NCBI GenBank assembly: GCA_017626015.1
Contig: JAGAJO010000009.1
Location: 186,001-250,000 of the forward strand
Source of the DNA: Ruminococcus sp.
GTDB lineage: Bacteria; Bacillota; Clostridia; Oscillospirales; Ruminococcaceae
DNA length: 64,000 nt
Direction: 5' to 3'
Below the pieces are notes generated by a model that made no database searches, was not told the DNA's origin, and saw only the letters and a list, made by a program, of their open reading frames with translations. The translations under genes and the position numbers were made by a program. The stretch's first letter is position 1. Each line of letters begins with the position of its first letter. This document shows positions 1 to 64,000 of this stretch, piece after piece.

Positions 1-57
1 AATGAAAAGGGAGCCGAAGCGTTCGGAAGATTTGTCGATAATGTAAATTCGATCTAG
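1..57 (+). CDS. C-terminal end of an upstream gene (partial, 18 codons)
   Basis: The first 54 bases read without a stop in frame 1, ending ...FVDNVNSI followed by TAG at 55-57. The residues look like a normal soluble C-terminus, but 18 codons are too few to identify the protein. The stop lies directly against the left end of the palindromic element at 58, so that element may have inserted at or just past this gene's end. A shared bidirectional terminator follows at 241-291. Confidence 0.55.
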   Translation, partial: NEKGAEAFGRFVDNVNSI

Positions 58-230
58 GAACCTGTCTTCATAAGATTTGTGTGTGGATTTTCAAGCAAAT
101 TTTGCCGAGGGCATTGTCTGCGGACAAGGTGCAAAGCCGCAGGCTTACTGACGCAAGTCAAGGTTTTGCAACGCAGTCCCCGACAAAATTTGCCGAAAAG
201 ACGTGCGCAATATCTTGTTAAGACAGGTTC
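58..230. repeat. 173-bp near-palindromic MITE-like element
   Basis: The left end (gaacctgtctt, 58-68) is an exact inverted copy of the right end (aagacaggttc, 220-230), and similarity continues for about another 10 bp (aagat near 72 against atctt near 212). A second internal inverted pair lies near 88-112 (core gcaaattttg) and 176-200 (core caaaatttgc). The whole segment could fold into one long imperfect hairpin. Both ends are flanked by TA within one base, as for a TA target duplication, but no transposase gene is present. It may be a MITE, a REP-like repeat or a structured RNA. No second copy was recognised in this window. Confidence 0.6.
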
Positions 231-240
231 TAAGAAATTA

Positions 241-291
241 AAGAGGACAAACGCCGTTTAATAAATCTCTCATACGGCGTTTTGTCCTCTT
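241..291. terminator. Bidirectional intrinsic terminator
   Basis: An inverted repeat of about 15 bp (arms agaggacaaacgccg and cggcgttttgtcctct) encloses a short AT-rich loop. A-rich sequence precedes it and T-rich sequence follows it, so it could stop transcription from the upstream plus-strand gene and from the minus-strand TetR gene that converges on it. Confidence 0.8.
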
Positions 292-307
292 ACTATTTTA
301 TATACAT

Positions 308-868
308 TTATAGATTTGCTCTGAAGCCCTGACCGATATTAACATTTTCATACGCAAGCTCCTTCATCTGGAGCATTACCGTATGAGGAGAGTCTCTCAT
401 GCCTCCTTTTGCCCAGTCAATAATTATCCCGCAGAAACCATGCGAATAGAAATCGGCGAAAAATTTAGCTTTGTCGCTTCGTTTTCTGGTGTTGGCAACT
501 GCGTGATAAAAGAAACGCAGAAACAGTTGATGCATACTTTTAAAAAGATATTTTTCAAAAATTATTTCACTGCTTTTCAAGGTGTTTGAGTAAAATTTTT
601 TATCCTTCCTGATGTTTTCCAGAAAACCTTCCAGCCTTTCGTACCAGTTATCGTAATTTACGCCTCGTGTGATATTTTTGAAGATCTCGTTAAAATATAT
701 GTATTCAAGCAGCTCGTATTTATCCTGAAAATGATAATAGAATGACTGACGGTTAAGTCCGCATTCGTTTGTTATATCGGATATGGATATTTTCTCAAAC
801 GGCTTTTGCTCACACAGTGTTTTAAGCGCCCCGCACAGTGCGCTTTTTGTTATAGCAGAACTGGACAT
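308..868 (-). CDS. TetR/AcrR-family regulator (DhaS-like)
   Basis: This 186-residue protein has an N-terminal TetR-type helix-turn-helix at about residues 8-55, with the typical run ISISDITNECGLNRQSFYYH followed by F-x-D-K-YELL. The divergent C-terminal helical part resembles the ligand-binding region of the group annotated as dihydroxyacetone-kinase-type regulators. The start is preceded by a GGGGGA ribosome-binding site. A promoter and an inverted repeat lie about 155 bp upstream (1022-1054), suggesting autoregulation. Ligand and targets are unknown. Neighbouring dprA is on the same strand but has its own promoter, and no dha genes are nearby, so the DhaS resemblance should not be read as function. 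Confidence 0.85.
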   Translation of the reverse strand: MSSSAITKSALCGALKTLCEQKPFEKISISDITNECGLNRQSFYYHFQDKYELLEYIYFNEIFKNITRGVNYDNWYERLEGFLENIRKDKKFYSNTLKSSEIIFEKYLFKSMHQLFLRFFYHAVANTRKRSDKAKFFADFYSHGFCGIIIDWAKGGMRDSPHTVMLQMKELAYENVNIGQGFRANL

Positions 869-1021
869 TATTACTGTTCCCCCAACCAGCTATTGAATTT
901 TCTGTACGCTCCGCACCGATAATAACGTGAGCGGAAAATTCATTTCGGATGATCCGTTTACGGACCCGTATGACGACCTGCGTCGTTTATCAGAAGCTGC
1001 AAGCGGTCATCTTACATATTA

Positions 1022-1054
1022 ATTATATCACATTTGCAAAAAAAAGCAAGTGAT
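1022..1054 (-). promoter_or_regulatory. Promoter with overlapping inverted repeat upstream of the TetR gene
   Basis: On the minus strand TTGCTT (1049-1044), a 16-bp spacer and TATAAT (1027-1022) form a sigma-A-like promoter. An inverted repeat, atcac-atttgc (1027-1037) and gcaa-gtgat (1046-1054), spans the spacer and the -35 box, the usual position of a TetR self-operator. The transcript would have a leader of about 145 nt before the TetR start codon. Confidence 0.6.
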
Positions 1055-1098
1055 TTTTCCGTTATCCGTATTTGTATTTAGTGGTAATGCTTATGCTT

Positions 1099-1977
1099 TC
1101 AGAACGAACCTAAGATCGACAGCATTATTTCCTCCGGTGAGCATACTGCTTCCGCTCCGTCACGCAGAAGCATTGCCTGTCCGGCGTAATCGGAACTGAA
1201 AATATCTCTTGGAGGTATTACGAAAATATCTTTACCTTGGTCAAGAGCGTGACCTACCGTGTTGAGAGCGCCGCTTTTGTTTCCAGCCTGTATCACAAGA
1301 ACTCCGTCAGACAATGCTGCGATCAGCCTGTTACGCACCCTGAAATTATTGGGTGCGGGAGGTTCCAGCGGAGGATATTCGGAAAGTACCGCACCGTTTT
1401 GGGAAATAAGCTTTTTAAGCTCGCCTTTTCCGGAGGGATAGTCGTAATCTATCCCGCAGCCAAGGACTGAGAGAGTTTTTCCTCCTGCCGAGATCGCCGA
1501 AGTATGGGCGGCTGTATCCGTTCCGTTGGCAAATCCGCTTACGATCGTGAATCCGTTCTTTGCTGTAACGGAAGAAAAATATTCCGCAGCTCTTAGAGAA
1601 TAACTGCTTGCTTTCCTCGCTCCTACCACCGCAAGCGACGGTCTGTTCATTGCATCGGAAAGCTCCCCCATGCAGTATATGAGAATGGGAGGACAGCATA
1701 TCCTATTAAAGCATTCAGGATACTCTTTATCAAGAAATGTTAATATTTTAATGCCTCTATTTTCACAATATCCGATAATATCATTTACGATATCCATATT
1801 GAACCGTCTGATACCGGACATCAGATCAGGAGGCAATTCCGGCGCATTCGTTTTAAGGAGCCTTTGAAGCATTAGTTCAGGATCCTGAAAATGTGAATAC
1901 ATTTCAAAAAATCTTGGGTCTGCCGCAGGAAAAATAAGCGACATTGCAAGAATTGATGCTGTACGGCGGTACGTCAT
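1099..1977 (-). CDS. dprA: DNA-processing protein DprA
   Basis: DprA (Smf) loads RecA on incoming single-stranded DNA during natural transformation. This 292-residue protein has the Rossmann-like DprA core: VVGARKAS near residue 117, SGFANGTDTAAH near 144-155 (a variant of the SGxAxGID signature), GCGIDYDYP near 173 and the RNRLIAALSD segment. It lacks a long C-terminal winged-helix extension, so it sits at the short end of the family. The start has a clear GGAGG site and its own promoter. The following gene on this strand (TetR) is separated by 230 bp. Confidence 0.92.
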   Translation of the reverse strand: MTYRRTASILAMSLIFPAADPRFFEMYSHFQDPELMLQRLLKTNAPELPPDLMSGIRRFNMDIVNDIIGYCENRGIKILTFLDKEYPECFNRICCPPILIYCMGELSDAMNRPSLAVVGARKASSYSLRAAEYFSSVTAKNGFTIVSGFANGTDTAAHTSAISAGGKTLSVLGCGIDYDYPSGKGELKKLISQNGAVLSEYPPLEPPAPNNFRVRNRLIAALSDGVLVIQAGNKSGALNTVGHALDQGKDIFVIPPRDIFSSDYAGQAMLLRDGAEAVCSPEEIMLSILGSF

Positions 1978-2006
1978 TGTGAAGCCTCCTTTTTTCGTTT
2001 TCTTTT

Positions 2007-2035
2007 ATTATATCATATTCTTTTGTTTAATACAA
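2007..2035 (-). promoter_or_regulatory. Sigma-A-type promoter for dprA
   Basis: On the minus strand TTGTAT (2035-2030), a 17-bp spacer and TATAAT (2012-2007) lie about 30 bp upstream of the dprA start. Confidence 0.65.
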
Positions 2036-2073
2036 CAAATTTTTTTTACAACAGCGATTTGTTGTTGATGTTC

Positions 2074-2102
2074 TTGCAAATCCATGAAGTATATGTTATA
2101 AT
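2074..2102 (+). promoter_or_regulatory. Sigma-A-type promoter for the GH2 gene
   Basis: TTGCAA (2074-2079), a 17-bp spacer and TATAAT (2097-2102) precede the GGAGGG ribosome-binding site of the GH2 gene. This promoter is divergent from the dprA promoter. Confidence 0.7.
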
Positions 2103-2138
2103 TATTATCATAATAAAATCACTGTACGGAGGGTTAAT

Positions 2139-4856
2139 ATGGTCAGTATAATGGATTTAAGCGGAGAATGGAAACTTGCCTTAGATAAGGAATGCAGGGG
2201 TGAAAACCTTGTTTACAGCGACAGCATAGTTCTTCCAAATACTACTTCCAACGCCCGGAAGGGAGAGTTTAATTCCGCCCGTGAAGAAGGATTTCTCACA
2301 GATACATATAAATTTGAAGGCTGGGCGTGGTTTTCAAGAAAGGCCGATCTCAGCGCTATAAAATGCAGCACACTTAAGCTGTTTCTGGAAAGAACAAGGA
2401 TAACCGTTCTTTATATCGACGGTAAAAGGATCGGCAGGTGCGAGAGCTTGTGTACTCCGCACATTTACGATCTCAGCGGATATATAGGTACGGGCGAGCA
2501 TGAAATAACTGTCTGCGTTTCAAATGTAGGCTATAAAACGGCAGGCGGACACCTTACATCTCCCGATACCCAGACCAACTGGAACGGCATTACGGGAAAA
2601 ATTCAGCTGATCGGCTATGGAAAGGCATACTGCGAAAATGTTATGATCTACAGCGATATTCATTCCAAAACTATGCATATCACCGCAGACGTCAGGGGAG
2701 CGGACAGCGGTGAGGCTGTCGTAAGCGCCGAAAGCTTTAACTGCGAGACGCATCACAAGCCGGAGGTACAGAGTTTTTCCTTTGAGGGCGGAAAGCTGGA
2801 TATCGTGTATAAAATGGGCGATGGCTGTCTGTTCTGGAGCGAGCATTCACCCGCTCTGTACCGTGTTAAGATCGACATCGGGGGAGATGTTTTCGAGCAG
2901 ATCGTAGGCATGAGAGAATTCAAAACCGACGGCGGCAAGTTTACGATAAACGGTGTAAAAACATTTCTCAGAGGAAAGCATGACGGAATGATCTTCCCGA
3001 AGACCTCATTTGCACCATGCACGGTAGATGAATGGATGAGTGTTATGAAGATCTCCAGATCTTTCGGTATCAATCACTATCGTTTCCATACCTGCTGTCC
3101 GCCCGAGGCTGCATTTATTGCTGCGGATATTCTTGGCATTTATATGGAACCGCAGCTTCCGTTCTGGGGAACTATCTACACTGAGGGAGAAAAGGGATAT
3201 AACAAGGACGAACTTGATTTTCTTATTTCTGAGGGTTATGCGGTTTTAAAGGCCTTCGGAAATCATCCCTCCTTCTGCATGATGTCCATGGGAAACGAGC
3301 TTTGGGGCTCAAAGGAAAAGCTTAATGAAATTATAGGCGGCTACAAGGCGTTTGACAGCAGACACCTTTATACTCAGGGTTCAAATAACTTCCAGTGGTT
3401 TCCTAACGTGATCGAAAACGACGATTTCTTCGTAGGCGTAAGGCTTGCCAAGGACAGGCTCATAAGAGGTTCCTACGCAATGTGCGACGCTCCTCTCGGT
3501 CATGTTCAGACTGAAAAGCCGGGTACGATGCATTGCTATGACAGCGTTATTAAACCGGACAGACACGCAAGTGCGGCTGACGTTTCTGAGGACGGCACCG
3601 TACAGATACAGTACGGAACGACTATGAAAACGGTCAAGGCAAGCGAAGCGGACGCTGATTTTATTCCGGACGTTCCCATTGTAACACACGAAATAGGGCA
3701 ATATGAGACTTATCCCGATTTCAGGGAGATAGAAAAATATACCGGTTCTCTTAAGGCGAAAAACTTTGAGGTTTTCAGAGAAAGGCTTGCGGAAAAAGGC
3801 TTGCTGGATCTTGCGGAGGATTATTTCAAATGCTCCGGAGAGCTTGCAAAGGCATGCTATAAGGAGGAACTGGAGGCTGTTTTCCGTTCCAGACTGCTGG
3901 GCGGTTTTCAGATTCTTGACATTCAGGATTTCAGCGGGCAGGGGACTGCACTTGTGGGAATGCTTGACGCCTTTATGGACAATAAAGGAATAATTTCCGA
4001 CAGCGAGTGGAGGGAATTCTGCAATGATGCCGTGCTTATGGCACGTTTTGACAGCTATGTATGCGAGTCAGGTTCAAATTTTGATGCGCAGGCAGAACTT
4101 TGCAGCTACAGACCTGGCTTAAAAGAAGGAAAGCTGATATGGAGCGTCAGCGACGAGAGCGGAGCTTTCAGAAAGGAAGGCGGATATGATTTCAGACTTG
4201 ACGGCAATTACGCTGATATATGCAGGATCTCATTTGATCTGCCCGAGGTCGGAAATAACACAAAGCTTGTCCTCAGGCTTGAGATAGAGGGTACGGATAT
4301 TAAAAATCATTATGAGCTGTGCATCGTTCCAAAGGTGGAACAGGTCGATCTGAGCGGGGCTTATATTTTCAGTAAGGTAGACAGCGAAGCTGAAAAGCTT
4401 CTGGAACAAGGAAAAACCGTGCTTATACTGCCAGAACTTGAAAAGCTCGAAAATTCGATCGAAGGTTTTTACTGCCAGGATTTCTGGTGCTATCATATGT
4501 TTGCGTTGATATCGAGAATGATGAAAAAACCTGAGCCTGTGGGAACAATGGGACTTCTTGTTGACAACACTCATCCCGCTCTTGCGGAATTTGCCAGTGA
4601 GAAATATTCTACTCCGATATGGTGGGATATTGTTGAAAACTCCCGCTCTGAGATCATAGACGACTGTGCGGACGGGAAAAGAGTGATAGTAAGAACTATC
4701 GACAACTTTGAACGTAATCACAATCTTGCGCTTATGTACGAGTACGACTGCAAAAACGGAAAAGTTGTTGTCTGCAACTGCGATTTTGATAAGCTTTCCG
4801 AAACTCCTGAGGGCAGGGCGTTTATAAGATCCGTAGTGGATTATGTCAAAAAATAA
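2139..4856 (+). CDS. Glycoside hydrolase family 2 protein
   Basis: This 905-residue protein has GH2 architecture: an N-terminal jelly-roll sugar-binding domain (about residues 1-175, opening DLSGEWKLALD), an immunoglobulin-like domain (to about 270) and a TIM barrel from about 275. The barrel contains MSMGNELWG, giving E387 as probable acid/base, and VTHEIGQY, giving E518 as probable nucleophile. About 300 residues beyond the barrel are poorly assigned. There is no signal peptide or dockerin, so it probably acts in the cytoplasm on imported oligosaccharides. Substrate cannot be read from sequence: beta-galactosidase, glucuronidase or mannosidase-like activities are all possible. An esterase-like hydrolase lies downstream. 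Confidence 0.88.
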   Translation: MVSIMDLSGEWKLALDKECRGENLVYSDSIVLPNTTSNARKGEFNSAREEGFLTDTYKFEGWAWFSRKADLSAIKCSTLKLFLERTRITVLYIDGKRIGRCESLCTPHIYDLSGYIGTGEHEITVCVSNVGYKTAGGHLTSPDTQTNWNGITGKIQLIGYGKAYCENVMIYSDIHSKTMHITADVRGADSGEAVVSAESFNCETHHKPEVQSFSFEGGKLDIVYKMGDGCLFWSEHSPALYRVKIDIGGDVFEQIVGMREFKTDGGKFTINGVKTFLRGKHDGMIFPKTSFAPCTVDEWMSVMKISRSFGINHYRFHTCCPPEAAFIAADILGIYMEPQLPFWGTIYTEGEKGYNKDELDFLISEGYAVLKAFGNHPSFCMMSMGNELWGSKEKLNEIIGGYKAFDSRHLYTQGSNNFQWFPNVIENDDFFVGVRLAKDRLIRGSYAMCDAPLGHVQTEKPGTMHCYDSVIKPDRHASAADVSEDGTVQIQYGTTMKTVKASEADADFIPDVPIVTHEIGQYETYPDFREIEKYTGSLKAKNFEVFRERLAEKGLLDLAEDYFKCSGELAKACYKEELEAVFRSRLLGGFQILDIQDFSGQGTALVGMLDAFMDNKGIISDSEWREFCNDAVLMARFDSYVCESGSNFDAQAELCSYRPGLKEGKLIWSVSDESGAFRKEGGYDFRLDGNYADICRISFDLPEVGNNTKLVLRLEIEGTDIKNHYELCIVPKVEQVDLSGAYIFSKVDSEAEKLLEQGKTVLILPELEKLENSIEGFYCQDFWCYHMFALISRMMKKPEPVGTMGLLVDNTHPALAEFASEKYSTPIWWDIVENSRSEIIDDCADGKRVIVRTIDNFERNHNLALMYEYDCKNGKVVVCNCDFDKLSETPEGRAFIRSVVDYVKK

Positions 4857-4874
4857 TGTACGAATTGTAGTCTT

Positions 4875-4904
4875 GCACAAATATAATGCGTATAATTTGT
4901 GTGC
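4875..4904 (+). other. Weak hairpin after the GH2 gene
   Basis: An imperfect stem (gcacaaat against atttgtgtgc, with a 2-nt bulge) lies 20 bp past the GH2 stop codon. No clear U tract follows, so it is at best a weak terminator. A TATAAT at 4963-4968 may be the -10 box of the next gene, but no good -35 box is visible. Confidence 0.3.
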
Positions 4905-5001
4905 TGTAACAAAAGTGCCTGTCCGTAAGCCATAAATTATGTACTTTATAAAAAATATGTGCTATAATTATACCAGTAATTTCTGAAAAGGGTGATTGAT
5001 T

Positions 5002-6024
5002 ATGGCTGAAACTCATAAGGTCAGGGTATATAAATATAAGAATATTGCGGCTGCCCTTGCTGTCGTCCTGCTTGTTGTGGTCGGTATCTCGACCTCCTGC
5101 AATTCAAACGGGAAAAAGCATGACGATAAGAAAAAGGATACCTCGTCATCGGCGTCTTCAAGCGTATCTGATAAATATAACAGCGACCACGATGCTTCCG
5201 ACAGCGTTGTAAAGCTTACCAAAAATTACAGATACGACGAATACAAAAACGGAAGTTCCCTTAACAACGGGAGCCTTGTAATTGTAAATTCCGACCATCC
5301 CTTTACTGGAGAGGTTCCGGAAACTGACGGGGTTTATAATTATCTGTTCGACCGCAGCGGTAATCAGATAATGTTTGCCACAAGCACTCTTATAAACGGA
5401 AGCCGTGAAATGCTGGAAAGCTTTAACGCTATGGGCGTTGATTTCAGTAATGAAACAGGTCTTAAAACACTTATGGTTTCCGGTCTTATCCCTGAAAGCG
5501 GAGAAGAAGGCGATCCGAAAACAGACGAAGCATATTCTGGCGTTAAGGTCGAACTGATGCTTTACGATGCGGTAAACGGAACGTATCCTGAATTTACCGG
5601 TGAGGGAGATTACAGCTGGCTGAGCGAAAATTGTTACAGATACGGATTTGTCGGCAGAGACACAAACAGCTTCAGATACGTAGGAGTTCCGTATGCCGAA
5701 TATATGCATGAAAACAGCCTTGGCTTTGAGGATTTTTCGGAGAAGGTAAAGGAATATACTTTTGAAAAGCCGTTGCTTTTTGATTCTCAGCAGGGTGTGA
5801 GATACGCAGTATATTTTGTTAAGGCTGATCTTGAAAGCACTGTTTCAAAGGTTCCCGTACCGCTGAGAGATGATAATACGGAATATAATTTCAGCGTTTC
5901 CGGAAACAATGTGGACGGTTATGTAGTTTGCGTTGACCTCACAGGCGAAGCTGCTTCTGACGGAAATGGATCTTCTCAGATCGGTTCGGATGACGGGTCA
6001 GGCACAGCGGAGGAAGTTCAGTAA
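5002..6024 (+). CDS. Predicted exported or lipoprotein-like protein of unknown function
   Basis: The 340-residue product starts with a basic segment, then a hydrophobic stretch (about residues 14-30) ending GISTSC. A cysteine there suggests a lipoprotein, although the residues before it do not fit the usual lipobox well, so it may be only a membrane anchor. A Lys/Asp/Ser-rich linker follows and then an extracellular domain of about 270 residues that I do not recognise. The ATG at 5002 is preferred over TTG at 4996 because AAAAGGG lies 9 nt upstream. Its position between a GH2 enzyme and an esterase suggests a surface role near glycan use, which is inference only. Confidence 0.7.
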   Translation: MAETHKVRVYKYKNIAAALAVVLLVVVGISTSCNSNGKKHDDKKKDTSSSASSSVSDKYNSDHDASDSVVKLTKNYRYDEYKNGSSLNNGSLVIVNSDHPFTGEVPETDGVYNYLFDRSGNQIMFATSTLINGSREMLESFNAMGVDFSNETGLKTLMVSGLIPESGEEGDPKTDEAYSGVKVELMLYDAVNGTYPEFTGEGDYSWLSENCYRYGFVGRDTNSFRYVGVPYAEYMHENSLGFEDFSEKVKEYTFEKPLLFDSQQGVRYAVYFVKADLESTVSKVPVPLRDDNTEYNFSVSGNNVDGYVVCVDLTGEAASDGNGSSQIGSDDGSGTAEEVQ

Positions 6025-6041
6025 TATAAAAGAGGGTTAAT

Positions 6042-6875
6042 ATGATCAAGGAAACAATTGAGATAAAAGTAGATTATGAAAAGGCGGGGGTTTCTCCGTC
6101 CGGCTGTAAAGCTGTGCTGGATTGCTATTACAGCACTCTGACTCAGGAGATCGGGAGAAAAAAACACAGGGCAATGATCATTTGTCCCGGAGGAGGATAC
6201 GATTATTGTTCGGAGAGGGAAGCCGAACCTGTAGCGTTTCGGTTCCTTGGTTACGGGATAAGCTGCTTTGTTCTGAGGTACAGCTGTCAGAAAAGGTTCC
6301 CTACAGATCTGCTGGAGTGCGCAGCGGCGATCAGATATGTAAGAGTAAATGCCGATAAATTCGACATTGATCCGGATAAAATAATTGTGGCAGGATTTTC
6401 TGCCGGAGGACATCTTGCTGCATCAGCCGCCAATCTGTGGAGCAGTGAGCTTGTAACAAATCCTCTTGGCTGTACGCCCGACGAAATAAAGGTAAACGGT
6501 TCAATGCTTTGCTATGCGGTGATTACAAGTGATCCTAAATATACTCACGAAGGCTCAATACTCAATCTTATCGGCGAGGATAACTCCGATACCCGGCTGC
6601 GTGATTTTATTTCCATGGAAAACAGGGTAAATGAAAATACTCCGCCTACTTTTCTGTGGCACTGCTCAGATGACGGCTGCGTAAGGGTGGAAAATTCACT
6701 GCTGTATATGTCGGCTCTGTCGGAGAAAAATGTCCCATTTGAGTCCCACATATATGAATACGGCGGTCACGGACTTTCTCTGTGCGACGAAACGTCGGCA
6801 ACGTGGGAAGGACATATTCAGCCTGTGGCGGCAAACTGGGTAAACTCTGCGATCCGGTGGGCGCTCAGACTTTGA
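6042..6875 (+). CDS. Alpha/beta hydrolase, acetyl-esterase-like
   Basis: This 277-residue protein has an HGGG-like oxyanion stretch (CPGGGYDYCS, about residues 48-57) and the nucleophile elbow GFSAGG with S120. The acid probably comes from the DD pair at 210-211, and H243 in YGGHGLSL completes the triad. This arrangement is that of the acetyl-xylan-esterase/BD-FAE-like hydrolases that remove acyl groups from sugars. No signal peptide is seen, so it is likely cytoplasmic. It lies 17 bp after the preceding gene, with a GAGGG site, and is followed by a strong terminator, so it is probably the last gene of the GH2 group. The exact substrate is unknown. Confidence 0.85.
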   Translation: MIKETIEIKVDYEKAGVSPSGCKAVLDCYYSTLTQEIGRKKHRAMIICPGGGYDYCSEREAEPVAFRFLGYGISCFVLRYSCQKRFPTDLLECAAAIRYVRVNADKFDIDPDKIIVAGFSAGGHLAASAANLWSSELVTNPLGCTPDEIKVNGSMLCYAVITSDPKYTHEGSILNLIGEDNSDTRLRDFISMENRVNENTPPTFLWHCSDDGCVRVENSLLYMSALSEKNVPFESHIYEYGGHGLSLCDETSATWEGHIQPVAANWVNSAIRWALRL

Positions 6876-6890
6876 TTTGAATTATATTAT

Positions 6891-6918
6891 GCGGACGATG
6901 AAAACCGTCCGCTTTTTT
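6891..6918 (+). terminator. Intrinsic terminator
   Basis: The stem gcggacg/cgtccgc with an 8-nt loop is followed by six T residues, 15 bp past the hydrolase stop codon. Confidence 0.85.
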
Positions 6919-6982
6919 ATGGCAATACGTAAACTGTAATCGTCGTAAATACGGTATGTTTTTGTTTTATTTATGTTTGATG

Positions 6983-7011
6983 TTGCTTTTTTCTTGTTAT
7001 TGTGTTATAAT
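6983..7011 (+). promoter_or_regulatory. Sigma-A-type promoter for der
   Basis: TTGCTT (6983-6988), a 17-bp spacer and TATAAT (7006-7011) lie 44 bp before the chosen der start. The promoter falls inside the extended upstream reading frame, which supports the downstream start. Confidence 0.7.
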
Positions 7012-7054
7012 AAATAAAATGATTTTTTTGTATATTTTCAGGGAGATGATAAAA

Positions 7055-8386
7055 ATGGCATTACCGGTCGTCGCCGTTGTGGGAAGACCTAACGTGGGCA
7101 AATCCACGCTTTTTAATAAACTGATAGGACAGAGACTTTCGATAGTAGAGGACACTCCCGGAGTTACGAGAGACCGTATCTACGGTAAGTGCGAATGGCT
7201 CGGGCATGAGTTTATGCTGATAGATACCGGGGGGATCGAGCCGGATTCGGACGATGTTATCCTGTCGCAGATGAGACGTCAGTCAGAAGTCGCCATTACC
7301 AGCGCTGATGTAATAATTTTCGTTACCGATATACGCTCGGGAGTTACCGCTTCCGATTCCGAGGTTGCGCAGATGCTTATAAAATCCGGAAAGCCTGTAG
7401 TATTGTGTGTAAATAAGGTCGATAATCTAGGCGAGCCTCCTATGGAGCTTTATGAATTTTACAATCTGGGATTGGGTGAGCCTTTCCCTGTGTCTTCCGT
7501 ACACGGTCACGGAACGGGAGATATGCTGGACGAGGTACTCAGGTATCTTCCGGAGGAAACGACTGAGGAAGCGGAGGAAACCGCCGTCAGGGTAGCCGTC
7601 ATCGGAAAACCCAATGTGGGGAAATCCTCAATTATCAATCGTATATGCGGCGAAGAAAGAGTAATTGTTTCCGATGTTGCAGGCACTACAAGAGACGCTA
7701 CGGACACGGTAGTTGAAAACGGAGGAGAAAAATTTGTTTTGATTGATACTGCCGGAATACGCCGGAAGTCAAAGGTTCTTGAAGCTGTGGAAAAATATTC
7801 TGTGCTGAGAGCGTATATGGCTGTGGACAGGGCAGACGTGGCAGTTATCGTGATAGACGCCGTCGTAGGCTTTACCGAGCAGGATTCAAAGGTTGCGGGT
7901 TATGCCCATGAAAAGGGGAAAGCCTGCGTTGTTGCGGTCAATAAGTGGGACGCCATTGAAAAGGATACCAACACAATGAACGAGTACCGTAAGAAACTGG
8001 AAAACGACTTCAGCTTTATGAGCTATGTGCCCTTTGTGTTTATTTCTGCAAAAACAGGACTCAGATTGGATAAGCTTTTTGAAACTATAAGATATGTTGC
8101 CGAGCAGAATGCGGTAAGAATACCTACCGGCAGACTGAACGAGGTGCTTGCCTATGCGACCTCCAGGGTACAGCCGCCGTCAGACAAGGGCAGACGTCTT
8201 AAAATATATTATATGACTCAGGCATCAACCAAGCCGCCGACATTTGTATTTTTTGTGAACAGGGCGGAGCTTTTCCATTTTTCATATCAGAGATATATTG
8301 AAAATCAGATAAGAGAGACTTTCGGGCTTGACGGAACGCCTATAGTTTTTAAAATAAGAGAACGGGATAAGGACGACGTTAAATAA
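7055..8386 (+). CDS. der: Ribosome biogenesis GTPase Der (EngA)
   Basis: Der assists assembly of the 50S subunit. The 443-residue product has two tandem GTPase domains, with P-loops GRPNVGKST near residue 10 and GKPNVGKSS near 184, each followed by switch regions (DTPGVTRD, DVAGTTRD) and NKxD motifs (NKVD, NKWD). A C-terminal KH-like domain follows. The open frame extends upstream to 6956, but ATG 7055 is chosen because of its GGGAG site, the promoter at 6983-7011 and the typical family start. It leads the der-plsY-gpsA operon seen in many clostridia. Confidence 0.96.
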   Translation: MALPVVAVVGRPNVGKSTLFNKLIGQRLSIVEDTPGVTRDRIYGKCEWLGHEFMLIDTGGIEPDSDDVILSQMRRQSEVAITSADVIIFVTDIRSGVTASDSEVAQMLIKSGKPVVLCVNKVDNLGEPPMELYEFYNLGLGEPFPVSSVHGHGTGDMLDEVLRYLPEETTEEAEETAVRVAVIGKPNVGKSSIINRICGEERVIVSDVAGTTRDATDTVVENGGEKFVLIDTAGIRRKSKVLEAVEKYSVLRAYMAVDRADVAVIVIDAVVGFTEQDSKVAGYAHEKGKACVVAVNKWDAIEKDTNTMNEYRKKLENDFSFMSYVPFVFISAKTGLRLDKLFETIRYVAEQNAVRIPTGRLNEVLAYATSRVQPPSDKGRRLKIYYMTQASTKPPTFVFFVNRAELFHFSYQRYIENQIRETFGLDGTPIVFKIRERDKDDVK

Positions 8387-8404
8387 TCATAGGGGGATAT
8401 TCAT

Positions 8405-9067
8405 GTGAATATTTTTTTCAGCCTTGCTTTTACAATAATTTTTTCTTATTTGTTCGGCAGTCTTAATTCTGCTATAATCGTATGCAAAATATGGAAGAAG
8501 AAAGACATCAGGGATTATGGCAGCAACAATGCGGGCTTGACGAATGTTCTGCGTGTTTTCGGGAAAGGTCCTGCGCTGGCAACCCTGCTCTGCGATCTGG
8601 CAAAGGGCGTTATAGCTGTTGTTTTGTGCCGTCACATTGTTTCGGGAGCGTTTGATACGGTATTTTTCGGAGACGATAAATTTATCGGCTATGTTGCGGG
8701 ACTTTTTGTTATGCTTGGGCATATTTTTCCTGTGTTTTACGGATTTCACGGCGGAAAGGGTGTGCTTATCGCTGCAACGACCCTGCTGGCTATAGATCCT
8801 CTTACCTGCCTATTTTCGGTATCTGTTTTTGCGGTCCTGCTTGCTGCCACAAAATATGTTTCTGTCGGTTCAATATGCGCTGCGGTCTCATATCCGCTGT
8901 TTACGTTTATAGATCAGCATTTTCTTTACGGGAGCGGAGACGCTGTTCTTCCGAATACCCTTGTGGCGCTTTGCATAGGAATACTGATCATTTATATGCA
9001 TAAGCCTAATATAAAAAGGCTTATGAACGGCACCGAAAATAAATTCGGTAAAAAGAAAAATGTATAG
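8405..9067 (+). CDS. plsY: Glycerol-3-phosphate acyltransferase PlsY
   Basis: PlsY transfers acyl groups from acyl-phosphate to glycerol-3-phosphate, the first step of phospholipid synthesis in the membrane. The 220-residue protein is strongly hydrophobic with about five membrane segments and shows the family motifs FGSLNSA, GSNNAGLTNVLR and GFHGGKG. The start is GTG at 8405; an ATG overlapping it (8403) runs straight into TGA. AGGGGGA gives the ribosome-binding site. It lies between der and gpsA, whose product makes its substrate. Confidence 0.95.
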   Translation: MNIFFSLAFTIIFSYLFGSLNSAIIVCKIWKKKDIRDYGSNNAGLTNVLRVFGKGPALATLLCDLAKGVIAVVLCRHIVSGAFDTVFFGDDKFIGYVAGLFVMLGHIFPVFYGFHGGKGVLIAATTLLAIDPLTCLFSVSVFAVLLAATKYVSVGSICAAVSYPLFTFIDQHFLYGSGDAVLPNTLVALCIGILIIYMHKPNIKRLMNGTENKFGKKKNV

Positions 9068-9078
9068 GAGGTAATCGT

Positions 9079-10083
9079 ATGGCTGACATAATTGTTCTCG
9101 GCTCGGGAGGTTTCGGTCTTGCACTGGCTATCATGTGCGACAATGCTGGTCACAATGTAACGGTATGGTCAAAATTTCAGGATGAGATCGATACGATCAA
9201 AAGGACCGGGGAGCTTAAGGCAAAGCTTCCGGGAGTTCAGGTAAACAGATCAGTAAGGCTCACCACGGATATTTCCGAGGTAAGTGATAAGGATATGATA
9301 ATTGTGGGTATTCCCACAAGCTTTGTCCGGGAGGTATGCACCGAGGCGTCAAAGTATGCCGACAGCCGTACGGTCGTTGTTAATACTGCGAAGGGACTGG
9401 AAAAGGGCAGCCTTAAAACAATGTGTCAGGTGTGCGGCGAGTGTTTTCACGATAATCCTGTGGCTGTTCTTACAGGACCCTCCCATGCGGAAGAGGTCGC
9501 AAGAGGTATTCCCACAACTGTGTGTACAGCTTCATCGGACAGAGAAATTTCCTATTATATACAGAACACTCTTTCAAATAAAACATTCAGAGTATACGTT
9601 AACGACGATGTTATCGGCTGCGAGATCGGCGGTTCCCTTAAAAACGTCATTGCACTTGCTGCGGGAGTATGTGACGGTCTGGGTCTGGGCGACAACACCA
9701 AGGCCGCTCTAATGACAAGAGGAATAAGAGAGATCTCCAGAATAGGAATCGCTATGGGCGGAGCTGCCGAGACCTTTGCCGGTCTCAGCGGAATAGGAGA
9801 TCTTATCGTTACCTGCTGTTCCATGCACAGCCGCAACCGCCGTGCGGGAATACTAATCGGTCAGGGCGTTTCTCCAGAAGAAGCCGTAAGACGGGTCGGC
9901 ACTGTGGAAGGCTATATCTGCACTAAAAACGCATATGAGCTTTCAAAGAAATTGGGTATAGAAATGCCGATAACCGAGCAGCTGGCAAAGGTCCTTTTCG
10001 AGGGTGAGCCAGCAGCTAATACTATCCGCAACCTTATGGGAAGACCTGCAAAAAATGAAACGGAAAACGACTTCCTGAGCTGA
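9079..10083 (+). CDS. gpsA: NAD(P)-dependent glycerol-3-phosphate dehydrogenase
   Basis: GpsA reduces dihydroxyacetone phosphate to sn-glycerol-3-phosphate for phospholipid synthesis. The 334-residue protein begins with the dinucleotide-binding motif GSGGFGLALA and contains NTAKGLE, LTGPSHAEEVARG, and the lysine-containing stretch EIGGSLKNVIALAAG typical of the catalytic domain. A GGAGGT site lies upstream, 12 bp after plsY. In many spore formers spoIVA follows gpsA; here about 217 bp of noncoding DNA and then pyrH follow. Confidence 0.96.
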   Translation: MADIIVLGSGGFGLALAIMCDNAGHNVTVWSKFQDEIDTIKRTGELKAKLPGVQVNRSVRLTTDISEVSDKDMIIVGIPTSFVREVCTEASKYADSRTVVVNTAKGLEKGSLKTMCQVCGECFHDNPVAVLTGPSHAEEVARGIPTTVCTASSDREISYYIQNTLSNKTFRVYVNDDVIGCEIGGSLKNVIALAAGVCDGLGLGDNTKAALMTRGIREISRIGIAMGGAAETFAGLSGIGDLIVTCCSMHSRNRRAGILIGQGVSPEEAVRRVGTVEGYICTKNAYELSKKLGIEMPITEQLAKVLFEGEPAANTIRNLMGRPAKNETENDFLS

Positions 10084-10188
10084 ATCGGATGGTTTCGTTT
10101 ATCAGTCGCTCGAATAATTATTGTTTGTGCGGCTTTCAGGCCGTGATACTCAAGAGTAAAATATTATTTCTGCCAAAAATAATTTGCG

Positions 10189-10243
10189 TTTCTTAAGAAA
10201 TTTATAAAAATCTCTTTACTTTTTCGGCGAAATATTGTATAAT
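10189..10243 (+). promoter_or_regulatory. Promoter of the pyrH operon with an upstream palindrome
   Basis: TTTACT (10215-10220), a 17-bp spacer and TATAAT (10238-10243) form a promoter 58 bp before pyrH. A perfect 12-bp palindrome (tttcttaagaaa, 10189-10200) sits just upstream of the -35 box. Its role, if any, is unknown. Nothing else is recognised in the 217-bp gap after gpsA except a weak cggc/gccg hairpin near 10132. Confidence 0.6.
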
Positions 10244-10300
10244 TTTATATTGAGAAGACTGTTGTCTTCACCTACTATATTCAAGGAGTGTTTTGGGAAT

Positions 10301-11005
10301 ATGAGTGCGAAATATAAAAGGATATTACTTAAACTCAGCGGCGAAGCCCTCGCAGGGGATAAGAAGATCGGATTGGATTACGATGTCATTACAAATTTTG
10401 GTCAGAGTATCAAAAAATGCGTGGATGCAGGCGTTGAGGTCGGTATTGTCGTCGGAGGGGGCAATTTCTGGAGAGGACGATCCAGCGGAGCAATGGACAG
10501 AACAAGAGCCGACCACATCGGTATGCTTGCTACCGCTATGAATGCCCTTGCAGTAGCGGATGCTCTTGAAAACTGCGGTATGGAGGTAAGAGTACAGACC
10601 GCTATCACAATGCCTCAGGTCGCAGAGCCTTATATCAGAAATAAAGCTATGCGTCACTTTGAAAAGGGAAGGGTATGTATTTTCGGCTGCGGTACCGGAA
10701 ATCCGTTCTTTTCAACGGATACCGCCGCCGCTCTGAGAGCTGCGGAGATCGAGGCGGATATTTTCCTGAAGGCTACTATGGTGGACGGAGTTTACGATAA
10801 GGATCCCCATAAGTATCCGGACGCTGTAAAGTATGAAACACTGACATTTGCCGACATACTTGAAAAGGAGCTTCAGGTAATGGATTCGACAGCGGCGGCT
10901 CTCTGTAAGGATAATAACATTCCCATTCTTGTGTTTGATCTGGCAAGACCCGATAACATTTACGACGCTTGTATGGGAGAAAATATCGGAACAATTGTAA
11001 AATAA
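10301..11005 (+). CDS. pyrH: UMP kinase
   Basis: UMP kinase phosphorylates UMP to UDP. The 234-residue protein belongs to the amino-acid-kinase fold, with [11 protein letters not shown] near residue 7, [12 protein letters not shown] near 50, [15 protein letters not shown] near 130 and VYDKDP near 163. The frame is open to 10235, but ATG 10301 with AAGGAG upstream gives the usual length. It is followed by frr after 22 bp, the common pyrH-frr arrangement; tsf and rpsB, often upstream, are not here. Confidence 0.96.
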
Positions 11006-11027
11006 CTTTTGAAAGGACGTAACTACT

Positions 11028-11582
11028 ATGCAGGAAATCAAAAATAATGCCAAGACCAAAATGGAAAAATCAATAAACGTCATGCTCTCCGATTTTGCGG
11101 CGATCCGTGCAGGAAGGGCTAACCCGGCTGTTCTCGACAGGATCAGAGTCGAATATTACGGCGCTCCGACACCGATCAACCAGATGGCGGCTATTTCAGT
11201 TGCAGAAGCAAGGATCCTTGTAATTACGCCTTGGGATAAGTCAACGCTCAGGCAGATCGAAAAGGCTATCCAGGCTTCCGATATTGGAATTAATCCTCAG
11301 AACGACGGACAGACTATCAGACTTATTTTCCCTCAGCTTACTGAGGACAGACGTAAAGAGATCGTAAAGGACGTCAAAAAGGGCGGCGAAGAGTGTAAGG
11401 TAGCTATCCGTTCGATAAGAAGAGATGCAATTGAAAAGATCAAGGCTAAGAAGAAAAACAACGAAATAACAGAGGACGAGCAGAAGGACGGCGAAGATGC
11501 TATTCAGAAGCTTACGGATAAGTTTGTCAAGGAGGTTGACGGTCACGTTGCCGACAAGGAAAAGGAAATCCTTTCTATCTGA
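11028..11582 (+). CDS. frr: Ribosome recycling factor
   Basis: RRF splits post-termination ribosomes together with EF-G. The 184-residue protein is of normal family length and shows the signature regions RAGRANPAVLDRI, YYGAPTPINQMA, and RKEIVKDVKKGGEE, with long amphipathic helices at both ends. It has an AAAGGA ribosome-binding site and ends 12 bp before the preferred uppS start, suggesting cotranscription from the pyrH promoter. Confidence 0.97.
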   Translation: MQEIKNNAKTKMEKSINVMLSDFAAIRAGRANPAVLDRIRVEYYGAPTPINQMAAISVAEARILVITPWDKSTLRQIEKAIQASDIGINPQNDGQTIRLIFPQLTEDRRKEIVKDVKKGGEECKVAIRSIRRDAIEKIKAKKKNNEITEDEQKDGEDAIQKLTDKFVKEVDGHVADKEKEILSI

Positions 11583-11594
11583 CCGGTGAGCAAT

Positions 11595-12326
11595 ATGGCT
11601 GACAATAATCTTATCCGTCCTGACGATAATATACAGATCCCGGTTCATGTGGGGGTCATAATGGACGGAAACGGCAGATGGGCAAAAAAACGCGGTTTGC
11701 CGAGAAAGTTCGGACACAGGGAGGGTGCGAAGAATTTTCGCACCATTACACGGCATGCAAAGTCTGTCGGAGTGAAGTATATTACATTTTACGCCTTTTC
11801 AACAGAAAACTGGAAACGCCCCAAAGACGAGGTCGACGCAATTATGGAGCTGTTTGAGAAATATCTTGACGAGGTCAGGGATTTTATCGACGAAAATATC
11901 CGTGTGCGTTTTATCGGAGACAGATCCGGGCTGAAGGAAACCTTACAGCGAAAAATGGCGTCGGTCGAAGAGGATTCAAAGGACTTTGATTCAATGACGC
12001 TGGTGCTTGCCATTAATTACGGCGGCAGGGATGAAATATGTCACAGCGTAAGGAAAATCGCCCGTATGGTAAAGGACGGGGAGCTTCAGCCGGAGGATAT
12101 AACCCGGGATCTGATAGAGAAAAATCTCTATACCGAGGAAATACCTCCGCTTGATCTTGTCATACGTCCCAGCGGAGAGCAGCGGCTTTCCAATTTTATG
12201 ATCTGGCAGGCGGCTTATGCCGAGTTTTACTATACAAATATTCTGTGGCCCGATTTCAGAAGCGAGGATTTTGACAGGGCTGTCATCGCATACAGCGAAA
12301 GAAACAGAAGATTCGGAGGAATTTAA
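11595..12326 (+). CDS. uppS: Isoprenyl transferase (undecaprenyl diphosphate synthase)
   Basis: UppS condenses isopentenyl diphosphate onto farnesyl diphosphate to make the undecaprenyl carrier for cell-wall synthesis. The product of about 243 residues shows VGVIMDGNGRWAKKRG, FGHREGAKN, and the C-terminal RPSGEQRLSNFMIWQ with YAEFYYT. ATG 11595 has GGTGAG just upstream; GTG 11586 is an alternative that adds three residues. It opens the uppS-cdsA-dxr-rseP-ispG-polC string. Confidence 0.96.
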   Translation: MADNNLIRPDDNIQIPVHVGVIMDGNGRWAKKRGLPRKFGHREGAKNFRTITRHAKSVGVKYITFYAFSTENWKRPKDEVDAIMELFEKYLDEVRDFIDENIRVRFIGDRSGLKETLQRKMASVEEDSKDFDSMTLVLAINYGGRDEICHSVRKIARMVKDGELQPEDITRDLIEKNLYTEEIPPLDLVIRPSGEQRLSNFMIWQAAYAEFYYTNILWPDFRSEDFDRAVIAYSERNRRFGGI

Positions 12327-12327
12327 T

Positions 12328-13158
12328 ATGTCAACCCGCATAAAGTCGGCGGCTGTGGCAATTGTTATTGCCATAATAGCTTTGATTTTGCATGGCACTT
12401 TCATTTTTAATATATTTATAGGCTTTATCACCGTAACGGCGATCTACGAAATTTTCAAGGCGACGGGAATGTCGATTCATAAAAATCAGGCGGTCGCCTG
12501 CTACATATTTGCAGCGCTTGACGCTGTGATGCCGGCATTTTATGCTCACGGTCTCCTGTATTTTTTCAGCTACAGGATCTACATGGGCGCCTATGTGCTT
12601 GCAATGTGTATACTTTATCTGCACGATCACAAGACCTTCAAGTATACCGATTTCTTTTTTATGCTGGGAGCTACGGTGCTTATAAGCTATTCTCTGGGAA
12701 CCATTATCAGCATGGCTCAGATGGGCGGTACGGGAGTGTTCCTGATAGTGCTTACGCTTTGCGGTGCATGGCTTGCCGACAGCGGAGCTTATTTTGTCGG
12801 ACGCAAGTTCGGAAAAACTCACCCATGGCCGGATATAAGCCCCAACAAGACGCTTGAAGGTCTTATCGGCGGAGTCGTTACAAACGGTGTGATACTGCTG
12901 ATAGTAAGTTTTGTTTACGACGTTATTCTTAAGGGTGCATCGGTGCATTATGTTATAGTTTTCTTTGCCGGAATGGCTTGTGCGCTGATCGGTCTTGTGG
13001 GAGATCTTACAGCTTCCATGATAAAGCGGCAGACAGGTATAAAAGATTACGGAAACATAATGCCGGGTCACGGTGGAGTGATGGACAGGTTTGACAGCGT
13101 TCTGCTGGTTGCTCCGTTTATGTACTATCTTATAACTCAGGGACTTATTTTAAAATAA
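12328..13158 (+). CDS. cdsA: Phosphatidate cytidylyltransferase
   Basis: CdsA makes CDP-diacylglycerol from phosphatidic acid and CTP. The 276-residue protein has about seven to eight membrane segments and ends with the CDS signature region (DSGAYFVGRKFGKTHPWPD, SPNKTLEG, and DRFDSVL near the C-terminus). The start at 12328 has GGAGG upstream inside the end of uppS, and begins two bases after the uppS stop; the frame is open further upstream inside uppS. Confidence 0.95.
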   Translation: MSTRIKSAAVAIVIAIIALILHGTFIFNIFIGFITVTAIYEIFKATGMSIHKNQAVACYIFAALDAVMPAFYAHGLLYFFSYRIYMGAYVLAMCILYLHDHKTFKYTDFFFMLGATVLISYSLGTIISMAQMGGTGVFLIVLTLCGAWLADSGAYFVGRKFGKTHPWPDISPNKTLEGLIGGVVTNGVILLIVSFVYDVILKGASVHYVIVFFAGMACALIGLVGDLTASMIKRQTGIKDYGNIMPGHGGVMDRFDSVLLVAPFMYYLITQGLILK

Positions 13159-13169
13159 TAAAGTAATCA

Positions 13170-13193
13170 GGGGCAGGCTTTCGGGCTTACCCC
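13170..13193 (+). other. Hairpin between cdsA and dxr
   Basis: The imperfect stem ggggcaggc/gcttacccc with a 6-nt loop is followed by only three T residues. It is probably an mRNA processing or attenuating structure inside the operon rather than a full terminator. Confidence 0.4.
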
Positions 13194-13221
13194 TTTGAGC
13201 ATTTATACAAGAGGTTTTTAT

Positions 13222-14367
13222 ATGAAAGTAATCACAGTTTTAGGTTCTACGGGATCTATCGGAACACAAGCATTGGAGATAGCAAAAAAGCATAATATTA
13301 TAGTAAAGGCTTTGGCTGCAAATTCCAACGCCAAGCTTCTGGCGGAACAGGCTTTGTCGTTTTCTGCCGAATACGTATGTATTTACGATGAAAGTAAAAA
13401 AGCGGAGCTTGAAGAGTATCTGCACGGCAGCGGAACCGAGATCATTACGGGAGCGGAGGGACTGAAAAGGATCGCTTCGCTTGATGGCGTGGATATAATG
13501 CTTAATTCCGTAGTGGGAATGGTGGGTCTTATTCCAACACTGACTGCAATTGAAAAGGGTACGGATATTGCTCTTGCAAACAAAGAAACTCTTGTTGCGG
13601 GAGGAAAGCTTGTTATTAATGCCGCTAAGGAAAACGGAGTTAAAATTTTTCCGGTAGACAGTGAGCATTCGGCGATTTTTCAGGCGCTGCAGGGGAACGA
13701 TATGAACAGAATAAAAAGCATAATACTTACGGCGTCAGGCGGCCCTTTTTTCGGTAAAACAAAGAGGGAGCTTGAAAATGTAACTGTTAAAGAGGCTTTG
13801 GCACACCCTAACTGGTCTATGGGAAATAAGATAACCATTGATTCCGCTACTCTTATGAACAAGGGACTTGAGTTTATTGAAGCAATGTGGCTTTTCGACC
13901 TGAAACCGGAGCAGATCCAGATCGTCATACACAGAGAAAGCGTAGTTCATTCGGCTGTGGAATTTATGGACAATTCGGTCATTGCCCAGCTTGGTGTCCC
14001 GGATATGAAGATCCCGATACAGTATGCTTTATTGTATCCTCACCGTATCGATTCGCCCGCAGGACGGCTTTCACTTACGGATTATGCAAAGCTTTCATTT
14101 ATGCAGCCGGATTACGGGACCTTTGATTGCCTTACAGCCTGCATAAAAGCGATCAAGCTTGGCGGGACCGTTCCAGCCGCTGTAAACGGCGCAAACGAGG
14201 AGGCTGTAGCTGCTTTTCTCAGCGGGAAAATAAAATTCCTGAGAATAGGCGAGCTTGTTTCAGAGGCACTTGAAAGCGCTCAGAAAAAGGAAATAACCTG
14301 CGTTGAAGATATTTTGCAGGCAGATAAAGCTGCCAGAGACTGTGTCAGAAACAGAATAAGCTGTTAG
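13222..14367 (+). CDS. dxr: 1-deoxy-D-xylulose-5-phosphate reductoisomerase
   Basis: Dxr catalyses the second step of the MEP isoprenoid pathway. The 381-residue protein starts with the NADPH-binding motif VLGSTGSIG, followed by NKETLVAGG, DSEHSAIFQ, SGGPFFG, and PNWSMGNKITIDSATLMNKG around the metal and substrate sites. ATG 13222 with GAGGT is chosen; the frame extends nine codons upstream. The pathway's first enzyme, Dxs, is also in this window at 56 kb and IspG at 15.4 kb. Confidence 0.97.
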   Translation: MKVITVLGSTGSIGTQALEIAKKHNIIVKALAANSNAKLLAEQALSFSAEYVCIYDESKKAELEEYLHGSGTEIITGAEGLKRIASLDGVDIMLNSVVGMVGLIPTLTAIEKGTDIALANKETLVAGGKLVINAAKENGVKIFPVDSEHSAIFQALQGNDMNRIKSIILTASGGPFFGKTKRELENVTVKEALAHPNWSMGNKITIDSATLMNKGLEFIEAMWLFDLKPEQIQIVIHRESVVHSAVEFMDNSVIAQLGVPDMKIPIQYALLYPHRIDSPAGRLSLTDYAKLSFMQPDYGTFDCLTACIKAIKLGGTVPAAVNGANEEAVAAFLSGKIKFLRIGELVSEALESAQKKEITCVEDILQADKAARDCVRNRISC

Positions 14368-14379
14368 AAAGGTATTTTA

Positions 14380-15420
14380 ATGAGTATTATTATTGCAATT
14401 TTAATTTTCGGTCTTATAATTTTATTGCATGAGCTAGGACATTTTCTTGCCGCTAAGGCTAACGGAGTAAAGGTCAACGAGTTTGCAATGGGCATGGGAC
14501 CGGCAATTTTAAAAAAGCAGTGCGGTGAAACGCTGTATGCTTTGAGAGTCTTTCCTATTGGCGGATACTGCGCTATGGAAGGCGAGGATAACGGCAGCGA
14601 GGACGGAAGGGCGTTCTGCAACAAACCGGTCTGGCGGAGAATAGTGATCGTTTGTGCCGGCGTTTTCATGAACCTCGTGCTTGGACTTGTGATCCTTATG
14701 ATCCATACCGCAACTCTGGATGCGATCACTACAACTACCATATCCAAATTTGAGGAGGATGCATTGAGTCATTCCACAGGGCTGGAGGTAGGAGATAAAA
14801 TACTGCGTATAAACGGTATGCGTATTTTTACTTCAATGGATATGTCCTACCAGTTTACAAACGATAACGACGGCGTTTACGATATTGTGGTGGAGCGAGA
14901 CGGGAAAAAGGTTGAGCTGGAAGATGTATCCCTTAAAATGGAAAACGATGTGATCCATTACGATTTCTGGGTCTATCCGGGAAAGATCACCTTCGGCTCG
15001 TGTATTTCTCAGGCGTTCAAGCAGGCAGTTACCGACGCACGGCTTATTTATATTTCTTTGGGAGATATGGTAAAGGGTAAATATTCCATAAAGGATATGA
15101 GCGGTCCCGTGGGAATTGTTGACTCGATAGATTCCGTCATTGACAGTGAGACCGATAAGGAGACCGGCAAGATCGATTGGGGATCTCTTATGGACACGAT
15201 CCTGTCGTTGTCCGCTTTTATTACCATAAACGTAGGTATTTTCAATATACTTCCCCTGCCTGCGCTTGACGGCGGCAGACTGATCTTCCTTATTATCGAG
15301 GGAATAAGAGGAAAGCCCGTAAAGCCGGAGCATGAGGGAATGGTCCACACAGTAGGTCTGCTTGCGCTCTTTGCGCTGATGATCATTATAACTGTCAGCG
15401 ATATTATTAAGATTGTTTAA
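14380..15420 (+). CDS. rseP: RIP metalloprotease RseP
   Basis: This 346-residue site-2 protease has the zinc motif HELGH at about residues 18-22 in the first membrane segment, a central PDZ domain (about 125-195) and the second active-site motif NILPLPALDGGR near 288. It cleaves within membranes, typically anti-sigma factors or signal-peptide remnants. It starts 12 bp after dxr, in the usual place between dxr and ispG. Its substrate in this organism is unknown. Confidence 0.94.
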   Translation: MSIIIAILIFGLIILLHELGHFLAAKANGVKVNEFAMGMGPAILKKQCGETLYALRVFPIGGYCAMEGEDNGSEDGRAFCNKPVWRRIVIVCAGVFMNLVLGLVILMIHTATLDAITTTTISKFEEDALSHSTGLEVGDKILRINGMRIFTSMDMSYQFTNDNDGVYDIVVERDGKKVELEDVSLKMENDVIHYDFWVYPGKITFGSCISQAFKQAVTDARLIYISLGDMVKGKYSIKDMSGPVGIVDSIDSVIDSETDKETGKIDWGSLMDTILSLSAFITINVGIFNILPLPALDGGRLIFLIIEGIRGKPVKPEHEGMVHTVGLLALFALMIIITVSDIIKIV

Positions 15421-15432
15421 GGGAGAATTTAT

Positions 15433-16470
15433 ATGAGAAGCATAAAGCCGGTTAAGGTGGGTAGTCTCACTCTTGATGGAAAGAAAATATATGTGCAGTC
15501 GATGCTCAGCGTGCCGTCTGACGATATCGAAGGCTCTGTGAAACAGGCGTTGGAGCTTGAAAAGGCAGGGTGCGAGATAATAAGAGCGGCTATACCCAAT
15601 ATGGAAGCGGTAAAGCTTATTCCTGCTATAAAGGAAAAGCTGTCTGTTCCTCTTGTGGCGGATATTCATTTTGATTATCGTCTCGCAGTTGCGTCCGCCG
15701 AAGCAGGAGTTGATAAAATCCGTATTAATCCCGGAAATATCGGAGATATGGACAGGGTGAGGGAGGTCGTAAAAATATGCCGAGAAAAGAAAATTCCCAT
15801 AAGGATCGGCGTAAACGGCGGTTCACTTGAAAAAGAATTGCTGGCAAAATACGGCTCTCCCTGTGCGGAGGCTTTGGTCGAAAGCGCAATGAGGCACGTT
15901 AAGATACTTGAACAATGCGATTTTGACGACATAGTTATATCGATAAAATCCTCAGATGTGAACACAATGATAAATGGCTACAGACTCCTTGCCGGGCAGT
16001 GCGTCTATCCGCTGCATCTTGGCGTTACAGAAGCAGGGACCGAAAGAATGGGGATAATAAAATCAGCTGTCGGAATAGGTTCTCTGCTTTGTGACGGAAT
16101 AGGAGAAACTATCAGGGTATCCCTTACCGACGATCCGGTTAAGGAGATCCTTGCCGCAAAGGACATACTTAAAGCCATTGGCAAAGGCAGCGGTGTTCAG
16201 ATCGTGGCGTGTCCCACCTGCGGAAGAACAAGAATAGACCTTATCGGACTTGCAAAAAAAGTAGAGGAAGCGACTAAGGATATCGATAAGGATATCAAGG
16301 TCGCAGTTATGGGCTGCGTCGTTAACGGGATAGGCGAAGCAGGCGAGGCTGATATCGGCATTGCCGGAGGAGACGGCTGTGCCGTATTGTTCAAAAATGG
16401 ACAGAAGCTGCGCAAGGTTAGTGAAGAAAACGCTCTGGCGGCGCTGCTTGAAGAAATAGATAAGCTTTAA
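15433..16470 (+). CDS. ispG: 4-hydroxy-3-methylbut-2-enyl diphosphate synthase
   Basis: IspG (GcpE) converts MEcPP to HMBPP in the MEP pathway using a 4Fe-4S cluster. The 345-residue protein shows [26 protein letters not shown], and the cluster ligands [11 protein letters not shown] and [10 protein letters not shown] in the C-terminal third. Length and motifs fit the bacterial short form. It follows rseP by 12 bp with a GGGAG site. Confidence 0.97.
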
Positions 16471-16486
16471 AATAAGGGATCATGCA

Positions 16487-19400
16487 ATGAACACATATAC
16501 GATAGGTAGTTTTTTTGAGGATTTTAAGCAGCATATACCTGCTGAAATAGAAAACGGAAAAATACTTAAGCTGCTTTTCAGCAATGGTAATACCGAGCTT
16601 GAATGTATAGCGGCATTTGAGCAGACAGTCTCTTTTGACAGCGTAAAGCAGTTTGAACAGCGTATGAAAACTGCGCTTGGAGTAAAAGATTTTATTCTTA
16701 CTCCCAAATTTACTCCGGATAAGCTTTGCACAGGGTATTTCAGCGATCTTTGCAAATTTTTAAAAAGCAGATTCCCCTTTGTCAACGGTTTTCTGGACAA
16801 TGCAGAGGTCGGTTTTGATAACGGCGTTTTCAAGGTCGAGCTAAAGCACGGAGGTCTTGATCTGCTGGAAAAGGCAGGAATTTATTCTGCTTTTGGCTCG
16901 CTTACCGCGGAGCTTTTTTCTGTGTCCGCAAAAATTGAGTTTACAGGCAAGACTGTAACCGACATGGAGGAACATATGAAGGCTCAGGAGGAATTTCTGA
17001 AAAATCTTCCTGTACCGGAAATAGCTCCGGCGGAAATAAACCGAAGCTATACCGAAAATGCCGGTCAGCATCAGCCGGAAAACGAATTTCGCACTGCCAG
17101 CGTGGATTTTACAAGACTTTCTCTGCTTTGCGACAACGCACTTGTGCTTAAGGGCGCACCTATAAATTCGTCGGAAAAGGTCACAAGTATGGCTAATCTG
17201 CCTGTTGACAGCGACGGAGTTGAGAGCTTTAAAAATGCCGTTACCGTCTGGGGAGATATTTTCCAGATAGATACAAAGGAAACAAAGAGCGGTATGCTTA
17301 TAGCAATACTGTATTTTACGGATTATACGGCTTCGTATTCGATAAAGCTGATAGGTTCGGCTAAATCGGGCAGATATGTAAAGCTTGCAAAGGCGCAGCT
17401 TGAGTCTATGCTGGAGCATATGAAGAAGGGCAAAACGATCCTTGTGCAGGGAGTTATCGAGGAGGACACCTTCGACGGTTCGATAAATATAAATCCGGAA
17501 AATATTATGCTTGTTAAGCGTGAGCTTGAAAAGGATACCTGCGATGAAAAGCGTGTGGAGCTTCACTGCCATACCAATATGTCTATGATGGACGCTCTTG
17601 CAGCTCCGGACAAGCTTGTCGAAAGGGCGTATTCATGGGGGCATAAAGCCCTTGCCATTACCGACCACGGCGTAGTTCAGGGTTATCCCGAGGCGGGTGG
17701 TCAGTGTGCCTCAATACGGAAAAACGGCGGAGATTTTAAAATTCTTTACGGCTGCGAAGCTTATGAGGTTAACAATGACGAGAAGATTTTCAAGGGCGTG
17801 GATAAGCGTGAGCTTACGGACGAGATCATAGTTTTCGATCTTGAAACCACAGGTACCAATCCTCAGAACGACCGTATAATCGAGATCGGAGCCGTTAAAC
17901 TTAAAAATCTGGAGGTCACAGACAGATTTGATACCTTTGTCGATCCTGAATGTGAGATATCAGAATTTATAACAAATCTGACTAAAATTACAAACGATAT
18001 GGTCAGAAATTCGCCGGACTGTAAAACGGCTTTGCAGAAATTCATTGAATTCTGCGGTGAAAGACCTGTGCTTGTGGCTCATAATGCCAATTTTGACACG
18101 GGATTTATTTCGGCAGCAGCTGAAAGATATAATATCAAATTTAAATTTTCCAGTATAGATACTGTGCCTATGTCCCAGATAATGCTCCCTCAGCTGGAAA
18201 AACACAAGCTTAATTTTGTGGCTGAGCATTTCGGATTTGGAGATTTCAATCATCATCGGGGTTGCGATGACGCCGAGGTGCTTGGAAAAATTTTTATAGA
18301 ACTGGCAAAAATGCTTATCAATCAATTCCCCCTGCTGCTTATAACGGTAGATATGCTTAATTCGATTCTTGCCGACACCGCCGACGTCTGCGACGCAAAA
18401 ACCCCTGTCTATCATCAGATAATACTTGTGCGGAATAATATAGGTCTGAAAAATCTGTACAGGCTTATTTCATATTCCAATTTAAATTATTTCAAGAGGA
18501 AACCAAGGATACCGAAGTCCGAGCTTGTTAAATACCGTGAGGGACTTATCCTGGGCAGCGCCTGCGAAAGGGGAGAGGTTATCCAGGCGTATCTGGAAGG
18601 CAGAAGCTATGAATACATTAAGCAGATAGCTTCGTTCTATGACTATCTGGAAATTCAGCCGGACGGTAATAATATGTTTATGCTTACCGCCGAAAAACCT
18701 CCCTACGACAGAATACGCACTGTTGAGGATGTCAGGGATATAAACAGATTTATCGTCCGTCTCGGCGATGATCTGGGAATACCTGTGTGCGCTACAGGAG
18801 ACGTTCATTTTCTCAATAAAGGAGACGCTAAATTCAGGGCGATAATCCAGGCGTCCATGGGATTTACGGATTGCGATAATCAGGCGCCGCTTTATCTTAA
18901 AACAACAAATCAGATGCTGGAGGAGCTTTCCTACCTTGGAGAGGAAAAGGCAAGGGAGGTAGTCATAACCAATACAAACAATGTTGCCGATATGATCGAT
19001 CCCGACCTAAAGGCTTTCCCCAACGGAACCTATACGCCGTTTATTGAAGGCGCAGTTTACGAGCTTCAGATAATATGCTGGAGAAAAGCCTGCTCCATTT
19101 ACGGAGACTGTGATCCCATGACTATCGAAGTTCCCGAAGGCGAGGACGTTAAGGTAGACGAATATTTCAAGGGTCATATCCCGGATATTGTTTACAACAG
19201 ACTTAAAAGAGAGCTTGACTCGATCATAAAGCACGGCTTTGCGGTGCTTTATATGATCTCGCAAAAGCTGGTTGCGAATTCCAATGAAAACGGATATCAG
19301 GTAGGATCAAGAGGTTCGGTAGGTTCCTCATTTGTTGCGTCCATGTCGGGTATTTCAGAGGTCAATCCGCTTGTACCTCATTACATATGCAATAAATGCC

Positions 19401-20986
19401 ATCATTCGGAATTTTTTGAACACGGAGAGGTAGGCTCCGGCTTTGATCTTCCTCCTAAGAAGTGTCCCGAGTGCGGTGCGGAAATGCACCGTGACGGTCA
19501 TGACATTCCTTTTGAAACGTTTCTGGGCTTTGACGGAGATAAGGCGCCTGATATCGACCTGAACTTCTCTGGAGATTATCAGTCCAAGGCGCATAAATAT
19601 ACCGAGGAGCTTTTCGGTCAGGATCACGTATTCAAAGCGGGAACTATAGGTAAGGTAGCAGATAAGACCGCCTACGGATATGTCGTCAAGTATATGGAGG
19701 AACGGGGAAAGACCGCTCACCGTGCAGAGATACAACGACTTATCAACGGATGCCTTGATATAAAAAGAACAACCTCCCAGCATCCGGGCGGAATGGTGGT
19801 TATACCCAGCGATTATGAGGTGTACGATTTCACTCCCGTACAGCACCCCGCCGAAAAGGTCGATTCCGATATGGTCACAACACATTTTGATTTCCATTCG
19901 CTTCACGATACTATCCTCAAGCTTGACGAGCTGGGACACGATGTGCCGACGATGTATAAATATCTTGAGGATATGACGGGACTCAATATCAACGAATGTC
20001 CTATGTCGGATCCTGCGGTATATTCCCTGTTTACTTCTCCGGAGGCTCTGGGCGTAACAGAGGAAGATATAATGTGCAAGACCGGCACTCTGGGTATCCC
20101 TGAAATGGGAACACCCTTTGTAAGACAGATGCTGCTTGACTGTCAGCCAAAAAACTTTTCTGATCTGCTCCAGATCTCGGGACTTTCTCACGGTACGGAC
20201 GTATGGCTGGGCAATGCACAGGAGCTTATCGCAGATAAAACCTGTACAATTTCCGAGGTTATCGGAACCAGAGACAGTATTATGACCTATCTTCTTCATC
20301 ACGGAGTCGAACCTAAGCTTTCGTTCAAGATCATGGAGATCACCCGTAAGGGTAAGGCTCCTAAACTGCTGACAGAGGATATGAAGCAGACTATGAGAGA
20401 GCATGATGTTCCTGAATGGTATATTAACAGCTGTCTGAAAATAAAGTATATGTTCCCTAAAGCGCACGCAGCGGCTTATGTAACAGCCGCTATCAGACTT
20501 TGCTGGTTCAAGGTCCATCAGCCGTTGGCTTTCTATGCCACATATTTTACCGTCCGTGGAGAGGATTTTGATGCGGAAACTGCCGTTAAGGGCGTTTATA
20601 TGGTCAGAAACAAGATAGACGAGCTGAAAAACAGACCAAAGGACAAGCTTTCAGCCAAGGACAGCGGTGTGCTGGATATGCTTATGCTGACTAATGAGAT
20701 GCTATCGAGAGGTTTTGAATTTCTGCCTATCGATATCAAGCGTTCTCACGCTTTTATCTACCGGATCGAGGATGGGAAGATCAGGCTGCCTTTCTGCTCT
20801 ATAAACGGAGTTGGAATAAACGCCGCAATGAGTATTTATGAAAAAGCGCAGAAGGACGATTTTATTTCTATTGAAGAATTTCAGCAGCAAAGCGGAGTTT
20901 CCAAGACTGTTGTGGAAACTCTTGAAAATATAGGCGCATTCGGAGATATCCCTAAATCCAACCAGATCTCACTTTTTAATTTTTAA
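16487..20986 (+). CDS. polC: DNA polymerase III PolC-type alpha subunit
   Basis: PolC is the main replicative polymerase of low-GC Gram-positives. The 1499-residue product has N-terminal domains and an OB fold (about 245-345), a PHP domain opening [15 protein letters not shown] near 355, and an inserted DEDDh proofreading exonuclease (FDLETTG near 446, [15 protein letters not shown] near 595). The PHP domain then resumes, followed by the polymerase core with [12 protein letters not shown] near 1023, a zinc-binding cluster (CNKC and CPEC near 967-1002) and [10 protein letters not shown]. It is slightly longer than the approximately 1440-residue Bacillus enzyme. It ends the uppS-to-polC operon. 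Confidence 0.97.
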
Positions 20987-20989
20987 TTC

Positions 20990-21061
20990 ACAGTAATTTT
21001 ACTGTTCGGACTTATTTCTGTACATTAAAAGGTTGACATTGAGACGGAAATATGTTAGTAT
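20990..21061 (+). promoter_or_regulatory. Palindrome and promoter of the his operon
   Basis: A 16-bp palindrome (acagtaa-tt-ttactgt, 20990-21005) follows polC without a U tract. Then TTGACA (21033-21038), a 17-bp spacer and TAGTAT (21056-21061) form a good sigma-A-type promoter about 70 bp before hisZ. The leader is too short for a T-box, and no His-codon leader peptide is seen. Confidence 0.65.
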
Positions 21062-21131
21062 TTATTTCATTGATACTATGATAATATGATACCACTTTAC
21101 TATAATAAAGCGAAAGGAAATGTATATTGCA

Positions 21132-22331
21132 ATGAAAAGATATGATCTTATCACTCCCGAGGGTACAAGGGATCTGCTGTTTGACGGCTGTCTTGCCAGA
21201 CGCATGGTAGAAGACAGGCTTTCCAAGCTTTTTGAGGGCTTCGGATACAGCGAGGTCGTTACTCCCGGAATTGAATTTTACGATTTGTTTATGGGCAGCT
21301 CTAGGAATTTTCAGCAGGAAAGTCTGTATAAGCTGACGGATTCAAAGGGTAGGCTTATTGTCATGCGCCCTGATTCGACTATTCCAATAGCCAGACTCGC
21401 ATCAACAAGACTTAAGGAGGCAAGTCTGCCTTTAAGATTGTATTACAATCAGAGCATATTTGAAAATAACGCTCTTCTTAAGGGTCGCTCCGACGAGATC
21501 GTTCAGGCAGGTATCGAACTTATTGGCGGGGTAAATTCCAAAAGGGCTGATTACGAAGCGATCTGCACTGCGGTCGAGGCTCTTTCGGAATTTGATAAGG
21601 AGAATTTCCGGCTGGAGATTGGTCATATCGGATATTTCAAGGAGCTTGTTGCAAAGCTCGAGGTCGATGACAGCGTTCGTGAGGAGATCAGAATGCTTAT
21701 ATCCACCAAAAACTATCCTGCCTTAAACGACCTTCTGGACGAGGTCGGCGAAAATCAGATCACCGCAGCCCTTAAACAGCTTCCTCGTCTTTTCGGCGGT
21801 ATCGAGGTACTGGATAAAGCCGCTGATATTTATGCGGACGATAAGATAACAGGTATACTTTTCAATCTCAGAGAGGTTTTCACAAGGCTGTCAAGTCTTG
21901 GATACGAAGGAAAGATCTCTGTTGACTTGGGTATCGTCAGCCATACCGATTATTACACGGGGATCGTATTTAAGGGATATTTGTCCGAGGTCGGTCAGTC
22001 TGTGCTTAAGGGAGGAAGATACGACAGATTGTTGGGTGAATTCGGAAACGAGTGTCCTGCCGTCGGCTTTGGCATAAACGTGGATTCCGTTGCACGTCAT
22101 ATTGAAAAGATCGGCGGAGCGCCCAGGCTGAAAACTCCGGACGCAGTCGTTTACGGAGAAAAGGGCTTTGTGGTGGAAGCTATGGCTTATGCACAGAAGC
22201 TGGTAAGAGACGGTCTTACAGTTGAAAATTCACTGTTTAATACGGCAGAGGAAACCAGGATATACGCACAGGAAAAGGGAATAAGGAAGCTCATAATCGT
22301 CGGCAGCGACGTTAAAGAGCTTGACATATAA
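21132..22331 (+). CDS. hisZ: ATP phosphoribosyltransferase regulatory subunit HisZ
   Basis: HisZ is a catalytically inactive HisRS paralogue that activates short-form HisG. The roughly 399-residue protein has the class II synthetase-like core: TPEGTRDLLF near the start, MRPDSTIPIAR (motif 2 region), and GGRYDRLLGEFG near residue 300. A real HisRS would carry an anticodon-binding domain of usual length; here the C-terminal end is reduced. ATG 21132 is preferred because AAAGGA lies about 12 nt upstream; ATG 21120 would be almost on top of it. It is directly followed by hisG, its partner. Confidence 0.93.
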   Translation: MKRYDLITPEGTRDLLFDGCLARRMVEDRLSKLFEGFGYSEVVTPGIEFYDLFMGSSRNFQQESLYKLTDSKGRLIVMRPDSTIPIARLASTRLKEASLPLRLYYNQSIFENNALLKGRSDEIVQAGIELIGGVNSKRADYEAICTAVEALSEFDKENFRLEIGHIGYFKELVAKLEVDDSVREEIRMLISTKNYPALNDLLDEVGENQITAALKQLPRLFGGIEVLDKAADIYADDKITGILFNLREVFTRLSSLGYEGKISVDLGIVSHTDYYTGIVFKGYLSEVGQSVLKGGRYDRLLGEFGNECPAVGFGINVDSVARHIEKIGGAPRLKTPDAVVYGEKGFVVEAMAYAQKLVRDGLTVENSLFNTAEETRIYAQEKGIRKLIIVGSDVKELDI

Positions 22332-22353
22332 GAGCAGGAGGGACGGATCTTAA

Positions 22354-22983
22354 ATGAATAAACCGCTTAGGATAGCTCTTACAAAGGGCAGGCTTGAAAA
22401 GGACACAGTCGGGTTGCTGGAGAAGATCGGCTACGACTGCACATCTATAAGAGAAAAGGGCAGGAAGCTTATTCTTCCCGTGCCGGACGGTAATCTGGAG
22501 GTCGTGCTTGCAAAAGCAAACGACGTTATTACTTATGTTGAACACGGCGTATGCGACATGGGCGTCGTGGGTAAGGATACTATCCAGGAGATGCAGGGAA
22601 AGTTTTTTGAACTGGTTGATCTTGGATTCGGAAGGTGTAAATTTGCCCTTGCCACTAAAAAAGGAAATTCTTTTTACGGAGGATATAACGTAAAAACCGT
22701 TGCGACCAAATACCCGAACATTACAAGAAAGCATTTTGAAAGCAAGGGTATGGACGTTGAAATAATTAAAATCGAAGGCTCTGTCGAGCTGGCGCCGCTT
22801 CTGGAGCTTGCAGACGGTATCGTAGATATAGTGGAGACCGGCACTACTTTAAAAGAAAACGGTCTGGAGGTCATTGAGGATATATGCGCTATTTCCGCAA
22901 GACTGATAGTAAACACCGTTAGCATGAAGCTAAGACAGCAGGAAATACAGGATTTTGTGGATCTGGTTGAGAAAAACCTTTGA
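22354..22983 (+). CDS. hisG: ATP phosphoribosyltransferase catalytic subunit, short form
   Basis: HisG joins ATP and PRPP, the committed step of histidine synthesis. The 209-residue protein is the short form without the C-terminal regulatory domain, and so depends on HisZ encoded just upstream. Motifs visible are LRIALTKGRLEKDT, GVVGKDTI, and DGIVDIVETGTTLKENGLE in the PRPP-binding loop. It has a strong GGAGG site 22 bp after hisZ. Confidence 0.96.
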   Translation: MNKPLRIALTKGRLEKDTVGLLEKIGYDCTSIREKGRKLILPVPDGNLEVVLAKANDVITYVEHGVCDMGVVGKDTIQEMQGKFFELVDLGFGRCKFALATKKGNSFYGGYNVKTVATKYPNITRKHFESKGMDVEIIKIEGSVELAPLLELADGIVDIVETGTTLKENGLEVIEDICAISARLIVNTVSMKLRQQEIQDFVDLVEKNL

Positions 22984-23024
22984 TATCATATTTGTGTTGC
23001 GTTAATTAAGGGCGGTGTTATTTT

Positions 23025-23504
23025 TTGAAAGCTGATATGTGCGTGCCCTGCGATGATGGGATCGTTAATATCCGTGCAGGTGCAATTATTATGAAAGACG
23101 GAAAGATACTGATGGTCGGCAATGAAAGATTTGATTATCTTTATTCCGTAGGCGGAAGGATAAAATTCGGTGAAACGGCAGAAGAAGCGGTTATTCGTGA
23201 GGTCGAGGAAGAAACAGGCGTCAGAATGGAAGTGGATCGGCTGGGATTTATCCATGAAAATTATTTTATAGGCGATTCGCCGTCCAATTCAGGTAAACTT
23301 GTATATGAGATCTCATTTTACTTTTATATGAAGGTCCCTGAAAATTTTTCACCTGAAAGCGAAAGCTTTACCGATTGCGGTGAAAAGGAATTCTTAAAAT
23401 GGGTGTCTCCCGATGATGAAAACAAGAAATATCCGGATTTTTTTGAGACAGAGCTGCAAAACCCTGTAAATTATGTGCGGCATTTTGTTGAGGATGACCG
23501 TTAA
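23025..23504 (+). CDS. Nudix hydrolase inside the his operon
   Basis: This 159-residue protein has a perfect Nudix box, G-x5-E-x7-REVEEETG, at about residues 44-66, for metal-dependent cleavage of a nucleoside diphosphate linked to another moiety. TTG at 23025 is the probable start, with GGCGGTG upstream; ATG 23037 is an alternative. It lies between hisG and hisD on the same strand with short gaps, so it is likely cotranscribed. Substrate is unknown; a link to nucleotide intermediates of histidine synthesis is only a guess. Confidence 0.85.
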   Translation: MKADMCVPCDDGIVNIRAGAIIMKDGKILMVGNERFDYLYSVGGRIKFGETAEEAVIREVEEETGVRMEVDRLGFIHENYFIGDSPSNSGKLVYEISFYFYMKVPENFSPESESFTDCGEKEFLKWVSPDDENKKYPDFFETELQNPVNYVRHFVEDDR

Positions 23505-23532
23505 ATCTAGTAATTCAAGGAGGAAAATAAAA

Positions 23533-24828
23533 ATGTCATTAATAAAAAAGATCTATGTAAACGGCAAGGACGAAGCCATATTTTTTAAACAGCTTGCCGA
23601 AAGGAACGGCGAGACAGATAAAAAGGTTTCTGCTGTGGTAAATGAAATTATTGAAACTGTAAGAAAAGGCGGAGACAGCGCTGTCAAGGCGTATACCGAG
23701 AAATTTGACGGCAGACTTCCTAAGTATTACGAGGTGCCGAGGGAGGTAATCAACGACGCTCTTACCGAGGCAGACCAGTCCTTTGTGGATGCTTTGCTTA
23801 ATTCCATTGAGAATATCACCGATTTCCACCAGAGACAGAAATCCCAGAGCTTTGTGAATACAAAGGCGGACGGCTGTATTCTTGGACAGAAGGTGAGAGG
23901 ACTGGATAAGGTAGGTCTGTATGTTCCCGGAGGTACTGCGGCTTACCCTTCGTCGGTGCTGATGAACGCTGTTCCTGCAAAAATAGCGGGAGTAAAGGAG
24001 ATCATTATGGTCACTCCTCCCCTTAAGGACGGAACCCCCAACAAGGATATTTTAGTTGCGGCGGCTCTCTGCGGCGTGGACAGAATATTTATGAGCGGAG
24101 GAGCGCAGGCTATTGCGGCTCTAGCTTACGGCACGGAGGAGATACCAAAGGTCGATAAGATAGTAGGACCCGGAAACATTTATGTTGCCACCGCTAAAAA
24201 GCTTCTCTACGGCGTAGTGGATATAGACATGGTCGCAGGACCCAGCGAGATACTTGTTATGGCAGACGAAACGGCAGATCCCAAGTACGTTGCCGCAGAT
24301 CTCATGTCTCAGGCGGAGCATGACAAGCTTGCTTCCGCAATACTAGTAACTACAAGTGAAAAGCTTGCGGACGAAACTATCGCAGAGCTTGAAAGACAAA
24401 TGCAGGATCTGTCCAGAAAGGAAATTATCGAAAGCTCGCTTTCCGATTACGGTGCGATTATCATTTGCAATTCAAAAGACGAAGCATGTGAAATGGCGAA
24501 CAGATTTGCTCCCGAGCACCTTGAGGTACTGTTTGAAGATCCTCTGGAATATGTGGGCAGACTTGACAATGCAGGCTCTATATTCTTAGGAAAGTACGCT
24601 CCCGAGCCTCTTGGCGACTACTATGCAGGACCTAACCACGTTCTTCCTACCAGCGGAACGGCAAGATTCTTCTCTCCGCTGTCGGTAAACAGCTTTGAAA
24701 AGCGTTCAAGCTTTATCTACTACACCGAGGACGCTCTCAGACAGGCTAAGGACGATATTATCCTTGTGGCGGAAAAAGAGGGTCTGACCGCTCATGCTAA
24801 TGCTATTAAGGTGAGATTTTCAAAATGA
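23533..24828 (+). CDS. hisD: Histidinol dehydrogenase
   Basis: HisD oxidises histidinol to histidine in two NAD-dependent steps. The 431-residue protein shows GLYVPGGTAAYPSSVLMNA, KIVGPGNIYVATAKK, DMVAGPSEI, SQAEHD (zinc and catalytic region) and PTSGTARFFSPLSV. ATG 23533 with AAGGAGG is the start; the frame is open 20 codons further upstream into the Nudix gene end. The next gene overlaps its stop by four bases. Confidence 0.97.
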   Translation: MSLIKKIYVNGKDEAIFFKQLAERNGETDKKVSAVVNEIIETVRKGGDSAVKAYTEKFDGRLPKYYEVPREVINDALTEADQSFVDALLNSIENITDFHQRQKSQSFVNTKADGCILGQKVRGLDKVGLYVPGGTAAYPSSVLMNAVPAKIAGVKEIIMVTPPLKDGTPNKDILVAAALCGVDRIFMSGGAQAIAALAYGTEEIPKVDKIVGPGNIYVATAKKLLYGVVDIDMVAGPSEILVMADETADPKYVAADLMSQAEHDKLASAILVTTSEKLADETIAELERQMQDLSRKEIIESSLSDYGAIIICNSKDEACEMANRFAPEHLEVLFEDPLEYVGRLDNAGSIFLGKYAPEPLGDYYAGPNHVLPTSGTARFFSPLSVNSFEKRSSFIYYTEDALRQAKDDIILVAEKEGLTAHANAIKVRFSK

Positions 24829-25133
24829 ACAATTTATATGAACTGGCTGCCGGTCATACAGCAAGATTTCCAAACGGAAACGAGCCTTATCAGATCGTGA
24901 CACGAATACTGGAAGAATGCGGCGAGGTCGCAAGCGAGGTCAATCATTTTGAACGCAGCGGAATTAAAATTCAAAAACACGGCGAGCCGTCAAAGCAGCA
25001 TCTGGCAGACGAGATAAAGCAGTCCCTTTGTGCTTTGATACAGCTTGCACAGTATTACGGAATTGAACCTGAACTGGAAATGTCAGTTCAGAATTCCATT
25101 GACAGGATACATAAAGAACGATCAGGAAAGTGA
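24825..25133 (+). CDS. MazG-like protein (orphan) in the his operon
   Basis: The 102-residue protein resembles the all-alpha NTP pyrophosphatase fold: an EECGEVASE helix (EExxE motif, about residues 29-37) is followed by LADEIKQSLCALIQL. In standard MazG and HisE proteins the second motif is ExxD; here the last position appears to be Gln, so metal binding may differ. The start codon overlaps the hisD stop (ATGA), indicating translational coupling. A genuine HisE is encoded separately at 30789, so this is not the PR-ATP pyrophosphatase. Function unknown. Confidence 0.75.
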   Translation: MNNLYELAAGHTARFPNGNEPYQIVTRILEECGEVASEVNHFERSGIKIQKHGEPSKQHLADEIKQSLCALIQLAQYYGIEPELEMSVQNSIDRIHKERSGK

Positions 25134-25143
25134 CGGTAATAAT

Positions 25144-25722
25144 ATGAGAACAGCCGAAATCAAAAGAAAAACAAAGGAAACCGACATAGAGGTTTTCGTT
25201 AAGCTTGAAGGCAAGGGCAAGGTAAGTGTTAATACAGGTATCGGATTTTTTGACCATATGCTTACCGCCTTCGGCGTACACAGCGGAATAGATCTGGAAG
25301 TCGAATGCACAGGCGATCTTCACGTTGACGGACATCACACCGTTGAGGACGTGGGTATTGTGCTGGGTATGGCATTTGCAAAGGCTCTGGGAGATAAAGC
25401 CGGTATCGCAAGATACGGTACGGCTTTTGTCCCTATGGACGAGGCTCTTGCATTCTGTTCGCTGGATATAAGCGGGCGTCCTTTTCTTGCCTTTGACGGA
25501 GAATTCCATGACGACAGGATAGGCGGATACGATACCTGTCTTACCGAGGAATTTTTCAGAGCCTTTGCCTTTAATTCCGGCATCACTCTGCACATCAGAA
25601 AGGAGTACGGTAAAAACGATCATCATATTGCCGAGGCTATGTACAAGGCGGTAGCTCATGCCCTTAAGGACGCAATGAAGATCACCGGTACAGCCGTACT
25701 TTCAACAAAAGGAGTGCTTTAG
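25144..25722 (+). CDS. hisB: Imidazoleglycerol-phosphate dehydratase
   Basis: HisB dehydrates IGP to imidazoleacetol phosphate. The 192-residue protein is the monofunctional form, without the N-terminal phosphatase domain of enterobacteria. Metal-binding motifs FFDHML, DGHHTVEDVG and YGKNDHHIAEAMYKA are present, as is CSLDISGRP. ATG 25144 gives the family-typical start RTAEIKRKTKET; the frame is open upstream into the MazG-like gene. It is immediately followed by hisH with no gap. Confidence 0.97.
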   Translation: MRTAEIKRKTKETDIEVFVKLEGKGKVSVNTGIGFFDHMLTAFGVHSGIDLEVECTGDLHVDGHHTVEDVGIVLGMAFAKALGDKAGIARYGTAFVPMDEALAFCSLDISGRPFLAFDGEFHDDRIGGYDTCLTEEFFRAFAFNSGITLHIRKEYGKNDHHIAEAMYKAVAHALKDAMKITGTAVLSTKGVL

Positions 25723-26328
25723 ATGATAGCGATAATCGATTACGGAGCAGGCAATATTTTTTCGGTAAAAAACGCCCTCGACTATCTCGGATTTGAAAAT
25801 AAGCTGACCGATAAAAAAGCAGACATCGAAAAGGCGGATGCACTTATTCTCCCAGGAGTGGGAGCGTTTCCGTGGGCAATGAATATGCTTAAATTAAGCG
25901 GACTTACCGATACCATAAAGGAGCAAGCAAAGTTCAAGCCGTTTCTGGGAATATGTCTCGGTATGCAGCTTCTGTTTGAAAAAAGCTACGAGTTTGAGGA
26001 GTGCAAGGGCTTAGGACTTATCGGCGGCTATGTGGATAAGATAAACGAGCCCGATCTGGTCATTCCCCACATGGGCTGGAATAAGCTGGAGTATAATCAC
26101 GACTGCCGCCTTTTCGACGGACTTACCGACAACGAGTACGTTTACTTTGTCCACTCATACAAGGCGTTCTGCGGAGACAGAAATCTGTATGCGTACTGTG
26201 AGTACGGCTCGAAAGTCCCTGCAGTAGTGTCCGACGGAAACAACGTGTTCGGCTGTCAGTTCCACCCCGAAAAGAGCGGCAAGACGGGACTTAAAATTCT
26301 CGAAAACTTTGCGAAAATGTCAGGCTGA
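25723..26328 (+). CDS. hisH: Imidazole glycerol phosphate synthase, glutaminase subunit
   Basis: HisH supplies ammonia from glutamine to HisF. The 201-residue class I amidotransferase has the oxyanion and nucleophile motifs PGVGAF and FLGICLGMQLLF (Cys near residue 80) and the C-terminal FGCQFHPEKSG with catalytic His and Glu. The start codon directly follows the hisB stop. Its partner hisF is 880 bp further on, separated by a CPBP protease gene at the place where hisA is commonly found. Confidence 0.97.
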   Translation: MIAIIDYGAGNIFSVKNALDYLGFENKLTDKKADIEKADALILPGVGAFPWAMNMLKLSGLTDTIKEQAKFKPFLGICLGMQLLFEKSYEFEECKGLGLIGGYVDKINEPDLVIPHMGWNKLEYNHDCRLFDGLTDNEYVYFVHSYKAFCGDRNLYAYCEYGSKVPAVVSDGNNVFGCQFHPEKSGKTGLKILENFAKMSG

Positions 26329-26364
26329 TCCGTTTTTTTCAGTAGAATAGGGGGGATATATCAT

Positions 26365-27180
26365 ATGTCTGATCTAAAAGCAAGCGAGCGGAAAAGTATC
26401 TTAAAAAACAATATCGGAGTTGTTTTTTGCATTCTTTTTAATATAGCGTTCTGGGGGATTGCGGAAATATTTAGAACACTTGGTTTTGACGGTGCGGCGT
26501 GGTATTTTTCAAGCTCTGCACAAAGACTTGTTTTCGGCATATCCGAACTTATGATATTCGTCAGGCTTTTTCGTAAAGAAAAGTGGACGAACGTTATCAA
26601 TTTTAAGGGTTCTAAAAGCGCGCTGTTTGCAGGTGCGGGAATAATCGCTATTACGCTGCGTCATACTGCAGTTTTGATTTTCGGTGCGGCGGAGTTTATA
26701 GATACGACATTTGCTATAGTGTTTTCGCGTTTGTTTTGTCAGCAGATAACAACGGGATTATGGGAGGAGCTTACATGCCGTGCTTTTCTTCTGGAGGGTT
26801 ATTTTAACGGCGAGCGTACTTGGAAAAGGCGGCTTGGCTACGCTTTACTTTCTTTTATGGTGTTCGGAGCATTACATCTTCCGGGCAGCGCAAGCATCGG
26901 AGATGCTCTGGACACATTTCTGTTTACGGGTACGATGGGATTAGCATACGCAGCTGTTTATATGCACTCTCACAACATTTTGATACCTATGCTCTTGCAT
27001 TTTATTTATGACATTCCCGCAAATGCTTTTGATTTTGTAGACGGCTGGAATGACAACGCAGTGTTTAATTTTTTTATTAACGGTTATCTTCAATATGTAT
27101 TATGGGGTGCAATATTCTTGTGGGCGGTCGTGTTTGTGATCAAAAAGGATAGGGAACAGGCTGAATATAGATCAGACTAA
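26365..27180 (+). CDS. CPBP-family intramembrane metalloprotease
   Basis: The 271-residue membrane protein has about seven hydrophobic segments and the CPBP (Abi, Rce1-like) motifs: [15 protein letters not shown] (EExxxR, near residues 136-141), FGALHL and [15 protein letters not shown] with the conserved histidines. Members process prenylated proteins in eukaryotes and are linked to bacteriocin immunity or signalling in bacteria. It has a GGGGGGA ribosome-binding site and sits between hisH and hisF, which is unusual. Its substrate is unknown. Confidence 0.87.
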
Positions 27181-27210
27181 GTAATATAAGATTCCAGAGG
27201 AGGAAAAATC

Positions 27211-27966
27211 ATGCTTGCAAAAAGAATTATACCCTGCCTTGACGTCCGCGACGGAAAGGTAGTAAAGGGAGTAAATTTCCAAGGTATCAAAGAGGTCGGA
27301 GACCCTGTTGAGTGCGCTTACGAGTACAATTTGCAGGGAGCTGACGAGATAGTTTTCTACGATATAACGGCGTCCCACGAAAACAGGGGAGTTATCCTCG
27401 ACGTGGTGAGGGAGACTGCTAAAAAGGTGTTCGTTCCCCTGACCGTGGGCGGAGGTATAAAGTCCGTGGACGATATGAGAAATATTCTCCGTGCAGGTGC
27501 GGACAAGGTATCTGTTAATTCTCAGGCAGTCCAGAACCCCAATCTTATAAAAGAGGGTGCGGACATCTTCGGCTGTCAATGTATCTGCGTAGGAATTGAC
27601 GCCAAAAAGGTTGCTGACAACAAGTGGACAGTATACATCAACGGCGGAAGGATCGATATGAAGATAGATCTTATTGACTGGGTCAAAAAGTGCGAACAGC
27701 TTGGTGCGGGAGAGATCTGTCTTAATTCCATAGACACCGACGGGGTGCGGGGAGGCTTTGATCTTCCCATGCTCAAAGCGGTATGCAGTGCGGTAAAGAT
27801 ACCTGTTATCGCCAGCGGAGGAGCCGGCAAGCTGTCCGACTTTGCGGAGGCTTTTATTGAAACGGACTGCTCGGCGGCTCTTGCGGCGTCGCTTTTCCAC
27901 TTTAAGGAGCTTACAGTGGGAGATGTCAAGGCGGACTGCAAGTCCAAGGGCATACTTATCAGATAA
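27211..27966 (+). CDS. hisF: Imidazole glycerol phosphate synthase, cyclase subunit
   Basis: HisF cyclises PRFAR with ammonia from HisH. The 251-residue TIM barrel shows [19 protein letters not shown] with the N-terminal catalytic Asp, the paired phosphate loops TVGGGIKS and ASGGAG, and [13 protein letters not shown] with the second catalytic Asp. It is not HisA, since it carries the HisF-specific CLDVRDG start. It has a GAGGAGG site and its stop abuts the next gene start. Confidence 0.97.
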
Positions 27967-28716
27967 ATGGACGAACGTTATATAAGAAGTGTTTCTCTTG
28001 AAAATATTTCAGGGGACAATTCCTATCTGAGGAAACTCCCTGTTGTGAAAAATCTTGCGTCTGTGGGAGAGCTGGACTTTAACGACAAGGTCACGTTTTT
28101 TGTGGGTGAAAACGGCACGGGAAAATCCACTCTGCTCGAAGCTATCGCCGTTAATTTCGGGTTTAACGCCGAGGGCGGCACGCTTAACTTTTCCTTTTCC
28201 ACGTTTGATTCCCATTCAACGCTGTACAGGTACATAAAGCTTGTCAAATGCTTTAAACGTCCTCGGGACGGATTTTTTCTCCGTGCCGAAAGTTTCTACA
28301 ATGCGGCGAGCTATATTCAGGAGCTTGACGATATAATTGCGCCAAGTCCCAAGATAAGCGTAAGCTATGGAGGAAGATCTTTGCATGAGCAGTCTCACGG
28401 AGAAAGCTTTTTTGCTTTAATCACAAACCGTTTCAGCGGAAACGGTATCTATATTCTGGACGAACCCGAGGCGGCGCTGTCTCCTATGCGGCAGATGTCG
28501 CTGCTGGCGGAGATACATAAGCTTGTAAATAACGGCTCGCAGTTTATTATTGCAACTCATTCACCTATTCTGCTGGCGTATCCTAATGCAAGTATATATG
28601 AGCTGACGGCTGATGAGATCAGGCTTACTTCATACGAGCAGACCGAGACGTACAGGGTTACAAAGGGTTTCCTTGACGACCCTAAGAGAATGATAAGCTA
28701 TCTTTTTGAAGAATAA
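27967..28716 (+). CDS. AAA-family ATPase of unknown role
   Basis: This 249-residue ABC/SMC-like ATPase has a Walker A GENGTGKSTLLEA near residues 49-61, a signature-like SHGESFFALI region, Walker B IYILDEPEAALSP near 158-170 and an H-loop ATHSP. It lacks a long coiled coil and a TOPRIM nuclease domain, so it resembles the small stand-alone predicted ATPases found across Firmicutes. Its ATG follows the hisF stop with no gap. It begins the five-gene insert between hisF and hisI. Function is unknown. Confidence 0.85.
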   Translation: MDERYIRSVSLENISGDNSYLRKLPVVKNLASVGELDFNDKVTFFVGENGTGKSTLLEAIAVNFGFNAEGGTLNFSFSTFDSHSTLYRYIKLVKCFKRPRDGFFLRAESFYNAASYIQELDDIIAPSPKISVSYGGRSLHEQSHGESFFALITNRFSGNGIYILDEPEAALSPMRQMSLLAEIHKLVNNGSQFIIATHSPILLAYPNASIYELTADEIRLTSYEQTETYRVTKGFLDDPKRMISYLFEE

Positions 28717-28767
28717 CTATGATGAAGTACCTTGTTGCAGACGGTAACATAAAGCGGGGGAGCAAGA

Positions 28768-29142
28768 ATGATCATAATTTACATTTTATGTTTAATGCCT
28801 GTACCGTTTATAATGATAGGCGCAGGGTGGTTTATAAAAAAATATCCTCCGTCTGTTATAAATAACGCTTACGGATACCGCACGAAACGTGCTATGAAAA
28901 GTCTCCCTGCGTGGAAATTTGCGCAGGAAAACTGCGGACGTATCTTGATAAAAACCGGTAAGCTTATGATCCTGCCTTCTGCGGAAATTTGCGCAGTATG
29001 CTGTTATGCTCCCAGGATTGCAAAGGCAGGTATTCTTGCAGTTGTTCCGATCTTGCAGACCGCCGTTGTGCTTCTTTCTATTATTCCTATGGAGAAGCAG
29101 CTGAAAGCAAAATTTGATGAAAACGGGGAGGAAATAAAGTGA
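28768..29142 (+). CDS. SdpI-family membrane protein
   Basis: The 124-residue protein has three hydrophobic segments (about 1-22, 68-83 and 88-105) and the SdpI-type motif NNAYGYRTKRAMKS with a downstream W-x-FAQ. Characterised SdpI gives immunity to the SdpC toxin in Bacillus; most relatives are uncharacterised. A GGGGGAG ribosome-binding site precedes the ATG, and the next gene overlaps its end by 4 bp. Confidence 0.72.
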   Translation: MIIIYILCLMPVPFIMIGAGWFIKKYPPSVINNAYGYRTKRAMKSLPAWKFAQENCGRILIKTGKLMILPSAEICAVCCYAPRIAKAGILAVVPILQTAVVLLSIIPMEKQLKAKFDENGEEIK

Positions 29143-29525
29143 CGGGTTCAGCCAAAAAATATATGAGAATACAAGGCAGGAAAACCGCCTACCGTACAGG
29201 TAAGCCCGTGGGAGTTTTTATACTCAACTGGAGAAGAATACGAGACGGGATTTACAGCAAAGAGGACGCCGAGCTTTATGACAGAACTCACAAATGGTTT
29301 CTGGAGAATTTGCCAGAGCCTCCGTTCTACGGGGATAATAACGATAATCCGCAGGGAGCCATAACCTATTTCAAAACCGAAGGCTTTGAGTTAATGCGTG
29401 AAAAAGTTGAGATACTTATGGAATTGCTCGACAAATATAAAGTGCCGTATGATATTGTGTACACTGATTATGTGGGAAAAATCATCTATGAGGACGAGTA
29501 TCAGGTTGCTGTGATAGACGAATGA
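29139..29525 (+). CDS. Hypothetical protein
   Basis: The 128-residue soluble protein begins with GTG overlapping the previous stop codon, with GGGGAGG upstream. It has a basic N-terminus followed by a charged, mostly helical middle region (FELMREKVEILMELLDKYKV) and an acidic C-terminus. I do not recognise a domain. The tight four-base overlaps with the genes before and after suggest a translationally coupled set of small genes. Confidence 0.65.
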   Translation: MTGSAKKYMRIQGRKTAYRTGKPVGVFILNWRRIRDGIYSKEDAELYDRTHKWFLENLPEPPFYGDNNDNPQGAITYFKTEGFELMREKVEILMELLDKYKVPYDIVYTDYVGKIIYEDEYQVAVIDE

Positions 29526-29686
29526 AGAAGCTGATATTTATCTGCGGAGCAAACGGTATAGGCAAAACTACGATAAGCAGACAGCTTTTATATAACATCG
29601 AGGATTCTGCTTATGTTGACTCAGACGCCTTGAGAATGATCAACCCGAACGTGCTTGATGACCGGACTATACCCTCTGTGAGATAA
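29522..29686 (+). pseudogene. Truncated P-loop kinase/ATPase (54 codons)
   Basis: Starting at ATG 29522, which overlaps the previous stop, the frame reads MKKLIFICGANGIGKTT and continues through DSDALRMINPNVLDD to TAA at 29684. GANGIGKTT is a good P-loop and the DSD segment is typical of zeta-toxin-like and AAA kinases of about 180-200 residues. Only the N-terminal quarter remains, and no continuation is found in other frames before the next gene at 29721. It is therefore a 3'-truncated remnant, presumably left by a deletion. Confidence 0.7.
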
Positions 29687-29720
29687 CACACTTGACAGGC
29701 ATATATACGGAGCTATAATT

Positions 29721-30416
29721 ATGGAGGAAAAATTTTTTTACATTGACAATATCCCTGCGGTGCAATACGGCGATCCCAGCGGCAAGGTTTACATTTTTGT
29801 ACACGGAAAAATGGGTCACAAAGAGGAGGCGTCGGATTTTGCGCAAATTGTATGTCCAAAGGGCTGGCAGGTACTGAGTATTGATTTGCCCGGGCACGGC
29901 GAACGCAAAAGTGAAATGACTTTCTTTGTACCGTGGAAAACTGTTCCAGAACTGCGAGCAGTGTTGAAGTACGCCAAATCCCGTTGGAGTACCGTTGCTC
30001 TGAGAGCCAACAGTATCGGAGCGTGGTTCAGTCTGCTGGCATACGGCGGAGAACGGCTTGAAAGATCGCTGTTTGTATCTCCTGTGCTTGATATGGTGCG
30101 GCTGATTGAAAATATGATGAAATGGTCCTCTGTTACCGCTGAGGAGCTGGAGAAACGAAAGACAATACCTACCGATTTCGGAGAAACTCTCGACTGGGAT
30201 TACTATCAGTATGTCAAATCCAACGGAATATCCGTATGGAATTCCCCGACATCAATTTTGTATGCCGATAGGGACAATTTAACCGAACGGCATACCGTTG
30301 ATGAGTTTGTCAAACATTTCGGCTGTGACTTAGCTGTTATGGAAAACGGCGAGCATTGGTTTCACACGCCAGAACAGTTGAAGTTTTTGAATAAATGGAT
30401 ATTGGAAAATTGCTGA
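29721..30416 (+). CDS. Alpha/beta hydrolase
   Basis: This 231-residue protein shows an alpha/beta-hydrolase layout: FVHGKMGHKEEA for the oxyanion region, IDLPGHGE, a nucleophile elbow ANSIGAW (Ser near residue 97, with Ala replacing the first Gly of GxSxG), YADRDNL for the acid and NGEHWFH for the histidine. It is small and cytoplasmic. GGAG lies eight bases before the ATG. It is the last gene before hisI resumes the histidine genes. Substrate is unknown. Confidence 0.78.
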   Translation: MEEKFFYIDNIPAVQYGDPSGKVYIFVHGKMGHKEEASDFAQIVCPKGWQVLSIDLPGHGERKSEMTFFVPWKTVPELRAVLKYAKSRWSTVALRANSIGAWFSLLAYGGERLERSLFVSPVLDMVRLIENMMKWSSVTAEELEKRKTIPTDFGETLDWDYYQYVKSNGISVWNSPTSILYADRDNLTERHTVDEFVKHFGCDLAVMENGEHWFHTPEQLKFLNKWILENC

Positions 30417-30428
30417 AGGAGAAAAATT

Positions 30429-30788
30429 ATGAGTAACATCAAAATCAACATTAACGATCTTGACAAATATTTTGAAAAAGGGGAGCTTATCCCTGCGATA
30501 TGCTATGAGGTCGATACAAAAACAGTGCTTATGCTTGCCTATATGAATAAGGAGAGCCTAAGGCGTACCCTTGAAACAGGCTATACATGGTTCTGGAGCC
30601 GTTCAAGGCAGGAATACTGGAACAAGGGCGCAACCAGCGGACATCTGCAAAAGGTGGTTTCCATATATGCCGACTGCGACAACGATACCCTGCTTGTCAA
30701 CGTCAGACAGACGGGAGTTGCCTGTCATACAGGCTCATATAGCTGTTTTTTCAATGAAATGTATAATGAAAATGAGGAGGAAAAATAA
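30429..30788 (+). CDS. hisI: Phosphoribosyl-AMP cyclohydrolase
   Basis: HisI opens the purine ring of PR-AMP. The 119-residue monofunctional enzyme shows [34 protein letters not shown], the metal-binding ADCDNDTLL and the cysteine motif [12 protein letters not shown]. It is separate from HisE, which follows immediately, whereas enterobacteria fuse the two. A GAAGGAG site precedes the ATG. Confidence 0.97.
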
Positions 30789-31127
30789 ATGACAGTATAT
30801 CAGGAAATTTTCGAGGTAATCAAACAGCGTAAGGCTGACTATGAAAACGGCGCAGCTCAGGAAAACAGCTACACCGCCTATCTTTTCGACAAGGGCGTGG
30901 ACAAGATCTGCAAAAAGGTTGGCGAGGAAGCTGCCGAAACGATAATTGCCGCAAAAAACGGCGATAACGACGAGCTCATGAACGAAATAAACGATCTGCT
31001 TTATCACGTTATGGTGCTTGCGGCAAATCAGGGCCTTGACTGGTCAGAAGTTGAAAGAGTGCTTGATGAGAGAAACGAAAAGATCGGAAATCTGAAAAAA
31101 TTTCATACAGTGGATAAAAACACTTGA
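30789..31127 (+). CDS. hisE: Phosphoribosyl-ATP pyrophosphatase
   Basis: HisE removes pyrophosphate from PR-ATP. The 112-residue protein has the MazG-like motif pair: KKVGEEAAETIIAAKNGD near residues 41-58 and NEINDLLYHVMVL near 65-77, with conserved ExxD. The ATG directly follows the hisI stop with AGGAGG inside the hisI end. It closes the histidine gene string and is followed by a terminator. Confidence 0.96.
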   Translation: MTVYQEIFEVIKQRKADYENGAAQENSYTAYLFDKGVDKICKKVGEEAAETIIAAKNGDNDELMNEINDLLYHVMVLAANQGLDWSEVERVLDERNEKIGNLKKFHTVDKNT

Positions 31128-31160
31128 CAGTAAAATGCTTGGGTATTTAAATAGTTATGG

Positions 31161-31203
31161 ATTTATCTCTGTTTCGCCTATGCGGATAAGAGATAAATTT
31201 TTT
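31161..31203 (+). terminator. Intrinsic terminator of the his operon
   Basis: The stem atttatctct/agagataaat encloses an 18-nt loop and is followed by a run of six T residues. Confidence 0.8.
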
Positions 31204-31288
31204 GCCGTTTTGCACACTTTTTTCTCCGGGTGAATATGATGTAGAGAAGTAAGAATACTTCCCAATTTAATTTACAGGAGGATTTATT

Positions 31289-32074
31289 ATGAGCGAATTT
31301 AACTGCAAACCCGGCAGACCGTTTAAAGAAGCTGTTTGTGTGGACGCTATGAGAATTTTTGATTCATGCAGTTCTCAGGACTGTCTTGAGGACGTGGAGT
31401 TTTGCTTTGATCCGCAGGATCAGAATGCCATAAACAATGCGTCTTACATTAAAACAAAGTGCATAGACGTTACCGACGTAAGCTTTGCCGTTGCACCGGT
31501 TGCGTTTAATCAGGGTTTTTACGCCGTTGATGTAACATATTATTTCAGAGCACAGATCGAGGTTTATTGCAGCGAAAACGTGCCGCCGGTCATAGTTTTC
31601 GGAAAAGCTGCATTTACCAAAAAGGTTATACTTTTCGGCAGCGACGGCAGCACTCAGAGATTTGTTTCAGATGACTGCTGTCCGCCTAAGCAGGAAACGC
31701 CTGTGACAGGCTGCGCCGCCTGCTGCAATGGAGTTTCAACCCTTCCGACCGCAACTGCAAGTGTCGTTTCGCCTATGTGTCTCGATACGAAGCTTGTTAA
31801 TTCCTGCACCTGCGCAGAAACTAAAAATGTGCTTATAACCATAGGTCTTTTTGCGATAGTTTCACTTCAGAGACCGGTGCCGATCATGATTCCGGTTTAC
31901 GACTACTGCGTCCCCGAAAAGGAGTGTTCCACCAACAGCGACAGTCCCTGTGAGATGTTTGAAAAAATGTGTTTCCCCACGTCGGAATTTTTCCCGAAAA
32001 GTCTGAACGATTATCCGTGCGGCTGCAATGAAGCGGCGGAGTTGTCTGAGGAAACTTCCGAAGGCGATAGCTGA
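31289..32074 (+). CDS. Cysteine-rich conserved clostridial protein
   Basis: The 261-residue protein has 21 cysteines, including a CC pair near 150 and a CAACC cluster, and no signal peptide or membrane segment. The middle (about 55-140) is a predicted beta-rich domain with YYFRAQIEVYC and KKVILFGSDGS. Similar proteins occur widely in clostridia, without a known function. A very strong AGGAGG site and single-gene organisation suggest high expression at some stage. Cysteine richness recalls spore-coat or storage proteins, but nothing in the sequence proves it. Confidence 0.75.
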   Translation: MSEFNCKPGRPFKEAVCVDAMRIFDSCSSQDCLEDVEFCFDPQDQNAINNASYIKTKCIDVTDVSFAVAPVAFNQGFYAVDVTYYFRAQIEVYCSENVPPVIVFGKAAFTKKVILFGSDGSTQRFVSDDCCPPKQETPVTGCAACCNGVSTLPTATASVVSPMCLDTKLVNSCTCAETKNVLITIGLFAIVSLQRPVPIMIPVYDYCVPEKECSTNSDSPCEMFEKMCFPTSEFFPKSLNDYPCGCNEAAELSEETSEGDS

Positions 32075-32111
32075 TACGTTAAACGGTATTGAAGATTTAT
32101 TAGTTAATAAA

Positions 32112-32185
32112 AGCGGACGGCGATCATTTGAACGCCGTCCGCCGAAATATAAGAACCTGTATCAGCTTCAACAAATACAGGTTCT
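32112..32185. terminator. Two tandem hairpins between converging genes
   Basis: A perfect 10-bp stem (gcggacggcg/cgccgtccgc, 32112-32141) is followed by a 12-bp stem (aagaacctgtat/atacaggttctt, 32150-32185) with an AT-rich tail. They separate the plus-strand cysteine-rich gene from the minus-strand LCP gene and probably terminate both. Confidence 0.75.
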
Positions 32186-32201
32186 TATTTATTATTCAAA
32201 A

Positions 32202-33506
32202 TTAATACTGATTGTAAATGTTTTCGCCCAGGTAGCGGATATTTGTGTTGAAGTCGATACCAAGTACCGCCATTCCGCTTATTGTCAGGTTCCACCATGT
32301 GTTGTCTGCCGGAACTCTGCACTGGACTCTTTCATAACCCAGTAATGTGGGAGCGTCAAGAATAAGATCGAAGATCTCGTCACGCTGGATATTCGTGGTC
32401 ACATTAGGCAGGATCTCATCCAGCAGATCGCCAAGCTCAGTAATGCTCAGATCATTCATCTTGCTGATGATCTGTTCAAGAACGGTTCTCTGACGCTCGG
32501 TCCTTCCGAAATCCGTACCAACGTATCTGATCCTTGAGTATGCCAGCGCCTGAGCACCGTTTAGCGTATAATCTCCGCCTCCGGAAAGCTTGTAAGAGTT
32601 GGCGTTGTTTCCTTCCAGATTGTTTATTCCGGTAAGATACTGGTTAAGATATTTTACTTCCTCGTCTGTAACGCTTATGTCAACTCCGCCTACAGTGTCC
32701 ACAACCTTTATAAACGAGTAAAAATTGACCTGTACATAGTTATGGATCGGAACCTTGAAATTACTTTCAAGCGTTTCAATAAGCAGATCCGGACCTCCGT
32801 AAGCATAAGCGTGATTGAGTCTCGTATTAGAAACGTTTGGAATGTAAAGATAAATATCTCTCAGGAAAGATGTCATTATTACCTTTTCGGTAGATCTGTT
32901 TATGGAAACAAGGATCATGCTGTCAGAACGTCCTCTGGAATTTTTATCTCTTGCGTCGGTACCGATAAGCAGAACATTGTATACGTTTGGATCGTCGAAA
33001 TCATAATTGTAAGTCTCTGTGTATTCGACCTGATAGTTTGTTTCGTTATCGTTAGTTTTGACCTCAGTCTTACTGCTGTTTTTATTATCTTTTTTATCAG
33101 TATTTTCTATATTCTGCTTTATCTGTTCGTCGATCTTGTCGATCTCCTCCTGGGGAGAATCCGGTTCGGAGGTTATATCGTCATCAGGTTCTATTGAGTC
33201 AAGTATCTCGTACTTACTGGTTTCATCTACAATATTGACCTTGTCAATGTAATGATAAATTACCCCGACGCCAACTGCAACCGCAATACCGGTAAGAACA
33301 AGAATAATAAGAAGGATTATCAGAAAGATCCTGAGCTTATTGGTTTTTTTTCTGGGCTTCTGATTTTTACCCGAAGGATTTTCATCCTTCTGTTCTGCAA
33401 GCTTTCCGTCCGGATCGTTAAGATCGTAAAGCTTTTCTCCGGATTTTGATTTATCCATGGTGTCTGAAATTATCTTTTCTATTGAATCGTTTTTGTTATC
33501 AGCCAT
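32202..33506 (-). CDS. LytR-CpsA-Psr (LCP) family protein
   Basis: LCP enzymes attach teichoic acids or polysaccharides from lipid carriers to peptidoglycan. The 434-residue protein has a charged cytoplasmic N-terminus (1-57), one membrane segment (about 58-85), an acidic linker, and the LCP domain from about 178. The domain contains NVLLIGTDARD, RGRSDSMILVSIN, SFLRDIYLYIP, NHAYAYGGPDLLIETLE and YSRIRYVGTDFGRTERQR, with the conserved Arg and Asp residues. It has a GGAGG site and its own promoter. Confidence 0.93.
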   Translation of the reverse strand: MADNKNDSIEKIISDTMDKSKSGEKLYDLNDPDGKLAEQKDENPSGKNQKPRKKTNKLRIFLIILLIILVLTGIAVAVGVGVIYHYIDKVNIVDETSKYEILDSIEPDDDITSEPDSPQEEIDKIDEQIKQNIENTDKKDNKNSSKTEVKTNDNETNYQVEYTETYNYDFDDPNVYNVLLIGTDARDKNSRGRSDSMILVSINRSTEKVIMTSFLRDIYLYIPNVSNTRLNHAYAYGGPDLLIETLESNFKVPIHNYVQVNFYSFIKVVDTVGGVDISVTDEEVKYLNQYLTGINNLEGNNANSYKLSGGGDYTLNGAQALAYSRIRYVGTDFGRTERQRTVLEQIISKMNDLSITELGDLLDEILPNVTTNIQRDEIFDLILDAPTLLGYERVQCRVPADNTWWNLTISGMAVLGIDFNTNIRYLGENIYNQY

Positions 33507-33550
33507 AATTTACCTCCAATGATAAACTCCGATTACAGATATACAAATTA

Positions 33551-33579
33551 ATTATAAACCATTTTACCGAATAAATCAA
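33551..33579 (-). promoter_or_regulatory. Sigma-A-type promoter for the LCP gene
   Basis: On the minus strand TTGATT (33579-33574), a 17-bp spacer and TATAAT (33556-33551) lie about 45 bp before the start codon. Confidence 0.7.
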
Positions 33580-33689
33580 GAGAAATCCTCAAATTTTGTA
33601 CTATTTATTGTATTTCAAATAACGCTGTAACAATATTATAGTAAAAAGCACAAGAATTACAGTAAAATTGCAAAAAGTTATAAATTCTA

Positions 33690-33718
33690 TTGACTAATTA
33701 AAAGAAAAATGGTATGAT
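33690..33718 (+). promoter_or_regulatory. Sigma-A-type promoter for lysA
   Basis: TTGACT (33690-33695), a 17-bp spacer and TATGAT (33713-33718) lie 50 bp before the lysA start, divergent from the LCP promoter. Confidence 0.7.
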
Positions 33719-33767
33719 ATATTATATATTTAATGAACAATTCAATCGGAAAGAGGAAGAATTGGCG

Positions 33768-35045
33768 ATGAAAAAACCATTTATTACAAAACAGCAGGCT
33801 GAGGAAATATCAGCTAAATATCCTACACCCTTTCATATTTATGATGAAAAGGGAATAAGGAAGAATGCCAGAGATCTATATAAGGCGTTCAGTTGGAATA
33901 AGGGTTACAGAGAGTATTTTGCTGTAAAAGCGACTCCGAATCCCTACATACTTAAAATTTTACAGGAAGAAGGCTGCGGAGTAGATTGTTCGTCCCTTAC
34001 TGAACTTATGATGAGCGAATGCTGCGGTTTTTCCGGCAGCGATATTATGTTTTCTTCCAATGTTACGCCGCAGGAGGATTATCTTAAAGCGAGGGAGCTT
34101 GGAGCGTATATAAATCTGGACGATTTCACGCATATTGAATATCTTGACAAGCTCTGTGGTATTCCCGAAACAATTTGCTGCCGTTTTAATCCCGGCGGAC
34201 ATTTCTCTATAGAAAACCAGATCATGGACAACCCCGGCGAGGCAAAGTACGGCTTCACAAAAGAGCAGCTTATCGAGGGCTTTAAGCTCCTTAAAAGCAA
34301 GGGTGCAAAGTATTTCGGCTTACACGCTTTTCTTGCTTCAAATACCGTTTCAAATGCGTATTATCCGAAGCTTGCACGAATCCTTTTTGAACTTGCCGTT
34401 GAGCTTAAGGAGAAAACCGGTGCTGACATTAAATTTATCAATCTTTCCGGAGGAATAGGAATTTCATACGAGCCTGATAAGCCGCAGAATGATATTTTTG
34501 CCATCGGTGAAGGCGTGCATAAGGCGTTTGACGATATACTTGTTCCTGCGGGAATGGGGGACGTTGCTATTTTTACCGAGCTTGGCAGATATATGCTTGC
34601 TCCTTACGGACATCTTGTGACCACCTGTGTTCATCAGAAACACATATACAAGGAATATATAGGCGTAGACGCCTGCGCCTGCAACCTTATGAGACCTGCG
34701 ATGTACGGCGCTTATCATCATATTACGGTTCTTGGCAAGGAAAATGCGCCATGTGACCATAAATATGACGTGACCGGAAGTCTTTGCGAAAACAACGATA
34801 AATTTGCAATTGACAGAATGCTTCCTGAGATCAATATAGGGGATATTCTTGTTATTCACGATACAGGAGCGCACGGATTTTCTATGGGATATAATTACAA
34901 CGGAAGACTTCGCTCTGCCGAGCTTCTGCTTTGCGAGGACGGAACAGTAAAGCTTATCAGACGTGCGGAAACTCCCGCCGACTATTTCGCTACATTTGAT
35001 TTTACTGGAATCATGGACAAGTACCTCGATAAAAACGGTAAATAG
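33768..35045 (+). CDS. lysA: Diaminopimelate decarboxylase
   Basis: LysA makes lysine from meso-diaminopimelate. The 425-residue fold III PLP enzyme shows YFAVKATPNPYIL with the PLP lysine near residue 51, CSSLTELM, CRFNPGGH, NLSGGIGISYEPD, TELGRYMLAPYG, and a C-terminal DTGAHGFSMGYNYNGRLR. ATG 33768 with AGAGGAAG is preferred over the upstream in-frame codon. The related decarboxylases for arginine or carboxynorspermidine are less likely. It has its own promoter and terminator, so it is probably monocistronic. Confidence 0.88.
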   Translation: MKKPFITKQQAEEISAKYPTPFHIYDEKGIRKNARDLYKAFSWNKGYREYFAVKATPNPYILKILQEEGCGVDCSSLTELMMSECCGFSGSDIMFSSNVTPQEDYLKARELGAYINLDDFTHIEYLDKLCGIPETICCRFNPGGHFSIENQIMDNPGEAKYGFTKEQLIEGFKLLKSKGAKYFGLHAFLASNTVSNAYYPKLARILFELAVELKEKTGADIKFINLSGGIGISYEPDKPQNDIFAIGEGVHKAFDDILVPAGMGDVAIFTELGRYMLAPYGHLVTTCVHQKHIYKEYIGVDACACNLMRPAMYGAYHHITVLGKENAPCDHKYDVTGSLCENNDKFAIDRMLPEINIGDILVIHDTGAHGFSMGYNYNGRLRSAELLLCEDGTVKLIRRAETPADYFATFDFTGIMDKYLDKNGK

Positions 35046-35055
35046 GCATACTTTA

Positions 35056-35089
35056 AAATCCGCAGTTAAGGTTATCTGCGGATTTTTTT
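35056..35089 (+). terminator. Intrinsic terminator of lysA
   Basis: The stem aaatccgca/tgcggattt with a short loop is followed by a run of T residues. Confidence 0.85.
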
Positions 35090-35119
35090 GTTTATTAATA
35101 AAAATTACCGCCGAAATAC

Positions 35120-35179
35120 TTGCAATCTGCATGAAAATGTTGTATAATATTATATTGAGTTGGTATGCTTAAACATACC
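35120..35179 (+). promoter_or_regulatory. Promoter and 5' palindrome of the gatCAB-aspS operon
   Basis: TTGCAA (35120-35125), a 17-bp spacer and TATAAT (35143-35148) form a strong promoter. The predicted transcript start is near 35155, and a perfect inverted repeat ggtatg-cttaaa-catacc (35162-35179) follows at once. It could be an operator or a stabilising 5' stem-loop in the mRNA. Confidence 0.7.
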
Positions 35180-35206
35180 CGAATAATCGGAAAGGTAAGG
35201 AATATT

Positions 35207-35485
35207 ATGGATACTAATTTGGTGAAATATCTTGCCGAGCTTGGAAAGCTTGAATTTTCCAGTGAAGAGCTTGAAAAGACTGCGGAGGAAATGACAGATA
35301 TTATTGCCCTTATGGATACCGTCAAGGAAATTGACATAACCTACGATGATCTGAAGGACAACCATAACGTTTATCTTGACAATCTGAGAACGGACGAGCC
35401 TAAGGCTTCCATGCCTACCTCCAAGGTGCTTCAGAACGCTGAGAATACAAATAACTGCTTTGTCGTTCCAAAGGTAGTTGAATAA
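35207..35485 (+). CDS. gatC: Asp-tRNA(Asn)/Glu-tRNA(Gln) amidotransferase subunit GatC
   Basis: GatC is the small subunit that wraps around GatA and stabilises the GatAB core. The 92-residue protein has KYLAELGKLEFSSEELEK at the N-terminus and the ends LRTDEPKASMP and FVVPKVVE typical of the family. ATG 35207 has AAGGTAAGG upstream; the open frame continues to 35165. It starts the gatC-gatA-gatB:aspS operon. Confidence 0.94.
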   Translation: MDTNLVKYLAELGKLEFSSEELEKTAEEMTDIIALMDTVKEIDITYDDLKDNHNVYLDNLRTDEPKASMPTSKVLQNAENTNNCFVVPKVVE

Positions 35486-35510
35486 TTTAAACAGAAGGGT
35501 AGTGTGTGAT

Positions 35511-36959
35511 TTGGACATTTCTTCAATGAAGCTGAGAGATATGCGCAGGGCGTTAGACGAAAAGAAGATCTCTGCGCCCGAGCTTGCAAAGGAATACCTT
35601 GAAAATATAAACAAATACGATGAAAAGCTTGAATGCTATATAACAGTAACTGCCGATAAGGCTGCGGCACAGGCAGAAAAGGCTCAGGAAATTATTAATA
35701 AAGGAGAGGCTAAGGCTCTTACGGGAATCCCTCTTGCAATAAAGGACAATATCTGTACGGAGGGCGTAAGGACTACCTGCGCTTCAAGGATCCTTGAGAA
35801 CTTCGTTCCGCCTTATAATGCAACGGTTATGGAAAAGCTGGAACATCAGAATATTGTCATGCTTGGTAAAACATCAATGGACGAGTTTGCCATGGGCGGT
35901 TCTACTCAGACATCGGCATTTAAAAAGACAAAAAATCCATATAACGTTAATTGCGTTCCCGGAGGATCTTCCGGAGGTTCAGCTGCGGTCGTTGCGGCGG
36001 ATCTTGCTCCGGCTGCTCTCGGTTCCGATACCGGAGGTTCTATCAGGCAGCCCTCGGCGTTCTGCGGAGTGACGGGTATAAAACCAACATACAGCCGTGT
36101 GTCACGTTACGGTTTGGTAGCCTTCGCTTCTTCGCTGGATCAGATCGGACCTATCGCCAAGGATTCACACGACTGTGCGATCCTCCTTAATGCGATCTGC
36201 GGTTTCGATCCCCACGACGGTACAAGCTCTGTAAACGAGGTCCCTGATTTTACGGCAAAAATCGGGAAACCGGTAAAGGGTATGAAGATTGCATTGCCCA
36301 AGGAGTTCTTTGCGGATGGTATCGACAGCGAAGTCAGAGATGCTGTCTTAAAGGCTGCCGACGAATACAAGGCTATGGGAGCCGAGCTGGTGGAATGTTC
36401 CATGCCGTCACTTAAATATGCCGTCCCATGTTATTATCTGCTTGCCTGCGCTGAAGCCGCTTCCAATCTTTCAAGATATGACGGTATTAAGTACGGCCAC
36501 AGAGCCAAGGGTGCCGACAGCTATGAGGAGCTGGTGATCAGATCACGCTCCGAGGGCTTCGGCGAAGAGGTAAAAAGAAGGATACTTTTAGGAAACTATT
36601 GTCTTTCCAGCGGATATTACGACGCTTATTACAGAAAGGCTCTTGCTCTGCGCCAGCTCATAAGAAAAGAATATGACGATATTTTTGAGAACTGCGATGT
36701 GATCCTTACGCCCACGACCCCGACGGTAGCTTACAGTCCTGAAATAACTGCCGATCCGGTACAGATGTATCAGGCGGATATCTGCACTGTCACAGTAAAC
36801 ATAGCAGGTCTTCCCGCAGTGTCAACACCCTGCGGATACGATAAAAACGGAATGCCCATAGGACTTTCAATAATCGGAAGAAAGTTTGACGAGCAGACCG
36901 TTCTTCAGATTTCAGATGCCTACGAGCAGGGATTCACTCCCGTTGCGCCGAAGCTTTAA
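35511..36959 (+). CDS. gatA: Amidotransferase subunit GatA
   Basis: GatA is the amidase subunit that releases ammonia from glutamine or asparagine. The 482-residue protein has the amidase-signature Ser-cisSer-Lys triad: Lys in AIKDNICTEG, and GGSSGGSAA with GSDTGGSIRQPSAFCG. TTG 35511 is the likely start, because AGAAGGG lies 11 nt upstream and the resulting N-terminus matches the family. GTG 35502 is too close to that site, and ATG 35526 would trim the first helix. It ends 15 bp before the GatB-AspRS gene. Confidence 0.95.
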   Translation: MDISSMKLRDMRRALDEKKISAPELAKEYLENINKYDEKLECYITVTADKAAAQAEKAQEIINKGEAKALTGIPLAIKDNICTEGVRTTCASRILENFVPPYNATVMEKLEHQNIVMLGKTSMDEFAMGGSTQTSAFKKTKNPYNVNCVPGGSSGGSAAVVAADLAPAALGSDTGGSIRQPSAFCGVTGIKPTYSRVSRYGLVAFASSLDQIGPIAKDSHDCAILLNAICGFDPHDGTSSVNEVPDFTAKIGKPVKGMKIALPKEFFADGIDSEVRDAVLKAADEYKAMGAELVECSMPSLKYAVPCYYLLACAEAASNLSRYDGIKYGHRAKGADSYEELVIRSRSEGFGEEVKRRILLGNYCLSSGYYDAYYRKALALRQLIRKEYDDIFENCDVILTPTTPTVAYSPEITADPVQMYQADICTVTVNIAGLPAVSTPCGYDKNGMPIGLSIIGRKFDEQTVLQISDAYEQGFTPVAPKL

Positions 36960-36974
36960 AGGAGGAAAAGACAA

Positions 36975-39842
36975 ATGGAAAAATGGAAAACCGTCATCGG
37001 TCTTGAAATCCATGCCGAGCTGCTTACAAAATCAAAAATTTTCTGCACCTGCTCTGCCGAATTCGGAGGAAAACAGAACACAAGATGCTGTCCTGTTTGT
37101 ACAGGTATGCCGGGTACGCTTCCTGTTATAAACCAGACTGCCGTTGAATATGCGGTAAAAGCGGGATATGCTCTTAACTGCGAAATAAACAAGTTTTCGG
37201 TATTTGACAGAAAGAACTACTTCTATCCCGATCTTCCCAAAGCGTATCAGATCTCACAGCTTTACAGACCTATTGTCGGTGCAGGATATGTGCCGATCAA
37301 CGTAAACGGAGAGAAAAAAAATATAAGGATAAATCACATTCATCTTGAGGAAGACGCAGGAAAGCTTGTTCACGATGATTTCAACGGTATATCCATGGCG
37401 GATTATAACCGCTGCGGAATTCCCCTTATTGAGATAGTTACCGAGCCTGACATTTCCTCTGCGGAGGAGGCTATGGCGTTTGTTGAGCAGATCTCTCTGC
37501 TTTTGCAGTATGCTGGAGTGTGCGATTGTAAAATGGAACAAGGCTCACTGAGATGTGACGTTAACATTTCCCTTATGAGACCTGACGCAAAGGAGTTTGG
37601 TACAAGAGCTGAGATAAAAAACATTAACTCCATAAAATCAGTGGGAAGGGCTATAAAGTACGAGGAAAAGCGTCAGGCTCTTTTACTTGAAGCCGGTAAA
37701 AAGGTCGTTCAGGAGACCAGACGTTACAATGCCAACAGAGATAAGACTACCTCGATGCGTACAAAGGAAAACGCTAACGATTACCGTTATTTCCCGGAGC
37801 CTGATATCCTTCAGGTAAATCTTACTGACAGTCAGCTGGAGGAGATAAGGGCAAAGCTCCCCGAAATGCCTGCTAAGAGAAAGCAAAAGTATATGGATTA
37901 TGGTATTTCTGAGGTCGATGCTAATATTCTTATACAGTCCAAGGTCATATCCGACTTTTTCGAGTCCGTTGTTAAATCATACAATAATCCGAAAAGCATT
38001 GCAGTTTTTGTGCTGGGCGAATTTATGAGACGTGTAAATCTGGGTGAAATAGATGTCAATAACATCACCTTTACACCGGAGGATTTTGCTTCGCTTGTTG
38101 AAATGGCTGACACTGAAAAGGTTTCTAAAAATGACGCCAAGGCGATTTTCAGAGAAATGGTCGAAAGCGGCGGAAAACCTATGGATATCGCTTCAAATAA
38201 GGGTATGCTCATCACTGTGGATACCACAAAGGTAGAAACGGGGATTTGCGAGATTCTTGAGAAAAATGCGGCTCAGGTCGCACAGTATAAAAACGGTGAG
38301 AAAAAAGTATTCGGATTCATTATGGGGCAGTGTACAAAAGCCCTTAAGGGCATAGCTACTCCCAAGATCATAAAAGAGATCCTTGAAAGCAAGCTGGAGG
38401 AAGCGTCTGTCGAGACTGAGGAAAAGACCGGAAACGCCGCAGCTGAGAGCAGCGTTATCGACGCTTCAAGGCTGACGAAGTATGAAAACACCGACAAATA
38501 TACTCCTGCTGCTGATGGAGATATGCTTATGATCGGTACTGATACCCTTAAGAAGGAATTTACTCTGGAGCAGGCTGTAAGCAGCATGGGCAAGGACGTT
38601 GAATTTTCCGGCTGTGTTCATAAGATCAAAAAAATGGGAAGTATTTCCTTCATACTGATAAGAACATCAAGAAACGTTTTCCAGACTGTTTATTCTGCTG
38701 ACAAGTGTAGTGATTCCATTGAGGGTCTACGAGAAGGATTTTTCGTAAATGTAAAGGGTACTGTCAATAAAAATGACAGGGAATTTACAGGTGTTGAGAT
38801 CGTGCTTAAATCCATTAAGCTTATTTCAACTTCCGCAGCAGAAACTCCTTTAAAGATCTCTCAGGGCAAGCTTAACTGCACTATTGAGGTAAACCTTGAC
38901 AATAGAGCGACTTCTCTCAGAAATCCCTATGAGCGTGCTATTTTCAAGCTTCAGGAGGGTCTTGTTCAGGGTATGCATAGATTTATGCAGGCTAATAATT
39001 TTACAGAGATACATTCTCCGAAGATCGTTGCTCAGGGTGCAGAGGGCGGAGCTAACATATTTGCTCTTGACTATTTTGGAAAGCATGCTTTCCTCAATCA
39101 GTCTCCTCAGTTTTATAAACAGACAGCAGTGGCATTCTTTGACAGGGTCTATGAGATAGCTCCAGTTTACAGAGCGGAAAAGCACGCAACTTCACGTCAT
39201 ATCAATGAATATATTGGTCTTGATTTTGAAATGGGATATATAGACAGTATGTATGACGTAATGGCGATGGAGATCGCAATGCTCAAATCAATGTTCTCAT
39301 ATATCAAAGAAAATTATCAGAATGAGATCAGGATACTTGAGGCTGATATTCCCGAGATCGGTGAGGTTCCGTCTGTCAAGTTTGCAGACGCTATCAGGCT
39401 TCTCAGAGGAGGAGAGAGCAGCGGAAAGAAGTTTGATCTTGATCCTGAGGATGAAGTCAACCTTGGAAAATATGCAAAGGAAAAGTATAATTCCGACTTT
39501 ATATTCGTTACACACTTCCCGTCGTCAAAGCCGCCTTTCTACGCAATGAATTCAAGAGAGGATCCAAGGGAAGCGTACAAGTTCGATCTTCTTTTCAGAG
39601 GTCTTGAGATCACCTCGGGCGGACAGCGTATTCACGATTACGATGAACAGGTAGCTAAGATGAAAGCTCAGGGACTTGATCCTGATGATTTCAAAAATTA
39701 TCTTGAGGCTCACAAGTACGGCTTGCCGCCACACGGAGGTCTTGGCATAGGACTTGAAAGACTGCTTATGAAGCTGCTTAATAAGAACAACATCCGTGAG
39801 ACTTCTATGTTCCCGAGAGATATTAACAGACTTATACCATAA
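36975..39842 (+). CDS. gatB-aspS: GatB fused to archaeal-type (nondiscriminating) aspartyl-tRNA synthetase
   Basis: One uninterrupted 955-codon frame encodes two complete enzymes. Residues 1 to about 476 are GatB: VIGLEIHAEL, the zinc cysteines CTCSAEF and CCPVC, IHLEEDAGK, DYNRCGIPLIEIVTEPD, and a full helical and YqeY-like tail ending KEILESKLEEAS. A polar linker (about 477-518) follows. From about 525 comes an archaeal/eukaryal-type AspRS: an OB-fold anticodon domain with SGCVHKIKKMG (H549), motif 2 VYRAEKHATSRH, FEMGYID, and motif 3 GIGLERLLMKLL. The histidine in the OB-fold loop is what nondiscriminating AspRSs often carry. The chain would charge tRNA(Asn) with Asp and then activate it for amidation by GatA. 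Confidence 0.93.
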   Translation: MEKWKTVIGLEIHAELLTKSKIFCTCSAEFGGKQNTRCCPVCTGMPGTLPVINQTAVEYAVKAGYALNCEINKFSVFDRKNYFYPDLPKAYQISQLYRPIVGAGYVPINVNGEKKNIRINHIHLEEDAGKLVHDDFNGISMADYNRCGIPLIEIVTEPDISSAEEAMAFVEQISLLLQYAGVCDCKMEQGSLRCDVNISLMRPDAKEFGTRAEIKNINSIKSVGRAIKYEEKRQALLLEAGKKVVQETRRYNANRDKTTSMRTKENANDYRYFPEPDILQVNLTDSQLEEIRAKLPEMPAKRKQKYMDYGISEVDANILIQSKVISDFFESVVKSYNNPKSIAVFVLGEFMRRVNLGEIDVNNITFTPEDFASLVEMADTEKVSKNDAKAIFREMVESGGKPMDIASNKGMLITVDTTKVETGICEILEKNAAQVAQYKNGEKKVFGFIMGQCTKALKGIATPKIIKEILESKLEEASVETEEKTGNAAAESSVIDASRLTKYENTDKYTPAADGDMLMIGTDTLKKEFTLEQAVSSMGKDVEFSGCVHKIKKMGSISFILIRTSRNVFQTVYSADKCSDSIEGLREGFFVNVKGTVNKNDREFTGVEIVLKSIKLISTSAAETPLKISQGKLNCTIEVNLDNRATSLRNPYERAIFKLQEGLVQGMHRFMQANNFTEIHSPKIVAQGAEGGANIFALDYFGKHAFLNQSPQFYKQTAVAFFDRVYEIAPVYRAEKHATSRHINEYIGLDFEMGYIDSMYDVMAMEIAMLKSMFSYIKENYQNEIRILEADIPEIGEVPSVKFADAIRLLRGGESSGKKFDLDPEDEVNLGKYAKEKYNSDFIFVTHFPSSKPPFYAMNSREDPREAYKFDLLFRGLEITSGGQRIHDYDEQVAKMKAQGLDPDDFKNYLEAHKYGLPPHGGLGIGLERLLMKLLNKNNIRETSMFPRDINRLIP
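38517..38531 (+). promoter_or_regulatory. Possible internal ribosome-binding site and start for free AspRS
   Basis: GGAG (38517-38520) is followed after eight bases by an in-frame ATG (38529, codon 519), right where the linker ends and the AspRS domain begins. Use of it would give a 437-residue protein, the normal size of a stand-alone archaeal-type AspRS. ATG 38523 is also in frame but too close to the GGAG. Confidence 0.45.
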
Positions 39843-39847
39843 AATTT

Positions 39848-39876
39848 AAGACCGGGCGTATTTTGCGCTCGGTCTT
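39848..39876 (+). terminator. Terminator after gatB-aspS
   Basis: The stem aagaccg-ggcg/cgct-cggtctt with a short T-rich loop lies six bases past the stop codon and ends in TTTATA. Confidence 0.75.
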
Positions 39877-39894
39877 TATACGTCAAGTTACAGT

Positions 39895-39922
39895 AAAGGC
39901 AGAGTTTTAACGCTCTGCCTTT
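39895..39922. terminator. Bidirectional terminator between converging genes
   Basis: The stem aaaggcagag/ctctgccttt with an 8-nt loop is flanked by A-rich and T-rich sequence. It lies just past the end of the minus-strand epimerase gene, so it probably terminates that gene and backs up the preceding terminator. Confidence 0.75.
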
Positions 39923-39927
39923 ATTTA

Positions 39928-40827
39928 CTATAATAAGTTGTTTCTGATATATTCAATATAATTTTTTCTTCGTATCAAGTCTTTGTTATTCTTATACCAC
40001 TTATAGGAGTGTGACAATCCGTCGGATAAATCCTTGGTATCAGACATTATAGCTAGTTGTTTTGAAACATCGAGCATATAAGCATAGTTACGGAAAGGAA
40101 AGTACTCATATATTGGAATACTTTCATTAACATATGTTAATTCAGGACATTTTCCTAAAACCGTGTAACACAGCTTTACCCATTGTTCTGTACTTATTGT
40201 ATGAGGATTTCCCACATTGAAAATACGCTGTTCAGGTTGTTTTTCAAGTATTATTTCAATAAATCTGCATAAATCGTTTATGTGGAAAAATTGCAGGGGT
40301 AATTTACCGTCCTCAGGAAGGAAAAAAGGCATATCATTTTCTGCACATTCAAACACAAATGCCTCACGGTAAAGATTATTCATCTCGCCGTACAGATAGG
40401 GCGGTCTGAGCACATAAGCATTTGGTACTTTATTCAACAGATAATTTTCCGCCGCAAGCTTGTTTATTCCATATTCTCCCCAGTACAAATTAGGACCGCA
40501 GATCTGCTTCTCATTAAATGGCTGTGGAAGTGTTTCAGGATAAACTGCACTGGAGCTTATCAAAATATAATTTTTAAACTTTTCCAGAGCATTAATAAGC
40601 GTTTCAACATCATATTTTGTATATGCGGTAATATCCAAAACAGCGTCAAATTCATATTTTTTCAGAATATTTCTAAGGTTATGTCTATCGCATTGAATGA
40701 GTGTTACACCCTTTGATTGAGGACGTGTTCCTCTATTTAAAACATAGACATTGTGACCTTTTTTGGAAAAATATTCTGCAGTATAACGGCTGGCAAAAAC
40801 TGTTCCGCCTGTTATTAATAAATTCAT
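39928..40827 (-). CDS. NAD-dependent epimerase/dehydratase (extended SDR)
   Basis: The 299-residue protein begins LLITGGTVFASRYTAEYF, a Rossmann motif of the GGTxFxS type seen in CSP41-like and other atypical SDRs, then LNRGTRPQ. The catalytic SSSAVYP and YGINKLAAE (Tyr-x3-Lys) follow, and then LRPPYLYG. It probably modifies a nucleotide sugar, but the substrate is not evident. It has an AGGAG site. It is visibly more AT-rich than its neighbours, with many ATA, TTA and AAT codons, and has no functional neighbours, which hints at acquisition. Confidence 0.82.
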   Translation of the reverse strand: MNLLITGGTVFASRYTAEYFSKKGHNVYVLNRGTRPQSKGVTLIQCDRHNLRNILKKYEFDAVLDITAYTKYDVETLINALEKFKNYILISSSAVYPETLPQPFNEKQICGPNLYWGEYGINKLAAENYLLNKVPNAYVLRPPYLYGEMNNLYREAFVFECAENDMPFFLPEDGKLPLQFFHINDLCRFIEIILEKQPEQRIFNVGNPHTISTEQWVKLCYTVLGKCPELTYVNESIPIYEYFPFRNYAYMLDVSKQLAIMSDTKDLSDGLSHSYKWYKNNKDLIRRKNYIEYIRNNLL

Positions 40828-40914
40828 AGAAACTAACTCCTATTATTTGATTACAGAAACAATTCTGTGTTACAAAGGATTTTACAGCAGTAAAATGAAA
40901 TTGCGCCCTCGATT

Positions 40915-40931
40915 TTCTCCACAAAGGAGAA
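40915..40931 (-). other. Weak hairpin downstream of ung
   Basis: A 6-bp stem (ttctcc/ggagaa) lies in the 145-bp gap between ung and the epimerase gene. It may help end the moxR-to-ung transcript. No clear promoter for the epimerase gene was found here. Confidence 0.3.
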
Positions 40932-40972
40932 GGTTATCTCTTTTAGAAAACCTTTGAAAGCTTTTCTATTCA

Positions 40973-41647
40973 TTATTTATTGCTTATCCTCCAGTCGATA
41001 GGCGGAATTCCGTTATCAGTCAAGAATTTATTCACCAGTGAGAAGTGATGGCAGCCGAAAAATCCGTTGTAAGCAGACAGGGGAGACGGATGCGCCGCCT
41101 TGAAGATCCCGTGAATTGGATTGGTTATAAGGGGAGCTTTCGCTTTTGCATTTCCGCCCCACAGCATGAACGCTATCGGCTTGTCACGCTCGTTGAGCTT
41201 TCTTATTATCTCGTCTGTGAGAATCTCCCAGCCTTTGCCCTTGTGAGAATTTGCCATACCCTCACGTACAGTAAGTACGCTGTTGAGCATAAGGACGCCC
41301 TGATTTGCCCAGTCTGTAAGCTCTCCGTTGTTCGGCGGATCAATTCCCAGATCTGATTTCAGTTCTTTAAAAATATTCTGCAGTGACGGTGGCGGAGCAA
41401 CCCCCGCTTTAACAGAGAAGCACAGTCCGTGAGCCTGTCCCGGGCCATGATATGGATCCTGACCTATGATGACTGCTTTGACTTTTTCGTATGGCGCATA
41501 TTTCAGGGAGTTAAAAATATCATACATATTGGGATAAACGTTATAATTTGCATACTCCCGCTTTAAAAACTCCCTCAGATCAAGATAGTATTCTTTCTTA
41601 AACTCTTCCGCTAAGATATCGTCCCAGCTGTTTCCTATGTGTACCAT
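40973..41647 (-). CDS. ung: Uracil-DNA glycosylase, family 1
   Basis: Ung removes uracil from DNA. The 224-residue protein shows the catalytic water-activating motif GQDPYHGPGQAHGLCFSV, NQGVLMLNSVLTV, LWGGNAKAK and the intercalation loop HPSPLSAYNGFFGC. The ATG at 41647 shares its A with the TAA stop of the small membrane-protein gene (TAATG), so translation is probably coupled. An upstream in-frame start would overlap that gene further. Confidence 0.96.
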   Translation of the reverse strand: MVHIGNSWDDILAEEFKKEYYLDLREFLKREYANYNVYPNMYDIFNSLKYAPYEKVKAVIIGQDPYHGPGQAHGLCFSVKAGVAPPPSLQNIFKELKSDLGIDPPNNGELTDWANQGVLMLNSVLTVREGMANSHKGKGWEILTDEIIRKLNERDKPIAFMLWGGNAKAKAPLITNPIHGIFKAAHPSPLSAYNGFFGCHHFSLVNKFLTDNGIPPIDWRISNK

Positions 41648-41859
41648 TATACTGCAAGCACCGCCCCTACTACTATTCCAAGCACCATTACAGCACATAT
41701 TGCAACAACAAAAATGCGCATAAGCAGCGGTTTCTCTTTCTCAATTGGGGCAAAAGCCTTTTTCTGAGAAGTGTTCTGCATTGCTTCGACAGAAACGTCA
41801 GGTTTGTTTACGTTAGTTTTTTTTCTGTGATTAGAGTTTGATCTCTTTTTTTTTGCCAT
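41647..41859 (-). CDS. Small single-span membrane protein
   Basis: The 70-residue protein has a very basic N-terminus (KKKRSNSNHRKK), a polar middle part and one C-terminal membrane segment (about 47-68). ATG 41859 with AAAGGA upstream is chosen over an upstream in-frame ATG lying inside the transglutaminase gene end. It sits between the transglutaminase gene and ung. No family is recognised; a tail-anchored orientation is plausible. Confidence 0.65.
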   Translation of the reverse strand: MAKKKRSNSNHRKKTNVNKPDVSVEAMQNTSQKKAFAPIEKEKPLLMRIFVVAICAVMVLGIVVGAVLAV

Positions 41860-41881
41860 TTTGATCAGATCCTTTCTATAA

Positions 41882-44584
41882 TTAATATAAGCATTGAATA
41901 AACTTTGCAAAGAAGCTGTTAAATTCTGAAAGTGCAGGTGCAACTATTTCATCTGAGATAAACTTCATTGTTTTTTCAGCCTTTTCAGCGTCTTGCTGAG
42001 TTATACCGTCATCGCTCAGATGAGCCTTTACTGCAATTTCACAAAATTCGGTAAGACGGTCGTCAAGCTCGTTGATATGTTTTTCATGACATTTTTCCAA
42101 CAAAACGCCGCACATCTGCATATCGGACAGATTAAGCTCGGTGCTTATTCCCAGCAATGAAAGATATTTCATTGTGTATCTGAAAATTTCCAATACCCGC
42201 TTGTTTACATCCGGTTGAGTGCATTTTTCATTCATTATTTTCAGTCTGCGCTTTCGGTTCAGAATAACCGCAACTGCTGCCGCTGCAATACCCAACAGCA
42301 TTATAAGCAGGGATTTTACGATAGGAGGTATTTTAAACGGCTTGTCTGATCTGTCGGTTCTGACGGCGCTGACTTTTTTGGTCGTGCCGACTCCTCCCTG
42401 CGAGTTTCCTCCGCTGCCAACGGTAGTCACCTTTCCGACATTTACGGAGCCTGTTTTATCGGTGGATCTTCCGCCTGTTCCCGTGTTGTTCTTATTTCCG
42501 TTATTTAATGCCGTTGTAGATGATTTGTTGTCAGATCCGGTAACGGAAGCTGTTGTCGTTGTGACTGTGGTTGAAGTGATATCAGGATCCTTTTCCTTTT
42601 CAGTAAGATTGGGATTGTCATTGTCATAGCCCGGAGTAAATTCCGCAGGCATCCAGCCGCAGCCGTCTATAAATACCTCTGCCCATGCGTGAGCGCATTT
42701 ATCCGGAACAGTGATCTCATACTTTCCCTCAGAATCGGGAGAGCTGCCTTTCTGCGAAGGAAGGATCATGTATCCTTCAACATATCTTGCCGGATATCCG
42801 AACATTCTCAGCAGCTGCGTGCCTACCGTTGCATAATAGGTGCAATATCCTTCTTTCTGTACCGTAAGGAAATAGTCTATGAAATCCTCACCTCTCGGGG
42901 TCGCTCCGGGAGTAAGCTCGTAGGTAAAATTATTGTCGGAAAAATAATACTTTATGGCTCTGTATATCTCATCATAGCTATATCCTTCAGCTGAACCGTC
43001 AAAATAAGTGTCAACAATTTCATCATATACGGCTTTAAGGGAATCTATATCCGCAGCTTCCGTATAGCTGTTATAAACATACGATTCATATTCATATAAA
43101 GCATTATCGGCTTCAGTAGTATTAATTACAGGAGTATTTCCGATTTCATATATTTTGTCCAGCCAACCGGAGCCTCCTACGTTTGAAAGATTAAGATATT
43201 CAAAGCTGTATTTTGTATTATTCTTTTTTGTTTTTACATATGACTCGTTAAACGGAGTCATTTCGTCGTCATCTATATTTTCCGCAATGGTATAGTGAGC
43301 ACCATAAGGAGCGTATACAAATTTTTTGCAGGCGCCTTTTACCGTTATATCAATATTCTGAATATCTTTTTCACCAAGCTTTGATAAAAGGGTCATATAC
43401 CCGTGATCCTGAGGCCACAGACCGTTATCCTCAAACAGGTCGGTAAAGCTCTCCGATCCCTTATTTTTGGGAAATGCCGTCCATGTGTTATTTTCATATC
43501 TGCCCGCAACATATCCCCTGAGATACATGGTGTAGTCAAATCCGCCGGTTTTGATCTTAAGAGCGGTTACTCCGTTGAAGCTTATACCGTTGCTGGTTCC
43601 CAGATTTCCTCCGTTGGTTCCGCCTACGGTCGTAATTCCGTAAAGATCGGCTCCTCCCTCGATGTCAGACATGATCTCATCAAGATTTGTGATATCGAAA
43701 TTAGTAAGAGTATGATGCAGATTAGTCCTCATAGCGTCAAAGGACTGAGGACGCACAAATCCTGTCAGGGCAGAAAAAAGGATGATCACCGTAAATACGA
43801 TAGCAGTCATGACGCTTACAAATGTCATAAATACCGGATAAAACGCCGCCTTTGCGTTTGCTGAGGTAAAAAAGAAGGATCTTGAACGCTCATGGACTGC
43901 AAAGGTATTTTTTCGTCCCGCTTTATTGGTGGTATGGTTAATGATATGCATAGCAAGAACAGTTATCCAGCAGATAAACAGTCCGACTACAGAAATTGTC
44001 GAAGCCTCCATGCCCTGATACATACCAATCTCGAAAATCGGAAAAGTAAATATAAACAGCAGCGGGAAATCGATCCTGTAGACGCAGGCAATAGAAGTAC
44101 CTATAGCTATAATAAGAATCAGCGCCATAAAAAAGTAAAACATATACTGGGGATCTGTTCGGTCTATGCTGCTAGTATAAGTTCCCCAGGCGCCCCATGG
44201 TATATTTGCCTTGGTCATATAATTTCCAACGGCAATAAAAAAACCGTATCTGACTTCATCAAACATGACCGCCAGCGTTGAAAGATAAATTGCCGTGACA
44301 ATGCCGGCGCATATCTTGATTATTGCATATTTTGATTTAAAAAGACATAGGGCTGCGGTTGCTACAATGCTGTGAAACAAAATAACAGTAGACATTACTC
44401 CGCCGCCGATAAAACGGCTGCCCATAAGCGCCGTGCAGAATGTGGCAATAAAAGCCAGAACGGTTCGCAGTATAAGATATCTGCCCGGACTATGCTCATG
44501 CTCACAGTTAAGAAGAATATCGCCGTCTATGCATATTCCGCTTCCGCTGACAAGTCCTATATCCTTATTGATTTCTTTTTTCAT
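41882..44584 (-). CDS. Transglutaminase-domain membrane protein (TgpA-like)
   Basis: The 900-residue protein has several N-terminal membrane segments (about 38-270), an extracellular region, a transglutaminase-like core, a Thr/Ser/Gly-rich low-complexity stretch, and one more membrane segment near 765 followed by a cytoplasmic helical tail. The core has EGYCTYYATVG (C581) and CAHAWAEVF (H632), with WMPAEFTPGY at the usual position of the triad acid, where Glu replaces Asp. It lies directly after a DUF58 gene and a MoxR ATPase gene, a set conserved in many bacteria. It probably acts at the cell surface on an unknown protein or wall substrate. Confidence 0.88.
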   Translation of the reverse strand: MKKEINKDIGLVSGSGICIDGDILLNCEHEHSPGRYLILRTVLAFIATFCTALMGSRFIGGGVMSTVILFHSIVATAALCLFKSKYAIIKICAGIVTAIYLSTLAVMFDEVRYGFFIAVGNYMTKANIPWGAWGTYTSSIDRTDPQYMFYFFMALILIIAIGTSIACVYRIDFPLLFIFTFPIFEIGMYQGMEASTISVVGLFICWITVLAMHIINHTTNKAGRKNTFAVHERSRSFFFTSANAKAAFYPVFMTFVSVMTAIVFTVIILFSALTGFVRPQSFDAMRTNLHHTLTNFDITNLDEIMSDIEGGADLYGITTVGGTNGGNLGTSNGISFNGVTALKIKTGGFDYTMYLRGYVAGRYENNTWTAFPKNKGSESFTDLFEDNGLWPQDHGYMTLLSKLGEKDIQNIDITVKGACKKFVYAPYGAHYTIAENIDDDEMTPFNESYVKTKKNNTKYSFEYLNLSNVGGSGWLDKIYEIGNTPVINTTEADNALYEYESYVYNSYTEAADIDSLKAVYDEIVDTYFDGSAEGYSYDEIYRAIKYYFSDNNFTYELTPGATPRGEDFIDYFLTVQKEGYCTYYATVGTQLLRMFGYPARYVEGYMILPSQKGSSPDSEGKYEITVPDKCAHAWAEVFIDGCGWMPAEFTPGYDNDNPNLTEKEKDPDITSTTVTTTTASVTGSDNKSSTTALNNGNKNNTGTGGRSTDKTGSVNVGKVTTVGSGGNSQGGVGTTKKVSAVRTDRSDKPFKIPPIVKSLLIMLLGIAAAAVAVILNRKRRLKIMNEKCTQPDVNKRVLEIFRYTMKYLSLLGISTELNLSDMQMCGVLLEKCHEKHINELDDRLTEFCEIAVKAHLSDDGITQQDAEKAEKTMKFISDEIVAPALSEFNSFFAKFIQCLY

Positions 44585-44599
44585 TTTGTCACCTTTAAT

Positions 44600-45787
44600 T
44601 TAAAAACACATATCCTGTACCGATTCAGCAACTCTGCCCGGTACAATTGGAACAATATCGGCAAACTCATCGTAAATATACGTTTTCTGAGGATCTACAA
44701 GCATATAGGAATATTTGTACGACAAGTCGCCGTCGTTCATCAGTGCGGTAAGATTTTCATTATATACTGAGGAAAAATACATAAGATGACCGCATTTGGC
44801 TCTTTCGGTCTCATTTATATAATTTATCATCGAAAGATCCCTGTCCTTGTATAGCGGAGCCTGAAGCAGCATACTTACAAGTACACTGTGCGTTTCCTCG
44901 TCATAAACATTTACCGTTACAAGCTGAGATTTATCCGAATCGAACCATATTACTTTATGGGGAGTATCGTTGATCGTAAGATAATTTGAGATCGTAGCGG
45001 CAGTCTCGATAATAGTGTCGTATCTATTAAGATAATCGGCTTCATTTATATCGATGTTGAGATCTATCATGAGTATTATGGAATTTGAAATGGGCAGCGA
45101 ATAATCCTTTACCATAGTTTTATCCTGCTTAGCCGAAAGCTTCCAGTGTATGCGGCTGATCTTATCACCGTCCACATACTCGTGAATATCGAATATCTCC
45201 GACGGATCGTCGCCCTTTGAAGTCTTTGAATACTCGTTGGTCTCCAATCCCATTTCCGAGTAATTTGCAATTTTATTTTCTATAGGCAGATAATCGGGAA
45301 CGATCGTAAATGTGCTTTCCTTAAAAATCTCTTCCGATCTGGGATACCTTACCTTGAATTTGAAAAGCCTGAGAATATCCACTATCCTGCATCTTTTTAT
45401 ACGCATTTTTACCGTGCCGTAATGCATACCGGAAATATGCAGCGTAAGATACTGGGTTTCCTGGGGAAAAACAGGCGTGTTGATCTTCATAAGATTTTTT
45501 TTGCTGTCAAGCGAATTAAAGTATTCTATTTCAATGATCATATTTGCAACCGGCAGTCTGGTTTCATTGGTGATCTTCACCACCAAAGGTATTTTCGATG
45601 CTCTGCCCGCCGCTTTCTGCACCGTAACGAATCTTACCCTTACACGCTTTGCAGTATACTTACCCATAACAAAAAGAACTATGGGTGCGATAAGCAGAAA
45701 TGCGAAAAGATAAAAGGAAAACGCCGGCTCATACAATATATAGAACAGTACTGACGTTATAAAAAGAATAATGTAAAGAATCAGCAT
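44600..45787 (-). CDS. DUF58-domain membrane protein
   Basis: The 395-residue protein starts with two hydrophobic segments (about 1-40), followed by a beta-rich region and the DUF58 core. The core contains DIHEYVDGDKISRIHWKLSA near residue 200 and KTMVKDYSLPISNSIILMID in the von Willebrand-like part. DUF58 proteins are typically encoded with MoxR ATPases and transglutaminases, as here, 16 bp apart. The molecular role is not established. Confidence 0.88.
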   Translation of the reverse strand: MLILYIILFITSVLFYILYEPAFSFYLFAFLLIAPIVLFVMGKYTAKRVRVRFVTVQKAAGRASKIPLVVKITNETRLPVANMIIEIEYFNSLDSKKNLMKINTPVFPQETQYLTLHISGMHYGTVKMRIKRCRIVDILRLFKFKVRYPRSEEIFKESTFTIVPDYLPIENKIANYSEMGLETNEYSKTSKGDDPSEIFDIHEYVDGDKISRIHWKLSAKQDKTMVKDYSLPISNSIILMIDLNIDINEADYLNRYDTIIETAATISNYLTINDTPHKVIWFDSDKSQLVTVNVYDEETHSVLVSMLLQAPLYKDRDLSMINYINETERAKCGHLMYFSSVYNENLTALMNDGDLSYKYSYMLVDPQKTYIYDEFADIVPIVPGRVAESVQDMCF

Positions 45788-45803
45788 TGGCAGTTATCCT
45801 CTG

Positions 45804-46772
45804 TTACTTGTTTATTCTGGGGATCTGCACTGATGCAATAATGTCCTTAAGGACCTGCTCGCCCGAAACCCCATTGATCTTGGCTTTGGAGCTGAGGATG
45901 ATCCTGTGGAGAACGACATCGTTGAAAGAATAAATAACGTCGTCGGGAATAACGTAGTCCCTGCCCTTAAGTAAAGCGGTCGCTTTGGTCATACGCAGCA
46001 GAGCGATAGTTCCTCTTGGCGAAAGTCCCAGCTTTATGTACTGGTGATTTCTGGTGGATTCTGCCAGCATTGCAATATAACTGAAAACCTGATCGGCTAC
46101 AAAAATATTATCTGTCTCCCGCCTTGCATCAATAATATCCTTTGCGTTTGCGACAGGATTAACGCTGTCCACCGGAACAAGGCTCTGTTTCGATTTAAGC
46201 ATTGTTATTTCGTTTTCAATGCTGGGATAACCCATAGTCAGGCGGACAATAAATCTATCCATCTGAGACTCGGGGAGCATTTGCGTACCTATAGAACCTA
46301 TTGGATTCTGCGTTGCAATTACAATATAAGGGTCCGGAGCCTTATAAGTAACTCCGTCTACCGTTACCTTACCCTCCTCCATGATCTCCAGCAGAGCGGA
46401 CTGTGTTTTGGACGACGTTCTGTTGATCTCATCCGCAAGAAAAAGGTTTGTAAGTGCTGCGCCCTGCTTGTACTCAAATTTCTGCGTATGCTTGTTAAGT
46501 ATCGTAAAGCCGGTAACGTCTGTAGGAAGTACGTCAGGCGTAAACTGCAGTCTTTTATAGTCCAGCGAAAGCGCTTTGGACAACGCAACCGCAAGAGTGG
46601 TTTTTCCTACGCCGGGAATGTCCTCGATAAGAACATGTCCGCCTGCCAGAATAGACAAAAGCACCTTTATTATGATGTCATCCTTACCGATTATGACCTT
46701 CTTGACCTCTCGTATAATATTCTGGGACATATTAAGAACCTTGATCTGTTCTTCAGTTAAATTTGTTCTCAT
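45804..46772 (-). CDS. MoxR-family AAA+ ATPase
   Basis: The 322-residue protein is a MoxR/RavA-type AAA+ chaperone. It shows Walker A DIPGVGKTTLA near residues 54-64, Walker B NLFLADEINRTSSKTQSALL near 110-129, the sensor ATQNPIG, and MDRFIVRLTMGYP, followed by a helical lid. Such ATPases assist maturation of metal-dependent or von Willebrand-domain partners, fitting its DUF58 neighbour. An AAGGAGAT site and a good promoter precede it, so it leads the moxR-DUF58-tgl-ung operon. Confidence 0.93.
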   Translation of the reverse strand: MRTNLTEEQIKVLNMSQNIIREVKKVIIGKDDIIIKVLLSILAGGHVLIEDIPGVGKTTLAVALSKALSLDYKRLQFTPDVLPTDVTGFTILNKHTQKFEYKQGAALTNLFLADEINRTSSKTQSALLEIMEEGKVTVDGVTYKAPDPYIVIATQNPIGSIGTQMLPESQMDRFIVRLTMGYPSIENEITMLKSKQSLVPVDSVNPVANAKDIIDARRETDNIFVADQVFSYIAMLAESTRNHQYIKLGLSPRGTIALLRMTKATALLKGRDYVIPDDVIYSFNDVVLHRIILSSKAKINGVSGEQVLKDIIASVQIPRINK

Positions 46773-46811
46773 TTTTATATCTCCTTTTCTTTTATGTTAC
46801 ATATATCAATA

Positions 46812-46840
46812 ATTATATCATATATTTTAATTTATTTCAA
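46812..46840 (-). promoter_or_regulatory. Sigma-A-type promoter for the moxR operon
   Basis: On the minus strand TTGAAA (46840-46835), a 17-bp spacer and TATAAT (46817-46812) lie 40 bp before the moxR start. Confidence 0.7.
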
Positions 46841-46937
46841 GGCAGCTTACTGGTTTTTTTGCACAATTTTGCATAAAAAAATATGTGTTTATTAACTATT
46901 GACAGAACATCTCATGATCCTGTCTTTATAGTGGATA

Positions 46938-46966
46938 GCATAATCAACGGACAAGCGGCATATTTA
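46938..46966 (+). promoter_or_regulatory. Sigma-E-like promoter of the spoIIIA operon
   Basis: GCATAAT (46938-46944), a 14-bp spacer and CATATTTA (46959-46966) resemble the mother-cell sigma-E consensus (about kmATAtt and CATAcaht) and sit 32 bp before spoIIIAA. No well-spaced sigma-A promoter is seen here; a TTGACA at 46899 has its nearest -10-like box about 22 bp away. Confidence 0.55.
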
Positions 46967-46997
46967 TAGATCAGGACAGGAAAACGGAGGAATGCTT

Positions 46998-47939
46998 ATG
47001 AACACAAAATTCCAAAATGCGCTGGGACTTTTTCCGCCTCGGCTCGCATACGCTTTGACAGAGGCAAAAAAACAATGCTGCCATGATATATATGAAATAA
47101 GAATGCGTCTTGGCAGGAATTTTACCGTTACCGATGCGGTCGGAGAAAAGGAACTTGGGGAAACCGGCATATATTTTACAAGGGAACGTAAGATACGGAT
47201 ATCATCGTCTGATATTGAAACAGTGATTTCCAGAGCTTTCAGAAATTCGGTTTTCAGCTATAAAAGGGAGCTTGCCAGCGGATACATGACCTGCGATGGC
47301 GGCTGTAGGGTAGGTTTCTGCGGAACGGCAGCCGTAAACCACAGTGAAGGAGACCGTATCGAAAGCGTAAAAAATATTTCTTCCGTGAATGTGCGTATTT
47401 CAGCGGAGATCACAGGCTGTGCGGACGAGCTTTTTTCAAGAGTTTATTCGGACGGATTAAAGGGTCTGCTGATCGCAGGCGCACCCTCAAGCGGCAAAAC
47501 AACGATCCTGCGGGATCTTACAAGGCAGCTAGGAAATATATACAAGGTATCTCTTATTGATGAGCGTGGAGAGATTGCCGCCAGCTCAGATGGAATACCT
47601 CAGAACGACGTTGGCAGCTTTACAGACGTTTTTGACGCCTATGGAAAATATCAGGGAATAATGACTGCTGTCAGGGTCATGTCTCCGAAAATTATAGTAT
47701 GCGATGAGATAGGTTCACATGAGGATCTGAAGGCGCTTGATTACGCTATTAATTCCGGAGTGAAACTTTTAGCCTCATGTCATGCCGAAAGCTTAGAGGA
47801 GCTGAAAAATAAAAGGGAAATATACACCCTTCTGAAATCAGGAGCCTTTGATCGCTGCGCATTCTTGAAGGACTGCGGAAGGATCGTAAAAATATCCGAT
47901 CTGAGGAATGAAAAATGCTTGTCCTTGCAGGGTGTATAA
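46998..47939 (+). CDS. spoIIIAA: Stage III sporulation protein AA
   Basis: SpoIIIAA is the ATPase of the SpoIIIA-SpoIIQ channel between mother cell and forespore. The 313-residue protein resembles type II/IV secretion ATPases: CDGGCRVGFCG near residue 98, Walker A IAGAPSSGKTTIL near 160, SLIDERGEIA, and Walker B-like PKIIVCDEIGSHED. ATG 46998 has GGAGG seven bases upstream; ATG 46992 is too close to it. The end overlaps spoIIIAB by 25 bp. Confidence 0.95.
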   Translation: MNTKFQNALGLFPPRLAYALTEAKKQCCHDIYEIRMRLGRNFTVTDAVGEKELGETGIYFTRERKIRISSSDIETVISRAFRNSVFSYKRELASGYMTCDGGCRVGFCGTAAVNHSEGDRIESVKNISSVNVRISAEITGCADELFSRVYSDGLKGLLIAGAPSSGKTTILRDLTRQLGNIYKVSLIDERGEIAASSDGIPQNDVGSFTDVFDAYGKYQGIMTAVRVMSPKIIVCDEIGSHEDLKALDYAINSGVKLLASCHAESLEELKNKREIYTLLKSGAFDRCAFLKDCGRIVKISDLRNEKCLSLQGV

Positions 47940-48406
47940 TGCTTCTAGCTGCCGGAACGGGAGCCGGTTTTTATAAAGCGGATAAGCTTAAGGCTCAGGC
48001 AGATTATCTGAGAGACATTTTAAATATGGCTGAAAAAATCAAGATATATGTCGCCTCAGATTATATGACCTCCGAAGAAATATTTCAAAGGCTTGCCGAC
48101 GATGAAAGTCTTTGCGGACTTGAATTCCTTCGCTGCGGTTTTTCAAGGGATATAACAGACGATCTTAGGAAAAGCGTCGGTTCGGACGAATGCGAGTATC
48201 TTCTGTGCATAAAAAATAAACTCATGGAGTACTTTGGAAGCTTCGGAAAAACAGATATGCAAGGACAGCTTGCAAGGACCGAAACACTTCGGCGTGACGC
48301 AGAGGAGCTGTGGAAGTTTCATCAGGACAGATATAATAAGTACGCACGGCTTTACCGTGTAATTGGTTTTCTTGGCGGACTGCTTGCAGCCGTAGTGCTT
48401 ATATGA
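47915..48406 (+). CDS. spoIIIAB: Stage III sporulation protein AB
   Basis: The 163-residue protein has a hydrophobic N-terminal segment (about 2-18), a cytoplasmic helical region resembling the type II secretion GspF fold, and a C-terminal membrane segment (GFLGGLLAAVVLI). It overlaps the end of spoIIIAA in another frame, with GAGGA upstream, indicating coupled translation. The family assignment rests mainly on gene order and the two-span layout. Confidence 0.9.
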   Translation: MLVLAGCIMLLAAGTGAGFYKADKLKAQADYLRDILNMAEKIKIYVASDYMTSEEIFQRLADDESLCGLEFLRCGFSRDITDDLRKSVGSDECEYLLCIKNKLMEYFGSFGKTDMQGQLARTETLRRDAEELWKFHQDRYNKYARLYRVIGFLGGLLAAVVLI

Positions 48407-48446
48407 CAGCAGACATACTGACTATGTCAAGGAGGATCATGGTAAT

Positions 48447-48614
48447 ATGACGGAAAGATATGCAGCGTTTGATCAAGATCAAGCGCCGCAAGACGAACGC
48501 AAAGCCGTCAGGCGGCGGTTGTACAGTTTTGCTTTAAGGACGGTGCGCAGCTTAAATGGATATAGATTTTATTTTCAAAATTGCGGCGATAGGAATAATT
48601 GTTGCAGTGCTTAA
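48447..48614 (+). CDS. Possible small ORF overlapping spoIIIAC
   Basis: The 55-codon frame starts at ATG 48447, 11 bases after a strong AAGGAGG, and encodes a charged N-terminus (TERYAAFDQDQAPQDERKAV) followed by an Arg-rich stretch. It ends inside spoIIIAC in another frame. Other spoIIIA operons usually have AB and AC nearly adjacent, so the 149-bp gap with a good ribosome-binding site is odd. It may be a real small protein, a coupling leader or a chance frame. Confidence 0.3.
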   Translation: MTERYAAFDQDQAPQDERKAVRRRLYSFALRTVRSLNGYRFYFQNCGDRNNCCSA

Positions 48615-48753
48615 CCAGCTGCTTAAACGTGCCGAACGTGACGAGCAGGCTATGATGACAACTCTTGCAGGACTTATTGTCGTACTCATGATGATCGTAA
48701 ATCAGATAGGAAATCTGTTTGAGACCATCAAAAGTATTTTCGGTCTGTATTAA
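48556..48753 (+). CDS. spoIIIAC: Stage III sporulation protein AC
   Basis: The 65-residue protein has two membrane segments separated by the conserved loop NQLLKRAERDEQA, the usual SpoIIIAC layout. It starts with DIDFIFKIAAIGIIVAVL. The ribosome-binding site (AAGGACGG) is weak and about 12 nt from the ATG, so translation may depend on upstream coupling. Its last base is shared with the spoIIIAD start. Confidence 0.94.
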   Translation: MDIDFIFKIAAIGIIVAVLNQLLKRAERDEQAMMTTLAGLIVVLMMIVNQIGNLFETIKSIFGLY

Positions 48754-49139
48754 TGGATATAATTGTAATTATTGGCTTTTGTATAGTATCAACAGTAATA
48801 TGCAAAACGGTCGAAAAGGAAAGCGGAGAAATAAAGATCCTGCTTATGCTGGCTGCTGTGTGCGTTGTTTTTATTAAGACAGCAGACACGTTGGGTGCGG
48901 TTTTCGCCCAGATCAGATCTCTTTTTTATCAGGCTGAAATTGACAGCCAATACATAAAGATCCTTTTTAAAGGTCTGGGAATATGCTATATAACCCGTCT
49001 TGCCTGTGATTTCTGTAAAGACTGCGGAGAAAATGCACTGGCAGGACAAGCTGAACTGGCTGGAAAAATTTCGCTTCTTATTATTTCCCTCCCACTGTTC
49101 AATGCGCTTATTGAAATTGTAAAATCTCTGCTGATATGA
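48753..49139 (+). CDS. spoIIIAD: Stage III sporulation protein AD
   Basis: The 128-residue membrane protein has about four hydrophobic segments and the family-typical AGKISLLIISLPLFNALIEI near the C-terminus, together with the region ITRLACDFCKDCGENALA. Its start overlaps the spoIIIAC stop (TAATG). With AC and AE it forms the membrane part of the SpoIIIA channel. Confidence 0.94.
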   Translation: MDIIVIIGFCIVSTVICKTVEKESGEIKILLMLAAVCVVFIKTADTLGAVFAQIRSLFYQAEIDSQYIKILFKGLGICYITRLACDFCKDCGENALAGQAELAGKISLLIISLPLFNALIEIVKSLLI

Positions 49140-49147
49140 GGAAATTT

Positions 49148-50311
49148 ATGAAAAAAATTATTATGACGATCTTTACTGTCCTTTATGTATTATTATTTTT
49201 TCCGGCGGGATATATATCTGTATCGGCGCAGGATCAGCAGGATATTACTGCGGAAGAAATTAATGAGGAGCTTTCCGATATTACCGATGAAATAAACGGC
49301 GAGCTGAGAGATGCGCTTGACGAGCAATCGGAAGATCTATGGGAACAGCAGAATTTTTCCGCCGGAGATCCCGACAGTATAACGGGAATAAAGCCACAGA
49401 GCGTTTTTAAAAAGCTGCTCTCATATTTTACCGATGTGATAAAGGAACCTGTTGTCATGCTGGGAAAGATCCTGGCGGTTTCCATAGTTTATGCGGCATT
49501 GAAAAGTATGTACCTTGAAAGCGGTCCGGCTGAACGCACATACGGAGTCATATGCGTTTTATGTATAATAATTGTTATGTCAGATACTGTATCCGGCAGC
49601 TTTGAATCCTTAAGGGACGGAATAGAGAGCATAAACCGTTTTATGACCGCATATATTCCTGTATTTGCGGCATCGGCAGCGGCTGGCGGACACGCTGCTG
49701 CCGCAGGCTGTTACAGCGCATCAACGCTTTTTGTATGCGAAGGGGCGGCGCTTGTTTCATCGAAGCTGCTTTTGCCATTCCTGTCTGCTGTTATGGCTGT
49801 AACAGTAGTCAGCGCCGTAAATCCGAGATTGAAATTTGCCGGAGTGGCGGATTCTGTGAAAAAGCTTACAACATGGCTTCTGGCAACGCTTATGATAATT
49901 TTTGTAGGACTTATGGCGCTTCAGGGAGTTACCGGTTCTGCAGCGGACAATCTTACATACAGGACTCTCAGATTTGCCGCTGCAAGCTTTATACCGGTAA
50001 TAGGAAATTCGGTATCCGAGGCTTTTCTTGCCGTAAAGGGAGGCATGGGAGTGATCAGCTCGACTACCGGAGCGATAGGTGTTATCGTTGTTTTTGTGAC
50101 CGCAGTAAAGCCGTTCCTTTCGCTGCTGGCGATTAAGCTGTGCATATGGCTGGGAAGGATATCAAACGATCTGCTGGGTATTACAGAGACCTCTGAATTT
50201 CTGAGAAACACTAATTCGGTGCTTTCGATAGGTCTGAGTATACTCATAGCATTTTCATCGGCTTTTATTATCTCGACGGCTGTGGTAATGGCTTCGGCGG
50301 GAGGCATTTAA
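49148..50311 (+). CDS. spoIIIAE: Stage III sporulation protein AE
   Basis: The protein of about 387 residues has a signal peptide (KKIIMTIFTVLYVLLFFPAG, cleaved near SVSAQ), an acidic extracytoplasmic segment, and then about seven membrane segments with GKILAVSIVYAALKS and YIPVFAASAAAGGHA. ATG 49148 is preferred, since GAGGA lies six bases upstream. ATG 49136, which overlaps the spoIIIAD stop, has no ribosome-binding site. Length and order fit SpoIIIAE. Confidence 0.94.
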   Translation: MKKIIMTIFTVLYVLLFFPAGYISVSAQDQQDITAEEINEELSDITDEINGELRDALDEQSEDLWEQQNFSAGDPDSITGIKPQSVFKKLLSYFTDVIKEPVVMLGKILAVSIVYAALKSMYLESGPAERTYGVICVLCIIIVMSDTVSGSFESLRDGIESINRFMTAYIPVFAASAAAGGHAAAAGCYSASTLFVCEGAALVSSKLLLPFLSAVMAVTVVSAVNPRLKFAGVADSVKKLTTWLLATLMIIFVGLMALQGVTGSAADNLTYRTLRFAAASFIPVIGNSVSEAFLAVKGGMGVISSTTGAIGVIVVFVTAVKPFLSLLAIKLCIWLGRISNDLLGITETSEFLRNTNSVLSIGLSILIAFSSAFIISTAVVMASAGGI

Positions 50312-50312
50312 A

Positions 50313-50807
50313 ATGGAAACTGTAAAAAACGTGATATTCATAGCCTGTGCATTGGGGATAGTAAGTACGCTCCTTGATATTTCCGCACCCGAGGGAAGCG
50401 CTAAAAATCAGCTTTTGGTCATAGCAGGAATAATAACTCTGCTTTGCGTGATCTCACCGTTTACAGGCGGCGGGTTCAAGCTTGCAGTAGATGAATTTTC
50501 CCTTGAGGAAAAGACGGAATATTACAGCGGAAAGCTTGATGAAAAAACAAGGGAAGCAGTGCTTTCATCGGCACGGGAGCAATACGAGGAATATTTTATA
50601 AATAAGCTTAATAGTAATAATATAGAAACCGAATATGTCAGCATATTGTTAAATATATCCGCAAATAATCAGGTAAATGCGGATAAGCTTACGGTAAAGC
50701 TGTCCGACCCGGAACAGTCGCAGGAAGCGGAACGTCTGATAAAGCAGGATCTGCCGCTGATACAAATTGTTTTTGTAACGGAGGATAATAATGAAGCTGA
50801 AGCTTGA
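50313..50807 (+). CDS. spoIIIAF: Stage III sporulation protein AF
   Basis: The 164-residue protein has two N-terminal membrane segments (about 5-20 and 30-48) and a C-terminal extracytoplasmic ring-building-motif-like domain. It starts one base after the spoIIIAE stop with GGAGG upstream, and overlaps spoIIIAG by 17 bp. Assignment rests on layout, length and its fixed position between AE and AG. Confidence 0.9.
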   Translation: METVKNVIFIACALGIVSTLLDISAPEGSAKNQLLVIAGIITLLCVISPFTGGGFKLAVDEFSLEEKTEYYSGKLDEKTREAVLSSAREQYEEYFINKLNSNNIETEYVSILLNISANNQVNADKLTVKLSDPEQSQEAERLIKQDLPLIQIVFVTEDNNEAEA

Positions 50808-51342
50808 CAGGGATTTTTTTAAACGGCTGTTATCCAAAGACAACCGTATGCGGATCATAGCTGCGATGGGCATTATTGGAATTATTTTGATAATGCTTTC
50901 GGAAATGATACCGCAGACGGAGGATAAAAAAGCTCCGGCAAAAGAAGATCAGAGCGTATCCGGCGACGATACCGAGCTGTTCAGAAAACAGACGGAAAAG
51001 GAGCTTAAAGCTCTGCTTGAGCAGATCAACGGCGTAGGCGAATGCAGCGTAATGGTAACAGTCGAAGGCACTACCGAGTATGTTTATGCTGAAAATATCA
51101 GCAGGGACACTGACAACGATACGGACAGAACCAGCGACAGATATGAAAACGACATAGTTTTTACGGAAAAGGACGGTGAAAAGCAGGCGCTTGTAAAGAA
51201 GATCATAAAACCGAAAATCAACGGAGTCGTGGTGGTATGTAAGGGGGGAGGAAACATAAGGATCAGCGAAAGAGTGATAAAGGCTGTTTCAACAGCGCTT
51301 GACCTGTCCTCAGGCAGCATCTGCGTTGAGGAAAAAATATAA
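50791..51342 (+). CDS. spoIIIAG: Stage III sporulation protein AG
   Basis: SpoIIIAG forms a large ring in the intermembrane space around the forespore. The 183-residue protein has one membrane segment (about 26-42), an acidic linker, and the ring-building domain with EKELKALLEQINGVGECSVM near residue 70 and VVVVCKGGGN near 147. An acidic insertion (NISRDTDNDTDRTSDRYEND) lies within that domain, as in known SpoIIIAG. Confidence 0.95.
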   Translation: MKLKLDRDFFKRLLSKDNRMRIIAAMGIIGIILIMLSEMIPQTEDKKAPAKEDQSVSGDDTELFRKQTEKELKALLEQINGVGECSVMVTVEGTTEYVYAENISRDTDNDTDRTSDRYENDIVFTEKDGEKQALVKKIIKPKINGVVVVCKGGGNIRISERVIKAVSTALDLSSGSICVEEKI

Positions 51343-51365
51343 TAATTTTGAAAGAGGTATTTTAA

Positions 51366-51908
51366 ATGAAAAAACCAAGCTTTATAATCGGAAAAAAACA
51401 GATCCTTCTGGCGGGTATGACTCTTGCGCTGGGTATTGCAATTTACATAAACTACGCTGTCTCCTCGTCCGGAAATGAGATTAAATCCACGAAAAAGGTA
51501 GAAAATCAAAGCGTTAATTACGGCGACGCAGAGCTTGTAAACGCTGAGCAGGGAGAGGACTATTTTGCTCAGGCAAGGATAGACAGAATGACCGCAAGGG
51601 ATGAAGCGGAGGAGACCCTTAAAAGCATTATAGGCGGAGGAGATTCCACCGAAGAAGAAAAAACTGTCGCTTCTGAAGAAGCCGCAGCAATGACAGGTCT
51701 TATAGAGTCTGAATCCAAGATAGAAACCCTTGTAAAGGCGGCGGGCTTTGCAGACTGCGTATGCTATCTTGACGGAGATAATGCCAATATCGTGGTAAAA
51801 TCAGGTTCCGAAGGACTTGTGGCAAGCGAGGCTGCTCAGATAAAGGATATTCTTCTCAGCGAGGTTTCCGTTCCTGCTGAAAATATCAGGATATTCGACG
51901 TTACCTGA
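51366..51908 (+). CDS. spoIIIAH: Stage III sporulation protein AH
   Basis: SpoIIIAH is the mother-cell partner of SpoIIQ. The 180-residue protein has one membrane segment (about 15-35), a helical stretch with YFAQARIDRMTARDEAEETL near 60, and a C-terminal YscJ/FliF-like domain. AAAGAGG gives the ribosome-binding site. It ends the operon, and a new promoter follows. Confidence 0.94.
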   Translation: MKKPSFIIGKKQILLAGMTLALGIAIYINYAVSSSGNEIKSTKKVENQSVNYGDAELVNAEQGEDYFAQARIDRMTARDEAEETLKSIIGGGDSTEEEKTVASEEAAAMTGLIESESKIETLVKAAGFADCVCYLDGDNANIVVKSGSEGLVASEAAQIKDILLSEVSVPAENIRIFDVT

Positions 51909-51942
51909 AAAAAATAGACCTTTCCAAAAAATCCTGAAAAAA

Positions 51943-51975
51943 GTACTTGTAAGTACGAGTAAAATATGTTATAAT
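51943..51975 (+). promoter_or_regulatory. Promoter with a palindrome at the -35 box
   Basis: TTGTAA (51947-51952), a 17-bp spacer and TATAAT (51970-51975) drive the Asp23-nusB operon. A perfect 14-bp inverted repeat gtactt-gt-aagtac (51943-51956) covers the -35 box, where a repressor could bind. Confidence 0.65.
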
Positions 51976-51994
51976 ATAAATAATTATACAAGGC

Positions 51995-52019
51995 GGACTT
52001 TGTCTTGCCGGCAAAGTCC
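51995..52019 (+). other. 5' leader stem-loop
   Basis: A perfect 8-bp stem (ggactttg/caaagtcc) with a 9-nt loop lies in the untranslated leader between the promoter and the Asp23-family gene. Only three T residues follow, so it is more likely an mRNA structure than a terminator. Confidence 0.5.
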
Positions 52020-52047
52020 TTTCAGGATAGCATTTGGAGGTTTTACT

Positions 52048-52401
52048 ATGTCTGAGGTTTCCAGAAAAATTGAAAAAAGTCTGCATATTAGTCAGGACGT
52101 TGTTGCACAGATAATCACCAACTGCGTGGCTGAGATAGACGGGGTATATTCTATAGCTCCGGTCATGAAAACTCCGCGTCAGATCTGGCTGAGACAGGAG
52201 AGCTTCGGTAATATCAGGATAGGGCTTGTCGATGACGTTCTGTCAGTTTCAATAGGCATAATTCTTGAAAGCGGGACCAAGGCGGTCTCCGTATCCGAAA
52301 AGATCCAGGAAAAGGTAAAATCTTCGGTTCAGACAATGCTGGGACTGACCGTGGCAAAAGTCAACGTTACTGTTTGCGGCGTACATTTTGAGGAAAGCTG
52401 A
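52048..52401 (+). CDS. Asp23/Gls24-family protein (YqhY-like)
   Basis: The 117-residue protein has the DUF322 fold signature: an N-terminal helix (ISQDVVAQIITNCVAEIDGV), then beta strands ending LTVAKVNVTVCGVHFE. YqhY-type members upstream of nusB are linked in Bacillus to acetyl-CoA carboxylase homeostasis. Here too nusB follows, which supports that orthology, although no acc genes are upstream. ATG 52048 with TTGGAGG is chosen. Between it and nusB lie two small hairpins (52400-52432). Confidence 0.88.
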   Translation: MSEVSRKIEKSLHISQDVVAQIITNCVAEIDGVYSIAPVMKTPRQIWLRQESFGNIRIGLVDDVLSVSIGIILESGTKAVSVSEKIQEKVKSSVQTMLGLTVAKVNVTVCGVHFEES

Positions 52402-52473
52402 CTTGCGTTATTCGCAGGTCGGCTTTGCGCCGTTTAATTATAAATAACAGAATTATATTAAGGAAGTGTTAAT

Positions 52474-52893
52474 GTGGCTGCAAGAAGAGAAGTAAGACAG
52501 GCTGCGCTTATTATATCGTTTGAAAAGCTTTTCCTGAACGACGCTCTGGAGGATATTTTCAATACTGCCGAGGAATCGGGAGAGATACTTGTTGATGACG
52601 AGGTAAGAAACATTGTAACGAGCATATTTGAGAGACAGGAAGAGATCGACGGTATTATCGGAAAATTTTCCGATAAAAGAGCGGTAAGCCGTATACCTAA
52701 AATCGATCTGGCAATACTCAGACTTGCAATTTACGAGGCTCTTTACGATGATAAGGTTCCTGTTAACGTAGCTATCAGCGAGGCTGTTGCGCTTACGGAA
52801 AAATACGCTCTGGACGCTGATATTTCCTTTGTCAACGGCGTGCTTGGCTCGTTTGCAAAAAAGCTTTCAGGCAAGGAAGCAAGTAAACAATGA
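52474..52893 (+). CDS. nusB: Transcription antitermination factor NusB
   Basis: NusB binds boxA RNA with NusE for rRNA antitermination. The 139-residue all-helical protein shows REVRQAALIISFEKLF at the N-terminus and the family C-terminal segment PKIDLAILRLAIYEALYDD with VPVNVAISEAVALTEKY. GTG 52474 is the start (the ATG overlapping it is out of frame), with AAGGAAG upstream. The last four bases overlap the next gene. Confidence 0.95.
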   Translation: MAARREVRQAALIISFEKLFLNDALEDIFNTAEESGEILVDDEVRNIVTSIFERQEEIDGIIGKFSDKRAVSRIPKIDLAILRLAIYEALYDDKVPVNVAISEAVALTEKYALDADISFVNGVLGSFAKKLSGKEASKQ

Positions 52894-53831
52894 GCTTGTT
52901 TCTGGGGATAGATACGAGTAATTATACGACCTCCTGCGCCCTGTACGACAGTGAAACAGGTGATGTAAGATCACGCAGAAGACTTCTGCCGGTTAAAAAA
53001 GGCGAAAGGGGACTGAGGCAGTCCGAAGCTGTTTTTCATCATACAAAACAGCTTCATGTGCTGATCAAGGATCTGCTCTCTCCGACTGTAAAAATAGAGG
53101 CTGCCGCATATTCCTTTGCTCCGAGACTTGCCGAGGGTTCGTATATGCCCTGCTTTCTTGTAGGAGAAAGCGTAGGCGAATCTATTGCCGCTGCAATGGG
53201 AATATCCGTTTTCCGGACGTCTCATCAGATCGGACATATTCTTGCAGCGCTGTATTCCTGCGGGAGACTTGATTTTTTAAAAAATAAGCAGCGCTTTCTG
53301 GCATATCATGTCAGCGGAGGAACTACCGATCTGCTGCTGTGTGAGCCGGGAGAAGAAAATATTCTTGATATTACCCGCATAGGCGGTTCAAAGGATCTAA
53401 AAGCGGGACAGTGCATTGACCGGATAGGTGTAAAGCTGGGGCTTGATTTTCCATGCGGATCACAGCTGGAAAAACTGGCGGTGAAAAGCGATGGGAATTT
53501 TAAAATAAAGCCTTGCGTAAACGGCTTGGACTGCTGCCTTTCGGGAGTTGAAAATCTTTGCATAAAAATGCTTGATAACAGCGAAAAGCCGGAGAATACA
53601 GCTAGATTCTGTCTTGATTATATAGGCGAGTCTATCTGTCTGACAGTAAAAAACGCTATAAAAAAATACGGAAACCTGCCTGTGGTCTTTGCGGGGGGAG
53701 TTATGTCAGATCTGATTATCCGCCGCCGTCTGGAATGTGAGTTCTACAGCTTTTTTGCCAAGCCGGAATTTTCAAGCGATAATGCAGCGGGTATTGCTGT
53801 TTATGCCGCCAAAATGAAAGGAATGATCTAA
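52890..53831 (+). CDS. TsaD-like peptidase M22 paralogue
   Basis: The 313-residue ASKHA-fold protein has GIDTSNYTTSCALYD at the start, the metal-binding HQIGH (His-x3-His) near residue 112, SGGTTDLLL near 145 and SSDNAAGIAVYAA at the end. It resembles TsaD, the tRNA t6A-modification enzyme, but is shorter and has changed regions. In many clostridia a copy of this kind sits between nusB and xseA alongside a separate true tsaD elsewhere. It is therefore probably a paralogue of unknown function, not tsaD itself. Confidence 0.8.
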   Translation: MSLFLGIDTSNYTTSCALYDSETGDVRSRRRLLPVKKGERGLRQSEAVFHHTKQLHVLIKDLLSPTVKIEAAAYSFAPRLAEGSYMPCFLVGESVGESIAAAMGISVFRTSHQIGHILAALYSCGRLDFLKNKQRFLAYHVSGGTTDLLLCEPGEENILDITRIGGSKDLKAGQCIDRIGVKLGLDFPCGSQLEKLAVKSDGNFKIKPCVNGLDCCLSGVENLCIKMLDNSEKPENTARFCLDYIGESICLTVKNAIKKYGNLPVVFAGGVMSDLIIRRRLECEFYSFFAKPEFSSDNAAGIAVYAAKMKGMI

Positions 53832-55039
53832 TGAGTTCCGTTCTTACGGTTTCTCAGCTTAACAATTATATATCGTTTAAACTCAGATCGGATCTTAAGC
53901 TTAAAGGGATAGCCGTCAAAGGCGAGATCTCGAATTTTACTGTACATTATAAATCCAAACACGCATATTTCACAGTAAAGGACGAGAACAGCGCCGTTAA
54001 AGCCATAATGTTTTCAAGTAACTTTTCCAGGCTTAAATTTATGCCTGAAAACGGTATGAGCGTACTTGTTATCGGCAATGTGGAGGTTTATGAACGTGAC
54101 GGAATCTATCAGATAATCGCTACGGAGATCACCCCTCTGGGAGCAGGACTACTGCACACACAGATAGAGCTTGTTAAGGAAAAATTGCGAAAAAGCGGAG
54201 TCTTTGATATTTCCAGGAAAAAAGCAATACCGCTTGTTCCGAAAAAAATTGCTGTCGTGACTTCTCTTACCGGGGCGGCTTTGCAGGATATCCTGCACAT
54301 AGTGCAGCGACGTTATCCGTTGTGTACTGTTGATATTTTTCCGGCGCAGGTACAGGGAAGCTGCGCCGTGGATTCGATCTGTCAGGCGTTGTCCGAAGCA
54401 GACAGAGACGGGGCGGATACAATTATTCTTGCCAGGGGAGGAGGATCGCCTGAGGATCTGATGCCGTTCAATTCGGAAAAGGTTGTCCTTGCGGTAGCTA
54501 ACTGCAATACGCCTCTGATCTCCGCCGTTGGACATGAAACTGATACCTCGCTGTGCGATTACGCCGCAGACAAGCGGGCGCCTACGCCTTCCGCAGCCGC
54601 TGAACTTGCGACGCCGGACAAGCAGGAAATGGTAAACTCAGTTATACTTTTGAAAAACAAGCTTGACAGAGCCGTTAAAAGGATCATAGAAAGCCGATTG
54701 GAACAAATAAATTCGGTTGACAGTAAACTTAATATACTTTCTCCTGACAAAAAACTTGCAGAATCGATCAAGCGGGCAGACGAGCTTCGTGTCAGGCTTG
54801 ATACGCTTATGGACAGGAAGCTTGAGATACTGTCGCTTAATCTTGATTCCGCAGTTTCACAGCTTCAGATACTGAGTCCTCTTAACGTTCTCGAACGAGG
54901 TTATTCCATAACGCAAAAGAACGGAAGAACGATTTCCAGCGTAAATGAAATTTCATCCGGCGACAGGCTGACTATACGGCTTTCAGACGGTTGTTTACAG
55001 GCTGACGTAATTGATACTCAAATAAATCCGAAAGGCTGA
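53831..55039 (+). CDS. xseA: Exodeoxyribonuclease VII large subunit
   Basis: XseA degrades single-stranded DNA together with XseB. The 402-residue protein has an N-terminal OB fold (LKGIAVKGEISNF near residue 22), the catalytic domain with VVTSLTGAALQDI and ILARGGGSPEDLMPFN near 197-212, then AVGHETDTSLCDYAADKRAPTP, and a C-terminal coiled coil. Its ATG shares its A with the preceding stop codon (TAATG). Confidence 0.96.
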   Translation: MSSVLTVSQLNNYISFKLRSDLKLKGIAVKGEISNFTVHYKSKHAYFTVKDENSAVKAIMFSSNFSRLKFMPENGMSVLVIGNVEVYERDGIYQIIATEITPLGAGLLHTQIELVKEKLRKSGVFDISRKKAIPLVPKKIAVVTSLTGAALQDILHIVQRRYPLCTVDIFPAQVQGSCAVDSICQALSEADRDGADTIILARGGGSPEDLMPFNSEKVVLAVANCNTPLISAVGHETDTSLCDYAADKRAPTPSAAAELATPDKQEMVNSVILLKNKLDRAVKRIIESRLEQINSVDSKLNILSPDKKLAESIKRADELRVRLDTLMDRKLEILSLNLDSAVSQLQILSPLNVLERGYSITQKNGRTISSVNEISSGDRLTIRLSDGCLQADVIDTQINPKG

Positions 55040-55044
55040 TATAT

Positions 55045-55242
55045 ATGACTTTTGAAGAAAAAATGACGAGACTTAACGAGATCGTTGCTATGCTGGAAAA
55101 GGACGGACTTCCACTGGACAAGTCTCTGGACTTTTACAGGGAAGGCATTGATCTGTCTGTTGACTGCAAGAAAATGCTTGAAAATGCAAAGCTTACGGTC
55201 AGGACTATGAATGGAGAAGGTGAAGATGAACAAAAGCAATAA
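55045..55242 (+). CDS. xseB: Exodeoxyribonuclease VII small subunit
   Basis: The 65-residue helical protein shows TFEEKMTRLNEIVAMLEKDG and PLDKSLDFYREGIDL, the XseB signature. It follows xseA by 5 bp and overlaps the preferred ispA start by 17 bp. Confidence 0.94.
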   Translation: MTFEEKMTRLNEIVAMLEKDGLPLDKSLDFYREGIDLSVDCKKMLENAKLTVRTMNGEGEDEQKQ

Positions 55243-56119
55243 ACTTATCCTTGACGCATATATTGAAAAGATCGAGCAGCAGCTTATATCATTTACTGCG
55301 GACAAGCCGGAGCTTCAGGGCATCGTGCTGGAGGCTATGGAATATTCGCTCACTGCCGGGGGAAAAAGGCTGAGACCTGTGCTTGTGCTTGAATTTTACC
55401 GTATGTGCGGAGGAAAGGATCTTGACAGTATACTTGATGTGGCGTGTTCCGTGGAGCTTATACACACCTATTCGCTTATTCACGACGATCTTCCCTGCAT
55501 GGATAACGATGACTACCGCAGAGGAAAGCCTTCCTGTCATAAAGCGTTCCCGGAAAATATTGCATTGCTTGCAGGAGACGCTCTTAATACTCTTGCGTTC
55601 GAGGTTATTTCAAACGCCGCTATCGAAGGGAGGATTTCTGCCAAGAACGCTGTCATGCTTATTTCTGTCCTTGCAAAGGCGATCGGCACAGAGGGTATGA
55701 TCGGCGGTCAGGTCATAGATCTGCAAACTGAAAATGAGACGGTGGACGTTGAGACCCTCAACACCCTTCAAAGCTGCAAGACAGGTGCTCTTATAGAAGC
55801 GTCATGTGTTATGGGTGTTATCCTTGCGGGAAAATTTGATATGATCCCGATAGCTGCGGATTATGCCATGACTATGGGCAGAGCTTTTCAGATAGTTGAC
55901 GATATTCTTGACGTTACAGGCACCTTTGAAGAGCTTGGAAAGCCCATAGGCAGCGATAAAGAGCAGAATAAAAACACCTATGTTACCGTTATGGGGATAG
56001 AAAAATCAAAACGTATGGCAAGGCAGCTCACCGTTCAGGCTATGGCAGCTTTAAGGTACTTTGAAAACAACGAATTAATGCAGGAGCTTACAGGTGATTT
56101 GCTCGAAAGGCGTTCATAA
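55226..56119 (+). CDS. ispA: Polyprenyl synthetase (farnesyl diphosphate synthase)
   Basis: IspA builds farnesyl or geranyl diphosphate from C5 units for UppS and other enzymes. The 297-residue protein has GGKRLRPVLVLE, the first aspartate-rich motif HDDLPCMDNDD near residue 83, and the second, FQIVDDILDVTG, near 222. ATG 55226 with GGAGAAGGTG upstream is chosen over ATG 55211. It is followed by dxs, linking early and late isoprenoid steps in one operon. Confidence 0.95.
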   Translation: MNKSNKLILDAYIEKIEQQLISFTADKPELQGIVLEAMEYSLTAGGKRLRPVLVLEFYRMCGGKDLDSILDVACSVELIHTYSLIHDDLPCMDNDDYRRGKPSCHKAFPENIALLAGDALNTLAFEVISNAAIEGRISAKNAVMLISVLAKAIGTEGMIGGQVIDLQTENETVDVETLNTLQSCKTGALIEASCVMGVILAGKFDMIPIAADYAMTMGRAFQIVDDILDVTGTFEELGKPIGSDKEQNKNTYVTVMGIEKSKRMARQLTVQAMAALRYFENNELMQELTGDLLERRS

Positions 56120-56157
56120 AGCGGCGCATACGCCGCCAGATTGGAGATATTGGTCAG

Positions 56158-58008
56158 ATGTCAGAAAAAAACACCGATTTATATAAATTGAATTTACCGT
56201 CGGATCTGAAAAAGCTATCCTTAAAGCAGTGTGATAAGCTTTGCGGTGATATCCGCAGACTGCTTATAACCACCGTTTCAAAAAACGGAGGTCATCTTGC
56301 GTCAAATCTTGGTACAGTGGAGCTTACTATGGCTCTGCACAGGGTTTTTGATTCACCGGCGGATAAAATTGTGTGGGACGTAGGTCATCAGGCATATACA
56401 CACAAAATCCTGACGGGCAGGCTTAAGGATTTTAATACGCTGAGGCAAGAGGGCGGGATATCAGGCTTCTGCCGCCCTGACGAGTCGGAACATGACGCTT
56501 TTATAAGCGGACACAGCTCCACTTCTATTTCCGTTGCGCTTGGAATTGCCTCTGCCATGAAGCTCAATGGGGACAGTCACCACGCTATTGCCGTTATGGG
56601 CGATGGAGCGTTTACCGGCGGAATGATCTATGAAGGACTTAACAATGCCGGAAAAAGCGATACCAATATAATTGTAATACTTAATTATAATGAGATGTCA
56701 ATATCAAAAAATGTGGGAGGTATGGCAAAATACCTCTCGACCATGCGTACAAAAGAATCCTATAAGAAAACAAAAACGGTCGTTCAGCGTATGCTTGATG
56801 TTACACCGCTGGTCGGAAAGCCTATAAAAAATGCGGTGAGAGAATCCAAAAATGCATTTAAAGGGGCTATCCTTCACAGTACAATGTTTGAGGAACTGGG
56901 TTTTGAGTATATCGGACCGCTGAACGGTCACAATCTTGAGGAGCTTGAGGCCGGTCTTAAAGCGGCAAAGGCGATAAACAAACCGGTATTTGTTCATGTC
57001 AATACTGTCAAGGGAAAGGGTTACGCTCCCGCAGAGGAAAACCCGGGAGAATACCACGGCGTCGGATCCTTTGAAATTTCCACAGGAAATCCCGATGTAG
57101 TGCTTGCCGACAGCTTTTCATCGGTAATGGGAAAAGAGCTTTGTCGGTTGGGGAGGAAAAACAAAAAACTGTGCGCAGTTACCGCTGCAATGAAATACGG
57201 CACGGGCTTGCAGTATTTTGCTAAAAGCTTTCCTGAAAGATTTTTTGATGTCGGCATTGCAGAGGAGCATGCGGTTACTTTTTGCGGAGGTCTTGCTTCA
57301 ATGGGTTATACGCCTGTTTTCGCAGTTTATTCCACCTTTTTGCAGCGTTCGTATGATCAGCTTATACATGATCTTGCTATCAGCAGGATACACGCAGTTC
57401 TATGCGTGGACAGAGCGGGCGTGGTAGGCAGCGACGGAGAAACGCATCAGGGTCTTTTCGATATTGCTTTTCTGACGTCCGTTCCGTCTGCGGTCATATT
57501 TTCTCCGTCAAATTATGAAGAACTTAAGCTTTGTCTGCACCGTGCAGCAGAAACCGAAAAGGGTATTGCGGCTGTAAGGTATCCAAGGGGAGCGGACAAA
57601 TCAGTTTATTCAAAAGCCGATGCAAATACCGATTATATACATAAAAAAAACGGAGGGAAAATACTGATCGTTACCTACGGACGTCTGTATAATAATGTTT
57701 ATTCGGCCATAGAAATACTTAAAAACCACGATATTATATGCGATACCCTTAAGCTTGTTAAGGTCTTTCCGATTGAAAATAAAATCATTCAGATCATAAA
57801 CAAATACGACAGTGTTTTTTTCTTTGAAGAATCATATAAGTACGGTTCAATATCTGAAAAATATTCTGCGGTGTGCAAAAATATAAATTCGTATACTATA
57901 GACAAATTTGTTACTCACGGAGAATGTGACGATCTTTTAGATGAGCTGGGATTTTCGTCAGAAAAAATTGCCCGGACGGTAGGGGAAAATATAAAAAATG
58001 AGACTTGA
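56158..58008 (+). CDS. dxs: 1-deoxy-D-xylulose-5-phosphate synthase
   Basis: Dxs condenses pyruvate and glyceraldehyde-3-phosphate with thiamine diphosphate, the first MEP step. The 616-residue transketolase-like protein has KNGGHLASNLGTVELT, VWDVGHQAYTHKIL, the ThDP motif GDGAFTGGMIYEGLNNAG, DVGIAEEHAV and VDRAGVVGSDGETHQG. No thiamine riboswitch precedes it. Its end overlaps tlyA by 11 bp. Confidence 0.97.
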   Translation: MSEKNTDLYKLNLPSDLKKLSLKQCDKLCGDIRRLLITTVSKNGGHLASNLGTVELTMALHRVFDSPADKIVWDVGHQAYTHKILTGRLKDFNTLRQEGGISGFCRPDESEHDAFISGHSSTSISVALGIASAMKLNGDSHHAIAVMGDGAFTGGMIYEGLNNAGKSDTNIIVILNYNEMSISKNVGGMAKYLSTMRTKESYKKTKTVVQRMLDVTPLVGKPIKNAVRESKNAFKGAILHSTMFEELGFEYIGPLNGHNLEELEAGLKAAKAINKPVFVHVNTVKGKGYAPAEENPGEYHGVGSFEISTGNPDVVLADSFSSVMGKELCRLGRKNKKLCAVTAAMKYGTGLQYFAKSFPERFFDVGIAEEHAVTFCGGLASMGYTPVFAVYSTFLQRSYDQLIHDLAISRIHAVLCVDRAGVVGSDGETHQGLFDIAFLTSVPSAVIFSPSNYEELKLCLHRAAETEKGIAAVRYPRGADKSVYSKADANTDYIHKKNGGKILIVTYGRLYNNVYSAIEILKNHDIICDTLKLVKVFPIENKIIQIINKYDSVFFFEESYKYGSISEKYSAVCKNINSYTIDKFVTHGECDDLLDELGFSSEKIARTVGENIKNET

Positions 58009-58807
58009 TTCGTACCTTGTGGAAACAGCTCTTGTAAAAAGCCGGGAAAGGGCAAAGAAACTTATTAAAGACGGATGCGTTTCAGTAAACGGAGAGATAA
58101 GGCTAAAGCCTGCCTTTGATGTCGGTGGCAATGATACTGTTTATGTTGATGACAGCAGTCCCGATTACGTCGGCAGAGGGCGCTTCAAGCTGGAAGAAGC
58201 GTTTCAAGCATTTGACCTTGACATTTACGATAAGGTGTGTGCAGACATTGGCGCTTCAACAGGAGGTTTTACACAATGTATGCTCAGCCGTGGAGCAAGG
58301 CTTGTTTACGCTGTGGACGTAGGTCACGGGCAGCTTGACGAAAAAATAGCAGAAGATTCCAGAGTCGTAAACTGTGAAGGCGTAAATGCAAGATACTTGA
58401 CAGCTGACTTTTTTGAATATCCTCCTGAATTTATAAGTATAGATCTTTCCTTTATATCGCTTTCTCTGGTAATTCCGGCAATTTCTGAATGTCTGGCGTG
58501 TAACGGCGAAATCGCCGTGCTTATCAAGCCTCAGTTTGAAGCCGGAAAATCTGCGCTTAATAAAAAGGGGATCGTAAAAAGTAAAAAGGATCATATAAGA
58601 GTGCTTGAAAATGTATTCGCACTTTTTAAAAGCTGCGGACTCACGCTTATAGGAGCGGTTTCGTCACCTATAATGGGAGGAGACGGAAATATTGAATATC
58701 TGGCGTATGTCAGAAAACGTGGTGTAAAGTCAGATAGCTTTACAGTAAATATTCTTCCGGAAAAGCTTGTTGATACCGCATTTTCTTTATTTGATAAAAA
58801 AGGATGA
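57998..58807 (+). CDS. tlyA: TlyA-family rRNA methyltransferase
   Basis: The 269-residue protein has an N-terminal S4 RNA-binding domain (RLDSYLVETALVKSRERAKK, about residues 2-60) and an FtsJ-like SAM domain. The latter contains DIGASTGGFTQCMLSRGA near 85, YAVDVGHGQLDEK, FISIDLSFISL and LIKPQFEAGK, giving the expected Lys-Asp-Lys-Glu set. It probably 2'-O-methylates rRNA. Members are often annotated as haemolysin, which is not supported here. Confidence 0.93.
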   Translation: MRLDSYLVETALVKSRERAKKLIKDGCVSVNGEIRLKPAFDVGGNDTVYVDDSSPDYVGRGRFKLEEAFQAFDLDIYDKVCADIGASTGGFTQCMLSRGARLVYAVDVGHGQLDEKIAEDSRVVNCEGVNARYLTADFFEYPPEFISIDLSFISLSLVIPAISECLACNGEIAVLIKPQFEAGKSALNKKGIVKSKKDHIRVLENVFALFKSCGLTLIGAVSSPIMGGDGNIEYLAYVRKRGVKSDSFTVNILPEKLVDTAFSLFDKKG

Positions 58808-58812
58808 CTGTA

Positions 58813-59697
58813 ATGAACGTTTATTTATTTCCTAACCTAAGCAAAACAAATTGCATGGAATATACCGAAGTTGCCTGCAAAATCTTAAATTCCAGCGGGA
58901 TAGGCATTTTTGCAAGCGAGATATACAAGGAAAGTTTAAAAGACATAAAAAATATTAAATTCGCTACTGAGGAAAACTGCATACAAAACTGCGATATAAT
59001 AATTGCAGTCGGCGGTGACGGAACTATTCTTAAATGCTCGGTGAAGGCCGCAAGGTTTCACAAGTCCATACTCGGAATAAACTGCGGCAGACTGGGTTTT
59101 ATGGCATCGCTGGAGCATTCCCAGCTTGAACGTCTCAGAAAGCTTTCTGCGGAGGATTACACCCTGAGCAAACGAATGATGCTTGAGGTATCTGTGGGTA
59201 AGCCGGGAAAAGAAACCGTAAAGCTTTCTGCGCTGAACGACGTTGTGGTCGCCCGCAGCGATGACTGCAAGATAGCAGATTTTGAGGTGTCAAAGAACGG
59301 TCAGAAAATCTCTTCACTGAGAGCGGACGGGGTTATTTTTTCTACCGCCACCGGAGCTACCGCATACTCTATGTCGGCCGGAGGTCCTATAATAGAGCCT
59401 GAAATGGAATGTATTGAATTTACGCAGATATGTCCTCATTCCCTATTTGCCAGGTCTATGATACTTTCTGCACAAAGCAGGATTGATGTTAAATGTCATA
59501 CCTATGAGGGATGTCATATCCGTCTCAGCGTTGACGGAAACAGCGTCTACACGCTTTCCGACGGCGATGTGGTCACTGTTACGAAATCTGAAGAATATGT
59601 GAATATAATCGATATTAACGGCGGCAGCTTTTTTTCGTCTGTCAACAGCAAGCTCATGCAGCCGCTTAAAGACGACCCGGAGGATTCAAAAAAATGA
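58813..59697 (+). CDS. nadK: NAD kinase
   Basis: NadK phosphorylates NAD to NADP. The 294-residue protein has the GGDGTILKCSVKAA motif near residue 62, GINCGRLGFMA, LNDVVVARSDD and FSTATGATAYSMSAGGPII, all family signatures. ATG 58813 is preferred because AAAAGGA lies nine bases upstream; ATG 58804 overlaps the tlyA stop and has no proper site. Confidence 0.96.
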   Translation: MNVYLFPNLSKTNCMEYTEVACKILNSSGIGIFASEIYKESLKDIKNIKFATEENCIQNCDIIIAVGGDGTILKCSVKAARFHKSILGINCGRLGFMASLEHSQLERLRKLSAEDYTLSKRMMLEVSVGKPGKETVKLSALNDVVVARSDDCKIADFEVSKNGQKISSLRADGVIFSTATGATAYSMSAGGPIIEPEMECIEFTQICPHSLFARSMILSAQSRIDVKCHTYEGCHIRLSVDGNSVYTLSDGDVVTVTKSEEYVNIIDINGGSFFSSVNSKLMQPLKDDPEDSKK

Positions 59698-60155
59698 AGG
59701 AACAGCGGCAGAAGCTGATTTTGCAGCTTGTAAACGAAGAATTTATCGGAACTCAGGAATCCCTGCAGAAAGCGCTTGAAAAACACGGCATGAACGTAAC
59801 TCAGGCTACGCTTTCCAGGGATATAAGAGAGCTTTCGCTTATCAAGTCGGCTATCGGTACCGGCGAATACAAATACAGCGTTCCTCAGCTTGGCAGAGAA
59901 AAGCTTAAAAAGGACAGCAGCTCTGTACTTTCACTTATTGCAGACGCAGTTATTTCGGTGGATTACGCCTTAAATACTGTTGCGGTAAAATGTCATACCG
60001 GAATGGCTCAGGCAGTATGTGCAAAGCTTGACAAAACGGGCATTGAAAACGTGGTCGGAACTCTTGCGGGAGATGATACGATTTTTATTCTTATGAGAAC
60101 GGTTCAGGATGCAGATAGGCTTACAAGAGAGCTTAACTCAATTATTGCAGGATAA
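59694..60155 (+). CDS. argR: Arginine repressor
   Basis: ArgR controls arginine metabolism as an arginine-dependent hexamer. The 153-residue protein has an N-terminal winged helix with TQATLSRDIRELSLIKS near residue 36-52 and a C-terminal oligomerisation domain with VGTLAGDDTIFILMR containing the arginine-binding Asp pair. Its start overlaps the nadK stop (ATGA). Placement between nadK and recN is standard in Firmicutes. Confidence 0.95.
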   Translation: MKEQRQKLILQLVNEEFIGTQESLQKALEKHGMNVTQATLSRDIRELSLIKSAIGTGEYKYSVPQLGREKLKKDSSSVLSLIADAVISVDYALNTVAVKCHTGMAQAVCAKLDKTGIENVVGTLAGDDTIFILMRTVQDADRLTRELNSIIAG

Positions 60156-60171
60156 CGGGAGCGGATCAGGA

Positions 60172-61863
60172 ATGTTAAAAGAGCTTTATATTGAAAATCT
60201 GGCTGTTATCGAAAAAGCGTCTATTGATTTTACCGGAAGCTTCAATGCTTTTACCGGCGAAACCGGTGCGGGTAAATCAATACTTATTAACGGTATCAAT
60301 GCTATTCTCGGGCAGCGTGTTACCAAGGATATTGTAAGAACCGGCGAAAGCAAGGCGGTAATATCTGCACTGTTTACTGATCTTGGAAAAAATGTGACTG
60401 ACAAGCTTGCGGAGCTTGGTATAAACGCAGAGGAGGGACAGCTTGTCCTTACCCGTGAGATCAGATCGGATGGGGGCAGCGTTGCAAGAATAAATCAGAG
60501 GGCTGTCAATGTGTCGGTGCTTCGTGAAATAGGGGAGCAGCTGGTAAATATCCACGGTCAGCATGATAATCAGATACTTATGTCTCCTGAAAAACATATT
60601 CAGATTCTGGATGCCTACGGAGAATCAGAACCGCTTCTTGAGGATTACCGCAAATCCTTCAGGGAGCTTCAGAAAATAGCAAAGAAAATAAATACTGTCA
60701 GAGCCGATAACAGCAGAAAGGAATTCCGGATCGCAGATCTGAACGAGATCATTAAAGAGATCGGGGTTCTCGATATTACAAACCCTGAGGAGGATATAGA
60801 AATTTCGGCTGAATTAGAGCTTTCAAAAAATGCTGTAGCTATTTCCGAGGCGCTTTATGCGGCAAAAATGATCCTTTCGGGAGATGACGATAGCTCGGGA
60901 GCGGAAGAAATGGTTTCAGATGCGGCATCGAGACTCGAGGGATATACCGAGATCATGCAGGAGCTTTTGCCGGTTTACGAGCGCCTTAATTCTGCGGCAA
61001 TTGAACTGGAGGACATATCTGAGGAAATTTCATCTCTGCTTGACGGGCTGGACGTCGATCCACAAAGGTTTGAATGGCTGAATCAGCGTTATGACAGTCT
61101 TAAACGTGTTTGCAGGAAGTACGGTCCTGAACTTTCTGACGTCATAAAAACATATGAAACTTCATTGAAAGAGCTGGAAGAGCTTGAAGGAAGCGAACAA
61201 AACCTTGCTGCTCTGTGCGAAGAAAAGAATAAACTGCTTACCGAGGTATCACTTAAGGCAAAAGCACTTTCGGAACACAGACGCAGATCAGGAGATAGAT
61301 TTGTAAAGCAGGTTACATCGGAGCTTGAATTTCTCAATATGCCGAACGTCAGACTTGTAGTAAGCTTTAATCCGGGAAAGCTGACGATAAACGGAATGGA
61401 CAGCATTGAATTTTTAATTTCTGCAAATTTAGGGGAAGAACCTAAGCCAATTGCTAAAATCGCATCCGGTGGAGAGCTTTCAAGGATCATGCTTGCGCTA
61501 AAAAATGTTATTGCAGAAAAGGATTCCATTGCAACGCTTATTTTCGATGAGATCGATACGGGCGTAAGCGGCAGGGCGGCTCAGAAGATCGGACTTAAAC
61601 TGAAACAGATATCCGGGCTGAGACAGGTACTTTGCGTTACACATCTTGCTCAGATCGCCGTTATGGCGGACAATCATTTGCTTATTGAAAAAAATATTGT
61701 CGGAGACAGGACATCTACTACTGTAAAAAAACTTGATTTTGAAGGCAGAAAACAGGAAATTGCAAGAATTATGGGGGGCGACAATATCTCAGAGCTGACT
61801 CTGGAAAATGCTGAGGAAATGCTTAATTCTGTAAAGGATCCGTTCCAGGAAAATGCTGATTAA
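60172..61863 (+). CDS. recN: DNA repair protein RecN
   Basis: RecN is an SMC-like ATPase that acts on double-strand breaks. The 563-residue protein has Walker A FTGETGAGKSILI near residue 28, HGQHDNQILM, two long coiled-coil arms (about 160-370), the signature KIASGGELSRIMLALK near 437 and Walker B TLIFDEIDTGVSG. ATG 60172 has CAGGA upstream; the frame is open into argR. It ends the operon that starts at the Asp23-family gene. Confidence 0.96.
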   Translation: MLKELYIENLAVIEKASIDFTGSFNAFTGETGAGKSILINGINAILGQRVTKDIVRTGESKAVISALFTDLGKNVTDKLAELGINAEEGQLVLTREIRSDGGSVARINQRAVNVSVLREIGEQLVNIHGQHDNQILMSPEKHIQILDAYGESEPLLEDYRKSFRELQKIAKKINTVRADNSRKEFRIADLNEIIKEIGVLDITNPEEDIEISAELELSKNAVAISEALYAAKMILSGDDDSSGAEEMVSDAASRLEGYTEIMQELLPVYERLNSAAIELEDISEEISSLLDGLDVDPQRFEWLNQRYDSLKRVCRKYGPELSDVIKTYETSLKELEELEGSEQNLAALCEEKNKLLTEVSLKAKALSEHRRRSGDRFVKQVTSELEFLNMPNVRLVVSFNPGKLTINGMDSIEFLISANLGEEPKPIAKIASGGELSRIMLALKNVIAEKDSIATLIFDEIDTGVSGRAAQKIGLKLKQISGLRQVLCVTHLAQIAVMADNHLLIEKNIVGDRTSTTVKKLDFEGRKQEIARIMGGDNISELTLENAEEMLNSVKDPFQENAD

Positions 61864-61864
61864 A

Positions 61865-61901
61865 GTGTCTCTCCCCAGCCGAAAGCGGGGGAAAGACGCA
61901 C
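61865..61901 (+). other. Hairpin after recN
   Basis: A stem of about 10 bp with one mismatch (gtctctcccc/ggggaaagac), extendable by gtg/cac, lies two bases after the recN stop. There is no adjacent U tract; a T-rich run follows only near 61949. It may be an imperfect terminator. The rest of the gap to 62036 is AT-rich and holds nothing I can identify. Confidence 0.45.
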
Positions 61902-62036
61902 CTGAATGCGTTATCTTCGACACAGTGAATTGTTCAGTGTTTCCCTAGTTTTTATTATGTAAAACGGTATGCAGAACCTTACTTTTTATGGAAAACAATA
62001 TAAATAATTATATTTTGTAAAAAAAATATGAACTAC

Positions 62037-62065
62037 TTGACAATGGGTAAAATAAATGATATAAT
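62037..62065 (+). promoter_or_regulatory. Strong sigma-A-type promoter for rpmE
   Basis: TTGACA (62037-62042), a 17-bp spacer and TATAAT (62060-62065) match the consensus exactly. Confidence 0.85.
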
Positions 62066-62071
62066 ATTTAG

Positions 62072-62160
62072 GTCAATGGTATTAAGTTATTGACTGCTGC
62101 ATAGAACTACTGTCTGAACTAAGGATGATGGGCTTCTATGAGCCATAATTTTTAGTTTGG
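62072..62160 (+). promoter_or_regulatory. Structured leader of rpmE (candidate L31 autoregulatory leader)
   Basis: The leader of about 100 nt contains a stem gtcaat/attgac (62073-62097 region) and a second stem atggg-ct/ag-ccat near 62129-62147, which is followed by a T-rich stretch. L31 leaders with autoregulation are known in Firmicutes. This sequence could be one, but the consensus could not be checked. Confidence 0.4.
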
Positions 62161-62175
62161 AAGGGGGTTTTACTG

Positions 62176-62376
62176 ATGAGAGAGGGTATTCATCCTGCAT
62201 ACGAGGAGACAACTATTACTTGCGCTTGCGGTAATGTTATAAACACTCGTTCTACAAAGAAGAATATCAAGGTTGAAATCTGCTCGAAGTGTCATCCGTT
62301 CTACACGGGAAAGCAGAAGCTTGTTGACTCAGGCGGACGTGTTGACAGATTCAAGAAGAGATTTAAGCTTGACTGA
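62176..62376 (+). CDS. rpmE: 50S ribosomal protein L31, zinc-binding form
   Basis: The 66-residue protein begins [19 protein letters not shown] and keeps four zinc ligands, CxC near residues 16-18 and [10 protein letters not shown] near 37-40, so it is the C+ type made when zinc is available. GGAAGGGGG provides a strong ribosome-binding site. It is monocistronic, between its own promoter and terminator. Confidence 0.97.
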
Positions 62377-62385
62377 TCATGATTT

Positions 62386-62418
62386 AAAAGGAGCGGAGCT
62401 TGTTTCCGCTCCTTTTTT
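62386..62418 (+). terminator. Intrinsic terminator of rpmE
   Basis: The stem aaggagcgga/tccgctcctt is followed by five T residues, 10 bp after the stop codon. Confidence 0.88.
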
Positions 62419-62436
62419 ATTTTTAGGAGAATTGCT

Positions 62437-63057
62437 ATGAGCTACATAACAGTAAGCGGTTTTGCAAGAGACAGCTTTGTCGAAAAAAAGTCCGAATTTA
62501 TCGGAAGTATCGCTCCTGTAAGAACTTCCGAGGAGGCAATGGAATTTATCAATAAAATAAAGGCTGAAAACCGCAAGGCAAGGCACAACGTTTTCGCATA
62601 TGTTCTGAGGGAGGGCAATGTTTCACGCTATTCCGATGACGGCGAACCGCAGGGAACAGGCGGAGTGCCGGTTCTGGACGTTATAAAAAAAGCAGGGCTT
62701 ACCGATGTCTGCGTCGTTGTCACGAGATATTTTGGCGGCATCCTTCTGGGTGCAAGCGGACTTGTCAGGGCTTATTCTCAGGGCTGTTCTCTGGCAGTCA
62801 GCGCCGCAAAAAAAATGGTTATGTGCGAATGTTCACGAATTTCATTTTCCTGCGATTACAGTCTGTACGGAAAAATTTCTTATGTTTTGCCTGAGTTTGA
62901 AATACTCACGGAAAAAGAAGATTTTGCAGACTCTGTAAATATATCGGTACTTGTAAAAAACGAAAAGCTTGAAGGTTTAAGAAACAAACTTACGGATATT
63001 TCCAACGGAAAGCTTGAATTGTCAGAAGAAACAAATCTTTGGGCGGATTTCTCTTGA
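62437..63057 (+). CDS. YigZ/IMPACT-family protein (UPF0029)
   Basis: The 206-residue protein has an N-terminal UPF0029 domain with KKSEFIGSIAPV, RKARHNVFAYVL, YSDDGEPQGTGGVPVLDVI and VVTRYFGGILLGASGLVRAY, and a smaller C-terminal DUF1949-like domain. Bacterial YigZ proteins are thought to bind nucleic acid or act in translation stress, but the role is not settled. TTTAGGAG precedes the start, which lies only about 20 bp after the rpmE terminator. Confidence 0.92.
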   Translation: MSYITVSGFARDSFVEKKSEFIGSIAPVRTSEEAMEFINKIKAENRKARHNVFAYVLREGNVSRYSDDGEPQGTGGVPVLDVIKKAGLTDVCVVVTRYFGGILLGASGLVRAYSQGCSLAVSAAKKMVMCECSRISFSCDYSLYGKISYVLPEFEILTEKEDFADSVNISVLVKNEKLEGLRNKLTDISNGKLELSEETNLWADFS

Positions 63058-63085
63058 ATGTTATATAAAATGATGAAATAATGAG

Positions 63086-63113
63086 GCCTTTATGATAAAA
63101 TAAAGGCTTTTTT
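63086..63113 (+). terminator. Intrinsic terminator after the YigZ-family gene
   Basis: The stem gccttta/taaaggc with an 8-nt loop is followed by six T residues. Confidence 0.85.
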
Positions 63114-63179
63114 AAGGTTTTCAAGGTATTATATTATAGGGGTTAAAATAAGTAGTCATTTGCTTGGAGGGATCTTACC

Positions 63180-64000
63180 GTGCTTCCCAGAGAACGTTAC
63201 GAATATTATGAAAAGCAAATCCTTTGCAGCTATGCCTGTCTGTCAAGCGAGACAAAGGGCAGACTTCGTCAAGCCGAAAAATGTGATCTTCGTACAGAAT
63301 TCCAAAGGGACAGAGACAAGATCCTTCATTGTAATTCCTTCAGACGGCTGAAGCATAAAACTCAGGTTTTTCTTTCTCCGGCGGGGGATCATTACAGGAC
63401 CAGATTAACGCATACATTAGAGGTCAGCCAGATCGCCAGAACGATCGCAAGGGCTTTGCAGCTTAACGAGGATCTTACTGAGGCTATAGCGTTGGGTCAC
63501 GATCTGGGTCATACTCCCTTCGGACACGCAGGCGAGAGAATGCTCAATCAGCTTAATCCCGACGGCTTTCATCATTACGAGCAAAGTCTTCGTGTGGTGG
63601 ACTGTCTTGAAAACGACGGCAGGGGACTTAATCTCACAGCCGAGGTGAGGGACGGTATTTTAAAGCATACAAATTCCATTGCCGATACGCTTGAGGGCTA
63701 TGCTGTACGGTATGCGGACGTTATTGCGTACATAAATCACGATATCGACGATTCTATCCGTGCGGGTATCATTACGGAAAACGATATTCCCTCGGAAATA
63801 ACAAATATTTTGGGGCATTCAAAATCACAGCGCATCACTACTCTGGTGACTTCTATAGTGGAGTCCGGGATTACTCCGTGTAACGGAGAACCCGGATACG
63901 AGGGGCATAAGGTAACGCTGAAAATGCAGTCCGAGGTCGACAAAGCATATAAAAAACTGCACAAATATATGTTTGACAGCGTTTATACCAACCCTAAGTG
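63180..64000 (+). CDS. dgt: dGTP triphosphohydrolase-like HD protein (partial, 5' part)
   Basis: The frame starts at GTG 63180, with GGAGGG eight bases upstream, and stays open to the window end, giving 273 codons. It opens [18 protein letters not shown], then shows [32 protein letters not shown] and the HD motif [14 protein letters not shown] typical of dNTP triphosphohydrolases. The usual family length is about 330-350 residues, so the C-terminal part is missing. In many clostridia dgt lies before dnaG and the main sigma factor gene, which may follow beyond the window. Confidence 0.9.

Follow-up and report, generated by a model that had tools for sequence, protein, structure and literature searches.

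Within the 64,000 nucleotides of Ruminococcus sp. DNA analysed here (the window), positions 36975..39842 of the forward strand hold a single ATG frame of 955 residues, in which a complete GatB is followed by a complete archaeal-type AspRS. The gene lies downstream of gatC and gatA, and the region is laid out as follows:

35120..35148, + strand, promoter-like TTGCAA-17-TATAAT ahead of gatC (agreeing with the consensus at 10 of 12 positions)
35207..35485, + strand, gatC, 92 aa, with a longer start possible at 35165 (TIGR00135, 54.9 bits, cut-off 47.1)
35478..36959, + strand, gatA, up to 493 aa, its frame overlapping gatC by 8 nt (TIGR00132, 610.9 bits, cut-off 481.1)
36975..38399, + strand, GatB half, residues 1-475, with the catalytic domain and a YqeY-like tail domain (profile and Pfam matches)
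38508..38582, + strand, beginning of the AspRS half, residues 512-536, similar to the N-terminus of unfused AspRS2 (sequence comparison; block pLDDT 90 and 88 within 511-530)
38583..39839, + strand, archaeal-type AspRS half, residues 537-955, comprising the OB fold and the class II catalytic domain (profile, Pfam and structure matches)

A sequence-only reading of this DNA had proposed two complete enzymes in one frame with their catalytic motifs intact, and the open reading frame listing and profile searches agree. The gatB profile TIGR00133 spans residues 2-474 (535.2 bits, cut-off 314.8), and residues 539-955 match TIGR00458, aspS_nondisc (387.4 bits, cut-off 368.4), over profile positions 12-428 without a large insertion and with no bacterial GAD insertion; PRK05159 covers residues 529-955 (520 bits, cut-off 353). 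Pfam GatB_N, GatB_Yqey and tRNA-synt_2 all scored above their cut-offs, and the Pfam OB-fold model fell slightly below (25.9 vs 27). Cysteines 24, 26, 39 and 42, GLEIHAEL and HLEEDAGK in the GatB half, and class II motifs 1-3 in the AspRS half, which we take to be the functional motifs, were all found. Directly upstream of the GatB half stands AAAGGAGG. The adjoining partners, gatA and gatC, both exceed their family cut-offs. Promoter-like sites are frequent in this region (14 found vs 8.4 expected), and TTGCAA-17-TATAAT is weak by itself. Clostridium acetobutylicum likewise has a clostridial indirect Asn route, with separate genes; its tRNA-dependent Asn amidation is reported to be under T-box control (Saad 2012). 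Such control was rejected here: neither the window nor 10 related loci gave a T-box match at the Rfam gathering score, and we would judge a leader of some 50 nt downstream of the promoter-like site too short for one.

The sequence-only reading had suggested a search of related genomes for the same fusion, and this was productive: a single open frame occurs at 53 of 78 related loci and two frames at 23. These loci come from 145 relatives (one genome per species), of which the 80 most similar to the fused protein were kept, 78 of them distinct; this ranking favours fused loci among the 78. The other two belong to neither class, one being cut by a contig end (L099) and one having no aspS2 on the locus (L100), and L112, whose gatB is broken into two frames, is counted as separate. 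The fusion is conserved across a clade and present in many Ruminococcus. Relatives with two separate genes, which that reading had named as evidence against a genuine fusion, do exist at the 23 two-frame loci, but all lie across a single branch, which fits a fusion that happened once. All fused rows fell on one side of this branch in 76% of 200 bootstrap trees, and fused versus unfused was one change of state both on the first tree (70 rows: the window and the 69 of 78 loci with halves long enough) and on a second that omits two long branches, L086 and L088. A single origin of the fusion is most probable, through loss of the gatB stop in a gatC-gatA-gatB-aspS2 operon, a gene order that the sister lineage still keeps.

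At five unfused loci (L071, L077, L082, L087 and L088) one stop only lies between the two frames, a point in favour of an assembly or sequencing artefact that erased a stop codon. However, the same open junction recurs at 53 loci from different species, among them the R. bicirculans locus (L036) in a record titled complete chromosome, and the fused proteins share a conserved linker motif, LTxYxNxxxYxP, that was not seen in the unfused relatives examined. We rejected this explanation, whose probability we regard as negligible. The junction comprises:

38400..38465, + strand, variable linker stretch, residues 476-497 (column entropy averaging 2.92 bits across 32 fused proteins; pLDDT below 50 at 481-493)
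38466..38507, + strand, conserved linker motif LTxYxNxxxYxP, residues 498-511 (column counts in 32 fused proteins; block pLDDT 89 at 501-510)
38517..38531, + strand, possible internal start at codon 519, an in-frame ATG preceded by GGAG at a distance of 8 nt (Met519 poorly conserved, in 15 of 32 fused proteins)

Across fused loci, 52-60 residues separate the GatB-matched from the AspRS-matched part. Within the motif, P511 is invariant (32/32), T501 and N505 are each kept in 29 of 32 proteins, and the aromatic positions hold Tyr or Phe throughout (Y509 in 29 plus three Phe; Y503 in 28 plus four Phe). While a first structure model from a 32-row alignment was poor (mean pLDDT 66.9), the AF2 model from a deeper alignment of 81 rows reached a mean pLDDT of 82.7; its pTM is 0.52, too low for it to place the GatB and AspRS halves relative to each other. 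The linker is predicted to be a disordered stretch of about 15-20 loose residues followed by the ordered conserved motif before AspRS. We also rejected the idea that the linker descends from a small gene that stood between gatB and aspS2: a pattern stricter than that applied to the fused proteins did not detect the motif in the DNA separating the two genes at 8 unfused loci (7 distinct).

The junction also bears on whether the long frame yields one protein or two. Judging from the GGAG 8 nt upstream, the codon-519 start could also yield free AspRS, and the low-confidence stretch at 481-493 might be cleaved, in which case an ordinary transient transamidosome would result. Against such a division, Met519 occurs in just 15 of the 32 fused proteins and the frame is open at 53 of the 78 loci, and we consider it improbable.

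The specificity of the AspRS half was assessed at two positions:

38619..38621, + strand, codon of H549 (column of the T. thermophilus AspRS2 His and T. kodakarensis W26)
38784..38786, + strand, codon of F604 (aligned with K85 of T. kodakarensis and the Pro of T. thermophilus)

We assume that His in the first anticodon-domain column and Pro in the second are determinants of a nondiscriminating AspRS, and that Lys in the second marks a discriminating one; a literature search for the determinant residues found nothing. The nearest solved AspRS is T. thermophilus AspRS2, present in transamidosome 3kfu. H549 does sit in GCVHKIKKMG, as the sequence-only reading had it. The anticodon domain is of the nondiscriminating type at this one of the two columns, where T. 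thermophilus also has His; at the second it has Phe (F604), neither the Pro of T. thermophilus nor the Lys of the discriminating type. Among the fused proteins, the first column is His in 28 of 32 and Tyr in 4, and the second is variable, with Pro in one of 32 and Lys in none. The archaeal-type AspRSs of 10 GatB-less genomes carry Glu (9) or Asp (1) at the first column and Lys at the second in all ten, the Glu and Lys pair being that of nine GatB-less genus-mates. The AspRS half therefore appears nondiscriminating, having His in the first position and lacking Lys in the second.

Following the same reading's suggestion to look for a second aspS, we found one other AspRS in this genome, of the bacterial type, which looks discriminating. 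The yardstick His is found in none of 16 housekeeping AspRSs (from the window's genome and 15 hand-picked of the 32 fused genomes) vs 10 of 11 bacterial AspRSs from Gat operons, L121 being the exception. As that second AspRS appears discriminating, Asp-tRNA(Asn) would most plausibly come from the fused gene. A second complete GatCAB accompanies the bacterial AspRS here, which would suit a scheme where these two supply Asn-tRNA while the fused AspRS half is discriminating or spare. Yet the specificity columns of both enzymes point the opposite way, and five fused genomes at least 97% complete (97-99%) have no second GatB; we rate this scheme as very improbable.

A nondiscriminating fused AspRS is consistent with the synthetase content of its carriers, for which family- and relatives-sample counts were taken from complete per-genome tables. 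AsnRS, encoded by the asnS that the sequence-only reading had proposed to look for, had no match over cut-off in this genome. In the family sample it was found in 2 of 27 fused genomes (G162 and G240) vs 188 of 270 others, a correlation that rests on one clade (Fisher 2e-10, kinship ignored); among the 24 fused genomes with a completeness of 90% or more, 22 are without it, as are all 10 fused genomes of the relatives sample. By hand reading, AsnRS is also missing in 13 or 14 (G244 is uncertain) of 29 unfused carriers, hand-picked among the matches listed with GatB at least 54% and AspRS2 at least 53% identical, so that fusion was not needed for AsnRS loss. No GlnRS over cut-off was detected in any of 32 fused genomes (the 27 of the family sample with G003, G014, G016, G019 and G026; G001, split by contig ends, is omitted), and 13 of these, or 14 with the split gene of G263, have no GatB besides the fused one. 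In those genomes the fused GatB should therefore also amidate Glu-tRNA(Gln), and an amidotransferase closed to other substrates seems unlikely.

Loss of free asparagine synthesis was rejected: all 11 fused genomes examined have a TIGR01536 match above cut-off, and the fusion is thus not the sole route to Asn. The U1-A72 pair of tRNA(Asn), a feature tied to the Asn-transamidosome, was seen by eye in 9 fused genomes (13 were searched, of which 4, including this genome, gave no tRNA(Asn)), but it also occurs in the AsnRS-bearing G008, G021, G036 and G044 and does not discriminate as proof of amidation.

Taken together, we think it highly probable that the 955-residue protein is a covalent asparaginyl-transamidosome subunit, a GatB and a nondiscriminating archaeal-type AspRS in one chain that makes Asn-tRNA(Asn). 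By analogy with its homologues, the chain would form a dimer and assemble with the GatA and GatC of the same operon; the AspRS half would charge tRNA(Asn) with Asp, GatA would free ammonia from Gln, and GatB would activate and amidate the Asp on the tRNA. The tether would hold both active sites together without requiring the tRNA as glue, so that mischarged Asp-tRNA(Asn) would likely be repaired before use, and transfer might be faster or safer. Most carriers now most probably rely on the fusion alone for Asn-tRNA(Asn), and where the fused GatB is the only one it would also make Gln-tRNA(Gln) from the Glu-tRNA(Gln) of a separate GluRS.

It is quite conceivable, if not the reading we favour, that joining merely fixes a 1:1 ratio and joint expression, with tRNA released and rebound and no channelling. 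A fused GatB that should take outside Glu-tRNA(Gln), where it is the only GatB found and no GlnRS reaches its cut-off, would be open to other tRNAs; AsnRS is missing in about half of the unfused sister lineages; and the flexible linker stretch is highly variable, all of which agree with simple co-expression. The ordered conserved motif and the narrow 52-60 residue range nevertheless suggest more than a loose joint. The covalent subunit might, more tentatively, go further: the complex could be permanent and tRNA-independent, with LTxYxNxxxYxP a clamp that orients AspRS to GatB; joining could have contributed to AsnRS becoming dispensable for most carriers; and a single machine, working with a separate GluRS, could supply Asn-tRNA(Asn) and Gln-tRNA(Gln) cell-wide in some lineages. 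This extended version appears rather doubtful to us.

What is new is the covalent GatB-AspRS form of a complex so far known from separate proteins; no title or abstract opening names such a fusion among the matches listed from the open-licence PMC literature. The T. thermophilus Asn-transamidosome (PDB 3kfu; AspRS2 alone, 1n9w) has the same AspRS type and GatCAB partner, and its chains are matched by both halves of the fused-protein model, but they are separate chains whereas the Ruminococcus protein is continuous. A review (PMC9499178) describes the T. thermophilus-type complex as dependent on tRNA(Asn). The AspRS-GatC fusion PRK12820 likewise joins AspRS covalently to an amidotransferase subunit, but differs in its bacterial AspRS, GatC subunit and order; the fused protein scores 85.2 bits against it (cut-off 1379), in the AspRS part only, and no GatC family is among the 25 listed of the 26 families matching it. 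In three loci (L119, L120 and L121) a bacterial AspRS ends in a C-terminal GatC that exceeds the gatC cut-off, and all three score below the PRK12820 cut-off. GlnRS with a C-terminal YqeY domain (PRK14703) is likewise a synthetase bearing a GatB-tail-like piece, but with the tail domain only and on another synthetase; the fused protein matches it just through residues 287-475, below cut-off. In the loci read, the same bacterial order has other AspRS-gatCAB joinings: some loci have an archaeal-type AspRS next to the gatCAB genes, others a bacterial AspRS upstream or downstream of them, and others again a bacterial AspRS fused to GatC.

To our knowledge, the extent of Asp-tRNA(Asn) hand-over in the transamidosome, and whether complex stability sets translation accuracy, are still open questions. 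In mycobacteria, PMC8406222 reports that trehalose stabilises GatCAB and the complex and raises fidelity. A Mycobacterium smegmatis laboratory mutant with a GatC-GatA fusion shows raised mistranslation (PMC7541841); as there described, stop-codon loss likewise joins two gatCAB-operon neighbours, but the subunits are others and the product is not a conserved protein. A natural covalent version can readily be compared with relatives in which the same two genes are separate, in five cases through one stop codon.

The window holds a single open frame of 955 codons at 36975-39842 (+), in which NCBIfam models place GatB at residues 2-474 and a nondiscriminating-type AspRS at 539-955, each above its curated cut-off; Pfam matches to GatB_N, GatB_Yqey and tRNA-synt_2 also exceed their cut-offs, and the OB fold scores slightly below. 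These matches bear out the sequence-only reading, which had recognized GatB and an archaeal-type AspRS (AspRS2) in one frame downstream of gatC and gatA; both genes lie immediately upstream. A strong ribosome-binding site is retained before gatB (AAAGGAGG). Because a promoter-like site precedes gatC, and a hairpin and T run recognized by eye (~35057-35089) terminates the upstream lysA-like gene (TIGR01048, 282.8 bits, slightly below the cut-off of 297.9), gatC, gatA and the fused gene probably form one operon, gatC-gatA-gatB::aspS2. Both pathway and complex have been described before; what appears new is the GatB-AspRS fusion, which is not named in any title or abstract start among the matches listed by several queries of the open-licence PMC literature (20 of 86 listed for one of them).

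Searching for related loci retained the best 80 of 145 relatives, corresponding to 78 distinct loci from species genomes. Both halves share one frame in 53 of these by scripted check, with 52-60 residues between the matched parts, a proportion that is not a natural frequency since loci were ranked by likeness to the fused protein. Fused loci include Ruminococcus bicirculans 80/3 (L036, record titled complete sequence), R. callidus ATCC 27760 (L098) and Ruminococcus sp. YE71 (L048). This recurrence of the same joined frame, anticipated as a check in the sequence-only reading, led us to reject an assembly artefact. Two frames were found at 23 loci, including Ruminiclostridium sufflavum (L088) and L112, where gatB is broken, and two loci cannot be judged. 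Relatives with two genes, which the earlier reading had held would speak against the fusion, therefore do exist, but they lie on the other side of one tree branch.

That branch divided fused from separate rows in a 70-row tree of the joined halves (SH-aLRT 74) and, after removal of two long branches, in a 68-row tree (bootstrap 76, SH-aLRT 86), whose bootstrap trees required 1-2 changes of fused/separate state. The order gatC-gatA-gatB-aspS2 in the sister lineage points to an operon that predates the fusion and to a single later loss of the stop; this direction comes from the gene order and not from the trees alone. At L071, L077, L082, L087 and L088, the frames are separated by one stop codon only. 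In other unfused relatives, a short frame resembling a membrane protein was seen by eye between gatB and aspS2 (L075, ~7450-7680; also L104, L106, L107, L108 and L109).

The linker varies freely at 476-497 (mean entropy 2.92 bits vs 0.67 in each enzyme half), and is followed at 498-511 by a motif, LTxYxNxxxYxP. Across the 32 fused proteins compared, P511 is conserved in 32, T501 and N505 in 29 each, Y509 in 29 (Phe in 3) and Y503 in 28 (Phe in 4); a loose regular expression recovered the motif in 45 of 49 fused proteins, the other four being near variants by eye. The unfused AspRS2s compared begin downstream of it. An AlphaFold2 model from an 81-row alignment (mean pLDDT 82.7, pTM 0.52) matched both GatB and AspRS chains of the Thermus thermophilus transamidosome (3kfu) in Foldseek, and contains short strands at 512-514 and 517-519. 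As pLDDT is <50 at 481-493 and 88-90 in blocks of 501-530, the loose tether is short in this model, and the motif probably packs against the AspRS half or another surface.

Profile searches of the whole assembly (2.42 Mb, 28 contigs, 99.5% complete) found neither AsnRS nor GlnRS above cut-off; as to the asnS and second aspS raised by the sequence-only reading, the former is missing at this threshold and a separate bacterial AspRS is present. PF00152 matched four places, namely this bacterial AspRS, the fusion, a 532-residue putative LysRS and, weakly, a putative HisRS near aspS. A pattern search found no tRNA(Asn), which was probably lost in collapsed repeats, since several relatives carry theirs near contig ends. 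In a family sample of 297 genomes taken from a larger group, AsnRS exceeded the cut-off in 2 of 27 fused genomes (G162 and G240, one genus) vs 188 of 270 others (Fisher 2e-10, although the fused genomes form one clade and are not independent evidence). Among the 24 fused genomes with at least 90% completeness and at most 5% contamination, 22 lacked AsnRS above cut-off, as did all 10 fused genomes in a nearer sample of 61, where 18 of 20 non-fused genomes of the same genus had AsnRS and one more a fragment. AsnRS was found in 15 or 16 of 29 unfused genomes with a near GatB and AspRS2, by our own reading of the tables (Fisher 4e-4 or 1e-4).

The closest solved structure to the AspRS half is T. 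thermophilus AspRS2, the enzyme of 3kfu. Two anticodon-domain columns, which we take to distinguish nondiscriminating from discriminating AspRS from work on Deinococcus, Thermococcus and Thermus, hold His and Pro in T. thermophilus, Trp (W26) and Lys in T. kodakarensis, and H549 and Phe in the window protein; a literature search did not find this determinant role. In 10 GatB-less genomes, nine belonging to the genus and one to a different family of the order, the first column of the archaeal-type AspRS is Glu in 9 and Asp in 1, and the second is Lys in all 10; nine of these genomes have AsnRS above cut-off and the tenth (G012) a fragment. AspRS2s of GatB-bearing genomes (32 rows, 26 distinct by our count) have His (Tyr in L088) and no Lys, and the 32 fused proteins His (28) or Tyr (4) in the first column and no Lys. 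This within-family contrast fits the presumed role of both columns. Housekeeping bacterial AspRSs of 16 fused genomes (15 chosen plus that of the window) carry Met, Ile, Leu, Val or Lys, while bacterial AspRSs from Gat operons carry His at the same position in 10 of 11 (Met in L121). With AsnRS missing and the housekeeping AspRS discriminating-looking, the fusion is the likely source of Asp-tRNA(Asn). By eye, the tRNA(Asn) at L139 (G028, with AsnRS and no GatB) appears G-first vs U1 in others.

The genome of the window holds a second, ordinary gatC-gatA-gatB. By PF02934, 13 of 32 fused genomes encode one GatB only (14 if two pieces in G263 are a single gene), five of them 97-99% complete (G022, G027, G164 in 2 contigs, G242 and G087). 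GlnRS was above cut-off in none of the 32, each giving one weak match in a frame judged to be of GluRS size. Since these single-GatB genomes have no GlnRS above cut-off, the GatB of the fusion is expected to act there on Glu-tRNA(Gln) as well, amidating what a separate GluRS supplies, in which case the tethered AspRS would not lock the amidotransferase. Some route to Gln-tRNA(Gln) may escape both models, because 11 genomes of the genus, some incompletely assembled, have neither GatB nor GlnRS above cut-off (G002, G005, G007, G012, G015, G018, G020, G023, G024, G025 and G028). G028 has a 552-residue putative GluRS (L207).

AspRSs of this class are dimers, so the fusion would bring two GatCABs together. 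By analogy with homologues, the joint should hold the mischarged tRNA close to the amidase, and tRNA would no longer be needed as glue. In the homologous systems, GatA produces ammonia, GatB activates and amidates, and GatC keeps the two together, and the Mycobacterium transamidosome assembles only with tRNA (PMC8406222, PMC9499178); the Asn complex is described as stable across both steps in a review citing Bailly 2007 (PMC9499178).

Named NCBIfam families exist for an AspRS-GatC fusion (PRK12820) and for GlnRS with a YqeY domain (PRK14703), and the fused protein falls below both cut-offs. A further AspRS-amidotransferase joint occurs at three related loci, where it adjoins gatA and gatB; AsnRS does not exceed its cut-off in these genomes.

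Bacterial AspRS frames with a C-terminal GatC domain
L119, 6311-8464: 718 aa
L120, 6012-8132: 707 aa
L121, 5696-8050: 785 aa

In other genera (L113, L114, L115, L124, L128 and L130), a near GatB operon has a second bacterial AspRS, bearing RDHGG, in the place of the fused lineage's archaeal-type AspRS. Flanks of two related loci also include a NiCo riboswitch and a tmRNA (L080, 1074-1170, and L059, 922-1292).
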